Assembly: GCA_947499725.1 (NCBI GenBank)
Contig: CANMPK010000006.1
Location: forward strand, 40,590-104,589
Source: an uncultured Paracoccaceae bacterium
Lineage (GTDB): Bacteria; Pseudomonadota; Alphaproteobacteria; Rhodobacterales; Rhodobacteraceae
Direction: 5' to 3'
DNA length: 64,000 nucleotides
Numbering within the stretch: position 1 is the stretch's first letter; every line of letters begins with the position of its first letter. The position numbers were made by a program, and so were the translations under genes. The notes under the pieces were generated by a model, which was given only the letters and a program-made list of their open reading frames with translations, was not told where the DNA came from and did not search any database. This document shows, one piece after another, positions 1-64,000 of this stretch.

Positions 1-939
<939 letters not shown>

Positions 940-1051
940 AGGCCATCCTTTGTGGGTGATCGGCGGGGAAAACCGCGCCATGATCAGATGAATTCAAATT
1001 TGAAGGTCGGAGCCTTGGGGCGACGCCGTTGCCGCCCCAAAGCTTCCGGTG

Positions 1052-1534
1052 TTAGACAGTCCAGGTGTCCACGATCACCGCATCGTCGCGGATGTGTAGC
1101 AACTTGAGATCAAGCACATCTTGCGGTGCGATTGGCACGATGCCAGGAAGCAAGGATGGCTCGCCGTGGCCCATAAGCATTTGCAGGGCAAAACGGCAGG
1201 CATAGACTTTGCCGCCCTCTTTCATGAACTTTTTCAAGTTGGCCGAATAGTTCTGCGCGCCCGGAAAGGCTTCGTCGCCCAATGTCGGGAAACCACGTTG
1301 AACACCCAAAGACACACCTGGGCCATAAAGCAGCACAGACGTCTCAAAACCTTTGCGCTGTAGGCGGATGGCCTGAAGGATATTCACCAATCCAATAGAG
1401 CCCTCAAAGGCAACAGAGTGGAAGGTCACAAGTGCTTTCTGGCCTTCTTCGGCCTGTACGTCTTCGAATACTTTCTCTTCGTAGTCCACAAAGAAATCAC
1501 CGTCTTTATGGGCTGGTGTTGTTACCTTTGGCAT
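1052..1534 (-). CDS. MSMEG_0572/Sll0783-family nitrogen starvation response protein (Nit1C cluster member)
   Basis: 160 aa [65 protein letters not shown]...; recognised family; directly upstream of the nitrilase on the same strand. Confidence 0.85.
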
Positions 1535-1603
1535 TTCGCTCTCCTGTAGTTTGCGGTTGTCTTGCCTTAGGTGTGTCAGGTCATGCGGTAGGCTTCTATT
1601 GGT

Positions 1604-1645
1604 GCGTACAATTATACATACAATGCAATTGTATTGATTGTACGC
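1604..1645. promoter_or_regulatory. Dyad-rich operator candidate upstream of the MocR-type regulator
   Basis: GCGTACAAT (1604-1612) / ATTGTACGC (1637-1645) perfect 9-bp arms, with inner ATACAAT (1618-1624) / ATTGTAT (1628-1634). Confidence 0.55.
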
Positions 1646-1799
1646 TTTTGCTTAACTGCTGTGCGATACCGGATAAAATATGCGAATATTTGGGCTGTAT
1701 TTGTTTTTTTGGCGCTTTACAGGCTTGCTTCTCGCCCTAATATTGATTGCATATTATGCATACAATGTTGGCACTAAGCGCAAGGATGAACGGAGAGCA

Positions 1800-3164
1800 A
1801 TGGAGAATTGGTCGAAAAGAATCGAACAAGCGAGCAAACCGCGGTATTTGGCGATTGCCGATTGTATTGCGCAGGACATGAAGGATCGTGTGTTGTTACC
1901 CGGTGATCGGTTGCCGCCGCAGCGGCGGCTTGCCGACATGATTGGCGTTGATTTCACAACCGTTTCACGTGGCTATACCGAAGCGATCAGTCGCGGACTT
2001 GTTGAATCACATGTTGGGCGTGGCACCTTTGTGTTGCCCCAGCACAATATCAACGGTGCCAGCGATGAACGCCGCGCGATGGCGAATGATCTCACCATGA
2101 ATGCGCCGCCCGAACCCACGGATCCTGATCTTATCGAACGCATGCGCTTAGGGCTTTCTGCCGTGTCCGAAGATCTCTTGCATCTGCTGCGCTATCAAGC
2201 ACCGATGGGCGGCGATGTCGACAAAGAAGCGGCGTCGATCTGGCTGTCTATGCGTGGGTTGGTGCCCAATCTGGATCGCGTGTCGGTCACCCCTGGGGCA
2301 CATGCCACGATGCTCGCGATCCTCACTGTTTTGGCGCGCCCTGGTGATTGCATTTTGTGCGAAGATATTACCTATGCGGGCTTCAAAAAGATCGCGGCGC
2401 AGCTGGGTCTTGAACTGATTGGTTTGCCGATGGACAAGGATGGCATTTTGCCAGACGCCCTCGAAGAGGCCATTCACCGCCATGGTCCAAAAGCGCTTTA
2501 TCTTAATCCGACCTTGCACAATCCGACCACTATGATTGTGCCTCAACATCGCCGCCTTGAGATTGCCAAGGTGATCAACCGCCACAGTCTTCCGCTGATT
2601 GAGGACGATGCCTATGGGTTTGTTCTACCTGATGCGCCGCCTCCGATGGCAACCAGCGCGCCTGAGTTGACGTGGTACATCGGGGGGCTTGCGAAGTGCA
2701 TTGGCGCGGGGTTGCGTCTTGCCTATACCGTCACTCCCAATGCGAGGGCCAATTTCGCCCTTGAAAATGGTATTCGTGCCGTATCAGGCATGTCTTCGCC
2801 GGTGTGTATGGCGCTTGCGACCCGCTGGGTTCTAGATGGCACGGCGGATCAAATTCGACGCTATATTCGCAAAGAAAGCGCCATCCGTCAGGAAATCGCC
2901 GCGCAGGAAATCACCGAGGCCGAGTTTTGGTCACACCCGCATGCATTTAATATCTGGCTGCGGCTCCCCGAGAACGTGAGCTGTGCGACGTTGATGTCCC
3001 ATATGTCCAACCACGAGATCGGCATTGCCCCTGAAAACGCGTTTCGCACCGCGGGGATACATGACCAAAACGTGCGCATTTGTCTTGGCGGGCGTATTCA
3101 ACGCGAAACTCTGCCAAAGCTTCTGTCCCATCTCAATAATCAAATTTGGCAGCTCAGCCAGTGA
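1800..3164 (+). CDS. MocR-type PLP-dependent aminotransferase-like transcriptional regulator (GntR HTH + class I/II aminotransferase)
   Basis: N-terminal wHTH (IADCIAQDMKDRVLLPGDRLPPQRRLADMIGVDFTTVSRGYTEAISRGLVESHVGRGTFV) fused to aminotransferase fold (LYLNPTLHNPTT, PLIEDDAYG). Start placed at the internal ATG at 1800 after GGAGAG rather than 1680. Confidence 0.9.
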   Translation: MENWSKRIEQASKPRYLAIADCIAQDMKDRVLLPGDRLPPQRRLADMIGVDFTTVSRGYTEAISRGLVESHVGRGTFVLPQHNINGASDERRAMANDLTMNAPPEPTDPDLIERMRLGLSAVSEDLLHLLRYQAPMGGDVDKEAASIWLSMRGLVPNLDRVSVTPGAHATMLAILTVLARPGDCILCEDITYAGFKKIAAQLGLELIGLPMDKDGILPDALEEAIHRHGPKALYLNPTLHNPTTMIVPQHRRLEIAKVINRHSLPLIEDDAYGFVLPDAPPPMATSAPELTWYIGGLAKCIGAGLRLAYTVTPNARANFALENGIRAVSGMSSPVCMALATRWVLDGTADQIRRYIRKESAIRQEIAAQEITEAEFWSHPHAFNIWLRLPENVSCATLMSHMSNHEIGIAPENAFRTAGIHDQNVRICLGGRIQRETLPKLLSHLNNQIWQLSQ

Positions 3165-3666
3165 TGCGGCTTGGAGGGTGTCTTGGCGACGGCTCAATCA
3201 ATTTAGCTCAAAACATCACTATAGCATCTAGAAGGTGTTGTGACTGATTTTGATCAAATTCGGGCTTGCTTGTCTCCGTGGCTGATGGCAGGAGCGATCC
3301 GCTCTAAGAGAGAGTTTGCCGCTTGCGAAAGCCTGAGAAAAGGTTCCTGTGCACTTGCAAGATGGTGGCGCAGGGGTTCCTTCAGCGGTGAAGATAGTTG
3401 CGATGATGAGTGCGGACTGTCCGAGATTGTATGCGTTGAAAATATCTTCACCACGGCGTCTTCCTCCGGACAGATGATCGGCTCTCTGATCTTGAGGGGC
3501 TGGTGGTCAAGTTTGTATCCGAAATTCCGGCCACCACCTTATTTAGGAACTTCCACACAATGATGTGCCTTTCATTTTAGGCGATATGCGGTTGTTTTGG
3601 GCAAATTGATAATTCGAAAGCTGATACTCATTTAAAATTGTTGACTCGATGAATTGGCCTCGTCAT

Positions 3667-3700
3667 GCTGTATGTCAATACATATGTGCTGACATACAGC
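3667..3700. promoter_or_regulatory. 34-bp operator-like dyad upstream of the ABC substrate-binding gene
   Basis: GCTGTATGTCA-at-ACATATGT-gc-TGACATACAGC; outer 11-bp arms perfect and concentric with inner 8-bp palindrome. Confidence 0.7.
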
Positions 3701-3722
3701 ACAAACAACAAGGAGTGAAATC

Positions 3723-4760
3723 ATGAAAAAGAATACGACACTTGCAATTGCAGTGGGTCTTGCGGGCGCAGCCTTGGCTCCAACTGCATCATTCGCGCAG
3801 AGCGCGACGGTTCAGCAGATTATGGATCGCGGGACTATGTTGTGCTCTGGCCACAACGGTAGCTACTTCGGTTTTGTCGAAGTGAACGACAAGAACGAAT
3901 GGAAGGGTCTTGATATCGACCTTTGCCGTGCAATGACCACCGCGATTCTTGGTGATCCAGACAAGGCGCAAATTGTGCCGCTTAGCTGGGCCCAACGTTT
4001 CCCTGCACTTCAGTCCGGCGATGTCGATATCATTATTAAGGCGACAGGTTGGACAATGGGCCGCGATACAGAGCTTGGTCTTCAGTTCAGCTTGCCTTAC
4101 TTCTTTGGTGGGACACAGTTCATGGTCCACGGTGATCTGGGTATCTCGGACTCGTCCGGCCTCGAAGGCGGTACCGTTTGTGTTGAAGCGGGTACAACGA
4201 TTGAACGTATTTCCGCAAACTACCTTCAGACCGCTGGCGTTGAGCACACCATGGTGTCCTACGAAAGCGCGGCTGAACTTCGTGCGGCATATCTTGCAAA
4301 TCGCTGTGATGCCTTTGCGGGTTGGGGCCCAAGTCTGGCGGTTCTACGCGCGACCGAACTCGATAACCCAGACGCACACGTCATTCTGAATGACCAACTC
4401 TCGAGCGAGCCAATCGCAGCAGCAATGCGTCAAGGCGATGAAGGTTTCGTTGATATGGCGAACTGGACAATCGCGGCGCTTTTGATTGCCGAAGAAGAAG
4501 GCGTCACCTCTGCGAATGTCGAAGAAATGGCCGCAACACCTCCGAACCCTAAGGTGGCACGCCTTCTTGGTGTTGAACCGGGAATGGGCGAGCGTCTTGG
4601 CATCCGTGATACTTGGGCGCGTGAAATGATCGCAGCAGTTGGTAACTTCGGTGAAATCTACGATCGAAACCTCGGTTCTGAAAGCCCGTACAATCTTGAG
4701 CGTGGCTTGAACAATCTCTGGAGCCACGGCGGCGTTCTTTACGCTCCGATCCTTGACTAA
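3723..4760 (+). CDS. Amino-acid ABC transporter substrate-binding protein (AapJ/BztA-like)
   Basis: Signal peptide MKKNTTLAIAVGLAGAALAPTASFA; GLDIDLCRAMTTAILGDPDKAQIVPLSWAQRFPALQSGDVDIIIKATGWTMGRDTELGL; RBS AAGGAG upstream. Confidence 0.92.
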   Translation: MKKNTTLAIAVGLAGAALAPTASFAQSATVQQIMDRGTMLCSGHNGSYFGFVEVNDKNEWKGLDIDLCRAMTTAILGDPDKAQIVPLSWAQRFPALQSGDVDIIIKATGWTMGRDTELGLQFSLPYFFGGTQFMVHGDLGISDSSGLEGGTVCVEAGTTIERISANYLQTAGVEHTMVSYESAAELRAAYLANRCDAFAGWGPSLAVLRATELDNPDAHVILNDQLSSEPIAAAMRQGDEGFVDMANWTIAALLIAEEEGVTSANVEEMAATPPNPKVARLLGVEPGMGERLGIRDTWAREMIAAVGNFGEIYDRNLGSESPYNLERGLNNLWSHGGVLYAPILD

Positions 4761-4817
4761 ACAGTATATGGACCGCCCAATCGATATTGGGCGGTTCACT
4801 TATATTTGGGGGCTAAT

Positions 4818-5954
4818 ATGACGACAACAGAAGTGCTTCGAAAGAAGAGTAGACAGCGAAAAATTACGATACAAGTATTGCTTGTTATCATCTCAATCAT
4901 AGCGATTTGGGGGGCAGTGAGCAGTGCCCAAGTCAACCTTGCTGCGCTAGGAATTACGAACGGTTTTGGGTTTTTAGATCGCAGTACAGGCTGGGACTAC
5001 AGCTTTTCTCTGGTCGAGCGATCCATCAATGATCCCTATTCAAAGACTTTGGTAATAGGATTTCAAAATACGATTTTCGTCGGTTTTATTTCCATCTTTT
5101 TTGCAACGATTTTTGGCTTCATCATCGGAACTGGACGCGATTCATCCCATCCTGGCGTGAAGGCCGCCGCAACAGTTTTTGTTCAAACGTTCCGTAATAT
5201 TCCTTTGATTTTGCAAGGCGTTTTCCTTTACTCAGTTCTCATACATTTCCCAGGACCGCGCCAATCCATGTCATTCGCTGACAGTGTATTTTTGTCAAAT
5301 CGTGGGCTTATGTTGCCAGGCTTAAATGTATCGCCTAGCGTCGCGGTCGCTTTGATTTTGGCCATAGCTAGCGTGGCTGTGCTTTTGGTGTGGAGAAAGG
5401 TGCCTTTGCTGCGTGGTTTGATAATTTGGATTGCTGCGGCCATCTCGATGTCTGTGATTGTTGCGTTTGTGATGCGTCCCGAGGGTGAGCCGTTGTTGTC
5501 AATCCCATCATTGAAAGGGCTTCGATTTAATGGGGGCATAACCGTTTCTATTGAACTCGTAGCGATGATCACAGCGATCACATTGTACGGAAGTGCGTAT
5601 ATCGCAGAAGTTGTGCGCGGTGGCCTCAAACAAGTGCCCAGTGGTTTGATTGAAGCGGGGCAGGCTGTGGGACTAACACAAGGTCAAATTTGGCACCGCA
5701 TCAAGATGCCCATGTCGCTACGCAGCATCATTCCGCCATTGGGCAATCAGTGGATTTTCATCATGAAAGCCACCACCATCGGTATCGCTATTGGCTTTAG
5801 TGATATGTTCTACATTGTATCGAATTCCATTACGCAATCTGGGCAGACGCTTGAACTTATCTTCTTGTTGATGGCGGCGTTTCTTACCGTGAATTTTTCA
5901 ATCTCAATTTTTACGAATTGGTTGAACAATCGACTAAAGCTAAAGGCACACTAA
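4818..5954 (+). CDS. Amino-acid ABC transporter permease (AapQ/BztB-like)
   Basis: Large AapQ-type permease; EAGQAVGLTQGQIWHRIKMPMSLRSIIPPLGNQ permease signature; true ATG at 4818. Confidence 0.9.
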   Translation: MTTTEVLRKKSRQRKITIQVLLVIISIIAIWGAVSSAQVNLAALGITNGFGFLDRSTGWDYSFSLVERSINDPYSKTLVIGFQNTIFVGFISIFFATIFGFIIGTGRDSSHPGVKAAATVFVQTFRNIPLILQGVFLYSVLIHFPGPRQSMSFADSVFLSNRGLMLPGLNVSPSVAVALILAIASVAVLLVWRKVPLLRGLIIWIAAAISMSVIVAFVMRPEGEPLLSIPSLKGLRFNGGITVSIELVAMITAITLYGSAYIAEVVRGGLKQVPSGLIEAGQAVGLTQGQIWHRIKMPMSLRSIIPPLGNQWIFIMKATTIGIAIGFSDMFYIVSNSITQSGQTLELIFLLMAAFLTVNFSISIFTNWLNNRLKLKAH

Positions 5955-5955
5955 G

Positions 5956-7038
5956 ATGGCACATACTCAAAAATTATCTCCCAACCGCTTTCACGCCTAT
6001 ATGGCGTCTTTCTCAAAACGCGCTTTCGGGACCCCATCTGCAGCAGTTTTGTCCATCGTCATTTTTGGCGCTCTCGGGTATTGGACTTGGCTTGCGGTTG
6101 ATTGGGCCATTTTTCGAGCGGTGTGGTCCGCCGAAAATGTTGCCCACTGTACCGAAGAGGCGGGTGCCTGTTGGTCTGTGATTGATGCGCGCCATCGCCT
6201 GATCCTCTTCGGTCTTTATCCCTATGAGGAACATTGGCGATCTACATTTGCTTGCCTGTCCATTATTGCGACAGTGATCATTTCTTGTTTTCCGGCCACC
6301 TGGACGGCGAAGCGACTCACAAGCCTTTGGGTGGCAGGATTTGCTGCATATTATCTCCTGATGGAAGGGAGCTTGCTGGGCCTTGCGCAGGTTACAACGG
6401 ATGGGTGGGGCGGGCTTTCCCTCACGTTATTTCTGTTTGCGTCTGTTGTTCTATTGGGCATGCCTATGGGGCTTGGCTTGGCGTTGATGCGCCGCTCTGA
6501 GATGCCTGTTGTGCGTAGCTTTGCGGTGATCGTGATCGATACAATTCGTTCATTGCCTCTTTTGACTACACTGTTTACCGCGGCTGTCGTCGTTCCAATC
6601 CTTTTGCCAAGCTGGCTTGAAGGTGACAAGATTTGGCGCGTTATCATCGCGTTTTCTTTGTTCTTTGGCTGTTATCAGGCCGAAGTTTTCAGAGGCGGTT
6701 TTCAGGCCATTCCGAAAGGGCAATTCGAAGCCGGCAAGGCCCTTGGTATAGGGTATTGGAAGATCATGGCGCGCATCATTTTGCCGCAAGTGTTCCGCCA
6801 TGCTTTGCCAAGTACCATCAATATGGTTGTTGTGACGTTTAAAGAGACAGCCATCGTGATCATCATCGGCTTCTTTGATGTACTGGCATCGGCCAAGGCT
6901 GCTTTCGGGACAGGCGAGTGGGCGCCGCATTACATGGAGGTCTATGTCTTTGTCGGTGCGATATATTGGACATTCATCTTTTCGCTCGGCCAGTATGGCG
7001 AGTATTTGAAAGGAAGAATGGCCTTATCGACGCACTAG
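5956..7038 (+). CDS. Amino-acid ABC transporter permease (AapM/BztC-like)
   Basis: EAGKALGIGYWKIMARIILPQVFRHALPSTINMVV signature; 1-bp spacing from upstream permease. Confidence 0.9.
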   Translation: MAHTQKLSPNRFHAYMASFSKRAFGTPSAAVLSIVIFGALGYWTWLAVDWAIFRAVWSAENVAHCTEEAGACWSVIDARHRLILFGLYPYEEHWRSTFACLSIIATVIISCFPATWTAKRLTSLWVAGFAAYYLLMEGSLLGLAQVTTDGWGGLSLTLFLFASVVLLGMPMGLGLALMRRSEMPVVRSFAVIVIDTIRSLPLLTTLFTAAVVVPILLPSWLEGDKIWRVIIAFSLFFGCYQAEVFRGGFQAIPKGQFEAGKALGIGYWKIMARIILPQVFRHALPSTINMVVVTFKETAIVIIIGFFDVLASAKAAFGTGEWAPHYMEVYVFVGAIYWTFIFSLGQYGEYLKGRMALSTH

Positions 7039-7057
7039 CGACCTAGGAGGTGCAAAG

Positions 7058-7095
7058 AAAAGGGGCGAAGAGGTAAAACCCGCTTCGCCCCTTTT
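7058..7095 (+). terminator. Rho-independent terminator after the ABC permease genes
   Basis: AAAAGGGGCGAAG (7058-7070) / CTTCGCCCCTTTT (7083-7095). Confidence 0.85.
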
Positions 7096-7117
7096 CTATT
7101 GGATCAAGTGTTGGGTA

Positions 7118-7333
7118 TTACGAATTCAAATATCCAGCAATGAGTGCAACAAAGGCCCCGATGTGCACGACCATCAGCGCTCGGTCCCTCCACATAAATC
7201 CAACGACAAACCACAGCACGATACCGATGACAAAGGCCGCAATATTCCACGGCACGATATTCATCCCCGTCAAGGCATATCCAATAAGTTGCACGACCGT
7301 CGCAATCCATTTGATCACATCTACGCGTTCCAT
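7118..7333 (-). CDS. Small membrane protein of unknown function (71 aa, about 3 TM helices)
   Basis: MERVDVIKWIATVVQLIGYALTGMNIVPWNIAAFVIGIVLWFVVGFMWRDRALMVVHIGAFVALIAGYLNS; same strand and next to the MBL gene. Confidence 0.7.
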   Translation of the reverse strand: MERVDVIKWIATVVQLIGYALTGMNIVPWNIAAFVIGIVLWFVVGFMWRDRALMVVHIGAFVALIAGYLNS

Positions 7334-7363
7334 ATCTTTACTCTTTCGTTATTTCGTTAGGGA

Positions 7364-8248
7364 TCACAACGCATCAATTGGCACAGTAAGCGTCATGTTA
7401 CCGTCTTTATCTTTGGGAACTTCGCCGGCGCGCATATTGACTTGGAGCGACGGAATAATCAGTTTTGGCATGCCAAGGGTCGCGTCGCGGGCTTCGCGCA
7501 TGGAGACGAACTCTTCACGAGACGCCCCTTCACCAACATGGATATTCGCTTTCTTTTGTGCGCCGATGGTCGTCTCCCAACGGATTGCGCGCCCATTGGG
7601 GCCGTAGTCGTGACATACAAACAGTCGCATTTCTTCAGGGAGAGCAAGAACGCGTTCGATTGAATCGAACAACTCACCGGCATCGCCTCCAGGAAAATCC
7701 GCCCGCGCGGACCCGCCATCTGGCATGAATAATGTATCACCCGTAAAGACCGCATCCCCTATGACATGCACCATACAGGCCGGCGTATGTCCGGGCGTAT
7801 GCATGGCAAAACAAGTCATTTTTCCGACATTATAAACCTGATTGTCCGTGAACAGACAGTCGAACTGTGTGCCGTCCCGTTGGAATTCGGTGCCAGCATT
7901 AAAGATCTTTCCAAAGGTTTCTTGCACAGTCAGGATATGTTCACCGATCCCGATTTTACCGCCCAGTTTTTTCTGTATATAGGGCGCGCCAGATAGGTGA
8001 TCTGCGTGAACATGTGTTTCAATAATCCATTCAAGTCTAAGCCCGCGTTCGGTTATGAATGCGATGATCTGATCCGCGGTATCAAAGCTGAGGCGTGCAG
8101 CCGCGTAATCAAATTGCATGACAGCATCAATGACCGCGCAAGACGTGCTTGCGGGGTCTTTGATGACATAGCTTATTGTGTTGGACTGCGCATCGAAGAA
8201 TGCCGTTACGTCTGGCTTTTGATCCAGAGATGCAATTGGATGTTCCAT
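7364..8248 (-). CDS. MBL-fold metallohydrolase, persulfide-dioxygenase-like (ETHE1/Blh type)
   Basis: THVHADHLSGAPYIQKKLGGKIGIGEHI and MHTPGHTPACMVHVIGDAVFTGDTLFMPDGGSARADFPGGDA motifs. Confidence 0.85.
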   Translation of the reverse strand: MEHPIASLDQKPDVTAFFDAQSNTISYVIKDPASTSCAVIDAVMQFDYAAARLSFDTADQIIAFITERGLRLEWIIETHVHADHLSGAPYIQKKLGGKIGIGEHILTVQETFGKIFNAGTEFQRDGTQFDCLFTDNQVYNVGKMTCFAMHTPGHTPACMVHVIGDAVFTGDTLFMPDGGSARADFPGGDAGELFDSIERVLALPEEMRLFVCHDYGPNGRAIRWETTIGAQKKANIHVGEGASREEFVSMREARDATLGMPKLIIPSLQVNMRAGEVPKDKDGNMTLTVPIDAL

Positions 8249-8263
8249 GCCCGTCTTCCTTTT

Positions 8264-8902
8264 CTAATCGAGAGTTACAGCGCCTTTTGGTGTACTTAGA
8301 TCAAAGGACAACGCGGCGGGGCCCTCGCTGACATTGGCCAAGTGATCGACCTTGAGTGCTTTCAAAACTTCCAACAGTTCAGACGGGTTTGGGTGGGCCA
8401 ATTGAACCTTGTCCAAGGTCACGCCCAAATCTTGTTGGCCTGTGCTTGGATGGGGCCCTGGCGACCATTCGATGAACGCAGGCAACAAACCTCCCATCGG
8501 CAAGCTTCCGTCTTTTGGTACAGTCAAACGCCATGAGCGATCACCGCGCGTGAACAGTACCACTTCGCCCAGATCCACGGGGCTCGCGGCGATGACCGCA
8601 TCCAGATCGTCGGTCCCAACGACCCAGCACAATGCACGAGGACGGGTTTTTAGGCGGGCTTGGGTGGCACGGTCATCCAGCGTGAACCAACGTACCCGTC
8701 CTGGATCGGCTGGTGCGTCGGGATCGATCGCGATAAGTTCAAAGAAGCTCTCGTTGCCTGATTGCATCACACAATTATGCGTGCTCATCGCGTCGTGTTT
8801 GCCGCCGCGTGGAACTTCGACGCCAAGGACGTCCTTCAGGCTTTCGATACCTTGCTCCAAGCTGTCGGCGCCAATCGCAAAGTGGTCAATTTTGTTGTGC
8901 AT
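8264..8902 (-). CDS. VOC (glyoxalase-like) family protein
   Basis: MHNKIDHFAIGADSLEQGIESLKDVLGVEVPRGGKHDAMSTHNCVMQSGNESFFELIAIDPDAP; glyoxalase-like domain pattern. Confidence 0.8.
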   Translation of the reverse strand: MHNKIDHFAIGADSLEQGIESLKDVLGVEVPRGGKHDAMSTHNCVMQSGNESFFELIAIDPDAPADPGRVRWFTLDDRATQARLKTRPRALCWVVGTDDLDAVIAASPVDLGEVVLFTRGDRSWRLTVPKDGSLPMGGLLPAFIEWSPGPHPSTGQQDLGVTLDKVQLAHPNPSELLEVLKALKVDHLANVSEGPAALSFDLSTPKGAVTLD

Positions 8903-8927
8903 TTGGGCACTCCGTTTTGATGGTAAA

Positions 8928-10103
8928 CTATGAATTCAAAAGAGGTAACGCGGCCTGCAGGTCTGCTTTCAGGCTATCTGTGTCTTCAAGGCCGATGTTA
9001 AACCGCACCAAGGCACCGGTCTCAGTCCAAGCTTTCGCGCTGCGCATGGGGTCAACGGGCAATACAAGGCTCTCGTATCCACCCCAGCTCACGCCGATAC
9101 CAAAATGATGCAGGGCGTCGACAAAATCGCGGATTTGTGCCGCGCTGCAGGGGTGAAAAATCACGGAGAACAGACCTGCGGCGCCGGTGAAGTCACGCTT
9201 CCAGAAATCGTGGCCGGGGCAACTCTCAAAGGCTGGGTGCAGAACAGTCTTTACTTGTTTTTGTTGTCCCAGCCATGTCGCGATTTCACGGCCGGCCTTG
9301 TCAAAATACTCCATGCGGACCTTAAGCGTTCTAAGCCCGCGCAAGGCGAGGAAAACTTCGTGTGATCCTGGCTTGTCGCCGATTGCAAAAACGGTCTTAC
9401 GTATCTGATCATGGTACATGGTATTGCTCGCGATCATGCCCATCATGCAATCTGAATGCCCGCTGATGTATTTTGAGCAAGAGGCGACCACGACATCGCA
9501 GCCCAGATCAAGGGGTTTGCAAAACAACGGCGTGGCCCAAGTGCTATCGATAATCGAGGGGATAGAGGCATCGCGTGCGGCTTTTGCAATGGCCGGAATG
9601 TCAGGTATTTCAAAGGTGCCCGACCCTGGGGCTTCGAGCATAATGGCGCAGGTTGTTTCACGAATTAAATCGTAGATATCTGTGCCGATCATGGGATCGT
9701 AGTATTCAATCTCAACGCCCATGCGGCTCAAAACGCCATCACAAAAGGCGCGCGTGTTGCCGTAGACGTGATCGGCGACCAATAGGTGTTTTCCCGGGGC
9801 AACGAATGTCATCAACGCCGTAGAGATGGCCGCCACGCCGGATGATGTTAAGGTGACACCGCGTGCGTTTTCGAGATTGGCAAGTAGCGCTTCCAGTTGA
9901 AATGAGGCGTCATTTCCATACCGCCCATAGTAAAGGGTACCGGATGCGTAGCGCGCATCGCGTGCGCTCTCAAAACTTGCCATACTGTCAAAGACAATCG
10001 TCGAGCCAAGCTCAATAGGCATGTTAACATGACGACCATCGACACGGGGAGGCCTACCGTTTTGCACGAGAGCATCGGCGTTATTTCTTGTATCTGAAGG
10101 CAT
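8928..10103 (-). CDS. Trans-sulfuration PLP enzyme, cystathionine beta-lyase (MetC)-like C-S lyase
   Basis: YGRYGNDASFQLEALLANLENARGVTLTSSGVAAIS; PLP-Lys context VVASCSKYISGHSDCMMG. Confidence 0.88.
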   Translation of the reverse strand: MPSDTRNNADALVQNGRPPRVDGRHVNMPIELGSTIVFDSMASFESARDARYASGTLYYGRYGNDASFQLEALLANLENARGVTLTSSGVAAISTALMTFVAPGKHLLVADHVYGNTRAFCDGVLSRMGVEIEYYDPMIGTDIYDLIRETTCAIMLEAPGSGTFEIPDIPAIAKAARDASIPSIIDSTWATPLFCKPLDLGCDVVVASCSKYISGHSDCMMGMIASNTMYHDQIRKTVFAIGDKPGSHEVFLALRGLRTLKVRMEYFDKAGREIATWLGQQKQVKTVLHPAFESCPGHDFWKRDFTGAAGLFSVIFHPCSAAQIRDFVDALHHFGIGVSWGGYESLVLPVDPMRSAKAWTETGALVRFNIGLEDTDSLKADLQAALPLLNS

Positions 10104-10153
10104 GGAATAATCTCGCTTAATATAGACGTTCTGAGGATGACATCCTAGATCTA

Positions 10154-10194
10154 CTGTGTCAATATGCAGAAAATATGTTCACTATAGCAGCACG
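10154..10194 (+). promoter_or_regulatory. 41-bp promoter/operator element copy 1 (upstream of the molybdopterin oxidoreductase)
   Basis: CTGTGTCAATAT-N22-CAGCACG; same ends and same spacing as minus-strand 13843-13803. Confidence 0.7.
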
Positions 10195-10204
10195 TGAGAG
10201 TTGA

Positions 10205-12541
10205 ATGCCTAAGATTGAAACAAAGATTACTGCAAGCCACTGGGGCGTTGGTGTCGCTGTGGTTGAAGATGAAAAAATTCAATCGGTCGCTGGGCATTGC
10301 GAGGATCCAAATCCGTCGCGGATCAACGATAATATCGCAAGCAGCTTGCATGGCGATGCGCGTATCACGCGTCCAGCCGTGCGCAAATCATGGCTTGAGA
10401 ACGGTCCCGAAGGGCGCGGTACAAGCGGCGAAACAGCACGCGGTCGCGATGGCTTTGTCGAAGTCAGTTGGGATACGGCTCTCGATTTGATTGCCAAAGA
10501 ACTTAGACGTATTCGTAAGGCGTATGGGAATGGAGCAATTTTTGCCGGTTCATATGGTTGGTCAAGCGCCGGACGCTTTCATCACGCCCAGAGTCAACTG
10601 AAGCGTTTTTTGAACACGCAGGGCGGGTTCGTGCGTTCAGAGGGTAACTATAGCTATAATGCGGCCCTTGTCCTGATGCCGCATATCGTTGGGCCGTACC
10701 GACAACATGTTGTGGACGCGACCCGCTGGCCGGTCATTGCCAAACACAGCGATCTTGTTGTGTGTTTTGGTGGCATCGCACAGCGCAATACTCAAGTCAG
10801 CGATGGTGGCGTTGCGCGTCATCGGATGAAAGATAACTTGACCCTATGCAAGGACGCGGGCGTTGAGTTTGTCAACATCAGCCCATTGCGCAGCGATATC
10901 TTAGAGACACTTGATGCTGTCTGGATGCCACCATTGCCGGGTTCTGACACTGCATTGATGTTGGGGCTCGCGCATACCTTGCTAACCGAAGGTCTGCATG
11001 ATGTTTCGTTTTTGGATAAATACACCGTCGGCTTTGACCGCGTCGCAGCGTACATTCTGGGCAAAACCGATGGCCAGCCAAAAGACGCCGCTTGGGCTGC
11101 GGCACAATCGGGAATCGACGCCGAAGACATTGCGGCCCTCGCTCGAAAAATGGCGTCGTCCCGTACGATGATCAGTATTGCCGCGGGGGTACAGAGGGCA
11201 GATTATGGCGAACAACCCCTTTGGATGGGAGTGACTTTGGCAGCGATGCTGGGGCAAATCGGCTTACCTGGTGGCGGATATGTGATTGGGTACGGCGTGA
11301 ACGCGAACATCGGGAATGTAGAGCGCCCATTTCGGTGGGGCGCCTTTTCACAACTCAAGAACCCGCACGATGACTTTATCCCAGTCGCGATGATTTCCGA
11401 GATGTTACTAAGTCCCGGGAAAAGCTATGATTACAACGGGCGTAAACGGAAATTCCCCCATGCGCGTATGGTCTGGTGGGCCGGAGGAAACCCTTTTCAT
11501 CATCACCAAGACCTGAATAGGTTACACGAGGCGTTCCAGGCCCCCGACACCGTGATTGTGAATGAGCTGAATTGGACCGCAACCGCGCGTCATGCGGATA
11601 TCGTTTTGCCGATTGCGTCTGCGCAAGAACGTACAGACTTTGGCGCAGGGAAATCAGACAATGCCCTTGTTCCGATGCCAGCACTAATCAAGCCGGTGGG
11701 CGAGGCGCGGATGGAATATGACATCTATGCAGACCTCGCAGGGCGTCTTGGAAATGCCGAGGCGTTTACGGAGGGGCGCAGCAGTGAAGACTGGTTGCGG
11801 TGCATTTGGCAACAAACGCAATCTACGGCTTCGAAGGCCGGTATTGATCTGCCGAACTGGGATGAATTTATCTCTGGGGACGTTGTGCATGTGCCAGATC
11901 CAGCGCCTGAGCAAGTATTTCTGGACAAATTTCGTGCCGATCCGGTGGCAAATCCCTTGTCGACCCCAAGCGGTCGCATCGAGCTATTCTCGCAAACCAT
12001 TGCGTCGTTTGGTCGCCCTGACTGCCCAGGCCATGCGGCGTGGTTCGCGCCACGGGATGTGGCAGCCGGAGCGGAACAAAAATACCCACTGTATATGTTG
12101 TCGGGGCAACCAAAAACGCGGTTGCACAGCCAGCTTGATAATGGCGACTATAGTAAAAGCCATAAGATCAAGGATCGCGAGCCGGTGCTGCTTCATCCAA
12201 GAGATGCGGCTGAGCGTGGGATTGAGCATGGAGATATCGTTGAGCTCTACAATGATCGCGGGCGTTGTCTTGCTGGTGCAAAAATAACCGATGAAGTCCG
12301 CGAGGGCTGTGTCTTTTTGTGGACGGGAGCTTGGTATGATCCCGATTTCAATGCGCCGCAAAACCGTGATCGACATGGAAATCCGAATGTTTTAACCCAT
12401 GATCTTCGCACATCGTCCCTTAGTCAAAGCACGGCGGCACATTCAACCTTGTTGAATGTACGTAAGTTTGAAGGTGTATTGCCAAAAATCACGGCTCATT
12501 CAGCTCCTGACTTCCTGTTTCGGAATGAACCTGATACTTGA
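10205..12541 (+). CDS. Molybdopterin-dependent oxidoreductase, BisC/TorA/DMSO-reductase family, no Tat signal (probably cytosolic S- or N-oxide reductase)
   Basis: AGSYGWSSAGRFHHAQSQLKRFLNTQGGF (Ser-ligand-type region), MVWWAGGNPFHHHQDLNRL, ELNWTATARHADIVLPIASAQERTDFG; N-terminus lacks a twin-arginine signal. Confidence 0.9.
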   Translation: MPKIETKITASHWGVGVAVVEDEKIQSVAGHCEDPNPSRINDNIASSLHGDARITRPAVRKSWLENGPEGRGTSGETARGRDGFVEVSWDTALDLIAKELRRIRKAYGNGAIFAGSYGWSSAGRFHHAQSQLKRFLNTQGGFVRSEGNYSYNAALVLMPHIVGPYRQHVVDATRWPVIAKHSDLVVCFGGIAQRNTQVSDGGVARHRMKDNLTLCKDAGVEFVNISPLRSDILETLDAVWMPPLPGSDTALMLGLAHTLLTEGLHDVSFLDKYTVGFDRVAAYILGKTDGQPKDAAWAAAQSGIDAEDIAALARKMASSRTMISIAAGVQRADYGEQPLWMGVTLAAMLGQIGLPGGGYVIGYGVNANIGNVERPFRWGAFSQLKNPHDDFIPVAMISEMLLSPGKSYDYNGRKRKFPHARMVWWAGGNPFHHHQDLNRLHEAFQAPDTVIVNELNWTATARHADIVLPIASAQERTDFGAGKSDNALVPMPALIKPVGEARMEYDIYADLAGRLGNAEAFTEGRSSEDWLRCIWQQTQSTASKAGIDLPNWDEFISGDVVHVPDPAPEQVFLDKFRADPVANPLSTPSGRIELFSQTIASFGRPDCPGHAAWFAPRDVAAGAEQKYPLYMLSGQPKTRLHSQLDNGDYSKSHKIKDREPVLLHPRDAAERGIEHGDIVELYNDRGRCLAGAKITDEVREGCVFLWTGAWYDPDFNAPQNRDRHGNPNVLTHDLRTSSLSQSTAAHSTLLNVRKFEGVLPKITAHSAPDFLFRNEPDT

Positions 12542-12562
12542 TACGTATCGGAGGATGAACCA

Positions 12563-13333
12563 ATGACAGATACGCCGCCTAAGACGCCCAAAGTTGACTC
12601 TACCCTCTCCAAGGGATTGAGCATTCTTGAAAACTTGGCACATGCCCCATCAGGCAAGGGCGTTACCGAGTTATCGGTGGAGTTGGGTCTTACGAAATCT
12701 AACACATTTCGCCTTTTGCAGAGTCTCACAACACTTGGATATGTCAAACACTTGGAAAGCAAAGCTTATGCCGCGACGTTGAAGACGTGGCAAATTGGAC
12801 GAGCTTCGGTTGATAATTTGAACCTGCGCGAACTGGCCGCGCCTGAGATGTCATTCCTGTCCAAGGAAACCGGCGAGACGATTTATCTGGCCGTTCCTGA
12901 ACATCTTGGGATCGTCTATATAGATAAGATTGAGAGCCAAAAACCCATCCGGTCTTGGAGCCCGATTGGCGGCGAAGCGCCGATTCATTGCGTGGGTACC
13001 GGGAAGGCCATCTTGGCGGCGAATTATGGTAGCATGCGCGAACGCATTAAGGGGCAACTGACCCGACATACGGAAAAGACAATATCCTCTATTGCGGCCC
13101 TTGATGATGATATGAATGCGACGCTTGCCCGAGGATATGCCGTAGACCAAGGCGAATTTCGCGAGCGCATTTGGAGTCTTGGGGCAGCGATTACGCTTCC
13201 CAGTGGAGAAAGCATAGCGTCGTTGGGGATTTCGTTGCCAGATGTGAGTATGCCCGAAAACGGGTTAGATAGATATGGATCTTTGGTTGCCAATTGCGCC
13301 GAAAGCGTATCTGCGAAACTGGCGCGCCGCTAA
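12563..13333 (+). CDS. IclR family transcriptional regulator
   Basis: STLSKGLSILENLAHAPSGKGVTELSVELGLTKSNTFRLLQSLTTLGYV HTH and IclR effector domain. Confidence 0.92.
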   Translation: MTDTPPKTPKVDSTLSKGLSILENLAHAPSGKGVTELSVELGLTKSNTFRLLQSLTTLGYVKHLESKAYAATLKTWQIGRASVDNLNLRELAAPEMSFLSKETGETIYLAVPEHLGIVYIDKIESQKPIRSWSPIGGEAPIHCVGTGKAILAANYGSMRERIKGQLTRHTEKTISSIAALDDDMNATLARGYAVDQGEFRERIWSLGAAITLPSGESIASLGISLPDVSMPENGLDRYGSLVANCAESVSAKLARR

Positions 13334-13391
13334 ATTTCACTTGATCTAACTGTTTCGCGCCTTCTTTGTAGAGTGCGCGAAACAGAGTTTT

Positions 13392-13793
13392 TTAGCCCTT
13401 CTTTTCAGGAAATTCGACTGAACCGCCTTGTTTTTCCCAAGTGGAGAAACCTTCTTTGAGGTGAGCCGCTTCAAACCCCATGTCTTGGAGCGTGGCAACT
13501 GTTAGCGACGAGCGCCAACCTGAGGCGCAATGGAAGACAAACTTCTTATCTTCTCCAAAGATGTCCTTGAAATATGGGCTGTCTGGATCGACCCAGAATT
13601 CGATCATGCCACGCGGCGCGTGAAAGCTGCCAGGAATAAAACCTGTGCGCTGGCGTTCACGTGGGTCGCGAATGTCAACCACGACAACATTTGGATTTTC
13701 GAGCATCGCGATGAGGTCGGCGGTTTCGACTTCCTCAATGCGCGCTCTTGCGGCTTTCACCATGTCAGATGATGACAATTTGAGCTTTTTCAT
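13392..13793 (-). CDS. Rhodanese-like domain protein
   Basis: MKKLKLSSSDMVKAARARIEEVETADLIAMLENPNVVVVDIRDPRERQRTGFIPGSFHAPRGMIEFW...FVFHCASGWRSSLTVATLQDMGF; active-site CASGWRS; start placed at 13793. Confidence 0.9.
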   Translation of the reverse strand: MKKLKLSSSDMVKAARARIEEVETADLIAMLENPNVVVVDIRDPRERQRTGFIPGSFHAPRGMIEFWVDPDSPYFKDIFGEDKKFVFHCASGWRSSLTVATLQDMGFEAAHLKEGFSTWEKQGGSVEFPEKKG

Positions 13794-13802
13794 AAAGACC
13801 TC

Positions 13803-13843
13803 CGTGCTGATATATAGAACTTGTATATCATATATTGACACAG
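13803..13843 (-). promoter_or_regulatory. 41-bp promoter/operator element copy 2 (upstream of the rhodanese gene; also in the divergent region of the DAO operon)
   Basis: Minus strand CTGTGTCAATATATGATATACAAGTTCTATATATCAGCACG; 30/41 identical to 10154-10194. Confidence 0.7.
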
Positions 13844-13904
13844 AGGAGAAGCTGTTGCAACCTTTCTTCAATCGCAGCCATTCCGTTTGAGGTAGGGAAT
13901 CTAT

Positions 13905-15179
13905 ATGAGTGCACAAAATGCAATTTCGCTTTGGAACGCCACGGCGATTGAAGAAGATTTTCATGCGCCGCTCGATACGCAAGGTATCTTGGATGTCGTG
14001 ATTATCGGCGGTGGGTTCACCGGGTTATCATCAGCGCTTCATTGCGCCGAGCAGGGACTGTCGGCGCATGTGCTTGAGGCGAATCAAATCGGTTTCGGTG
14101 GGTCAGGACGCAACTGTGGGCTGGTAAATGCCGCGCTTTGGTTGCCACCCCAAAAAGTGCGTGAGAAATTGGGACCGGTATATGGTCCGCGTTTCATCGA
14201 TATGTTCGGTCAAGGCCCAGGGTATGTGTTTTCTCTAATTGAAAAGCACCAAATCCGCTGTGAAGTGACCAAAACTGGGACAATTCATGGTGCGCATGCC
14301 CCTTCAGGTTTTCGCGACCTACAGGACCGCCACAAAGAGTGGCAGCGCCTGGGTCAGCCAGTGGATCTGCTATCGCGTGAGGAGGTATCCGAGAAATTGG
14401 GCACGACTGTGTTCCATGGTGGCCTTTTGGATCACCGCGCCGGCACGATAAACCCAATGGGCTATGTGCGAGGACTTGCACGTGCGGCGCTCGGAGCCGG
14501 TGCGAAAATAAGCACCAAGGTCCGCGCGACCAAATTATCCAAAGAAGGTGATCTGTGGATCGTTGAAACGGATAAGGGCACAGTGAAAGCTAAGGCGGTT
14601 GTTCTGGGAACCAACGCTTACACGGATGACCTATGGCCAGGCTTGAAGCAGAACTTTACGTTGATCAATTACTTTCAACTCGCCACCAAGCCGCTGGGGC
14701 CAGAGGCCGCGCATATTATGCCCGAAAAACAGGGTTTGTGGGATACCGGTCAGATCATGTTTAATGTGCGCCGCGATGCATACGATCGCCTGCTGATTGG
14801 ATCTATGGGTAAGGTCATGGGTGATATTAATGGCGGCGTTTCACAGCGTTGGGCGCGCAAACAAATCGCGCGTTTGTTCCCAACACTTGGCCCCGTCGAG
14901 TTCGAAGAGGCGTGGACAGGGCAAATTGCAATGACACCAGATCATCTGCCCCGCATTCATGAGCTTGATAAAAATCTATTCACGCCAATTGGTTACAATG
15001 GTCGTGGTATCACAACCGGTACGATGTTTGGGCGCACGATGTCGCAATTATTGACCGGCATGGATCGTGCAGATCTGCCGCTACCTATGACGGACCCATC
15101 GACAGTGAAATCTGCTCCTGTCTTTTCGCGCTTGTACCAAACGGCGTTCACAGCAAAACAAATCTTGAAAGCAATTTGA
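13905..15179 (+). CDS. FAD-dependent oxidoreductase (DAO family, gamma-glutamylputrescine-oxidase-like)
   Basis: DVVIIGGGFTGLSSALHCAEQGLSAHVLEANQIGFGGSGRNCGLVN dinucleotide-binding and DAO signature. Confidence 0.9.
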   Translation: MSAQNAISLWNATAIEEDFHAPLDTQGILDVVIIGGGFTGLSSALHCAEQGLSAHVLEANQIGFGGSGRNCGLVNAALWLPPQKVREKLGPVYGPRFIDMFGQGPGYVFSLIEKHQIRCEVTKTGTIHGAHAPSGFRDLQDRHKEWQRLGQPVDLLSREEVSEKLGTTVFHGGLLDHRAGTINPMGYVRGLARAALGAGAKISTKVRATKLSKEGDLWIVETDKGTVKAKAVVLGTNAYTDDLWPGLKQNFTLINYFQLATKPLGPEAAHIMPEKQGLWDTGQIMFNVRRDAYDRLLIGSMGKVMGDINGGVSQRWARKQIARLFPTLGPVEFEEAWTGQIAMTPDHLPRIHELDKNLFTPIGYNGRGITTGTMFGRTMSQLLTGMDRADLPLPMTDPSTVKSAPVFSRLYQTAFTAKQILKAI

Positions 15180-15181
15180 CT

Positions 15182-17269
15182 ATGACACTGGCTTCTACAC
15201 GCGTCGGCGTGGATATCGGCGGCACCTTTACGGATGTTGCATTGCAACATGCGGGCGGGCTTTCGACGTGCAAAGTTCTGACCAACTACACTCAACCTGA
15301 ACAGGCGATTTTGGATGGAATTGCCTTGGCTTCCAAACAGGCTGGGATCGAATTGTCTGATATTGATCAAGTGATCCACGGCACCACTTTGGTGACGAAC
15401 TCTTTGATTGAGCGTCGCGGAGCAAAGCTGGCGTTTATCACGACCGAAGGTTTTCGCGACGTCATCGAAATGCGTTCTGAAAATCGGTTTGAGCAGTATG
15501 ACCTGAACCTTAACCTGCCAAAGCCGATGGTGCCTCGTCAGGATCGTTTCACATTGAATGAACGGATCGGCGCAAGTGGCGAGGTCCTGTTGCCGCTTGA
15601 GCAAGACGACGTGGACGCAATGGTACAAACCATTCTGGCCGGCGACTTTGAAGCCGTCGCGATTGGGTTGATGCACTCCTATGCCAATGATGCGCACGAA
15701 CGTCAGATGGCGGATGCATTGCGTACTGCGGCCCCTGATTTGTCGATTTCGATCTCATCTGTGATTTCGCCACAAATGCGCGAACTGCCACGGTTTAATA
15801 CAGTGATCGCAAACGCATATGTACAACCACAGGTCGCGGATTATCTTGGACGTTTGGTCGCCCGCCTTCGTGGCGCCGGCGTCGCGGCCCCAGTCTTTAT
15901 GTTACATTCTGGGGGTGGTTTGATTTCGGTAGAAACAGCCGCAGAACAGCCTGTCCGTCTGCTTGAATCTGGTCCCGCAGGGGGCGCAATTTTTGCCGCC
16001 GATTTTGCGCGGGCGCATGATCTCGACAAAGTCTTGAGCTTTGATATGGGGGGCACCACTGCCAAGATTTGCTTGATCGAAGATGGTGCGCCCAAGACGG
16101 CGAATACCTTCGAAGTCGCGCGTACATATCGTTTCAAAAAAGGCTCGGGCATGACCGTGTCCACACCCGTTGTTGAAATGGTCGAGATCGGCGCGGGAGG
16201 CGGTTCAATTGCGTCCATCGACAGCATGAACCGAATCCAAGTTGGACCTCGATCCGCGGCCTCAGAGCCAGGCCCGGCGTGCTATGGCCGAGGCGGAGAA
16301 GAGCCAACTGTGACGGATGCGAACCTGCTTTTGGGTCGCCTTGATCCAAACAATTTCGCGGGAGGTGCGATCCAACTGCACCCTGACGCATCGGACACTG
16401 CCGTGGCTGCGAAACTTGGCGAAACTTTGAGTATTACAAGCAGCGACGCCGCCTTTGGTGTTACTGAAATGGTTGACGAAAACATGGCCAACGCGGCGCG
16501 TGTTCACACGGTTGAAAATGGCCGTGATATTGAACATTTTACCATGATCGGTTTCGGAGGTGGGGCACCGCTTCATGCCTGTCGTCTCTGTGAAAAACTC
16601 GGCATACGTGATTTGATCATTCCGCCAGGTGCGGGTGTTGGTTCTGCGATTGGCTTCCTGAAGGCCCCCTTCAGTTATGAAGCTACGCGCGGATTGTTTC
16701 AGCAACTCGCTGATTTCAATGGCGCTGCAGTGAACTCAGCTTTGGCTGAGCTGGAGCAAGAGGCCCGCGCTTTTGTTGAAGCAGGGGCCAAGGACGCGGA
16801 TACCTCATCTAAACTGACTGCGTTTATGCGATATGCGGGGCAGGGTTGGGAAATCCCAGTGTCCCTACCGTACAAACCGTTTGCGGACTCGGATAAATCA
16901 GAGATCCAAGATGCGTTTGAAGCCGCATATGAAATGTTGTTTGGCCGGACCATCGATGGGCTTGCGATTGAAATCACCAACTGGTCGCTTGTGGTTGCAT
17001 CCGTGCTGCCTGATGTTGCAAAGGCCGCGCATTTCGCATCGGGAGATGCAGCAACAGAGCGACGGACACGTCAATTCTATGACGCTGCACTGCGAAGCAC
17101 CGTGGATGCGCGCGAAGTAGAGCGTAGCGAAATGAGCGCTGGGAAATCTGTCGAAGGCCCCGCCGTGATTATCGAAAATGAGACCACCACAATTGTCACA
17201 TCCGCCTATACGGCGATTGGCCAAGGCGACGGCAGCTTGCTGCTGCGCCGCAAGGGAGACGCACTATGA
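15182..17269 (+). CDS. Hydantoinase/oxoprolinase family subunit A (HyuA-like)
   Basis: RVGVDIGGTFTDVAL, HGTTLVTNSLIERRGAKLAFITTEGFRDVIEMRSENRFEQYDLN, SFDMGGTTAKICLIEDG; ATG at 15182. Confidence 0.93.
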   Translation: MTLASTRVGVDIGGTFTDVALQHAGGLSTCKVLTNYTQPEQAILDGIALASKQAGIELSDIDQVIHGTTLVTNSLIERRGAKLAFITTEGFRDVIEMRSENRFEQYDLNLNLPKPMVPRQDRFTLNERIGASGEVLLPLEQDDVDAMVQTILAGDFEAVAIGLMHSYANDAHERQMADALRTAAPDLSISISSVISPQMRELPRFNTVIANAYVQPQVADYLGRLVARLRGAGVAAPVFMLHSGGGLISVETAAEQPVRLLESGPAGGAIFAADFARAHDLDKVLSFDMGGTTAKICLIEDGAPKTANTFEVARTYRFKKGSGMTVSTPVVEMVEIGAGGGSIASIDSMNRIQVGPRSAASEPGPACYGRGGEEPTVTDANLLLGRLDPNNFAGGAIQLHPDASDTAVAAKLGETLSITSSDAAFGVTEMVDENMANAARVHTVENGRDIEHFTMIGFGGGAPLHACRLCEKLGIRDLIIPPGAGVGSAIGFLKAPFSYEATRGLFQQLADFNGAAVNSALAELEQEARAFVEAGAKDADTSSKLTAFMRYAGQGWEIPVSLPYKPFADSDKSEIQDAFEAAYEMLFGRTIDGLAIEITNWSLVVASVLPDVAKAAHFASGDAATERRTRQFYDAALRSTVDAREVERSEMSAGKSVEGPAVIIENETTTIVTSAYTAIGQGDGSLLLRRKGDAL

Positions 17270-18912
17270 GCCCGACAGCAATCGATTATCAAATCATGTG
17301 GAACCGCTTGATTGCGGTTGTCGAAGAACAAGCCACGACATTGATCCGAACCGCTTTTTCAACCTCAGTGCGCGAAGCGGGCGATTTGTCGGCAGGGCTT
17401 TTTGATCGCCAAGGCCGAATGATGGCGCAGGCGGTCACCGGCACGCCAGGTCACGTGAACGCAATGGCCGAGAGCGTGACGCATTTTGTACGTGAGCTGG
17501 GACTGGATAACGTATTTGAAAACGACGTTTTCATCACCAACGACCCATGGCTTGGCACGGGGCACCTTCACGACATTACGGTTGTGTCGCCAACGTTTCG
17601 CAACGGCCAACACATCGGTTTCTTTGCCTGTACTGCGCATGTTGTGGATATTGGTGGTCGGGGTTTTGGGCCTGACGCGAACGAAGTGTATGAAGAGGGT
17701 CTCTTGATCCCGATCATGAAGTTCGCCGAACGGGGAAACGTGTCCAAGGATCTTATCCGTATGGTGCGCTCTAACGTGCGTGAACCGGATCAAGTGGTCG
17801 GCGATCTTTATTCTCTAGCGGCCTGTAACGAGGCAGGGGATCGCCGCTTACAGACCATGATGGGCGAATTTGGCATCTCTGATCTGGAGGGTCTGTCGGA
17901 TTTCGTGATTGAGACATCGCGCAAAGCCACCCGTGAGGCCATCGCCAAAGTTCCCGATGGCACGTTTCGTCATTCTATGCAGGTGGATGGGTATGATGCA
18001 CCGGTCAATATGGTTGTGCGTTTGGATGTCGCTGGGGATAAAATCAAAGCCGATTTTGATGGTACCTCAGGCATGAGCCGCTTTGGCGTAAACGTTCCCG
18101 AGGTCTACACACGTGCCTATGCGTGCTATGGCTTGAAATGCGCGATTGCGGCAGAGGTGCCGAATAACACGGGTTCACTTGAACCCTTTGAAATTACCGC
18201 TCCTGAGGGATGCATCTTGGCCGCGCGTCGACCTGCTCCGGTTTCGGTGCGCCATGTCTTGGGACATTTGGTGCCTGATGTGGTGCTGGGCGCTTTGCAC
18301 CAAGCGATGCCCGACACAGTTCCCGCCGAGGGGGCAAGCGCACTTTGGAATATCCAAATTTCGGCACGCGCCAGTGACCCCGCAAGCGGTTTGCCGAATG
18401 CCGAGGTCCTGATGTTCAACTCTGGCGGGACAGGGGCCCGCCCAACATTGGACGGATTGTCTGCGACGGCCTTCCCATCTGGTGTGTCGACGATGAGCGT
18501 CGAAGCGACCGAGCACGTTGGCCCGATCACAGTGTGGCGAAAAGATCTTCGTGAGGGATCAGGCGGGGCGGGGGCCTTTCGGGGCGGCCTTGGTCAGAAC
18601 ATCGAAATCGAACCCCGCGAAGGCTATGACTTTTACTTTAACGCCATGTTCGATCGGGTGGAAAATCCCGCGCGCGGTCGCGAAGGTGGCCATGCGGGTG
18701 CCAAGGGACAGGTCGAACTTTCAGATGGCACCAAGATGAGAAGCAAGGGGCGCCAGTTGGTCAAAAATGGCCAACGTCTCAAACTCAGCCTCCCAGGAGG
18801 GGGCGGATATGGCGCGCCAAGCGCGCGCGACAAAACGGAAGTGGCCCAAGATCTGGCCGCTGGATTCATCACAGAAGAGCAAGCGACCGGCGTTTACGGT
18901 CTGAAAAAGTAG
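17266..18912 (+). CDS. Hydantoinase B/oxoprolinase family subunit (HyuB-like)
   Basis: MSPTAIDYQIMWNRLIAVVEEQATTLIRTAFSTSVREAGDLSAGLFDRQGRMMAQAVTGTPGHVNAMA; ATGA overlap with HyuA. Confidence 0.94.
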   Translation: MSPTAIDYQIMWNRLIAVVEEQATTLIRTAFSTSVREAGDLSAGLFDRQGRMMAQAVTGTPGHVNAMAESVTHFVRELGLDNVFENDVFITNDPWLGTGHLHDITVVSPTFRNGQHIGFFACTAHVVDIGGRGFGPDANEVYEEGLLIPIMKFAERGNVSKDLIRMVRSNVREPDQVVGDLYSLAACNEAGDRRLQTMMGEFGISDLEGLSDFVIETSRKATREAIAKVPDGTFRHSMQVDGYDAPVNMVVRLDVAGDKIKADFDGTSGMSRFGVNVPEVYTRAYACYGLKCAIAAEVPNNTGSLEPFEITAPEGCILAARRPAPVSVRHVLGHLVPDVVLGALHQAMPDTVPAEGASALWNIQISARASDPASGLPNAEVLMFNSGGTGARPTLDGLSATAFPSGVSTMSVEATEHVGPITVWRKDLREGSGGAGAFRGGLGQNIEIEPREGYDFYFNAMFDRVENPARGREGGHAGAKGQVELSDGTKMRSKGRQLVKNGQRLKLSLPGGGGYGAPSARDKTEVAQDLAAGFITEEQATGVYGLKK

Positions 18913-18920
18913 GACATGAC

Positions 18921-19673
18921 ATGAGCAAACAACCAATCGCATTGGTCACGGGCGCCGCCCAAGGGATCGGCTATGCCTGTGCAGAAGCCATCGCAGAAGA
19001 TGGTGCAAAGGTGATTTTGGCAGATATCAACGCCGAAGGTGTCGCGGCAGCGGCCGAAAAACTTGGTGGTGGTGCCGTTGGCATGGCCTGTGACATGGGG
19101 GATCCTGCGCAGATCGAAGCCATGTTCGACGCAATCGAAGCAGAGCATGGCCCTGTTGAAATTCTTGTGAACAACGCGGGCATCGCGATGCCGGGAGATT
19201 TTCTTGAAACGTCGCTCGAGAGCTTTCAAAAGGTGATCGACGTTAATCTCACTGGGACGTTCCTTGCACTTCAACGTGCTGCAAAAACCATGGCCGCCAA
19301 TAACATTGAGGGCGCGATTGTGAATATGTCGTCCATCAATGCGGTCGTCGCAATCCCGTCAATCCCTGCGTATTGTGCCTCAAAGGGCGGTGTGATGCAG
19401 TTGACCAAGGCGACGGCGCTGGCATTGGCTCCGCACAATATTCGGGTGAATGCTGTTGGACCTGGTTCGATCGATACCGAAATGATGGCCGGCGTGAATG
19501 CAAACCCAGAAGCCATGAAAATGGTTATGTCGCGTACGCCTCTGAAACGTGTCGGCGAGCCACGTGATATTGGCGATGCCGTCGCATTTCTCGCGAGCAA
19601 AAAAGCCAAATATATCACTGGCGAAACCATCTATGTGGATGGTGGGCGCATTGGTATGAACTACACGTGCTGA
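18921..19673 (+). CDS. SDR family oxidoreductase
   Basis: ALVTGAAQGIGYACAEAIAEDGAKVILADIN; NNAGIA; YCASKGGVMQLTKA. Confidence 0.92.
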   Translation: MSKQPIALVTGAAQGIGYACAEAIAEDGAKVILADINAEGVAAAAEKLGGGAVGMACDMGDPAQIEAMFDAIEAEHGPVEILVNNAGIAMPGDFLETSLESFQKVIDVNLTGTFLALQRAAKTMAANNIEGAIVNMSSINAVVAIPSIPAYCASKGGVMQLTKATALALAPHNIRVNAVGPGSIDTEMMAGVNANPEAMKMVMSRTPLKRVGEPRDIGDAVAFLASKKAKYITGETIYVDGGRIGMNYTC

Positions 19674-19678
19674 GGTAA

Positions 19679-21598
19679 ATGATGTCGAAATACCCACAAA
19701 CCTATGCCGATTGGCAGGCGGATCCCGCGGCCTTTTGGGCCAATGCCGCTAAAGCAATTGATTGGTTCACCCCGCCGACGTCCACGTTCAATTCCGACAA
19801 AGGCGCCTATGGGCGTTGGTTTGATGGGGCGACATGCAATACCTGTTACAACTGCGTTGATCGCCATGTCGAAGCCGGCCACGGCGACCGCGCGGCTGTT
19901 ATTTATGATAGCCCTGTTACGGGAACCGCGAAAACCTATTCCTATGCCCAAACCAAGGACGAGGTCAGCGCGTTGGCGTCTGTTCTGCGTGGGCTAGGCG
20001 TCACCAAAGGTGATCGTGTTATTATATACATGCCAATGGTGCCTGAGGCGATCTTTGCGATGCTGGCCTGTGCGCGCCTTGGTGCGATCCATTCGGTTGT
20101 ATTCGGTGGTTTTGCTGCGCGCGAATTGGCAACCCGAATTGACGATGCTGCTCCAAAAGCGATCATTTCGGCGTCCTGTGGGATCGAGCCAAATCGGGTG
20201 ATCGCCTATAAGCCGTTATTGGATGAAGCGATTGAAATCGCATCGGCCAAGCCTGATCACTGTGTGATCTTGCAACGCGATACCCAGACATGTGAGCTGA
20301 TCGAAGGGCGCGATGTTGATTACGCGCAATCGGTTCAATCTGCCATTGCGGCTGGCGAGGGTACAGAATGTGTGCCGGTCGAGACGACTGATCCGCTTTA
20401 TATCCTTTATACATCGGGCACGACGGGCCAGCCCAAAGGCGTTGTTCGCGACAATGGCGGGCATATGGTCGCGCTGCGTTGGTCGATGGAGTATCACTAT
20501 GATATCAAACCGGGAGAAACCTTCTGGGCCGCCTCTGATGTGGGTTGGGTCGTTGGCCATTCCTATATCTGCTACGGACCATTGCTGAATGGCAGTGCAA
20601 CGGTTGTCTTTGAGGGCAAACCCGTTGGCACACCGGATGCTGGGGCGTTCTGGCGCGTGATCCAAGACCACAAAGTCGCGGCGATGTTCACCGCACCGAC
20701 CGCGCTTCGCGCGATCAAAAAGGTTGATCCCTCGGGGCTGCTTATTCAGGATTACGATCTAAGCAACTTCAGGACCTTGTTCTTGGCGGGTGAACGATCT
20801 GATCCGGCGACGATTGAATGGGCGCAGGAGAAACTCGACCGTCTTGTTATCGACCATTGGTGGCAAACCGAAACCGGATGGGCCATGTCTGGCAACCCTG
20901 TGGGGCTGGGGGCATTTCCGATCAAGCTTGGTTCACCTGGGAAACCAATGCCTGGTTACGATATCCGTGTGCTGGATGACGAGGGTAACCCTGTAGAAGC
21001 TGGTACGTTGGGGAATATCGTCTGCAAGCTACCGTTGCCCCCTTCGGGATTTCCTACATTGTGGAATGCTGAAGAGCGTTTCCGATCCTCCTATATGGAG
21101 GAGTTCCCTGGGTATTATGCGACATCTGACGCTGGTATGATCGACGAAGACGGATATGTTTTTATCATGGCGCGCACAGATGACATCATCAATGTCGCAG
21201 GGCACCGGTTGTCCACCGGCGCGATGGAGGAAGTTATCTCGGGGCATGAAGACATCGCCGAATGCGCAGTGGTGGGTGCAGCCGATGCGCTTAAGGGACA
21301 GATGCCGCTCGGATTTTTTGTTGTGAACGATGGTGTGGATCGCGACCCTGCTGACTTGGAAAAAGAACTGGTTCAGTTGGTCCGTGCCAAGATTGGCGCA
21401 GTTGCGGCGTTTAAATTGGCTGTGCCGGTAAAACGTTTGCCCAAAACGCGATCAGGCAAAGTGTTGCGTGGGACGATGCAAAAAATCGCAAACGGCGAGA
21501 CTTACAAGATACCCGCAGCGATTGATGACACAATGATTTTAACCGAAATCCACGAGGCGCTTGGCGCACGAAACTTGATTGGAAAACCCAATGATTGA
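19679..21598 (+). CDS. Acyl-CoA synthetase, propionyl-CoA/acetyl-CoA synthetase-like (PrpE/Acs type)
   Basis: [65 protein letters not shown]. Confidence 0.9.
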
Positions 21599-21935
21599 AC
21601 GCATTCACACATCTGAACGCATGAGCAAAATCGTCAAACACAACGGTGTCGCCTACCTTTGTGGTCAAGTCGGCGCGGGTGACAGCGTCGCCGAGCAAAC
21701 CGCTGACTGTCTGGCGCGTGTAGATGCGCTTCTTGCGGAGGCAGGCTCAGACCGCGAACACATTCTTCAGGCTGTAATTTGGGTGTCTGACATGGCTCAT
21801 TTCGCTGAAATGAACGCGGTGTGGGATGCTTGGGTGCCTGCCGGCCATGCGCCTGCCCGCGCCTGCGGCGAAGCCAAGCTTGCCCGCGATGTGTTGAAGG
21901 TAGAAATCATCGTTACCGCCGCCGTTAAATCGTAA
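21591..21935 (+). CDS. RidA family protein (enamine/imine deaminase-like)
   Basis: [28 protein letters not shown]...[41 protein letters not shown]; overlaps upstream stop by 8 bp; ORF track start is too early. Confidence 0.88.
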
Positions 21936-21950
21936 ACAAAAGGATCGCCT

Positions 21951-22688
21951 ATGACTTATGCAGTAGAAATGAAAGATGTGAACAAGTTTTACGGAACGTT
22001 TCATGCCTTGAAGGGCATTAATCTTTCGGTGAAAAAGGGTGAGAAAATCGTGGTTTGCGGGCCGTCTGGTTCAGGTAAGTCAACGATGATCCGCACGATC
22101 AACCAGCTCGAAGAGCATCAATCCGGCGAGATATTGATCAACGGTGACCCGATCAACGCCGATGCGCCAGATATCGAAGAAATGCGTCGTGAGGTGGGGA
22201 TGTGTTTCCAGCATTTTAATCTCTTCCCGCATCTGTCCATTTTGGAAAACTGCACGCTTGCACCGATGCTTGCGCGTAAAGAAACCCAAGCAGATGCAGA
22301 GGCGACCGCGATGGCATTCTTGGAAAAAGTTCAAATCGCCAACCAAGCCGACAAATTTCCAGGTCAACTGTCTGGCGGTCAACAACAGCGTGTTGCGATC
22401 GCGCGGGCACTTTGCATGAAGCCGGAAATTTTGCTCTTTGATGAACCGACTTCGGCGCTTGATCCCGAGATGATTGGTGAGGTTTTGGATGTCATGGAAA
22501 CATTGGCCCAAGAAGGCATGACGATGGTCTGCGTGACGCATGAAATGGGTTTTGCGCGCAAGGTTGCTGACCGTGTTATCTTTATGGATGCCGGGGAAAT
22601 CATCGAAGAAAGCGATCCGGAAACTTTCTTCACCTCGCCAGCCAATGAGCGGACACGGAACTTCTTAGATCAAGTTCTCACTCACTAA
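21951..22688 (+). CDS. Amino-acid ABC transporter ATP-binding protein (AapP/GlnQ-like)
   Basis: Walker [10 protein letters not shown], signature [15 protein letters not shown], Walker [17 protein letters not shown]. Confidence 0.95.
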
Positions 22689-22729
22689 TAAACTAGCGGC
22701 GCTTCAGCTACACGCAAACTCGAGGGCTC

Positions 22730-24466
22730 GTGATGATACACAACTACGTTCCGATATTGTCGTGGGGCCGGCGTTATTCGAAAAAGATAATGCTGGAGGA
22801 TCTGCTTGCTGCTGTGATCGTCACGGTCATGCTTATCCCGCAATCTTTGGCCTATGCATTGCTTGCTGGCCTGCCTCCCGAGGCAGGCCTATATGCGTCC
22901 ATAGCGCCGATCATCCTCTATGCGATCTTTGGGACAAGCAGCGCACTTGCTGTTGGTCCTGTTGCTGTTGTTTCCCTGATGACCGCCGCAACGCTCAGCC
23001 AGATCGCTGAACAAGGTACAATGGGATACGCGATTGCTGCGCTTTCTCTGGCGGGATTGTCTGGGCTTATCTTGCTTGTGATGGGCATGCTTCGCCTTGG
23101 ATTTATCGCGAATTTTCTTTCTCATCCTGTGATGTCTGGGTTTGTCTCGGCATCAGGGATTATTATCGCCGCAAGCCAAATTCAACATATCCTCGGCATC
23201 GACGCATCTGGCCAAAGCTTGTGGCAGTTGATGCAGTCATTGAGTAAAAACATTTCGCAAACAAACATCTATACAGCCGTGATTGGCGTTTGTGCTACTG
23301 CATTTTTGTTCTGGATGCGGCTTGGGTTGAAGCCACTTTTGAGCAGGCTAGGGGTAGGGGCACCCTTGGCTGGGGCCGTCGTCAAGATTGGACCTATTTT
23401 CGTTGTCGTTCTCACAACCCTCGCTGTATGGCTCGCGGGACTGATGAACAAAGGTGTCCGAATTGTCGGGGAGGTACCTCAGAGTTTGCCTCCATTGACG
23501 TTCCCGTCTTTGTCCACAGAGTTATTAGATGCATTGGTGATGCCAGCGATCTTAATCTCGATCATTGGTTTCGTGGAATCTATTGCTGTGGCTCAAACTC
23601 TAGCGGCTAAAAAACGCGAGCGAATTGACCCAGACCAGGAGTTGATTGGATTGGGCGCTGCGAATATCGGTGCATCTCTCACGGGCGGCTTCCCGGTGAC
23701 CGGCGGTTTCTCTCGGTCGGTGGTGAATTTTGATGCGGGGGCTGCAACACCTGCGGCGGGGGCCTTTACGGCGATCGGGTTGGCCTGTGCCGCGCTTTTC
23801 TTGACCCCACTGATCTATTTCCTACCTAAGGCAACACTGGCGGCCACGATCATTGTCGCGGTGGCCAATTTGGTTGATTTCAGTGTTCTACGCCGGAGCT
23901 GGTCGTATTCAAAACCGGACTTTGCGGCCGTGTTCGTGACACTCATTCTGACCTTGGGGTTCGGCGTTGAGGCCGGTGTCTCAGTCGGAGTAGGGGTGTC
24001 AATTTTGCTCCACCTATACCGGACATCAAAGCCCCATATTGCCGAAGTTGGTCTTATTGAAGGAACGGAACATTTTCGTAATGTGCTGCGACATGACGTT
24101 CAGACGGATCCGAGCGTGATCAGCCTGCGTGTCGATGAAAGCCTTTATTTCGCCAATGCGCACTACCTAGAAGAGGCGATCTACAATAGGGTTATGGGGG
24201 ATACAGCGGTACGTCATGTGATCTTGCAATGCTCAGCGGTGAACGACATTGATCTCAGCGCGCTTGAGGCACTGGAGACGATTAACAAGGTACTAAATGA
24301 GATGGATGTGAAACTTCATCTTTCAGAAGTGAAAGGGCCAGTTATGGATCATCTTGGATCGGAGCAATTCTTAAGCGACCTCACAGGTTTTGTTTTTCTC
24401 TCTCAATTTGAAGCCGTAAAAGCGGTAGGTCGACATTCAAAAAATGAAACTTTACTCACTCGTTAA
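22730..24466 (+). CDS. SulP family inorganic anion transporter with C-terminal STAS domain
   Basis: LLAAVIVTVMLIPQSLAYALLAGLPPEAGLYASIAPIILYAIFGTSSALAVGPVAVVSLM; C-terminal STAS-like HVILQCSAVNDIDLSALEALETIN. Confidence 0.94.
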   Translation: MMIHNYVPILSWGRRYSKKIMLEDLLAAVIVTVMLIPQSLAYALLAGLPPEAGLYASIAPIILYAIFGTSSALAVGPVAVVSLMTAATLSQIAEQGTMGYAIAALSLAGLSGLILLVMGMLRLGFIANFLSHPVMSGFVSASGIIIAASQIQHILGIDASGQSLWQLMQSLSKNISQTNIYTAVIGVCATAFLFWMRLGLKPLLSRLGVGAPLAGAVVKIGPIFVVVLTTLAVWLAGLMNKGVRIVGEVPQSLPPLTFPSLSTELLDALVMPAILISIIGFVESIAVAQTLAAKKRERIDPDQELIGLGAANIGASLTGGFPVTGGFSRSVVNFDAGAATPAAGAFTAIGLACAALFLTPLIYFLPKATLAATIIVAVANLVDFSVLRRSWSYSKPDFAAVFVTLILTLGFGVEAGVSVGVGVSILLHLYRTSKPHIAEVGLIEGTEHFRNVLRHDVQTDPSVISLRVDESLYFANAHYLEEAIYNRVMGDTAVRHVILQCSAVNDIDLSALEALETINKVLNEMDVKLHLSEVKGPVMDHLGSEQFLSDLTGFVFLSQFEAVKAVGRHSKNETLLTR

Positions 24467-24580
24467 GTCGCTTAGAGGCGCGGGACGACAACCGCTCTCC
24501 ATTAAATGTGTTCGCCCTTCTAAAGCGTGCATTTCAATCGAGGAAATTTACGGCGGTTGCGCCCTCCCGCAACCAATAAA

Positions 24581-24607
24581 ACCCGCCAAAAATGGCGGGT
24601 CTTTTTG
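24581..24607 (+). terminator. Rho-independent terminator
   Basis: ACCCGCC aaaaat GGCGGGT followed by CTTTTTG. Confidence 0.85.
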
Positions 24608-24784
24608 ATTCTAAGGGACCGAAATCTAGCGCCTCTAGTAAACCATACGGCGATACATCTCGGCTTTACTTGACCCCTAAATGAAATCGACTTTAGAGTG
24701 CATGATGGTTAATCACATGCCGACCACATCACCCGTGCTGGAGCAGAAGATCGCTACGTGTCGCCCCCAAAAAGGCGGCTCTTG

Positions 24785-26284
24785 ATGCAAAGTAGCCGTG
24801 CGATCCTCCTGAACAAACAAGATAATATTGCAGTGGCTTGCTGTAATATTTCTAAAGGTATCAAGGCTTTAGGTGTGGTTTTGCGTGAGGCCATACCAAA
24901 TGGTCATAAGTTCGCGATTGCCGATATCTCATTCGGTTCGCCGATTGTGAAATATGGCCAATACATGGGAGTCGCTACAGTCGACATCCGAAAGGGCGAC
25001 CATGTGCACAGCCACAACGTTGCCATGCCGCAAGACAATCACCTCTCTCAAGCCCCTAACAAAACGACTTCTTTACCCATTCCAGAAAACCGTTTCTTTC
25101 AAGGTTACGCACGCACGACTGGCAAGGTCGGCACCCGCAACTACATTGGCATTCTCGCGTCGGTGAATTGTTCTGCGACGGTCTGCGGCGCGATTGCTGA
25201 GGCCGCAAACCGTGTCCTGAAGCCTTTATTTCCAAACATCGATGGGTTCACCGCAATCGTGCATGACCAAGGGTGTGGCATGGCCAATCAAGGGGAAGGT
25301 TTTGAGACCTTAGTACGCACCTTAAAAGGCTACCGAGATCACCCGAACTTTGGTGGGGTTCTGATCGTTGGACTGGGTTGTGAAGTGAACCAGCTAACTC
25401 TCTATCAACGTAGCGATTGGACGAAAGAACGGTTCGCCACGTTCAATATCCAAGAGGTCGGTGGCTCGCGTTCTGCTGTTCAGAGGGCGGTTGAAATACT
25501 GAAGCCAATCGCCGAAGCCGCATCCAAAGATCAACGCAGCTCACAGCCGGTCAGCAACCTCGTTTTGGGCATGCAATGTGGTGGGTCCGATGGGTTTTCT
25601 GGAATAACGGCCAATCCGGCCTTAGGTGTGGCCTCTGATCTCTTGGTGGCCGCTGGCGGTACATCGTTGCTTTCAGAGACGCCCGAGATCTATGGCGCCG
25701 AGCATTTGCTCATAGCACGGTCTGAAACGCCCGCGGCTGACAAGATACGAGGGATGATTGATTGGTGGCGCAGCTACGTCGCCCGCAATGATGCCTCGCT
25801 TGATAACAACCCTTCGCCAGGGAACAAATTAGGCGGTCTGACCACCATTCTTGAAAAGTCTCTCGGTGCAGTGGCCAAGGCCGGAATGGCACCTGTCAGC
25901 GATGCAATCGCCTATGCAGAGCCTGTGGCAACCAAAGGGCTCGTCTTTATGGATAGCCCGGGATACGATCCCGTTGCCGCAACGGGGCAGGTCGCCAGCG
26001 GCGCAAACCTGATTGCCTTTACAACGGGGCGCGGGTCTTGCTTTGGCGCGAAGCCGACGCCTTCAATCAAGCTGTCCTCTAACAGCCAGCTCTTTCAGAA
26101 CATGCCTGAAGACATAGATCTGAACTGCGGTGTTATCTTAGATGAGGGTATCAGCCTGCAACAGATGGGCGCGCAGATCTATGAGACATTGCTCGACGTG
26201 GCCTCTGGTGAAACAACCAAATCCGAAGCCTTTGGCTATGGCGATAATGAATTTGTACCATGGAAAATTGGCGCTGTTTTGTAA
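24785..26284 (+). CDS. UxaA-family hydrolase (altronate/galactarate dehydratase-like, N-terminal SAF region)
   Basis: N-terminal SAF-like region (IRKGDHVHSHNV) and UxaA-like RTTGKVGTRNYIGILASVNCSATV...HDQGCGMANQGEGFETLVRTLKGY; probable start ATG 24785. Confidence 0.85.
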   Translation: MQSSRAILLNKQDNIAVACCNISKGIKALGVVLREAIPNGHKFAIADISFGSPIVKYGQYMGVATVDIRKGDHVHSHNVAMPQDNHLSQAPNKTTSLPIPENRFFQGYARTTGKVGTRNYIGILASVNCSATVCGAIAEAANRVLKPLFPNIDGFTAIVHDQGCGMANQGEGFETLVRTLKGYRDHPNFGGVLIVGLGCEVNQLTLYQRSDWTKERFATFNIQEVGGSRSAVQRAVEILKPIAEAASKDQRSSQPVSNLVLGMQCGGSDGFSGITANPALGVASDLLVAAGGTSLLSETPEIYGAEHLLIARSETPAADKIRGMIDWWRSYVARNDASLDNNPSPGNKLGGLTTILEKSLGAVAKAGMAPVSDAIAYAEPVATKGLVFMDSPGYDPVAATGQVASGANLIAFTTGRGSCFGAKPTPSIKLSSNSQLFQNMPEDIDLNCGVILDEGISLQQMGAQIYETLLDVASGETTKSEAFGYGDNEFVPWKIGAVL

Positions 26285-26348
26285 GGGAAGACCCATCTCA
26301 GTGCGCAAGTGAGGTTCAGACGCCAATGCGCCTGAACCTAAGGGCGTG

Positions 26349-27713
26349 TTAATAGAAGTAACGTAGCCAGATATAGATATTGGCGATCACCAATGTCAGC
26401 AGCATGATTGGGAAAGCCATCTTCATGAACTGCACAAAGCCAATCGGCTGTTTGGCTTTCTCAGCGAAGGCCGCGACAGACAGGTTCGCGCTTGCGCCTA
26501 GCAATGTGCCGTTCCCGCCCAAGCATGCGCCAAGCGCCAAAGACCACCACAGTGGCTCGATGGATTGATCGCCAAAGTTGCCAGCGGCCGCTTCGATCAT
26601 TGGGATCATCGTGGCCACGAACGGGATGTTGTCTAGGATCGCTGACAGCAGACCTGCGGACCAGAAGATCAGGAAGGCCGTCCATTTCAGATCGCCATTC
26701 GTCACGTTCAGCGCAAAATCTGCGAACATCTGCAACAAGCCCACATGTTCTACGCCAGCCACGATCACAAACAGGCCCGCGAAGAACAGGATGGTGATCC
26801 ATTCCACTTCGCCAAAGATATGATGCACGGATTCAGATTGCTCTTCCGCACTCTCATGCCAATAGGCCAGCAGCATCAAAAGTGCCGCGCCGGCCAAAGC
26901 AGAGGTGCCTGGCTGAATGCCGTACCCATGACCCACTGTGAAACCAAAGATCACAAGGGCAAGTACACTCAGAGATTTCACCATCAAACGCACATCCTGA
27001 ATGGCGCCAGAGGCGTCGAACTTCATGATGCGGTCACGGGATTCCTGCGGGATTTCAGACAATGTTTTGCGATAGGTGAAATAGATGATCGCTGTCACGA
27101 CCACCAAACAGATCGCTGCAATCGGCGCGAGGTTCACAACAAAATCGTTAAAGCTCAGCCCCGTTGCAGAGCCGATCAGAATGTTGGGGGGATCACCAAT
27201 CAATGTCGCTGTGCCGCCAATGTTAGACGCCAAGATTTCCGCCATAAAGAACGGCAAAACCTTTGTCTCCAAAGCTTCGGTGATCAGCAAAGTGATCGGA
27301 GCAATCAGCAGAACAGTGGTCACGTTGTCCAGCAATGCCGAGAACACCGCCGTGATCAACGTCAGCATGATTAGAATGCCCACAGGGTTCGCGTTCACCC
27401 ATTTTGAAGCCGTAATGGCCACAAACTGGAAAAGGCCGGATTTAGATGTGATGGCCACGATCACCATCATCCCAATCAACAAGGCGAGGGTGTTTGCATC
27501 AACACCAGCCACAGCTTGCTGCTGGTTCAGAATGCCAAAGATAACCATCATCGCCGCACCAAGCATCGCGAGAATGGCGCGGTTCAGTTTTTCGCTGATC
27601 AGCAAAGTGTAGGTCAGAATAAGGATCGCAGTTGCAACCCAAAACGGAGAGATGCCCAACAGGTCGGGCAGGGAGAACGCATGTCCCCCGTGTAGGTCTG
27701 GATGTTCAGTCAA
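26349..27713 (-). CDS. ArsB/NhaD-type (SLC13/ion transporter superfamily) transporter
   Basis: TAVFSALLDNVTTVLLIAPITLLITEAL; ASNIGGTATLIGDPPNILIGSATGLSFNDFV; SAGLLSAILDNIPFVATMIPMIEA. Confidence 0.9.
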   Translation of the reverse strand: MTEHPDLHGGHAFSLPDLLGISPFWVATAILILTYTLLISEKLNRAILAMLGAAMMVIFGILNQQQAVAGVDANTLALLIGMMVIVAITSKSGLFQFVAITASKWVNANPVGILIMLTLITAVFSALLDNVTTVLLIAPITLLITEALETKVLPFFMAEILASNIGGTATLIGDPPNILIGSATGLSFNDFVVNLAPIAAICLVVVTAIIYFTYRKTLSEIPQESRDRIMKFDASGAIQDVRLMVKSLSVLALVIFGFTVGHGYGIQPGTSALAGAALLMLLAYWHESAEEQSESVHHIFGEVEWITILFFAGLFVIVAGVEHVGLLQMFADFALNVTNGDLKWTAFLIFWSAGLLSAILDNIPFVATMIPMIEAAAGNFGDQSIEPLWWSLALGACLGGNGTLLGASANLSVAAFAEKAKQPIGFVQFMKMAFPIMLLTLVIANIYIWLRYFY

Positions 27714-27736
27714 GGTAGTGCTCCGCCGTAAAGGCT

Positions 27737-28231
27737 TTATGTGTCGTTCAGGATAGAATCCAAAAGAGAGTTCGCGCTTACAGTGCCCACGAACTTCTGC
27801 GTCTCTTCCTCAACGAGGATGACGTGACGTTTGAATTTATTGATCATGAAAATCCCTTCCATCACCGGCGTATCCGGCGTGGTGACTGGGATATTTTCGG
27901 GCAGAGACATGTTGTCAGCAACACGCTCGTCCTTCAGTGCATCGATGCGCTCTTCGAAATCTGCCTTAGACAGGTTCATGAAGTTCAGGTTGTCCAAACC
28001 CATGCGAGTCAATGCAGGGTTATTGGTCATTGTGACGGCTTTTGGCAGGATCAGCTTAAGCAATGTCGGTGCGGTGAACACCCCAACATACGTGCCATCT
28101 GTATCAACAACCGGCAAAAACCGAGCGCGGCTTTCTTTGATAATACGCAACGCCGTTGCCACGTTCTCAGTGGGTTCAACTGTTTTTTGGATGTGTGGAG
28201 GCACCATCACATCACGACAGGTCAGGCCCAT
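27737..28231 (-). CDS. CBS-domain protein (two CBS repeats), upstream of the transporter in the same operon
   Basis: MGLTCRDVMVPPHIQKTVEPTENVATALRIIKESRARFLPVVDTDGTYVGVFTAPTLL...VTTPDTPVMEGIFMINKFKRHVILVEEETQKFVGTVS. Confidence 0.85.
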   Translation of the reverse strand: MGLTCRDVMVPPHIQKTVEPTENVATALRIIKESRARFLPVVDTDGTYVGVFTAPTLLKLILPKAVTMTNNPALTRMGLDNLNFMNLSKADFEERIDALKDERVADNMSLPENIPVTTPDTPVMEGIFMINKFKRHVILVEEETQKFVGTVSANSLLDSILNDT

Positions 28232-28610
28232 TTTGTCCCCTTCCTAAGTCTTTTGACTAAGTTTTTTGGTTTGCCCAAGCATGTTGGCCTAGCTGTTGAA
28301 AAAGCGCGGATCGCCAAAGTCGGGTTACCTGCGCGATAAACCGATTTGATGAGTCTGACCAATGCTTTTTTATGGTTTTCTATGCAAAAATGTACAAAAA
28401 ACAGTCAGTTTGAAAATTAGTGCTGCTTCGGGTTTTCCGAAAAGAAACTTTGTAAATTTTGCACTCAATCGCGCGGCGATTTGGAGCCTCGTTTTTCAGA
28501 ATTGTGCAATCAAACATCTATGGCGGACAGATATTTCTTAGGTCATTAAACTTTGTTTAAATTACTCCGCTAAATCTGCTAGTTCTGATGCAAAAGAGCA
28601 GGAAAATGTT

Positions 28611-30044
28611 ATGACGATCACCCCAGTATTGCTTTGCGGCGGGTCTGGCACGCGGCTTTGGCCCTTGTCACGCAAAAGCTATCCCAAGCAATTTGCGCCT
28701 CTGATGGGCGAGGAAACCCTGTTTCAAGCGGCGGCCAAGCGCCTCAGCGGGGCGGGGGGCACTGTGACATTCAAAGCGCCAATGGTGCTGACCAATTCTG
28801 ATTTTCGCTTTATCGTTGCTGAACAATTGCAAGCCGTTGGGATTGATCCAGGCGCGATTATGATCGAACCGGAAGGGCGCAATACGGCGCCAGCCGTTTT
28901 GGCCGCAGCGCTTCAAGCCCACAAAGAGGATGCAGATGCGGTGCTATTGGTTGCGCCCTCTGATCACGTGGTGCCAGATAAAGCCGCCTTTGCTCAAGCG
29001 GTCGCAAAGGGTATGTCTGCGGTTCAGCAAGGCCAGCTTGTGACCTTTGGGATCACGCCAACCCATGCAGAAACGGCCTATGGCTATCTAGAGCTTTCAG
29101 AAACACCCGACGCAGAAGGCAACCCAGTTGCGCTGAAGCGGTTTGTCGAAAAGCCAGATCAAACGCGCGCCGCAGAAATGCTAGCGGCGGGCAATTTCAA
29201 ATGGAATGCAGGCATCTTCCTGTTCCGCGCGGCGGATATGATCGCAGCCTTTGAAGCCTATTGCCCAGATTTGCTTGGGCCGGTGCAGCAGTCTTTGGAT
29301 GACGCGGAAATCGATCTCGGCTTCCTGCGACTGGCCCCTGCACCTTGGGCAAAGGCCGAAGATATCTCGATTGACTATGCCGTCATGGAAAAGGCCGACA
29401 ACCTGTCAGTGGTGCCATTCGATGAAGCTTGGTCCGATCTTGGCGGTTGGGACGCCGTTTGGCGCGAAAGCACCCCTGACAGCGCAGGTGTCGTGACCAG
29501 CGGTGAGGCCACAGCGATTGATTGCCACAACACATTGCTCCGTTCGGAAAGCGCAAACCTCGAATTGGTGGGGATTGGGCTTGAAAATATCATGGCCATC
29601 GCCATGCCAGATGCGGTGCTTGTCGCCGATATGAGCGATGCGCAAAACGTGAAAAAAGCCGTGGCTGCGCTGAAGGCCAAAAGCGCGTCGCAAGCCACGC
29701 AATTCCCCAAAGACCACCGCCCATGGGGCTGGTTTGAAAGCCTTGTGGTTGGCGGGCGTTTCCAAGTGAAGCGCATTCAGGTGCATCCAGGGGCGTCCTT
29801 GTCTCTGCAAAGCCATGTGCACCGCTCTGAACATTGGATCGTCGTGGAAGGCACTGCCAAAGTCACCATCGATGATGAAGTGAAATTGGTCACAGAAAAC
29901 CAATCGGTCTACATTCCGGTCGGGGCAAAACATCGGATGGAAAATCCGGGGAAAGTTCCCATGGTTTTAATTGAGGTACAAACGGGCGCCTATGTCGGAG
30001 AAGACGACATCGTGCGTTACGAAGATGTTTACGCAAGGAAGTAA
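28611..30044 (+). CDS. manC: Mannose-1-phosphate guanylyltransferase/mannose-6-phosphate isomerase (bifunctional)
   Basis: PVLLCGGSGTRLWPLSRKSYPKQF; C-terminal PHRPWGWFESLVVGGRFQVKRIQVHPGASLSLQSHVHRSEHWIVVEGTA. Confidence 0.95.
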   Translation: MTITPVLLCGGSGTRLWPLSRKSYPKQFAPLMGEETLFQAAAKRLSGAGGTVTFKAPMVLTNSDFRFIVAEQLQAVGIDPGAIMIEPEGRNTAPAVLAAALQAHKEDADAVLLVAPSDHVVPDKAAFAQAVAKGMSAVQQGQLVTFGITPTHAETAYGYLELSETPDAEGNPVALKRFVEKPDQTRAAEMLAAGNFKWNAGIFLFRAADMIAAFEAYCPDLLGPVQQSLDDAEIDLGFLRLAPAPWAKAEDISIDYAVMEKADNLSVVPFDEAWSDLGGWDAVWRESTPDSAGVVTSGEATAIDCHNTLLRSESANLELVGIGLENIMAIAMPDAVLVADMSDAQNVKKAVAALKAKSASQATQFPKDHRPWGWFESLVVGGRFQVKRIQVHPGASLSLQSHVHRSEHWIVVEGTAKVTIDDEVKLVTENQSVYIPVGAKHRMENPGKVPMVLIEVQTGAYVGEDDIVRYEDVYARK

Positions 30045-30047
30045 CCC

Positions 30048-31214
30048 ATGAAAATCGCCGTCGCTGGCTTAGGCTATGTTGGCATGTCAAATGCCGTTCT
30101 GTTGGCGCAAAACCACACTGTGGTGGCCATCGATCTCTCGCAAGAGCGGGTGGATATGGTCAATGCCCGCCAGTCTCCGATTGAAGACACGGAAATCGAA
30201 GACTTCCTTGCCAATCGCACGCTTGATCTGACAGCCACAACCGATGCAGAAAACGCCTATACCGATGCGGATTTTGTCATCGTGGCCACGCCAACGAATT
30301 ACGACCCAAAGTTCAACTACTTTGATACCTCCAGCGTTGAAGCGGTGATTGCGCAGGTGGTGGCGCTCAACAAAACGGCTACCGTTGTGGTGAAATCCAC
30401 CATTCCGGTGGGCTTTGTCAGCGACATCCGCGCGCGGTTAGAAACCGATCAGGTGATCTTCTCGCCAGAATTCCTACGCGAAGGCCAAGCTTTGTATGAC
30501 AACCTGCACCCATCGCGCATTATCGTGGGCGAGCGGTCTGACCGCGCGGAAACCTTCGCAAACCTTCTGCTGGAAGGGGCGATCACCAAAGACGTGCCGG
30601 TGCAGTTCACCGACCAAGACGAGGCAGAGGCGATCAAGCTTTTCGCCAACACCTATCTGGCGATGCGCGTGGCTTTCTTTAACGAACTTGATAGCTACGC
30701 CATGGCCGGCGGTATGGACAGTCGCCAGATCATCGAAGGGGTCAGCCTCGATCCGCGCATTGGCAGCCATTACAACAATCCCTCCTTTGGCTATGGCGGT
30801 TACTGCCTGCCAAAAGACACCAAGCAGCTCTTGGCCAACTACAGCCACGTTCCGCAAAACTTGATCCGTGCCATTGTGGATGCCAACCGCACCCGCAAAG
30901 ACTTTCTGTCAGATCAAATCCTGATGAAGGGCGCCAAGGTTGTGGGGATCTACCGGTTGGTGATGAAGGCGGGGTCTGACAACTTCCGCCAAAGTTCGAT
31001 CCAAGGCATCATGAAACGCTTGAAAGCCAAGGGTCTTGAGGTGATCGTGTATGAGCCGGTGCTAGAAGAAGAGCACTTCTTCCATTCGCGCGTGATCAAC
31101 GATCTGGAGGCCTTTAAAGAAGAGGCCGATCTGATCGTAGCCAACCGCCAATCCGAAGACCTAGAAGACGTGGCAGATAAATTATTCACCCGCGATCTCT
31201 TTGGCGCAGACTAA
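30048..31214 (+). CDS. ugd: UDP-glucose 6-dehydrogenase-type nucleotide sugar dehydrogenase
   Basis: [63 protein letters not shown]. Confidence 0.92.
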
Positions 31215-31224
31215 GGAAGACCCT

Positions 31225-32250
31225 ATGCAAACCGTTCTTGTCACTGGCTCTGCTGGTTTTATCGGCTATCACCTGTGCAAACTCCTGCTGGCGGATGGTT
31301 TTCGCGTGATCGGTCTGGATGCGCTCAGCGATTACTATGATGTGTCCCTGAAAGAAGCACGCCACGATCAGCTCCAAAACGATGCTTTCGTGCCGGTCAT
31401 TGGCAAGGTCGAAACACCCGGCCTGATGATGGACCTGTTTGAAAACCACAAGCCTGACTATGTGGTGCATTTGGCCGCGCAAGCTGGCGTGCGCTATTCC
31501 ATCGAGAACCCGCGCTCTTATCTGGAAAGCAATATCATCGGCACCTTCGAAATCCTCGAAGCAGCCCGCGCACATCCGCCGAAACATATGCTGCTTGCGT
31601 CGACCTCTTCGGCCTTCGGCGCCAACACCCAGATGCCTTACCAAGAAACGCAACGCGCCGATCACCAGATGTCGTTTTATGCGGCCACCAAAAAGTCGAC
31701 CGAGAACATGTCGCATTCCTACGCGCATCTCTTTGATCTGCCGGTCACCATGTTCCGTTTCTTCACGGTTTATGGCCCATGGGGCCGCCCAGATATGGCG
31801 CTGTTCAAATTCACCAAGGCGATTTTGGAAGGCAATCCAATCGACGTCTACAACCACGGCGACATGAAGCGCGACTTCACCTATGTCGAAGACCTCGTGC
31901 ATGGCATTCGCCTGCTGATGGATGCGATCCCACAGCGCCCTGAAAACGGCGAAGTCCCTGAAGGCGACAGCCTGTCGCCCGTCGCGCCGCACCGCGTGGT
32001 TAACATTGGTAACAACGATGCCGTGCAACTGACCGACTTCATCGAGGCCATCGAAGACGCCACAGGCCTAAAGGTCGAGCGTAACTTGATGCCAATGCAG
32101 GCAGGCGATGTGCCAGCCACTTGGGCAGATGCTGAGCTTCTGAAAACGCTGACAGGCTATCAGCCGAAAACCGAAGTACGCGAAGGGGTGGCCAAGTTCG
32201 TGCAGTGGTATCGCGACTTCTACCGCCCCAACGAAGCGGGCAACACCTAA
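31225..32250 (+). CDS. NAD-dependent epimerase, probable UDP-glucuronate 4-epimerase
   Basis: VTGSAGFIGYHLCKLLLADGFRVIGLDALSDYYDVSLKEARHDQL; SYAHLFDLPVTMFRFFTVYGPWGRPDMALFKF; ATG at 31225. Confidence 0.9.
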   Translation: MQTVLVTGSAGFIGYHLCKLLLADGFRVIGLDALSDYYDVSLKEARHDQLQNDAFVPVIGKVETPGLMMDLFENHKPDYVVHLAAQAGVRYSIENPRSYLESNIIGTFEILEAARAHPPKHMLLASTSSAFGANTQMPYQETQRADHQMSFYAATKKSTENMSHSYAHLFDLPVTMFRFFTVYGPWGRPDMALFKFTKAILEGNPIDVYNHGDMKRDFTYVEDLVHGIRLLMDAIPQRPENGEVPEGDSLSPVAPHRVVNIGNNDAVQLTDFIEAIEDATGLKVERNLMPMQAGDVPATWADAELLKTLTGYQPKTEVREGVAKFVQWYRDFYRPNEAGNT

Positions 32251-32263
32251 GGGTCCACATAAC

Positions 32264-32294
32264 AAAAGCCCCACGCCAAGGCGCGGGGCTTTTT
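32264..32294 (+). terminator. Rho-independent terminator of the nucleotide-sugar operon
   Basis: AAAAGCCCC / GGGGCTTTTT. Confidence 0.88.
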
Positions 32295-32320
32295 CTTTAC
32301 CCATGTCACTCAGTATATGT

Positions 32321-32354
32321 GAAGTGGCGCCCCTTAAGGGAGAGGCGCCACTTC
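32321..32354. repeat. Perfect 11-bp inverted repeat (stem-loop) between convergent operons
   Basis: GAAGTGGCGCC-ccttaagggaga-GGCGCCACTTC; no T-tract on either side. Confidence 0.75.
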
Positions 32355-32379
32355 GCGACCCGAAGGGAGCTCGGGCAAA

Positions 32380-33408
32380 TTAACCGATGCGCTGGTTTGT
32401 TGCGCTGTCAAAGAAATGCACCAGCTCTGGCTTTGCTGTGAAATACAGCGTGCCGCCTTTTGCGACGCTTGGTGCTTTGTCCAGCTTGGCAATGAACTCT
32501 GTGCCCGCATCATTCACCATGTGCGCCAATGCGTATTCACCAAGGTTCTCAACCAGATCCAGCTTTGCAGACATCAGGGCATCACCCTCGCCACATTCTT
32601 CCAGATGCTCTGGGCGAATGCCGACGATCGCGTCGCCTTTGTCCGCACCAGGGGAGCGGCCCGCAACGAAGTCAGCATTGCCAAAGAAGTTCATCTTTGG
32701 GCTACCAATGAACTGCGCCACGAATGCGTTTTGTGGGCGTTCATACAGTTCAATCGGGCTACCAACCTGCTCAACACGGCCATCGCGCAGAACAACAATC
32801 TTGTCCGCCAGCGTCATCGCCTCGACTTGGTCGTGTGTCACGTAGATCATGGTTGTGCCCAGACGCTCGTGCAGACGTGCGATTTCCAGACGTGTCTGAA
32901 CGCGCAGCGCGGCGTCAAGGTTGGACAGCGGCTCGTCGAACAGGAAGACCTGTGGTTCACGAACAATCGCACGGCCAATAGCCACACGCTGACGCTGACC
33001 ACCAGACAACGCACGTGGGGAGCGCTCTAGGTAATCTGTCAGGTGCAGAACTTCAGCCGCCTGACGAACACGACGATCAATTTCGTCTTCTGGTGTCTTC
33101 GCTTGGATCAGGCCAAACGCCATGTTCTTGTAAACAGTCATGTGCGGGTACAGAGCGTAAGTCTGGAACACCATCGCAACGCCGCGCTTAGATGGCGCGA
33201 CTTCGTTCATGACGCTGCCGCCGATAGAAATGTCACCGCCGGAAATGTCTTCCAGACCTGCGATCATGCGCAGCAGGGTGGATTTACCACAGCCTGACGG
33301 GCCAACAAAAACGACGAATTCACCGTCTTCGATGTCCAGGTCAATGCCATGCATAACCTGCACATTGCCGTAGGATTTTACGACGTTTTCAATTTTCAAA
33401 TTTGCCAT
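32380..33408 (-). CDS. Polyol/sugar ABC transporter ATP-binding protein (UgpC/SmoK/MtlK-ATPase-like)
   Basis: GPSGCGKSTLLRMIAGLEDISGGDISIGG; LSGGQRQRVAIGRAIVREPQVFLFDEPLSNLDAALR; C-terminal TOBE-like region. Confidence 0.93.
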   Translation of the reverse strand: MANLKIENVVKSYGNVQVMHGIDLDIEDGEFVVFVGPSGCGKSTLLRMIAGLEDISGGDISIGGSVMNEVAPSKRGVAMVFQTYALYPHMTVYKNMAFGLIQAKTPEDEIDRRVRQAAEVLHLTDYLERSPRALSGGQRQRVAIGRAIVREPQVFLFDEPLSNLDAALRVQTRLEIARLHERLGTTMIYVTHDQVEAMTLADKIVVLRDGRVEQVGSPIELYERPQNAFVAQFIGSPKMNFFGNADFVAGRSPGADKGDAIVGIRPEHLEECGEGDALMSAKLDLVENLGEYALAHMVNDAGTEFIAKLDKAPSVAKGGTLYFTAKPELVHFFDSATNQRIG

Positions 33409-34805
33409 TGTTGTTCCATCTCCTTGATGGCCCCGACCAAAGCCGGAGCAAAGTGTTCAAAGCGGTCTGGTAGGTCTGTCCAAAGCTGCTTGTTTGTCGC
33501 GAAACTGCTTTCTGCCCCTGGCGCGAGCAAAGGCAGAAGGTCGTCCCAGAATGGGTCGACATAGGTGTGCTGTAGCTGGCCGTCGCGCGCACGGCGGGCG
33601 TAAATCACCCAGCTTGCGATGCAGTTCAGCGTGTGCTCGGGATTGATCCCCTGCTCGAGGCAGGATTCAAGCGTCGGGCGAATGTAGATTGGCATTTTAG
33701 ACCAACCATCCATGCAGATACGCTCCAGCGCATCTGCAATGCTCGGGTTCGCAAAGCGATTGGCGATTTCTTCCATGTAAGCTTTGCGATCAAACGGCAG
33801 CTCTAGTTGCAAACCAGGCAGCACGTTCTCTGTTTCAAAGGCATTGAAATACGGGCGGATGTTGTCATCCATCATGGCTTGGTCAAAGGTCTTATGACCC
33901 GCCAATGCTCCGTAATAACAAAGCGCCGTGTGGCCACCGTTCAGAATGCGAATTTTCGCTTCCTCATATGGGTCCACATCATCCACGATCTGCACACCGC
34001 TTTGGGCCAGATCAGGCATCGGGCCAGCAAATTTGTCTTGCAGCACCCACTGTTTGAAGCTCTCGCCATGTACCGGCGCTGCACTGTTGTCTGGCCAGTT
34101 TGCGGAAACCTCTGCAAACAGGGATTCAGAGGCGCGCGGCGTGATGCGATCCACCATAGAGTTCGGGAAAGACACGTTGTCCTTAGCCCAAGCCAGCAAG
34201 TCGGTCAGGCCCATCGCCTTAAGATAGGCCAGCACGTTTTCTTCCAGCATATGGCCGTTGCCGCGAATGTTGTCACAGCAGCCAATCGTGATCGGCGCGC
34301 CACCTGCTGCCAGACGCTTGGCCAAACCACGCGCCAGATAGCCGTACACAGATACCGGATCACCACCTGCGATCTCTGCGGCAATCACCGGATCATCGGT
34401 GTTCAAACTGCCACGATCCGTCAGGGAATAGCCGCTTTCGGTCACGGTGATTGTCACCAAATGCACGTTGTCTTGCGCCAGCAAACCCTCGGCTGCATCG
34501 GCATCTTGGCTCCAGTCGCTGAACGCCACATGCGAACGCACCAAACGGAAGCCAACCTCTCCTTCAGGAGACATCGTCTTAAGCACATAACCCGCATCCT
34601 TCGCAGCGCGCGCAAAGCTCTCGCTTTCTGCACCGCGCAGGTTCACTGCGGCGATGCCCCAGTTCAGATCGCCCGAGGTCTGCATGTAGTCATCGATATA
34701 GACAGCTTGGTGGGCACGGTGAAACGCGCCAAAGCCAAGATGCACGATGCCGACGTTGCAGTCTGCTTGAGCATAGGTTGTTTGATATAGGTTGGGCTTA
34801 TTCAT
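33396..34805 (-). CDS. Mannitol dehydrogenase family protein (polyol long-chain dehydrogenase)
   Basis: GIVHLGFGAFHRAHQAVYIDDYMQTSGDLNWGIAAVNLR; PITIGCCDNIRGNGHMLEENVLAYL; LNGGHTALCYYGALAGHKTFDQAM. Confidence 0.94.
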   Translation of the reverse strand: MNKPNLYQTTYAQADCNVGIVHLGFGAFHRAHQAVYIDDYMQTSGDLNWGIAAVNLRGAESESFARAAKDAGYVLKTMSPEGEVGFRLVRSHVAFSDWSQDADAAEGLLAQDNVHLVTITVTESGYSLTDRGSLNTDDPVIAAEIAGGDPVSVYGYLARGLAKRLAAGGAPITIGCCDNIRGNGHMLEENVLAYLKAMGLTDLLAWAKDNVSFPNSMVDRITPRASESLFAEVSANWPDNSAAPVHGESFKQWVLQDKFAGPMPDLAQSGVQIVDDVDPYEEAKIRILNGGHTALCYYGALAGHKTFDQAMMDDNIRPYFNAFETENVLPGLQLELPFDRKAYMEEIANRFANPSIADALERICMDGWSKMPIYIRPTLESCLEQGINPEHTLNCIASWVIYARRARDGQLQHTYVDPFWDDLLPLLAPGAESSFATNKQLWTDLPDRFEHFAPALVGAIKEMEQQWQI

Positions 34806-35695
34806 GCCTCTGTGCTTTCTTTATTCACCAGGTTGCGCTGGGCCTGTGCGCGATATTCGGACGGCGTCATGCCTTTCATCTTCAGGAACTGACGATTGAA
34901 GTTGGCAAGGTTCTGGAACCCGACCTCGTAGCAAATCGAAGAGATCTGCTCGTCACTTGCGTAAAGCATCGAGCAGGCCTGACCGATGCGAACACGGTTC
35001 ACAAACTCAATAAAACGATTGCCGGTGGCCTTCTGGAAGTTACGGGTAAAGGCTGTTGGGCTCATCCCCGCCAATTCTGCTGCCGCTTCCACGCTGATTT
35101 CCTCAGCGAAGTTCTTGGTGATGTGGTCCACCACATCGCCAATTCGGGCGTGTTTGCTGCTGCCCTCGGTGTTGGCAATGCCAGTCACCGAAAGCGTCTT
35201 CTTTTCTGCATGTTCGTTGATGCGAACAAGGAAACGCAGGAACGCAACAATGCGTTCAGCGCCTTTGGTATCGCGGATCGCTTCCATATGCCCTTTGGCA
35301 AAGGTTGGATTGAACCCGACAAATTCGATGCCCATCTGGGCCAGTTTGAACAGCTCTTGCATCTCACCAAATTCAGGGAATGCATTCAGCAGGTGTTCCA
35401 CGCTCTTGCCATCAAATTGCACGAGCATATCGCGCACCGGCACGTCCTTTGTGTAGGACTTATTGGTCACCCAGTTGTGCGGCAGGTTCGGGCCGGTCAG
35501 GAACAAAGCGCCTGCATCGAATTCACCGAAATAGTCGCCCACAAAGGCTTTGCCGCGTGTCTCAAGGATCAAATGCAGCTCATACTCTGGGTGGCTATGC
35601 CAACGGCACAGCTCACTCGGCCAGCCGTGCTCTAGATAGCGAATGCTGGAGGTGCTGCGATCAACGATCTCGTATTCTGGCATGATGATTGACAT
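34802..35695 (-). CDS. AraC family transcriptional regulator
   Basis: C-terminal HTH ELAGMSPTAFTRNFQKATGNRFIEFVNRVRIGQACSMLYASDEQISSICYEVGFQNLANFNRQFLKMKGMTPSEYR. Confidence 0.93.
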   Translation of the reverse strand: MSIIMPEYEIVDRSTSSIRYLEHGWPSELCRWHSHPEYELHLILETRGKAFVGDYFGEFDAGALFLTGPNLPHNWVTNKSYTKDVPVRDMLVQFDGKSVEHLLNAFPEFGEMQELFKLAQMGIEFVGFNPTFAKGHMEAIRDTKGAERIVAFLRFLVRINEHAEKKTLSVTGIANTEGSSKHARIGDVVDHITKNFAEEISVEAAAELAGMSPTAFTRNFQKATGNRFIEFVNRVRIGQACSMLYASDEQISSICYEVGFQNLANFNRQFLKMKGMTPSEYRAQAQRNLVNKESTEA

Positions 35696-35699
35696 AGCT

Positions 35700-36464
35700 T
35701 TACCTCAATACCGATCCGCCATCGACCGACAGGGTTTGTGCGGTGATGTACTCTGATTGATCGGACGCTAGGAAAACAGCCACACGTGCCACATCTGCCG
35801 GCGCGCCCATGTACCCCAAAGGCACGGCTTCACCGACTTCGATTTTCTTCTGCCCAATCGGCTTGCCTTCGAATTTGGCAAACAGGGCATCCACATCTTT
35901 CCACATCGGGGTGTCGATCACGCCCGGAGAAATCGCATTTACGCGCACCTTATGCGGTGCCAGCGCTAATGCGGCAGATTGGGTATAGCTAATCACAGCG
36001 GCCTTCGTGGCGCAGTAATGCGCAACAAGCGCCTCGCCACGATGCCCGGCTTGGGAGGCCAAGTTGATCAATGATCCAGGCTTGCCCGCTGCAACCAACG
36101 CCTGCGCACATCCCTGCATCACTGCATAGAAAGATCGAACATTCAGGCCAAACAGGCGGTCGTACTGATCTAGATCAGCCTCCAGCACAGAGCCCATGTC
36201 GAATATGGCGGCGTTGTTAAACAAAACGTCTGGTGTCTCTTCTGCGATCCAAGTCTGCATGTCCTGCAGCCCGTCCGCGGTTAGTAGATTAATAGAACGG
36301 TAAGTGCTGTCGCAGCTGCCTACAAAACTGTCGCCCAAATCCGTCGTCAGCACACGCGCGCCAAGGGCGGCGAAATGCTCGGCGGCGGCGGCGCCGATGC
36401 CACCATTGGCACCGGTCACCAGGCACGTTTTGCCCGCCAGATTTGTAGGAGCTGCGTCCAACAT
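35700..36464 (-). CDS. SDR family polyol (sorbitol-type) dehydrogenase
   Basis: MLDAAPTNLAGKTCLVTGANGGIGAAAAEHFAALGARVLTTDL; HYCATKAAVISYTQSAALALAPHKVRVNAISPG; start placed at 36464. Confidence 0.88.
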   Translation of the reverse strand: MLDAAPTNLAGKTCLVTGANGGIGAAAAEHFAALGARVLTTDLGDSFVGSCDSTYRSINLLTADGLQDMQTWIAEETPDVLFNNAAIFDMGSVLEADLDQYDRLFGLNVRSFYAVMQGCAQALVAAGKPGSLINLASQAGHRGEALVAHYCATKAAVISYTQSAALALAPHKVRVNAISPGVIDTPMWKDVDALFAKFEGKPIGQKKIEVGEAVPLGYMGAPADVARVAVFLASDQSEYITAQTLSVDGGSVLR

Positions 36465-37294
36465 TACTTCACCGCACCGAAGGTTAGACCTTGTACCAGC
36501 TGCTTTTGCGCCAGCCAGCCGAAGATCACGATAGGTGCACATGCCAGCGTGGAAACCGCAGACACTTTCGCCCAGAACAAGCCCTCAGGTGCTTGGAAGG
36601 AAGCAACGAAAGCGGTCAAAGTGCTCGCTTCTGTTGTTGTCAGAACGATAGACCAGAAGGCTTCGTTCCAGCACAGGATGATCGACAGCAATGCTGTGGA
36701 TGCGATCCCGCCCCAAGCCAGTGGCATAACCACCTGACGGATCTCGTTGAAGGTGGATGTACCGTCCATCCGGGAAGCTTCCAAAATCTCTTTCGGAATT
36801 TCGCGGAAGTAGTTGAACAGGATCAACATCACGATCGGCAGGTTCATCATCGCATAGATGATCACCAGAGCCAGTTTCGAGTCCAGCATCCCCAGTTTCT
36901 GGCTGATCAAGTAGATCGGCATCAGAACGCCCACAGCTGGCAACATCTTCGTGGACAGCATCCACATCAGAATGTCTTTGGTCCAGCGGCCTGTGTTAAA
37001 GGCCATAGAGTAAGCAGAAGGGATCGCAATCAGCAGCGCCAGTCCGGTGCCGCCAAAGGCTGTGATGATCGAGTTCAATGCGAACTTGCTGTAGTTGGTA
37101 CGCTCTTGGATCTCCGTGTAGTTCTCCAATGTTGGTTCAAAGAACAACAGCGGAGGGATCGCAATCGCCTGGTTTTCTGTTTTGAAGCTGGTCAAAACCA
37201 TCCAGAAGATTGGGAAGAAGAACAAGATCGCGGCAATCCAACCAAAGGCAACTGCAACACGGTTGATAAGGTTTTGGCGTTGTTTATCAGTCAT
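36464..37294 (-). CDS. Polyol ABC transporter permease (SmoG/MtlG, MalG-type)
   Basis: EILEASRMDGTSTFNEIRQVVMPLAWGGIASTALL permease loop. Confidence 0.9.
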   Translation of the reverse strand: MTDKQRQNLINRVAVAFGWIAAILFFFPIFWMVLTSFKTENQAIAIPPLLFFEPTLENYTEIQERTNYSKFALNSIITAFGGTGLALLIAIPSAYSMAFNTGRWTKDILMWMLSTKMLPAVGVLMPIYLISQKLGMLDSKLALVIIYAMMNLPIVMLILFNYFREIPKEILEASRMDGTSTFNEIRQVVMPLAWGGIASTALLSIILCWNEAFWSIVLTTTEASTLTAFVASFQAPEGLFWAKVSAVSTLACAPIVIFGWLAQKQLVQGLTFGAVK

Positions 37295-37299
37295 AGCGC

Positions 37300-38160
37300 T
37301 TACACCGTCAGAGTTTTGCCAACAGCGCGGATCAAGAAGATCGCAACGATGTTCGCGAGGATGATTGCAAAGACACCACCGGCAGAAGCCACGCCTACGT
37401 CAAACGCTTGCTGCGATTGGATGTAGATCAGGTAGGTCAAGTTTGTGGATTGAACGCCAGGACCACCGCTTGTTGTCACAAAGATCTCTGCGAAAATCGC
37501 CAGGTGGAAAATCATCTGGATCAAGATCACAATAGAAATCGGACGCGCCAAGTGTGGCAGTGTGAGGTTGCGGAACTGAGACCAGAAGCCAGCGCCATCA
37601 AGCATGGCTGCTTCTTTCTGTTCTTGGTCTTGGCTCTGCAAAGACGTCATGAAGATCAAGATTGCAAAAGGTGTCCACTGCCAGCTGACCATGATGATCA
37701 CCGAGAACAGCGGCATATCTTGCAGCCATTCGATTGGTGTCACGCCAATTGCATTGGCAAAGGCAGCGAAAAGGCCGTTGTTCGGATCCATCAGCATGTT
37801 CTTCCAAACCAACGCAGATACGGTTGGCATGATAAAGAATGGAGAGATCAGCATAACACGGGCAATGCCGCGGCCTCTGAAAGGACGATCAATCAAGATC
37901 GATACGGTTAGACCAAGTACAACTGTAATGATCAGAACAGATCCAACCAGAATTAGAGTGTTTACCAAGGCCGGGCCAAAGGCCGGGTCTGTAGCAAAGA
38001 AGCTATAGTTGTCCCAACCGACAAAACCTGTGCGCTCAGGGTAGAGCAGGTTGTAACGGATGGTGGAGAAGTAAATGGTCAGGCTCAGCGGAACAATCAT
38101 CCAAATAAACAATAGAATAATTGAAGGTGCCTGAAGCCATCGGGCAAGCGTCGGGTTCAT
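37300..38160 (-). CDS. Polyol ABC transporter permease (SmoF/MtlF, MalF-type)
   Basis: QEQKEAAMLDGAGFWSQFRNLTLPHLARPISIVI permease loop; MIVPLSLTIYFSTIRYNL. Confidence 0.9.
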   Translation of the reverse strand: MNPTLARWLQAPSIILLFIWMIVPLSLTIYFSTIRYNLLYPERTGFVGWDNYSFFATDPAFGPALVNTLILVGSVLIITVVLGLTVSILIDRPFRGRGIARVMLISPFFIMPTVSALVWKNMLMDPNNGLFAAFANAIGVTPIEWLQDMPLFSVIIMVSWQWTPFAILIFMTSLQSQDQEQKEAAMLDGAGFWSQFRNLTLPHLARPISIVILIQMIFHLAIFAEIFVTTSGGPGVQSTNLTYLIYIQSQQAFDVGVASAGGVFAIILANIVAIFLIRAVGKTLTV

Positions 38161-38193
38161 CGCCGGTTCCTGATTTTAGAGTGGGGTAAAGGT

Positions 38194-38224
38194 CTCTGGG
38201 GCAGCGGCAATGGCCGCCCCAGAG
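38194..38224 (-). other. Intercistronic stem-loop between substrate-binding and permease genes
   Basis: CTCTGGGGC (38194-38202) / GCCCCAGAG (38216-38224), perfect 9-bp arms. Confidence 0.75.
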
Positions 38225-38270
38225 TATGAAAGAAAATCTTAGATCTTAGTTAGATCTTAGAATTTTCGAC

Positions 38271-39557
38271 TTAGTAGTAGCCCGCTTTCTTCATCTCGCG
38301 GTCAGCAGCTGTTTGAGCATTCTCAAGAGCTTCTTCTACAGAGATGTCGCCAGCCAGAGCAGCAGTCATTTGCTGACCTACAGCTGTACCGATCGCCTGG
38401 AACTCAGGGATCGCAGCGAACTGAACACCTACGTAAGGAGATGGGTTCTGCGTAGAGTTGGATGGGTCCGCGGACATGATCGCCGCCAGTTCTGCGTCAG
38501 CAAAGCCTGCTGCAGCCTGGAAGTTCGCATTGTCGTATGTGGACTGACGTGTACCTGTCGGAACAGCGCCCCAACCATTGGTTTCAGCAACCAGCTCGAT
38601 GTACTCTTTAGATGTAGCCCATTCGATGAACTTCTGAGCGTCTTCAGCTTGGTTTGTACCCGCTGGGATCGCCAGAGACCACGCCCACAACCAGTTCGCG
38701 CCACGTGTTGTGATCGCTTGTGGTGCTTGTGCGTATGCCATGTTCTCGTTGGTCAAGAAGGATGCCGCGATAGTCGCGTCGATCCACATGCCACATTTGC
38801 CTTCGTTCATCAGCGCGAGGATCTCGTTGAAAGAGTTCGCGGAAGAACCTGGAGGGCCGTAGTTGTTCAGCAGGTCAACATAGAAGTTAACTGCGTGGTT
38901 CCAAGCTGGGCTATCCAGTGCTGGTGTCCAGTCTTCGTTAAACCACTGCGCGCCGAAAGAGTTTGCCATAGTGGACAGGAACGCCATGTTGTCGCCCCAG
39001 CCTGGCTTACCGCGCAGACAGATGCCGTATTGGCCAGCGTCTTTGTCGGTCATCGCTGCAGCTGCGTCAGCAATGTAACCCCAAGATGGGTTATCAGGCA
39101 TTTCCATGCCAGCCGCATCCATCAGGTCCTTACGGTACATGATCATTGAAGATTCACCGTAGAATGGAGCTGCATAGAGGTTGCCGTCATGGGACAGACC
39201 GCCGCGCATTGCTGGCAGAATGTCATCAACGTCATAGTCTGCACCGAATTCCAGTGCTTCCAACCAGCCGCGCTCACCCCAGATTGGAGCTTCGTACATA
39301 CCGATTGTCATGATGTCGAACTGACCACCTTTAGTGGTGATGTCAGTTGTGACGCGGGAACGCAGTGTACCCTCGTCCAGTGTAACCCAGTTTACAGTGA
39401 TACCTGGATTTGCTTCTTCAAAAGCTGGTGTAAGCTTCTGCATTTCGATCATGTGACCGTTGTTAACAGTCGCGATCGTCAATTCGCCTGCGGATGCTGC
39501 CAGCGCACCGGACAAGCCGAGCGCCACACCCATTGCGGTTGTGCAAAGTGCTTTCAT
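38271..39557 (-). CDS. Polyol/sugar ABC transporter substrate-binding protein (SmoE/MtlE-like)
   Basis: Signal peptide MKALCTTAMGVALGLSGALAASAG; ELTIATVNNGHMIEMQKLTPAFEEANPGITVNWVTLDEGTLRSRVTTDITTKGGQFDIMTIGMYEAPIW. Confidence 0.92.
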   Translation of the reverse strand: MKALCTTAMGVALGLSGALAASAGELTIATVNNGHMIEMQKLTPAFEEANPGITVNWVTLDEGTLRSRVTTDITTKGGQFDIMTIGMYEAPIWGERGWLEALEFGADYDVDDILPAMRGGLSHDGNLYAAPFYGESSMIMYRKDLMDAAGMEMPDNPSWGYIADAAAAMTDKDAGQYGICLRGKPGWGDNMAFLSTMANSFGAQWFNEDWTPALDSPAWNHAVNFYVDLLNNYGPPGSSANSFNEILALMNEGKCGMWIDATIAASFLTNENMAYAQAPQAITTRGANWLWAWSLAIPAGTNQAEDAQKFIEWATSKEYIELVAETNGWGAVPTGTRQSTYDNANFQAAAGFADAELAAIMSADPSNSTQNPSPYVGVQFAAIPEFQAIGTAVGQQMTAALAGDISVEEALENAQTAADREMKKAGYY

Positions 39558-39877
39558 ATTTTCCTCCCAGTTAGAGCATTAATCAAAATGCATTCCCTAT
39601 GATGGTCTCCCAACTCGACCTTAGGCCAATACCAAATTTGCAATCAATGGTACAAAACTGACGTAATTTGCGGGAATTCCCGAAAAATTTGTAAAAAAAG
39701 TACAGCGCGCAAGTGTCGCACCCCTAAAAAGTATAAGAACTTTAATGGGTAACAATCAGACACAGTGTTTACAGATTCGGTTATAAAATTTCTTCGATTT
39801 GTTTCGAATTCTTCAAATATCTACCTGATTTTCACGGATTTTCCGGTGCCTCGGAACCAATCAGTGCCCAAAATTTG

Positions 39878-39925
39878 CCTCAATTGATGCGAATCCCCTA
39901 ACTGAACCTCGGGGCACAATTGAGG
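39878..39925 (+). promoter_or_regulatory. Stem-loop overlapping the RBS of the downstream hypothetical gene
   Basis: CCTCAATTG (39878-39886) / CAATTGAGG (39917-39925), inner CCCC/GGGG; GAGG Shine-Dalgarno lies in the 3' arm, 7 nt before ATG 39933. Confidence 0.55.
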
Positions 39926-39932
39926 ATTCGTT

Positions 39933-40550
39933 ATGAGTTACGACAGCGATTCTGGTCAGAGCAAAACCACACACAAAGGTCTTGGTCTCGACAGCGAAAC
40001 AATGCGACTGATCCACGAGGTCATGCAGCAAGACCATATAGAGCCCCCACAACCAGCGGGCCGTTTGCGCGCCAGCGCCCTGTCATCTCTGGATTTGCCA
40101 GACGAAGAAGATACCTCTTCAAAGACAACCCCTCGCTTGCCGTTTGACATGTCAAAACTCTTCACGCCACGCCGTTTGGCGATTGCTGTCATTCTTATAG
40201 CTGTCTGGATGCAGCCTTGGTTCATTCCAACAGTGCTATTGTGTCTGGCTGCTTTGGTCGGTGTGACACTGCTGATTTTTGGCCGCGAACGCTGCGGCAA
40301 TGTCAGCGCTCGCCTTTGGTCTTTCTATGCCAATCGCAATCCAGACAAGGCTGAACGTATTCGTAAACGGGTTGATGCCCGCCGTGCGCGTTTTCAGCGT
40401 CGTCTTGATAAGCTGGCATTCCTGTCGGGTCCGAAGCCTCATGCGCAGCAGTGGAAGGCCGAAGAAAGCGAAGCCGCAGCCGAACGCGCCTATGCGCGTC
40501 GCATGCGCGCGATCCATAAAGATGCCCGTCACAATCCTTACGCAAGTTAG
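39933..40550 (+). CDS. Conserved hypothetical membrane protein (central hydrophobic region, basic C-terminus)
   Basis: 205 aa, LAIAVILIAVWMQPWFIPTVLLCLAALVGVTLLIFGRE followed by an Arg/Lys-rich tail; located before secE. Confidence 0.7.
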   Translation: MSYDSDSGQSKTTHKGLGLDSETMRLIHEVMQQDHIEPPQPAGRLRASALSSLDLPDEEDTSSKTTPRLPFDMSKLFTPRRLAIAVILIAVWMQPWFIPTVLLCLAALVGVTLLIFGRERCGNVSARLWSFYANRNPDKAERIRKRVDARRARFQRRLDKLAFLSGPKPHAQQWKAEESEAAAERAYARRMRAIHKDARHNPYAS

Positions 40551-40626
40551 GAAGCCGCAAACCTGTACTTGAATTTCATGGTGCAGAGGCGTATGTGGGC
40601 CACTGATTAATCAAAGAAGATGTATC

Positions 40627-40821
40627 ATGGCCCGCACGAACCCAGCTCAGTTTATCCAGCAGACCCGCGCCGAGATCGCCAAAGTTGTTTGGCCGACCCG
40701 TCGCGAAGTGATCCTGACAACAGTCATGGTCTTTATCATGGCAGCGCTCACCGCAGCGTTCTTTGCGCTTGTTGATCTGGGCATTCGCAGTGGTCTAGAG
40801 GCCGTTCTGAACGCCTTCTAA
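40627..40821 (+). CDS. secE: Preprotein translocase subunit SecE
   Basis: MARTNPAQFIQQTRAEIAKVVWPTRREVILTTVMVFIMAALTAAFFALVDLGI. Confidence 0.96.
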   Translation: MARTNPAQFIQQTRAEIAKVVWPTRREVILTTVMVFIMAALTAAFFALVDLGIRSGLEAVLNAF

Positions 40822-41007
40822 GGCTCAGCGTCCTTCTGACAAAGCGCTTGATATCGACCGTTTTCATCTTTAGGTCACTCAGTACTCTTGTATCTGGCGC
40901 GCGGCGATTCGACTTGCGCGCCGATTTTTGTTGTAAGAGCGGGCAAAACGCCCAAATAAATTAAGATTTCTCGGCCTAGCGCCGAATGCACGGGAAAGAA
41001 CGGACAT

Positions 41008-41541
41008 ATGGCAAAGCGTTGGTACTCGGTAAGCGTTCTCTCAAACTTCGAGAAGAAAATCGCTGAACAGATCCGCCAGTCCGCTGAAGAAAGCGGCTTG
41101 GATGACCAGATCGAAGAAGTACTGGTTCCAACCGAAGAGGTGATCGAAGTACGCCGCGGTAAGAAAGTGACTGCAGAGCGTCGCTTCATGCCGGGTTACG
41201 TTCTTGTGCGCATGGAAATGAGCGACCAAGGCTATCACCTGATCAGCTCTATCAACCGCGTCACAGGTTTCTTGGGCCCGCAAGGTCGCCCAATGCCAAT
41301 GCGCGATGCTGAAGTTCAGGCGATCCTGGGCCGTGTTGCAGAAGGCGAAGAAGCACCAAAGCTGATGATCTCCTTCGAGATCGGCGAAAAGGTTCAGGTC
41401 AACGAAGGCCCGTTCGAAGGTTTCGACGGTTCCGTCGAAGAAGTCGACGACGAGAACCAGCGCTTGAAAGTAACCGTATCCATCTTTGGCCGCGAAACAC
41501 CGGTCGAACTGGAATTCGGTCAGGTGAACAAGCAAGCCTAA
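41008..41541 (+). CDS. nusG: Transcription termination/antitermination protein NusG
   Basis: [49 protein letters not shown]-region [22 protein letters not shown]. Confidence 0.97.
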
Positions 41542-41564
41542 GCGCTACGCTCCATCAGATTTCT

Positions 41565-41596
41565 AAAACGCCCGAGCCGAGCGCTCGGGCGTTTTT
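41565..41596 (+). terminator. Rho-independent terminator after nusG
   Basis: AAAACGCCCGAG / CTCGGGCGTTTTT. Confidence 0.9.
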
Positions 41597-41651
41597 GTTT
41601 GCGCAGGCCACATGATCCCCATAAAACAAGCCAATACTGGGGATATACATC

Positions 41652-42554
41652 ATGAAATACACTGCACCTGTTGCGGGGCTTTTGGCCTTGGCGGCTTTGC
41701 CCGTGGTCGCGCAAGGCACCACTTACGAACTCGATCTCAGCACCAGCTACGACTGGCGCGGTGGGGCGGACCTCAACGGGTCAGGCCCGCCTCAAGAGAT
41801 CGAAGACTTCGCGCTGGGCCAAATCGGCCTCAGCGTGGCGACCCCTTTGCAAAATGGCCTGCTGCTGCAAACCAGCGCGCGCTACGATCAAAGCTTCGCA
41901 GAGACTGAACTGTTTGGCTTCATCCCAAGCGATGATACCTACGCCTATGGGCTAGAGGCCAATCTGCAACTGGGCCAATCCACCGACACGCGCTATTTCG
42001 GCAGCTACGCCAGCTTTGGCGAAGTCGGGTTCAATCCAGACGACACCGATCAAAACACGCGTTTCTATAGTCTCGGCGCGCAAGCCGCTTGGGCGCAAGA
42101 AGACTGGGTGATTGGCGGCACAGTGGGCCTTCTGCAAAGCCGCGCAGACAATCCTGAATCCATCGACAATGCTGTACTGCTTGGCCTGAACGGCGCCTAC
42201 TATTTCAACGACGGTGACACGCGTGTTTCTGCGTCTCTGGGCTGGATGAATGGCGACCAAGACACAGACTCCGGCAGCGGCCCCGATCCGGTCACTATCT
42301 GGTCTGCTGGTTTTGAAATTCAGCACACGCTCGCCACCCGCTCTAGCCACGCCATCGCATTATATACCGGCGTGGATTGGCTCGAAGTGCGCGAGGGCTC
42401 CTCTGGGGGCTCAACAGAAGTCGTAAACGACACGATCTTCACCGCTGGTCTGCGCATGCGCTTTGGCGCTGGGCATCAAGCCCAAGCACGTACCAATACG
42501 CCACCACTGCCAGACATGCTGCGCGCGATCGGCGCGGTCGTTGCGGTGGATTGA
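41652..42554 (+). CDS. Predicted exported outer-membrane beta-barrel-like protein of unknown function
   Basis: Signal peptide MKYTAPVAGLLALAALPVVAQG; alternating aromatic/polar strands (YELDLSTSYDWRGG, LLLQTSARYDQSF, YAYGLEANLQLG, RFYSLGAQAAWAQEDWVIGGTVGLL). Confidence 0.6.
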   Translation: MKYTAPVAGLLALAALPVVAQGTTYELDLSTSYDWRGGADLNGSGPPQEIEDFALGQIGLSVATPLQNGLLLQTSARYDQSFAETELFGFIPSDDTYAYGLEANLQLGQSTDTRYFGSYASFGEVGFNPDDTDQNTRFYSLGAQAAWAQEDWVIGGTVGLLQSRADNPESIDNAVLLGLNGAYYFNDGDTRVSASLGWMNGDQDTDSGSGPDPVTIWSAGFEIQHTLATRSSHAIALYTGVDWLEVREGSSGGSTEVVNDTIFTAGLRMRFGAGHQAQARTNTPPLPDMLRAIGAVVAVD

Positions 42555-42621
42555 TCCGAGAATCCGCGTATTTCCATAGGTTTTCGGCAAAAACGCCGCC
42601 TAACCCCCTTGCCAAGACCAT

Positions 42622-42739
42622 GGGCGCGATGTACTTCGCGCCCTTATCGTCTTAGGGCGAGAGTCTCTCGTGGGAGAATCACAGATCGCGATCTGTACTT
42701 CGGACCACGCAACACAAACCGGACGAAACGCGTTTCGTC
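42622..42739 (+). ncRNA. Palindrome-rich 5' leader of the rplK-rplA operon (structured mRNA leader or operator candidate)
   Basis: GGGCGCGA/TCGCGCCC (42622-42643), CGAGAG-T-CTCTCG (42658-42670), ACAGATCGCGATCTGT (42681-42696), GACGAAACGCGTTTCGTC (42722-42739). Confidence 0.55.
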
Positions 42740-42759
42740 TATGTTGAAAGGAAAACCAA

Positions 42760-43212
42760 ATGGCTAAGAAGCTAGCTGGTACAATGAAGCTGCAGATCCC
42801 TGCGGGCGCAGCAAACCCATCCCCGCCAGTCGGCCCAGCACTGGGTCAGCGCGGCATCAACATCATGGAATTCTGTAAAGCGTTTAACGCGAAAACACAG
42901 GAACTGGAAAACGGCGCGCCGTGCCCAACCGTGATCACGTATTACCAAGACAAGTCCTTCACCATGGACATCAAGACGCCACCAGCGTCTTACTACCTGA
43001 AAAAAGCCGCTGGCCTGAAGCCAGTTGGTAAGCGTAACCGCCCTCGCGGTGCCGAAGCGCCAGGTCGTGAAGTTGTTGCATCCGTAACAGCGAAACAGGT
43101 TCGTGAAATCGCGGAAGCGAAAATGAAAGACCTGACAGCGAACGACGTTGAAGCAGCAATGCAAATCATCATGGGCTCCGCTCGTTCGATGGGTATCGAG
43201 GTGAAAGGTTAA
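42760..43212 (+). CDS. rplK: 50S ribosomal protein L11
   Basis: [47 protein letters not shown]. Confidence 0.98.
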
Positions 43213-43215
43213 GTC

Positions 43216-43914
43216 ATGGCTAAACTAGGTAAACGCACCCTCGCGGCCCGCGAAGCATTCGCAGGCAAAGAAAACCTGACAGTTGAAGAAGCTGTTGCAC
43301 TGGTTAAAGGCAACGCAGGCGCGAAATTCGACGAGACTGTTGAAATCGCGGTTGTTCTTGGTGTTGACCCACGTCACGCAGACCAAATGGTTCGCGGCGT
43401 TGTTGGTCTGCCAAACGGCACTGGTAAATCTGTACGCGTTGCGGTTTTCGCACGCGGTCCAAAAGCAGAAGAAGCTCAAGCAGCTGGCGCAGACATCGTT
43501 GGCGCAGAAGACCTGATGGAAACCGTTCAAGGCGGCACCATCGACTTCGATCGCTGCATCGCGACTCCTGACATGATGCCAGTCGTTGGTCGTCTGGGTA
43601 AAGTTCTGGGCCCACGTAACCTGATGCCAAACCCAAAAGTTGGCACTGTAACAATGGACGTGAAAGCGGCCGTTGAAGCAGCAAAAGGCGGCGAAGTTCA
43701 GTTCAAAGCTGAAAAAGCTGGTGTTGTACACGCCGGTGTTGGCAAAGCATCCTTCGACGAAGGCAAGCTGGTTGAAAACGTTCGTGCATTCATGGACGCA
43801 ATTCAAAAAGCACGCCCATCCGGCGCAAAAGGTGCATACGTTAAGAAGGTATCTCTGAGCTCCACAATGGGCCCAGGCGTATCCATCAGCGTAGACAACG
43901 CAGCAGCTGAATAA
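43216..43914 (+). CDS. rplA: 50S ribosomal protein L1
   Basis: [61 protein letters not shown]. Confidence 0.98.
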
Positions 43915-43935
43915 GCAAACTGCTTACGAATTTAG

Positions 43936-43965
43936 AAAGGCGCTTGCTGCGGCAGGCGCCTTTTT
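43936..43965 (+). terminator. Rho-independent terminator after rplA
   Basis: AAAGGCGC-ttgctgcggcag-GCGCCTTTTT (one-nt offset in arm). Confidence 0.82.
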
Positions 43966-44130
43966 ACATTTAAGGGTCAAAGCGATCCTAAAGGGGGTAA
44001 GTTGACCCATTCGTGTAGATTTTTTCAAAGAATTCCCCTTTTTTAAACAAATTTCGACGTCACAATGTCCGCAAGCCATTGGTGTGCCTAAAACATGCCA
44101 CCCGATATTTGATGAGTATGAGGTGCAATT

Positions 44131-45207
44131 ATGCCAACAACGTTTAGTGTCCTCTCTTTGGGTCAGTTCGCAGACATCGACCCAACCGAAGGCAACAACA
44201 ATGCCGAAAACGCCGCCTCTTTGGTGGGGGAGTCTTTCGGTACGGCGTCTGATCCGCTGTTTAACAACGAACAGACCTTCTCTTCGATCAGCCACTCTGG
44301 GGGCGGTTCGACCTATTTCGATCAAAACCAATGGTCATCAAGCGATCAGTTCTCGATCAACGGCAGTGGGTCTTTCACTTTCGACTCCTCTGTCGTCTAC
44401 AACGCCACCATCACCTACACCGATGGCACGACCGACACGATCACCGCCGTCGTCTTCCAAGACACCAACGGCAACACGTTCCTCGCGCCAGAGTTCTCTG
44501 CCAACGCAGATCAGGCGGCTCTCGAGGCCGGTCCAATCCAGTCTTTGACTCTGGATAGTCTGGCGGGCTCAAACTTCTTGGGCATGACCGCGAACCGCCA
44601 AGATTGGGATGTCGTGACCTGCTTTGCCAAGGGAACGCATATTCTAACGCCGAACGGCGAATGCCGGATCGAAGATCTCAACGTCGGCGACCTTGTCGAA
44701 ACCCGTGATGGCGGTGCTCAGAAGATCCAATGGATCGGAACGACCACGCGCAAAGTCACACCAAAGCTTGCGCCAATCCGCATCACTGCGGGCGCATTGG
44801 GGCAGGGCCTGCCAAAGCGCGATCTGCTTGTGTCTCCACAGCACCGTATGCTTGTGCGCTCTCGTATTGCGCAGCGCATGTCAGACTCGGGTGAGGTTTT
44901 GATTGCAGCCAAGAAACTGCTGGATCTGCCGGGTGTCATGGTGGCTTCAGAGTTTGAAGAGATCACATATTTCCACATTCTCTGCGAAGACCACCAAATT
45001 CTATTCGCAGAAGGGGCAGAGGCAGAGTCTTTCTACCTTGGTCAAATGGCACTGCAGGCATTGGATGCCGAGGCGCTGGAAGAGGTCAAAGAGCTCTTCC
45101 CAGAGCTGCTGGATCAAGATCACGTGCCCGTGCGCCCAATTGCAAGCGGCGCGCAGGCCAACCGCTTGATCGAGCGCCACAAGAAGAACAACCAGACCTT
45201 GATCTAA
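44131..45207 (+). CDS. Hint-domain protein (Hedgehog/intein-type autoprocessing module; Hint_2-like)
   Basis: C-terminal half VVTCFAKGTHILTPNGECRIEDLNVGDLVETRDGGAQKIQWIGTTTRKV...LLVSPQHRMLVRS...FHILCEDHQILFAEGAEAESFYLG; catalytic Cys in CFAKGTHI and DxG/SPxHRM blocks. Confidence 0.85.
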   Translation: MPTTFSVLSLGQFADIDPTEGNNNAENAASLVGESFGTASDPLFNNEQTFSSISHSGGGSTYFDQNQWSSSDQFSINGSGSFTFDSSVVYNATITYTDGTTDTITAVVFQDTNGNTFLAPEFSANADQAALEAGPIQSLTLDSLAGSNFLGMTANRQDWDVVTCFAKGTHILTPNGECRIEDLNVGDLVETRDGGAQKIQWIGTTTRKVTPKLAPIRITAGALGQGLPKRDLLVSPQHRMLVRSRIAQRMSDSGEVLIAAKKLLDLPGVMVASEFEEITYFHILCEDHQILFAEGAEAESFYLGQMALQALDAEALEEVKELFPELLDQDHVPVRPIASGAQANRLIERHKKNNQTLI

Positions 45208-45349
45208 AGGCTGATCAACCGGATGCGCAGTTTGGCGTGATCTGAAATTTCTAAAGCGCGTGCTGCTGTGATTGTTTGTGGCCGCGCGCGCTTTATGTTA
45301 TACTTGTCTTAACCTTTTGAGCGCCCGCAGAAAATATTGCGGTTTTACA

Positions 45350-45610
45350 GGCAAGGCGTCGTCTTGCCTCTTGCGCTGTGCATTAATCCAAACTAAATGA
45401 TCCTGTACGATCCAGCGTGCGATTCTTCGTGCGCTGTTTTGTATTTCGTCCAAGACGGTGAGTGAGGGTTCCCCTCTTAATATCTTGCCTGAGACGGGAA
45501 AGACCAGATTTACCGAGGTATTTCCTCGGGCGATTTTGGTTCAGCCCCGTAATTCGGACCTGAACGCTGGGTTTTGCCCAGCAAATATGAGCCGGGGGGC
45601 TTTGCCTCCC
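45350..45610 (+). ncRNA. Structured rplJ (L10) leader candidate
   Basis: Hairpins: GGCAAG/CTTGCC (45350-45368), CAGCGTGCGA/TCGTGCGCTG with 2 GU (45413-45436), CCGAGG/CCTCGG (45513-45529), GTTCAG/CTGAAC (45539-45565), GCTGGG/CCCAGC (45566-45582), GGGGGGC/GCCTCCC (45594-45610). Confidence 0.6.
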
Positions 45611-45627
45611 AAATTTGGAGTAAAACT

Positions 45628-46146
45628 GTGGATAGAGCACAAAAAGAGAAAGTGGTCGAGGAACTCGGCCAAATCTTTGAAAGCTCTGGCGTTGTAGTGG
45701 TTGCCCACTACGCGGGTCTTACAGTTGCTGATATGCAAAACCTGCGTGCGAAAGCACGTGAAGCAGGCGCTGCTGTCCGCGTTGCCAAAAACAGGCTCGC
45801 CAAAATTGCCCTGGAAGGAAAGCCTTGCGAAAGCATGGGTGATCTCCTGTCAGGCATGACTGTTCTAACCTACTCTGAGGATCCAGTTGCTGCAGCGAAA
45901 GTTGCAGAAGACTACTCCAAAGAGAATGACACCTACGAGATCCTCGGTGGTGCCATGGGTGAGAACGCTCTTGACCGTGCTGGCGTTACAGCAGTGTCCA
46001 AGATGCCTTCCCGCGAAGAGCTTATTGCTACGATCGCTGGTATGCTTGGTGCACCTGCTTCCAACATCGCTGGCGCAATTGGCGCACCTGCTTCGAACAT
46101 CGCGAGCATTCTGTCTACCGTAGAGGAAAAGGCAGAAGCTGCGTAA
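45628..46146 (+). CDS. rplJ: 50S ribosomal protein L10
   Basis: GTG start at 45628 ([47 protein letters not shown]) after TTTGGAG; the ATG at 45574 in the ORF track is too early. Confidence 0.96.
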
Positions 46147-46217
46147 GCAACTTGAGAACCGCGTTTGGTTAAGAACTGAACGTTGGAACACATATCTTAT
46201 AACGGAAAGAGTCTAAA

Positions 46218-46598
46218 ATGGCTGATCTGAAAGCACTCGCAGAAAGCATCGTGGGTCTGACCCTGCTGGAAGCACAAGAACTGAAAACAATCCTCAAAGA
46301 CGAGTACGGCATCGAGCCAGCTGCTGGCGGCGCCGTAATGGTTGCAGGCGCAGCAGGCGGCGACGCTGGTGCGGCAGCTGAGGAAAAAACTGAATTTGAC
46401 GTAATTCTGAAAGCCGCAGGCGACAAGAAAATCAACGTCATCAAAGAAGTCCGCGGCATCACAGGCCTGGGTCTGAAAGAAGCTAAAGAGCTGGTCGAAG
46501 CTGGCGGCAAAGCCGTTAAAGAAGGCGTAGACAAAGCGGAAGCAGAAGACATCAAAGCGAAGCTGGAAGCAGCAGGCGCAGAAGTTGAGCTGAAGTAA
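46218..46598 (+). CDS. rplL: 50S ribosomal protein L7/L12
   Basis: [38 protein letters not shown]...[39 protein letters not shown]. Confidence 0.98.
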
Positions 46599-46602
46599 TC
46601 TT

Positions 46603-46806
46603 TTCCGGGATTTTCCCGGAAGGATGAGTGAGCAGGGTACGGATTTCCGTACCCTGCTTAACCTGTCTTAGAAAGGGCCTTTTGTGTAAGGCGTTTTCTA
46701 AGACGAGGTTACGGATCGGGAGGCCTCTGGTGGGAAAGAGGCCGGGAATTGATCCATCGTCTGTCTCGAAAGGGATTGGTGCCGGGGCCCGACGGCATGC
46801 AATCCC
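46603..46806 (+). ncRNA. Structured rpoB leader; candidate for the published Rhodo-rpoB RNA motif
   Basis: Five successive hairpins: TTCCGGGA/TCCCGGAA, AGCAGGGTACGGA/TCCGTACCCTGCT, ACCTGTCTTAGAAA..GCCTT/AAGGC..TTTCTAAGAC(G)AGGT, GGCCTCT/AGAGGCC, GGGATTG-TGCCG/CGGCA-CAATCCC; immediately upstream of rpoB. Confidence 0.7.
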
Positions 46807-46835
46807 GTTGAGAAACTTGAAAGGTGTCATCCAAT

Positions 46836-49800
46836 ATGGCTCAAACTTTCCTTGGCCAGAAGCGCTTGCGCAAATACTTCGGTAAAATTCGCGAAGTCCT
46901 GGAAATGCCGAACCTGATTGAGGTTCAAAAATCTTCTTACGATCTTTTCCTTCGCTCCGGCGATGCTGAAACGCCAACAGATGGCGACGGTATCCAAGGT
47001 GTGTTCCAGTCGGTTTTCCCGATCAAAGACTTTAACGAGACTTCGATCCTGGAATTCGTTGGCTACGAACTGGAAAAGCCAAAGTACGACGTTGAAGAAT
47101 GTATGCAACGCGACATGACCTACAGCGCACCGCTGAAGGTTACTCTGCGTTTGATCGTATTTGATATCGACGAAGATACTGGCGCCAAGTCTGTTAAAGA
47201 CATCAAAGAACAAGACGTCTTCATGGGCGACATGCCTCTGATGACTCCAAACGGTACATTCGTGGTTAACGGCACAGAGCGTGTGATCGTTTCCCAGATG
47301 CACCGTTCTCCTGGCGTGTTCTTCGATCACGACAAAGGTAAAACACACTCTTCCGGTAAACTGCTGTTTGCTTGCCGCATTATCCCATATCGCGGCTCTT
47401 GGTTGGATTTCGAATTCGACGCCAAAGATGTTGTGTACGCACGTATCGACCGTCGCCGCAAATTGCCTGTGACCACCCTGCTGTATGCACTGGGTCTGGA
47501 CCAAGAAGGCATCTGTGACGCGTATTTCGATACGGTCAACTACAAGCTGGAAAAGGGCAAAGGTTGGGCAACCAAGTTCTTCCCAGAGCGTGTGCGCGGC
47601 ACCCGTCCAGTCTATGATCTGGTCGACGCAGCAACAGGCGAAGTGATCGCTGAAGCAGGCAAGAAAGTAACACCTCGTGCAGTTAAGAAACTGATCGACG
47701 AAGGCAACGTTACAGAATTGCTGATCCCACATGAGCAGATCATCGGCAAATACGTTGCCAAAGATCTGATCAACGAAGAAACCGGCGCGATCTACGTTGA
47801 AGCAGGTGATGAAATCACTGTGGAATACGACAAAGACGGCGACGTCATTGGCGGCACACTGCAAGACCTGATGAACGCGGGTATCACCGATATTCCAGTT
47901 CTGGACATCGACAACGTGAACGTGGGTCCATACATCCGCAACACAATGGCGATCGACAAGAACATGGGTCGCGACACAGCGCTGATGGACATCTATCGCG
48001 TGATGCGTCCAGGTGAGCCACCGACCGTTGAAGCAGCTTCCGCGCTGTTCGACACATTGTTCTTCGATTCCGAGCGTTATGATCTCTCCGCGGTGGGCCG
48101 CGTGAAGATGAACATGCGTCTGGCACTGGATGCTGAGGACACTCAGCGTACACTGCGCAAAGAAGACATCATCTCCTGCATCAAAGCGCTGGTTGAACTG
48201 CGTGACGGCAAAGGCGACGTGGACGACATCGACCACCTCGGCAACCGTCGTGTGCGTTCCGTTGGCGAGCTGATGGAAAACCAATACCGTGTTGGTCTGC
48301 TCCGCATGGAGCGCGCGATCAAAGAGCGTATGTCCTCTGTCGAAATCGACACAGTGATGCCGCAAGATCTGATCAACGCGAAACCAGCGGCTGCGGCTGT
48401 TCGTGAATTCTTCGGCTCTTCCCAGCTGTCTCAGTTCATGGACCAAACCAACCCGCTGTCCGAAGTCACGCACAAGCGCCGCTTGTCCGCGCTTGGGCCA
48501 GGTGGTTTGACACGCGAACGCGCAGGCTTCGAAGTCCGCGACGTTCACCCAACCCACTACGGTCGTATGTGTCCAATTGAAACGCCGGAAGGCCCGAACA
48601 TTGGTCTGATCAACTCGCTGGCGACATTCGCACGCGTGAACAAATACGGCTTCATCGAAACACCATATCGCAAGGTGATCGACGGTCAGGTAACGGACGA
48701 AGTCCAATACATGTCCGCGACCGAAGAAATGCGCCACACTGTGGCTCAGGCGAACGCGAACCTCGACGAAGACGGTAAGTTCGTAAACGAGCTGGTGAAC
48801 ACACGCCAAGCGGGCGACTACACAATGGCCTCCGTTGCCGCTGTAGACCTGATTGACGTTTCTCCAAAGCAGTTGGTTTCTGTTGCGGCATCTTTGATCC
48901 CGTTCCTTGAAAACGACGATGCGAACCGGGCCCTGATGGGTTCGAACATGATGCGTCAGGCGGTTCCACTGCTGCGTGCCGAAGCACCACTTGTTGGTAC
49001 AGGCATCGAAGAAGTTGTGGCCCGCGACTCTGGCGCGGCGATCATGGCGAAACGCGGCGGTGTCATCGACCAAGTTGACGCACAGCGTATCGTTATTCGC
49101 GCGACCGAAGATCTGGAACTGGGCGACGCCGGCGTAGACATCTACCGCCTGCGTAAATTCCAACGCTCCAACCAAAACACCTGCATCAACCAGCGTCCGC
49201 TGGTAAAAGTAGGCGATCGCGTCACCAAAGGCGAAGTTGTTGCAGATGGTCCATCCACAGATATGGGTGAACTGTCCTTGGGTAAAAACGTGGTTGTCGC
49301 GTTTATGCCTTGGAACGGCTACAACTACGAAGACTCCATTCTGATCTCCGAGCGTATCGCACGTGACGACGTCTTCACATCCGTCCACATCGAGGAATTC
49401 GAAGTGGCCGCACGTGATACGAAACTGGGTCCAGAAGAAATCACACGCGACATTCCAAACGTTGGTGAAGAAGCGCTGCGCAACCTCGACGAGGCGGGCA
49501 TCGTTTACATCGGCGCGGATGTTGAACCAGGTGACATTCTGGTTGGTAAGATCACACCAAAAGGCGAAAGCCCGATGACACCAGAAGAAAAACTTCTGCG
49601 CGCCATCTTTGGTGAAAAAGCATCCGACGTGCGTGATACTTCCCTGCGCGTAAAGCCAGGCGATTTCGGTACTGTTGTTGAGGTTCGTGTCTTCAACCGC
49701 CACGGCGTTGAAAAAGACGAACGTGCACTGCAGATCGAGCGTGAAGAAGTTGAAGCACTGGCACGTGACCGTGACGACGAGCTGGCGATCCTGGATCGTA

Positions 49801-50972
49801 ACATCTACGCCCGTCTGCACGATCTGATCCTCGGCAAAGTTGCCGTGAAGGGTCCGAAAGGCGTGCGCTCGAATGCTGTGATCGACGAAGAAATGCTCTC
49901 CATGCTGACCCGCGGTCAGTGGTGGCAGCTGGCACTCGAAGATGAGGGCGACGCCCAAATCGTAGAAGCCCTGCACGAGCAGTACGAAATCCAGAAACGT
50001 GCGCTGGACGCACGCTTTGAGGATAAAGTCGAGAAAGTCCGTCGCGGCGATGATCTGCCACCGGGCGTTATGAAGATGGTCAAAGTCTTTATCGCGGTGA
50101 AGCGTAAGCTGCAGCCGGGCGATAAAATGGCGGGTCGTCACGGGAACAAAGGTGTTATTTCCAAGGTTGTACCAATGGAAGACATGCCGTTCCTCGAAGA
50201 CGGTACACCAGTCGACTTCTGTCTGAACCCTCTGGGTGTTCCATCGCGTATGAACGTTGGTCAGATCCTTGAAACCCACATGGGTTGGGCCGCACGCGGT
50301 CTGGGCATCAAAATTGACGATGCTCTGCAAGACTACCGCCGCTCTGGCGATCTGACTCCAGTGCGTGAAGCAATGGAAGAAGCCTATGGCGCAGATGTCT
50401 ACGAAGAAGGCATCGCCGGCATGGACGAAGACGAGCTGGTTAACGCAGCTGGTAACGTCACACGCGGTGTTCCGATTGCGACACCAGTATTTGACGGTGC
50501 GAAGGAAAGCGACGTAAACGACGCTCTGCTGCGCGCTGGCTTTAGCGAAAGCGGTCAGTCCATCTTGTTTGATGGCCGTACAGGCGAGCAATTCGCGCGT
50601 CCTGTTACCGTTGGCGTGAAATACCTGCTGAAACTGCACCACCTTGTGGATGACAAAATCCACGCGCGTTCTACTGGTCCATACTCGCTGGTTACTCAGC
50701 AGCCATTGGGCGGTAAAGCGCAGTTCGGTGGTCAGCGCTTCGGTGAGATGGAGGTCTGGGCTCTGGAAGCTTACGGCGCTGCATACACCCTGCAGGAAAT
50801 GCTGACTGTGAAATCGGATGACGTGGCTGGCCGGACGAAAGTCTACGAAAGCATCGTCAAAGGCGAAGACAACTTCGAGGCTGGCATCCCAGAATCCTTC
50901 AACGTTCTGGTGAAAGAAGTCCGCGGCCTTGGCCTGAACATGGAACTCCTGGATGCGGAGGTTGAGGAATAA
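46836..50972 (+). CDS. rpoB: DNA-directed RNA polymerase subunit beta
   Basis: [39 protein letters not shown]... full-length; start at internal ATG 46836. Confidence 0.99.
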
Positions 50973-51025
50973 GGGCCTCGGCCCTTCTTCCCTTCCACCC
51001 TTCCGCACTAATTTGAGGTATCAAA

Positions 51026-54000
51026 ATGAACCAGGAACTGACCAACAACCCGTTTAACCCTCTGACGCCACCAAAAGTCTTTGATGAAATCAAAGTCTCC
51101 CTGGCATCCCCAGAGCGGATTCTCTCTTGGTCCTACGGCGAAATCAAAAAGCCGGAAACAATCAACTACCGTACGTTCAAACCAGAACGCGACGGCCTGT
51201 TCTGCGCACGTATCTTTGGCCCAATCAAAGATTACGAATGCCTATGCGGCAAATATAAGCGCATGAAGTATCGCGGCGTTGTCTGCGAAAAATGTGGTGT
51301 TGAAGTTACGCTTCAAAAAGTACGCCGTGAGCGTATGGGCCACATCGAACTGGCTGCGCCTGTCGCACACATCTGGTTCCTGAAATCGCTGCCAAGCCGC
51401 ATCGGCCTGATGCTGGACATGACACTGCGTGATCTGGAACGTGTTCTGTACTTTGAAAACTACGTTGTCATCGAGCCGGGTCTGACCGACCTGCAATACG
51501 GTCAGATGATGACCGAAGAAGAGTACATGGACGCGCAAGACGCCTACGGTATGGACGCGTTCACCGCGAACATCGGCGCCGAAGCGATCCGTGACATGCT
51601 GGCCCAGATCGATCTGGAAGCCGAAGCCGAGCACCTGCGCGCAGAGCTGGCCGAAGCAACTGGCGAATTGAAGCCTAAGAAGATCATCAAGCGTCTGAAA
51701 GTTGTGGAATCCTTCTTGGAATCCGGCAACCGTCCAGAGTGGATGGTTATGACTGTGATCCCAGTGATCCCACCAGAACTGCGCCCACTGGTGCCTCTGG
51801 ATGGTGGCCGCTTTGCGACATCCGATCTGAACGATCTGTATCGCCGCGTGATCAACCGGAACAACCGTCTGAAGCGTCTGATCGAACTGCGTGCGCCTGA
51901 TATCATCGTACGTAACGAAAAGCGTATGCTTCAGGAATCCGTTGACGCTCTGTTCGACAACGGCCGTCGTGGTCGTGTGATCACTGGCGCCAACAAGCGT
52001 CCGCTGAAATCTCTGTCCGACATGCTGAAAGGTAAGCAGGGTCGTTTCCGTCAAAACCTTTTGGGTAAACGCGTAGACTTCTCCGGCCGTTCCGTCATTG
52101 TGACAGGTCCTGAACTGAAACTGCACCAGTGTGGTCTTCCTAAGAAGATGGCGCTCGAGCTGTTCAAACCGTTCATCTATTCCCGCCTTGAAGCCAAAGG
52201 TCTGTCTTCCACAGTGAAGCAAGCCAAGAAGCTGGTGGAAAAAGAACGTCCAGAAGTGTGGGATATCCTCGACGAGGTTATTCGCGAACACCCTGTCATG
52301 CTGAACCGTGCGCCGACTTTGCACCGTCTTGGCATTCAGGCCTTCGAACCAACCCTGATCGAAGGTAAAGCGATCCAGCTGCACCCGCTCGTATGTTCCG
52401 CGTTTAACGCTGACTTCGACGGTGACCAGATGGCGGTTCACGTTCCTCTGAGCCTCGAAGCTCAGCTGGAAGCACGTGTTCTGATGATGTCCACAAACAA
52501 CGTTCTGTCGCCTGCAAACGGTGCACCAATCATCGTTCCGTCTCAGGATATGATTTTGGGCCTGTACTACGTGACCATCGCACGCGATGGCATGAAGGGC
52601 GAAGGCATGGTCTTCTCTTCCATCGAAGAGGTAGAGCACGCGTTGGACGCTGGTGTTGTACACCTGCACACCAAAATTCAGGCCCGTATCCCTCAGATCG
52701 ACGAAAACGGTCTCGAAGTGATGAAACGTTTCGAAACGACCCCAGGTCGTGTGAAACTGGGCGCGCTGCTGCCGCAAAACGCGAAAGCACCGTTTGAACT
52801 GGTGAACCGTCTTCTGCGTAAGAAAGACGTTCAGAACGTGATTGATACGGTCTACCGCTACTGTGGTCAGAAAGAATCCGTGATCTTCTGTGACCAGATC
52901 ATGTCCATGGGCTTCAAAGAAGCGTTCAAGGCAGGCATCTCGTTCGGTAAAGACGACATGGTTATCCCTGACACCAAGTGGACATTGGTCGACGATACAC
53001 GTGATCAGGTAAAAGACTTCGAACAACAGTACATGGACGGCCTGATCACTCAGGGCGAAAAGTACAACAAAGTTGTTGATGCGTGGTCGAAGTGTAACGA
53101 CAAAGTCACTGATGCGATGATGAACACCATCTCCGCAGCGAAGCATGACGAAGCCGGTACTGAAATGGAGCCAAACTCCGTTTACATGATGGCCCACTCT
53201 GGTGCGCGTGGCTCGGTGACACAGATGAAACAGCTGGGTGGTATGCGTGGTCTGATGGCCCGTCCAAACGGCGACATTATCGAAACACCGGTTATCTCGA
53301 ACTTTAAAGAAGGTCTGACCGTTCTCGAATACTTCAACTCCACACACGGTGCTCGTAAGGGTTTGTCTGATACGGCGTTGAAAACAGCGAACTCCGGTTA
53401 CCTGACACGTCGTCTGGTTGACGTTGCTCAAGACTGCATCGTGCGTATGCTCGATTGTGGCACCGAAAACGCGATCACTGCGGAAGCAGCGGTTAACGAC
53501 GGTGAAGTTGTGGCAACTCTGGCAGAACGTGTTCTGGGTCGTGTGGCTGCAGAAGATATCGTTCGCCCAGGCACAGACGAAGTTCTGGTGTCCAAAGGCC
53601 AACTGATTGACGAGCTGATGTCTGACTCAGTCGGCGAAGCGGGTGTTGCCTCTGCACGCATCCGTTCCCCACTGACATGTGAGGCCGAAGAAGGCGTCTG
53701 CGCAATGTGCTACGGTCGTGACCTTGCACGCGGTACCATCGTGAACACAGGTGAAGCTGTCGGTATTATCGCCGCACAGTCCATCGGTGAACCAGGTACA
53801 CAGCTGACAATGCGTACATTCCACATTGGTGGTGTTGCGCAGGGTGGCCAACAGTCCTTCCAGGAAGCGTCTCAAGAAGGTACAATCCGCCTTGAGAACC
53901 CGAACCTGCTGGACAACACCATGGGCGAGACCATGGTCATGGGCCGCAACATGAAGATGGAAATCATCGACGGCAACGGCGATGTGCGCGTGACTCACAA

Positions 54001-55276
54001 AATCAGCTACGGTTCCAAGCTCTTCGTCAAAGATGGCGACACAATCGAGCGTGGCGCGAAGCTGTTTGAATGGGATCCGTTCACACTGCCAATCATCGCG
54101 GAAAAAGCGGGTAAAGCGAAATACGTGGACCTCGTGTCCGGTCTCGCAGTACGCGACGTAACCGATGAAGCCACAGGTATGACACAGAAAATCGTAACCG
54201 ATTGGCGTTCCGCGCCAAAAGGCAACGAGCTGAAGCCAGAAATCATTTTGGTCGACGCAGATGGCGAGCCAGTCCGCAACGCGGCCGGCAACCCAGTGAC
54301 ATACCCAATGTCTGTTGATGCGATCCTGTCCGCTGAAGACGGTCAGACTGTTGAAGCCGGTGACGTTATCGCGCGTATCCCACGTGAGGGCGCGAAAACA
54401 AAAGACATTACCGGTGGTCTGCCTCGCGTTGCGGAACTGTTCGAAGCCCGTCGTCCAAAAGACCACGCGATCATCGCAGAAGCCGATGGTTACGTACGCT
54501 TTGGCCGCGACTACAAGAACAAGCGTCGTATCGCGATCGAACCAGCTGACGAGTCCGCGGAAACCATCGAATACATGGTGCCGAAGGGTAAGCACATTCC
54601 TGTACAAGAAGGCGACTTCGTACAGAAAGGTGATTACATCATGGACGGTAACCCAGCGCCGCATGACATCCTGTCCATCATGGGTGTCGAAGCACTGGCG
54701 AACTACATGATCGACGAAGTTCAGGACGTTTACCGCCTGCAGGGTGTTAAGATTAACGATAAACACATCGAAGTTATCGTGCGTCAAATGCTGCAGAAAT
54801 GGGAAATCTCCGACTCTGGCGAGACAACCCTGCTCAAAGGCGAACACGTTGATAAGCAAGAATTCGAAGCAGCCAACAAAAAAGCTCTGGATCGCGGCAA
54901 GCGTCCAGCGCAAGGCGCGCCGATCCTCTTGGGTATCACCAAAGCGTCCCTGCAGACACGTTCCTTCATCTCTGCCGCGTCCTTCCAGGAAACAACACGC
55001 GTTCTGACCGAGGCCTCTGTCCAAGGTAAGAAAGACAAGCTGGTTGGCCTGAAAGAAAACGTCATCGTGGGTCGTCTGATCCCTGCGGGTACAGGCGGGG
55101 CAACCCAATCTGTGCGCAAGGTTGCGACAGATCGTGACAACGTGGTGCTTGAAGCGCGTCGCGAAGAAGCCGAACAAGCCGCCGCACTGGCAGCTCCAAA
55201 GGCAGATGACTTCGCAGCAGCGGAAGACATCTTCGACAGCGGTCTGGTCGAAACACCAGAAGCGCGCGAAGAATAA
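51026..55276 (+). CDS. rpoC: DNA-directed RNA polymerase subunit beta'
   Basis: [82 protein letters not shown]. Confidence 0.99.
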
Positions 55277-55296
55277 GCGTCAGCTCATAAAAGACA

Positions 55297-55325
55297 AAAA
55301 ACCCCCGGCCTTGGCTGGGGGTTTT
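55297..55325 (+). terminator. Rho-independent terminator of rpoBC
   Basis: AAAAACCCCCGGCCTTGGCTGGGGGTTTT. Confidence 0.88.
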
Positions 55326-55415
55326 GCTTTTGTAGGGGAGTGAAGCAAAGTGAGAGGCGATTTCACCAGAGAGGACCTGAACAACAAGCCCAACCCCTTA
55401 GTGAATGACCAATTG

Positions 55416-57041
55416 CTAAGACATCTCTAGCTCTGACCAAGTGCGATCAAAACGACCGGCTGCAAGATCTTCCTTGGATATCCATATCTGAAGTAAGCAA
55501 CCTCTCAGGTTCACAGCCGTCCCAAATTGATCAGAGATCTGAAAAAGCAGAACCGCGTCAGCATTGGTATCTCTGCCTTGCTGAATTTGATCACCAACTC
55601 CGAACATCTGGATCGGATAATCCTCAAGACGGACGCCAACCGCAGATTTCGGCACGTCACATGTCGCGGCAGACGCTACCGGTTTTATTGGCTCTTTTTT
55701 GGGCTTAATGACCAAGCCGAGCCTTTTCACTTCGTCAAATGCGTCGTTCACGGAGGAATGGACAGAGTCGAATAACATACCTGTTGTTAGGTAATGAGTA
55801 TGGTTCTCGAGAAGCTTTAGTTTTGCCGTTGCTTCCGCTTCTTCTCCCTCAACAACGATGCTGTTTAAGAAATCGATGAGCTTTCTTTTGATCTGATTTG
55901 GAAGAGCGCCATCCGACGCCGAGTGAGACATTTCTAGCCAATGGATCAATTGGGCGTCCGGCAAGAGATTTGAACTCAAATCCTCCGTGGGAACCGGTAA
56001 TTCATCATTGGGTTGTCGAATTAGGGATTTGACCTTGGATAACCCACGTTCACAACGCTTACGTAAGCCATTCGTGCGTACACGTTCGAGCCAACCTTTC
56101 TGGACCTTGAAAGCCTCAGTCGAAGCCTCATGGAAGTCGTTCAGTAACCGCAAAGAGAAACTTTGGGACAGAGCGTACAGAAACCCCCATGTTAGATACC
56201 CATCGTGCAAGTCAGAATGATAGTTCCCGCTTAGGTGTTTGGTGAAAGTGCGATCAAGCACTGGCTTGGGCGATGATGGACGCTTGCGTAAAAAGGGCTT
56301 GATGGCGCCCCGAACCTCGCGGCGATTTCTGTCAGTGCCAGCTTGCAAGGCCGCATAATAGTCCTGCCACGCCGCGTCGAATGCACGTTGTTCCGGTGTA
56401 TCTGGTTTCTCGGAACTTCTGCTAAGGCGCCTTTGCTCTTTGACAGAAAGTTGCTTGTAAGCCGCCTGCCTTTCAAGGGAGAGGGCGCGATATTTCTTGA
56501 ACCAAGACTGATCCGCGCGCCAAGTTCGGTACGGGATGGCCTGCACCGATTGCGGGGGCAGAAGCTTTGGATGAATGAGGGCCTCTTCATCCACGTAAAG
56601 CGCATCATACTCCGAATCTGGCCCGATTTCATCTAGATCTTCAGGGGCTGCTCTCTCGGGCAGTTCCTTCGGGCTTTGCGGAAAGTACAAAACGACGGGA
56701 TCACAGCCATGCAGACAGTCGCCCATAAGAGGTAGAAAAATGCTCAGCGTGCCTGTCGAAGGCTTTGCAACAAAAGGAAGGCTTTCTTCCGGCAATTCCA
56801 GACGCCTCGGGATCCCCGCAAGATCAATTTCCGCAAAGAAGTGCAGGCGCAATCTGTTTTCCGACGTCCACTCGGTCTCTGGCGTTATGTGTTCGGGCCA
56901 TTCGGTACCCTTCGGCAGCCGCGGCAGACCACCAAACCGAACAGCGGTGTGCTCGGGGTGGGGCTCTTCTAAAGGGCACAAAATAAGAGCGGCTTCTGCG
57001 GTAAGCTCTATATCGGGTGTGTCTATTGTCTTCTGCGCCAT
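55416..57041 (-). CDS. DUF1963/YwqG-like domain protein
   Basis: VRFGGLPRLPKGTEWPEHITPETEWTSENRLRLHFFAEIDLAGIPRRLELPEESLPFVAKPSTGTLSIFLPL resembles YwqG; start placed at MAQKTIDTPDIEL (57041). Confidence 0.7.
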   Translation of the reverse strand: MAQKTIDTPDIELTAEAALILCPLEEPHPEHTAVRFGGLPRLPKGTEWPEHITPETEWTSENRLRLHFFAEIDLAGIPRRLELPEESLPFVAKPSTGTLSIFLPLMGDCLHGCDPVVLYFPQSPKELPERAAPEDLDEIGPDSEYDALYVDEEALIHPKLLPPQSVQAIPYRTWRADQSWFKKYRALSLERQAAYKQLSVKEQRRLSRSSEKPDTPEQRAFDAAWQDYYAALQAGTDRNRREVRGAIKPFLRKRPSSPKPVLDRTFTKHLSGNYHSDLHDGYLTWGFLYALSQSFSLRLLNDFHEASTEAFKVQKGWLERVRTNGLRKRCERGLSKVKSLIRQPNDELPVPTEDLSSNLLPDAQLIHWLEMSHSASDGALPNQIKRKLIDFLNSIVVEGEEAEATAKLKLLENHTHYLTTGMLFDSVHSSVNDAFDEVKRLGLVIKPKKEPIKPVASAATCDVPKSAVGVRLEDYPIQMFGVGDQIQQGRDTNADAVLLFQISDQFGTAVNLRGCLLQIWISKEDLAAGRFDRTWSELEMS

Positions 57042-57120
57042 GAAATGCCTCGGTTTGAAATTTTTCTTATCTAATAGGTATTTAAAATCCGCTCCACTCT
57101 GACCTGTCAAGCTGTGCAGC

Positions 57121-58614
57121 ATGGCGTCAGCCAAACAACCTCTTGACCTAAACCTAACTTCAAGTCGCAGGGTGTGTGCTCCTAAATTGCACTGGAGTCT
57201 CCCCTTGGCCAATTCCCCCATACCCACCGACAGGAAAAGAATATTCGCAGCACTCTGCGCGCCCAGCGTGGCGATCATGCTGGCAGCGTTTGGAATAAGT
57301 TCCGCCGCCGTCACATTACCAGAGGTCTCAGGCGCCTTTGTGGCTCAGGGCCCCAACCCGACACTCATCGTCTCCATCTACATCCTCGCTGTCACATCGC
57401 TTGTTGTGCCGGTCGGACGTGCCGGCGATGTCTATGGCAAACGGGCTGTCCTGATTTCGGGCCTGTGCGTCTTTACCCTCGGTGCCGCCTTGGCCTCAGC
57501 CGCGGCGACCCTACAGGTTTTGATCGCCAGCAGATTTGTCCAAGGCGCAGGCGCAGCGGCCATGATGGCCATGCCACTGGCCTTGGTGCGCGATCTGGTG
57601 CCGTCTGGGCAAATCGGGCGTTGGATGGGGCTTTTGGGAAGCATGACAGCCATCGGAACAGCCTCAGGCCCCGCGATCGCAGGCGCCACAGTAGCCGCCT
57701 TTGGCTGGCGCGCGGTGTATGTGCTGCAAGTCCCGATTGCTTTGGCGACCCTCATACTGTGCTTCATCTGGCTGCGAGCTGGCGCAACGCAGGCTGAGAA
57801 AAAGTCGATCGATTTTCCCGGTGCGGCGGCCTTGGCCCTTTTCCTCGCTGCGATAACCTTCCTTATCTCTGGCTTGGGCAACGGGCTGGATCGCACGGAT
57901 GGTCTGCTTGCCTTGCTCGCAATAGGCGCGCTGATGGCCTTCAAGGTGATCGAAACCCGAAGCGCATCACCCATCATCCCATTTGATCTCCTACGCTCCA
58001 GCCACCTGCGCATAAGCTTTGCTATGAACGCCATCGTGTCTCTTGTGATGATGGGTATGCTCGTGATCGGACCCTTTTTCCTCATGAACGGGCTGGGGCT
58101 GACAACCGCGCAAATGGGCCTCGCCATGAGTGTCGGCCCAATCTCGGCCGCACTCAGCGGCGTTCCAGCCGGGCGGCTCACAGAAAAACTTGGCGCAGAC
58201 CATGCAGTAACAGCCGGCGCCAGCGCGATGGCCTTGGCATGTGTGGCCATGTCCGCGCTGCCTTACATGTTTGGACTTGTCGGGTTTGTTCTGGCCTTCA
58301 TTCTTCTGGCGCCCAGCTATCAGGTGTTTCTGGCCGCGCTCAACACATCCGTCATGCAGCGCGCCTCTGACCAACAGCAGGGCGTCACATCGGCAGTCCT
58401 TAATCTCAGCCGCAACTTTGGCTTTATCCTCGGAGCCGGATCCGTCAGCGCAATCTTTTGGGCCTTAGTCTCTTTGAGCAATGGCACGCAAAGCGCGCGT
58501 TTCGCCATGGCAGGGAGCTTTGCGATCTGCTTTGTCTGCGTGCTTGGGGTCGCCTTGCTATCGGTACGCTCGCGCGGCCATGGCCTAAAGAGACGGCGCG
58601 CTGCACAGGGATGA
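57121..58614 (+). CDS. MFS transporter (DHA2-like drug:H+ antiporter type)
   Basis: VSIYILAVTSLVVPVGRAGDVYGKRAVLISGLCVFTLGAALASAAATLQVLIASRFVQGAGAAAMMAMPLALVRDLVPSGQIGRWMGLLGSMTAIGTASGPAIAG; N-terminal start uncertain. Confidence 0.9.
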   Translation: MASAKQPLDLNLTSSRRVCAPKLHWSLPLANSPIPTDRKRIFAALCAPSVAIMLAAFGISSAAVTLPEVSGAFVAQGPNPTLIVSIYILAVTSLVVPVGRAGDVYGKRAVLISGLCVFTLGAALASAAATLQVLIASRFVQGAGAAAMMAMPLALVRDLVPSGQIGRWMGLLGSMTAIGTASGPAIAGATVAAFGWRAVYVLQVPIALATLILCFIWLRAGATQAEKKSIDFPGAAALALFLAAITFLISGLGNGLDRTDGLLALLAIGALMAFKVIETRSASPIIPFDLLRSSHLRISFAMNAIVSLVMMGMLVIGPFFLMNGLGLTTAQMGLAMSVGPISAALSGVPAGRLTEKLGADHAVTAGASAMALACVAMSALPYMFGLVGFVLAFILLAPSYQVFLAALNTSVMQRASDQQQGVTSAVLNLSRNFGFILGAGSVSAIFWALVSLSNGTQSARFAMAGSFAICFVCVLGVALLSVRSRGHGLKRRRAAQG

Positions 58615-58743
58615 CCCGCGCCGCATTCAGAAACCTGAGCCCCAGCACAACATCCGCGCGCGCCCCACACAAACCACCTTTCCCCCACGTCGCCCAGGGT
58701 CTAAGTTGCCGCTAACGAACTCCAACACAGACAAGGGCAGGGC

Positions 58744-59634
58744 ATGAACGTCTCAGACAATATGCGCGGGGCGTTTTTCATGATGCTGACCATGCTCTGC
58801 TTCACCCTTGGTGACACCTTCACCAAGATCGTCCTCAAATCCCTGCCGCTTACACACTTCATCTTTATCCGTGGCTGTTTCTGCGTGTTGTTCATCGGCC
58901 TTGTGGCTTGGGCCATGGGCGCATTGAAATTTAACCTAAGCAAAAGAGACTGGCGCCTGCTCACCCTGCGCAGTGTCGCCGAAGCGGGGGCGACGTTCCT
59001 ATTCCTCAGTGCCCTGCGCACCATGGATCTGGCCAACGCCACCGCCGTTTTGCAATTCTTGCCGCTCAGCCTTGCTCTCGCCGCTGCGGTGTTCTTCCGC
59101 GAACCGCTCGGCTGGCGCCGCATGGCTGCGATCCTGATCGGCTTTTTCGGCATGCTGTTGATTGTGCGCCCAGGCACGGATGGGTTTGAACCCGATAGCC
59201 TCTATGCGCTCGGAGCCGTCTTTTGTGTCACGATCCGAGACCTCTCCGCCCGCCGTCTGTCCAAAGATGTGCCGCCCCTGATGGGCGCGCTTATCATGGC
59301 GGTTGCTGTGGCAGTGCTGTCTTTCTACTTCGCAGTGATCACCCCTTGGGAAGGGATCGCCTTGCCAAGTCTGGGCTTCACCGCCCTAGGGGCGGCATGT
59401 CTCTCAATGGGATACCTGCTGCTTGTGCTCGCCATGCGCTTTGGCGAAATCGCCTTCGTCGCGCCTTTCCGCTACACAGGGCTCGTCTTTGCGCTGATCT
59501 TTGGCTTTCTGATTTTCGGAGACTTCCCCGACGGGCTCACCCTGATCGGCGCGGCCATCGTGGTCAGCACCGGTATCTTTACACTGTACCGAGAAACCGT
59601 GGCCAAACGTCAGGCAAACGCCGCGCGCACCTGA
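58744..59634 (+). CDS. DMT superfamily (EamA) transporter
   Basis: MNVSDNMRGAFFMMLTMLCFTLGDTFTKIVLKSLPLTHFIFIRGCFCVLFIGLVAWAMG; two EamA-like repeats. Confidence 0.9.
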   Translation: MNVSDNMRGAFFMMLTMLCFTLGDTFTKIVLKSLPLTHFIFIRGCFCVLFIGLVAWAMGALKFNLSKRDWRLLTLRSVAEAGATFLFLSALRTMDLANATAVLQFLPLSLALAAAVFFREPLGWRRMAAILIGFFGMLLIVRPGTDGFEPDSLYALGAVFCVTIRDLSARRLSKDVPPLMGALIMAVAVAVLSFYFAVITPWEGIALPSLGFTALGAACLSMGYLLLVLAMRFGEIAFVAPFRYTGLVFALIFGFLIFGDFPDGLTLIGAAIVVSTGIFTLYRETVAKRQANAART

Positions 59635-60431
59635 TCACTGTCGATGGCAAAGGTCTTCTTGAAATGGGCCTCGCCGGCGGCATCCAGAAGTTCAAAGTCC
59701 AACTGCTTCACACCGGCCTTTTGACGCGAGTCATTAAACCCATTGTGCCCCCGCACGAACATATCCTCATCCGTATAGGTCACGGTTGGCATCACGCGGT
59801 TAAGCTTGCCATGGGCAAAGTTCATGATCGTCTGCTGCTGATACTGCGCCACGGCCATGCCCAGAGCGACGCCATAATAGGGCATCACATGCGCCTTAGA
59901 CATCATGCCCTCGGCTGTCGGCAGGGCAGAATACCCACGGTTAAAATCAATCCCCACCATAGGCTGGCTGGCCATCAACCCTGCGCAATCCGCCGCAGCC
60001 CCGCGCAACCGCTCGACAAACCGCACCGACACCGCATCATCATCGTCATGGCGAAACTGTAGGCTCGGCAAAGCCGTATCGCGGTCGATATGATCATTGA
60101 TGATCTGCTTCATGACGGGCCGATGCTGCTTCGGCGGCATCGCCACGATCTTGGCTTGCGGCATATCCGCAGTCATATCCTGCAAACGCGCCAGATAAGG
60201 CGCGGGCATACAGTCGCCAATGACGATCAAGAAGGTAAAGTTCTGATCCGTCTGCGCCTTCAAGCCGGGCAGGGCGATGGTTTCAAACATCGCCAACCGC
60301 TCGTCCATCCGCTCAGGCGCATAGAGATACGCGCGGCGATCCTCGATACTTTCGTGTTCGACCTGAAAGCCACCCAACGCCGGATAGGAAAACCGACAAA
60401 GCCCGATGACTTGCATATCCTGACTGTTCAT
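59610..60431 (-). CDS. Putative glycosyltransferase (rhamnosyltransferase-like family)
   Basis: MQVIGLCRFSYPALGGFQVEHESIEDRRAYLYAPERMDERLAMFETIALPGLKAQTDQNFTFLIVIGDCMPAPYLARLQDM...LQFRHDDDDAVSVRFVERLR. Confidence 0.8.
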   Translation of the reverse strand: MNSQDMQVIGLCRFSYPALGGFQVEHESIEDRRAYLYAPERMDERLAMFETIALPGLKAQTDQNFTFLIVIGDCMPAPYLARLQDMTADMPQAKIVAMPPKQHRPVMKQIINDHIDRDTALPSLQFRHDDDDAVSVRFVERLRGAAADCAGLMASQPMVGIDFNRGYSALPTAEGMMSKAHVMPYYGVALGMAVAQYQQQTIMNFAHGKLNRVMPTVTYTDEDMFVRGHNGFNDSRQKAGVKQLDFELLDAAGEAHFKKTFAIDSDQVRAAFA

Positions 60432-60698
60432 AGGAAGGTCCTAGCGCTGCTCAAGTGTTTTGCCAAAGAATGCCAGCGCATCAGGCGAAGAGCAACGCTC
60501 AATACACGCTAAACCTGCGCAGAGCCAAACGTCCTGACCGCAGAGCAGGGCGCCTCGGCCTGATACTGTTGACATACCCCCCGACTCCCCCTATACGCCC
60601 GCTTATCCGGCTATGGGACAAGTGTGCCCAACGCCGAAATCAAAATTTCAGTGGCTAAGGTCCATACCGCTTTTTGGTGTGCACCCTCTGGAAACTAA

Positions 60699-60733
60699 CC
60701 GCGACGTTCGCCTCGGAATGGGAACGTTTGCGG
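60699..60733 (+). promoter_or_regulatory. Stem-loop in rpsL leader
   Basis: CCGC-g-ACGTTC / GAACGT-tt-GCGG. Confidence 0.55.
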
Positions 60734-60821
60734 CTTTTCGCTATGTGGCAACGCGTAGTGTCGGAAATAAGTAGCGTATGGGGCAACCCATGCAGAATGA
60801 GTTAGGAAACGGGATTACCCT

Positions 60822-61193
60822 ATGCCAACGATCCAACAGCTGATCCGCAAGCCGCGTCAGCCTAAAATCAAGCGCTCCAAGTCACAGCACCTGGAGCAGT
60901 GCCCACAGAAACGCGGCGTTTGCACACGCGTTTACACAACCACGCCTAAGAAACCGAACTCCGCGATGCGTAAAGTTGCGAAAGTTCGTCTGACAAACGG
61001 CTACGAAGTTATCTCTTACATCCCGGGTGAATCCCACAACCTTCAGGAACACTCCGTGGTTCTGATCCGTGGCGGCCGTGTAAAAGACCTTCCGGGTGTC
61101 CGTTACCACATCCTCCGCGGTGTTCTGGATACCCAAGGTGTTAAAGACCGTAAGCAACGTCGTTCCAAGTACGGCGCGAAGCGTCCTAAGTAA
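60822..61193 (+). CDS. rpsL: 30S ribosomal protein S12
   Basis: [63 protein letters not shown]. Confidence 0.99.
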
Positions 61194-61208
61194 GAAGGAT
61201 ATTTATAG

Positions 61209-61679
61209 ATGTCTCGTCGTCACGCTGCAGAAAAACGTGAAGTATTGCCTGACGCCAAATTTGGCGATCGCGTACTTTCTAAATTCATGAACAACCTGAT
61301 GATCGACGGTAAAAAGTCGGTTGCAGAAAAGATCGTTTACAACGCGCTAGACCGTGTTGAATCCAAGATCAAACGCGCTCCAGTGGAAGTGTTCCACGAA
61401 GCGCTGGACAACATCAAACCGTCCGTAGAGGTTCGCTCTCGTCGTGTTGGTGGTGCCACATATCAGGTTCCTGTTGAGGTTCGCCCTGAGCGCCGTGAAG
61501 CACTGGCAATTCGCTGGTTGATCACTGCCTCCCGCGGTCGCAACGAAAACACAATGGAAGAGCGCCTCGCAGGTGAACTTCTGGATGCCGTGAACTCTCG
61601 CGGTAACGCTGTTAAAAAGCGCGAAGATACTCACAAGATGGCAGATGCGAACAAAGCATTCAGCCATTATCGCTGGTAA
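61209..61679 (+). CDS. rpsG: 30S ribosomal protein S7
   Basis: [50 protein letters not shown]. Confidence 0.99.
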
Positions 61680-61700
61680 TCCCAAAAGGTATTTTGACCA

Positions 61701-63821
61701 ATGGCACGCGAATATACACTCGAACATTACCGTAACTTCGGTATCATGGCGCACATCGATGCGGGTAAAACAACCTGTTCCGAGCGCATCCTGTACTACA
61801 CAGGTAAATCCCACAACATCGGCGAAGTGCACGATGGTGCGGCGACCATGGACTGGATGGAGCAAGAGCAAGAGCGCGGTATTACAATTACTTCCGCTGC
61901 GACAACCACATTCTGGGAACGCACAGAAGATGGTAAAACAGCTGACTCTCCTAAGCACCGTCTGAACATCATCGACACTCCAGGCCACGTTGACTTCACA
62001 ATTGAAGTTGAGCGTTCCCTGGCGGTTCTCGATGGTGCGGTTTGTGTTCTTGACGCAAACGCTGGTGTTGAGCCTCAAACAGAAACTGTTTGGCGTCAGG
62101 CTGACCGCTACAAAGTTCCACGTATGGTTTTTGTCAACAAAATGGACAAAATCGGCGCGGACTTCTTCAACTGTGTTGAAATGATCGAAGACCGTACAGG
62201 CGCACGTGCTGTTCCTATCGGTGTTCCAATCGGCGCAGAAACAGAGCTCGAAGGTCTGGTTGACCTCGTGACTATGGAAGAGTGGGTCTACATCGGTGAA
62301 GACCTCGGCGCATCTTGGGAAAAACGCCCAATCCGCGCAGAGCTGCAAGACATGGCCGACGAATGGCGCGGCAAGATGATCGAAGCAGCCGTCGAAATGG
62401 ACGACGATGCAATGGAAGCATACCTGGAAGGCGAAGAGCCATCCGTTGAGGAGCTGCGCAAGCTGCTTCGCAAAGGTACGCTGGAAATGGCGTTCGTTCC
62501 TGTTCTGGGTGGTTCCGCGTTCAAAAACAAAGGTGTTCAACCTTTGCTGAACGCCGTAATCGACTATCTGCCGTCCCCACTGGACGTTGTTGATTACATG
62601 GGCTTCAAACCAGGCGACGAAGAAGAAGTTCGTGACATTGCCCGCCGTGCGGATGATGACATGGCGTTCTCCGGTCTGGCGTTCAAAATCATGAACGACC
62701 CATTTGTTGGCTCCCTGACATTCACACGTATCTACTCTGGTACGTTGAGCAAGGGCGACACACTGCTGAACTCTACAAAAGGTCGTAAAGAGCGCATCGG
62801 TCGTATGATGATGATGCACTCCAATGATCGTGAAGAGATCACAGAAGCATTCGCAGGCGACATTATCGCTCTGGCAGGTCTGAAAGACACAACAACAGGT
62901 GACACACTCTGCGCAGTGAACGAACCAGTTGTTCTGGAAACAATGACTTTCCCAGATCCGGTGATCGAGATTGCGGTTGAGCCTAAGACAAAAGCTGACC
63001 AAGAGAAAATGTCTCAAGGTCTGCAGCGTCTGGCAGCCGAAGATCCATCCTTCCGTGTTGAGACTGATCTGGAATCCGGTCAGACCATCATGAAGGGCAT
63101 GGGCGAACTTCACCTGGACATTCTTGTTGACCGTCTGAAGCGTGAATTCAAAGTCGAAGCGAACATTGGTGCGCCACAGGTTGCGTATCGTGAGACCATC
63201 GGCCACGAAGTCGAGCACACATACACACACAAGAAACAGTCTGGTGGTTCCGGTCAGTTCGGTGAGGTTAAACTCATCATCACACCAACAGAGCCGGGTG
63301 AAGGTTACTCCTTCGAATCCCGCATCGTTGGTGGTTCTGTTCCTAAGGAATACATCCCAGGTGTTGAAAAAGGCATCCAGTCTGTCATGGACTCCGGCCC
63401 TCTGGCTGGCTTCCCAGTGATCGACTTTAAGGTTGCTCTGATCGACGGTAAGTTCCACGACGTTGACTCCAGCGTTCTGGCCTTCGAAATCGCATCCCGT
63501 ATGTGTATGCGTGAAGGTATGCGCCAAGCTGGCGCGAAACTGCTGGAACCAATGATGAAGGTCGAAGTTATTACTCCTGAAGAGTATACCGGCGGCATCA
63601 TCGGCGACCTGACATCCCGTCGTGGTCAAGTGTCCGGTCAGGAACCACGCGGCAACGCTGTTGCGATTGACGCATTCGTTCCTCTGGCGAACATGTTCGG
63701 CTACATTAACACTCTGCGTTCCATGTCCTCTGGCCGTGCGCAGTTTACAATGCAGTTCGACCACTACGATCCAGTTCCGCAGAACATCTCTGACGAGATC
63801 CAAGCGAAATTCGCATCTTAA
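61701..63821 (+). CDS. fusA: Elongation factor G
   Basis: [69 protein letters not shown]. Confidence 0.99.
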
Positions 63822-63902
63822 TCGGGGCGGCGGGCTTCGGTCCGCCCTACCCACAACTCGTAGGTCGGGAATTTCCCCGACACCCCAAATAAGGAGGCCA
63901 TC

Positions 63903-64000
63903 ATGGCTAAGGAAAAGTTTGAACGTTCCAAACCGCACTGCAACATCGGCACAATCGGCCACGTTGACCACGGTAAAACAACACTGACAGCTGCGATCAC
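63903..64000 (+). CDS. tuf: Elongation factor Tu (5' fragment, truncated by window edge)
   Basis: [32 protein letters not shown]. Confidence 0.97.

Follow-up and report, generated by a model that had tools for sequence, protein, structure and literature searches.

Why does a gene for a Hint (intein/Hedgehog-type) protein lie between the ribosomal protein genes rplA and rplJ, and what might its product do? We address these questions for a window of 64,000 nucleotides of DNA from an uncultured Paracoccaceae bacterium, to which all coordinates given without a locus identifier refer (Table 1). The answer that we favour, with moderate confidence, is that the gene encodes an accessory and probably secreted protein, in which a beta-rich N-terminal domain is joined to a C-terminal autoprocessing Hint_2 domain, and that this protein cleaves itself and has no ribosomal role.

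The initial annotation had recognised a Hint autoprocessing gene at this position, and both profile and structure searches agree with it. The Pfam profile PF13403 (Hint_2) matches over positions 1–146 of 147 with 175.9 bits (E=8.2e-52), the curated cut-off being 28.4 bits. The start codon is supported by alignment, as an MPTTF-type start is kept in the orthologues, and a GAGGTG ribosome-binding site can be made out by eye directly 5' of it. A full-length AlphaFold2 model built with 35 orthologues has a mean pLDDT of 81, with values above 90 across most of the Hint part and below 50 solely at residues 154–161, just ahead of Cys164. In Foldseek searches with this model the matches at E <0.001 were inteins and intein-like domains alone (6mwy, 6tmm, 6y75, 6mx6, 2lwy and 6riz), of which 6mwy was the best (E=8.1e-5), and 6mwy, 6tmm, 2lwy and 6riz were at probability 1.00. 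The predicted fold is the Hint horseshoe expected of the HINT superfamily, and the sequence pattern of that superfamily is present as well, with C164 as the predicted position-1 nucleophile and S235-P-Q-H238 as a block B of the TxxH type.

Table 1. Features of the Hint gene and its flanks (positions in the 64,000-nucleotide window)
Feature	Coordinates	Strand	Basis
rplA terminator hairpin, upstream cassette boundary	43934..43965	+	14-bp stem, then T run
Hint_2 autoprocessing protein gene, 358 aa	44131..45207	+	ORF, Pfam, orthologue alignment
N-terminal beta-rich domain, residues 1-161, no named family	44131..44613	+	AlphaFold2, 52-member alignment
Linker of low confidence, residues 154-161, just 5' of predicted cleavage site	44590..44613	+	pLDDT <50
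Hint_2 domain, residues 163-304	44617..45042	+	Pfam PF13403; intein/BIL fold
Cys164 codon, predicted nucleophile, block A (CFAKG)	44620..44622	+	orthologue and Hint_2 alignments
SPQHR motif, residues 235-239, equivalent of intein block B TxxH	44833..44847	+	orthologue alignment
Glu299-Ser300, where inteins have terminal His-Asn	45025..45030	+	alignment of 44 Hint_2 sequences
Helical C-terminal tail, residues 305-358, recurrent in protein family	45043..45204	+	AlphaFold2, alignment
Hairpin 3' of Hint stop codon, possible cassette terminator, no clear T run	45252..45295	+	inverted repeat
Conserved rplJ leader region, downstream cassette boundary	45363..45627	+	85-94% DNA identity

The Hint motifs had also been read as intact, and degenerate catalytic residues in relatives had been named beforehand as an argument against autoprocessing. 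No such degeneration is seen in the orthologues: C164, S235, H238, R239, H282, H288 and E299 are invariant in 35 of 35, whereas the mean column identity is 57%. When the comparison is extended to 44 Hint_2 sequences, the Cys and His238 are each present in 42 and Glu299 in 43. The dN/dS ratio is approximately 0.18, 0.06, 0.05 and 0.14 in four close orthologue pairs, which shows purifying selection on the gene. Together, the invariant catalytic residues and the low dN/dS argue that the active site is still functional and no relic.

The end of the Hint domain is of a different kind from that of the inteins. With class 1 inteins and A-type bacterial intein-like (BIL) domains the protein shares the fold and blocks A and B, but these end in His-Asn, where the Hint_2 proteins have Glu-Ser/Thr; the position after Glu299 is S or T in 43 of the 44 Hint_2 sequences, and Asn occurs at the intein-end position in none of the 44. 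The same difference is apparent by eye in an alignment with an RTX protein of Ruegeria pomeroyi, whose published intein-like domain ends YNFEVEDFHTYIADGNRVHN (PMC2953401), whereas the Hint protein has YFHILCEDHQILFAEGAEAES there, with Glu-Ser in place of His-Asn. Without a terminal His-Asn, neither cyclisation of a C-terminal Asn nor splicing is to be expected. B-type BIL domains have the intein motifs except the C-terminal motif, are marked by self-cleavage at either the N- or the C-side, and have been reported to cleave at the N-side (PMC7765530). In its motifs, as this published description gives them, our domain resembles the B type, all intein motifs being present save the C-terminal one. 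The likely mechanism is that Cys164 would make an N-to-S acyl shift with the help of Ser235-xx-His238, and that the thioester at Cys164 would then be hydrolysed or attacked by a small nucleophile, so that the 163-residue N-terminal part would be freed from the Hint domain and tail. By analogy with B-type BIL domains, the tested examples of which reportedly came from Rhodobacter species, the protein most likely cleaves itself before Cys164 and releases the N-terminal domain, and we count the low-confidence linker just ahead of this residue in favour of cleavage.

Beyond the Hint domain the AlphaFold2 model places tail helices at residues 305–310, 313–322, 324–328 and 340–352, and LFPEL and PARP-type motifs are conserved here in the 35 orthologues. 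Any roles for this tail are guesses, such as a secretion signal or the binding of a nucleophile. This conserved helical tail occupies the place of the Hedgehog sterol-recognition region, which makes a Hedgehog-like transfer conceivable: the Cys164 thioester, rather than being hydrolysed, would be attacked by a specific lipid, sugar or amine bound by the tail, and the C-terminal adduct would anchor the N-terminal domain to a surface. The order of a signal-like N-terminal part, Hint domain and tail is also that of Hedgehog proteins, and N-side chemistry alone is predicted, as in Hedgehog (PMC7664689). However, there is no known adduct, no similarity between the tail and a sterol-binding region is recognised, and the activating Asp of Hedgehog was not located by structure-based alignment; in addition, the sterol-recognition region and the cholesterol link are features of the Hedgehog Hog part, and the N-terminal domain here is a different one. 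We therefore consider a transfer of this kind unlikely.

A further alternative to self-cleavage is that the Hint domain has lapsed catalytically and acts at the C-terminus of an exported protein as a module for folding or secretion. There are 13 Hint_2 genes in the genome with differing N-terminal parts, one of them encoding an RTX protein, and the Cys and His are kept in ten of these copies. The three degenerate paralogues (L018:3861-4883, L010:1606-2403 and L019:4692-5759), which have lost the catalytic Cys or His, indicate that the domain can persist without these residues and that a non-catalytic role exists in the Hint_2 family, and they count against the reading that we favour. The invariance of the catalytic residues among the 35 orthologues, well above the average column, points the other way, and a lapsed domain in the present protein seems to us improbable.

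The Hint protein belongs to a known, abundant and poorly studied family. With other Rhodobacteraceae Hint_2 proteins it shares the domain, the active-site pattern and the arrangement of a variable N-terminal part followed by a C-terminal Hint domain and tail; it differs in its N-terminal domain, which is single-copy in this genome and unlike the N-terminal parts of the other 12. Marine Rhodobacteraceae often have about ten copies each of this kind of Hint protein. Matches were found in 33 of 60 relatives (own genome included), all within Rhodobacteraceae, and in a class-wide sample Hint_2 was above the cut-off in 5 of 190 genomes, three of those five being Rhodobacteraceae. Both PF13403 and RTX have been reported as over-represented in fast-responding marine Rhodobacteraceae (PMC12487129), and in this setting a small protein of just two domains, whose active site is strictly conserved, is of interest. 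PADLOC gave no match, and the PHROGs matches were all weak and mostly across the start of the Hint domain.

For the N-terminal part the initial annotation had reported no obvious family; indeed no Pfam or NCBIfam family is above cut-off, yet the domain recurs in 27 of 130 Rhodobacteraceae genera. The AlphaFold2 model of this part, built with 52 relatives, is compact and beta-rich (pLDDT 89.3, pTM 0.85), and neither the PDB nor the viral models contain a match to its fold at E <0.001. A MiiA/Rib-like motif at residues ~91–106, present in 50 of 52 members, was considered and set aside, as it is below cut-off and amounts to a short beta-hairpin resemblance rather than membership. Residues 1–161 are acidic (pI ~4) and contain neither Cys nor Lys, and no hydrophobic Sec-like signal sequence is seen at their start. 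The domain is constantly associated with Hint, as 54 of 54 named loci also encode one, although in two of these (L149 and L178) the two parts are split by a frameshift. Five loci, mostly from Shimia (L166, L168, L172, L174 and L175), have two copies of the N-terminal domain, then RTX-type repeats, then Hint.

RTX-type repeats lie between the N-terminal domain and Hint in 20 of the 54 loci, in proteins of up to ~1550 aa, and this architecture makes secretion likely; export would probably be by type I secretion. The lack of a Sec-like start, the acidic Lys- and Cys-free N-terminal domain, and the two PrtD-type T1SS transporters encoded in the genome (G000 C1:444614-446218 and C2:181685-183313) are also counted in favour; cleavage, secretion and the fate of the N-terminal domain are inferences. 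In Ruegeria pomeroyi, RTX proteins dominate the exoproteome, and no peptides were seen from the intein-like domain that one of them contains (PMC2953401). The protein studied here differs from type I-secreted RTX proteins in having no PF00353 match, and so no RTX nonapeptide repeats of its own, although its relatives join the same N-terminal domain to such repeats and Hint; we count this against our reading. A 215-aa stand-alone Hint gene in the same genome adjoins genes for a PrtD-type ABC transporter and HlyD (L011:4442-8788; G000:C1:449040-449501), and an RTX ORF is located a few kb from it. We rejected this adjacency of Hint and T1SS genes as a conserved signal, as the case in this genome is not kept in congeners, and this too weighs against our reading. 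A more far-reaching suggestion is that the N-terminal domain is a new secreted family of marine Rhodobacteraceae, always processed by a C-terminal Hint domain whose tail gives the specific nucleophile; the system would then parallel, in bacteria, the C-terminal modification of the Hedgehog type. As a whole this is in our estimate decidedly improbable.

The flanks of the gene bear on how it came to lie in a ribosomal locus. As the initial annotation had it, rplA ends with a terminator (−23.9 kcal/mol, z −5.65), and a hairpin-like end is present after rplA in congeners too. At the other side of the gene, the region 45240–45310 folds with −24.4 kcal/mol (z −3.6). Approximately 265 nt ahead of rplJ are 85–94% identical in DNA in eight of eight congeners, those with an occupied gap and those with an empty one alike, and this conservation supports the separate rplJ leader, and with it the independent cassette, that had been proposed. 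The leader has no Rfam family match, the search having returned one match at chance level. Neither a sigma-70-like promoter for the Hint gene nor an upstream motif shared among orthologues was recognised, the former being counted against the explanation that we favour. A recent mobile-element insertion at this site was rejected, given that there are no flanking direct repeats and no odd G+C.

Among nine genomes of the genus the site is empty in four (G003, G004, G007 and G008), where the gap is only ~400–490 nt. The congeners G005 (65% identity) and G001 (45%) have a homologous Hint gene in the gap, G006 has an MFS gene, and G002 has an HxlR-type regulator among others. In G007 an orthologue (60%) is found outside the empty gap (L136:1080-5693 and 6284-7366), on a contig that also encodes a MobA/MobL relaxase and two tyrosine integrases, and this is the only copy placed so.

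A survey of 112 Rhodobacteraceae genera with rplA and rplJ on one contig and strand places these observations in a wider frame. The gap has a median length of 386 nt and exceeds 1 kb in 45 of the 112. Among 52 gap proteins scanned there were nine family 2 glycosyltransferases, four Hint_2 proteins, three RTX proteins and three cytidylyltransferases, and further cargo included two-component proteins, a DMSP lyase, a transposase and MFS genes, on either strand (loci L081-L129). The rplA–rplJ gap (43966–45362 in the window) is thus a permissive slot for accessory genes across Rhodobacteraceae. Such a slot explains the presence of surface and secreted genes inside a ribosomal locus, and cautions against guilt by association. 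Two of the four Hint_2 cargo proteins (L099 and L123) have no close match to the present N-terminal domain, so Hint genes have probably entered the gap more than once. A location unique to this strain, which had been set beforehand as grounds for refutation, is not what we find: 14 of the 54 named loci with the N-terminal domain are in the gap, in Litoreibacter, Marivita, Amylibacter, Neptunicoccus, Roseovarius and others. Mapped on the tree, presence in the slot requires 4 changes, compared with 11.5 with shuffled labels, and a single clade of slot members is not rejected (p-AU 0.10), so that one origin of the slot copies is neither shown nor refuted. The picture that emerges is of an old and recurrently kept location, with losses, replacements and relocations.

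It might be argued that the location is itself functional, with expression tied to the ribosomal operons and, for example, to growth rate. The gene is co-directional with rplA and rplJ wherever they flank it, the slot is used by the 14 loci that cluster on the tree, and the over-representation of PF13403 in fast-responding Rhodobacteraceae (PMC12487129) would fit. However, inheritance of an old insertion gives the same clustering, the gene lies behind the rplA terminator, is missing from several congeners and is elsewhere in other genomes, and the gap holds many unrelated genes on both strands, so that we regard a functional location as very unlikely. A ribosome-linked function was set aside in view of the varied gap cargo and the empty sites in congeners. 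The special link to the ribosomal locus that the initial annotation implied is not confirmed, given the 13 Hint_2 genes, the unrelated cargo, the orthologues elsewhere and the congeners without the gene. Least probable of all, and extremely so, is a system resembling polymorphic toxins, in which Hint modules do occur (MafB) and here would release a C-terminal toxin, as just ~54 residues follow Hint and these are conserved rather than polymorphic, and the protein has no toxin family match and the cassette no separate immunity-like gene.

Two minor observations concern the neighbouring part of the ribosomal locus. Between nusG and rplK, positions 41652–42554 encode a protein of 300 aa that has no Pfam match and begins like a signal peptide; it is perhaps a second accessory insertion in this locus. 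Amylibacter, Neptunicoccus and a related MAG have, in addition to the Hint gene in the rplA–rplJ gap, another one ~1.2 kb upstream of rplK (L149:2893-3375, L159:2891-3373 and L162:2878-3366).
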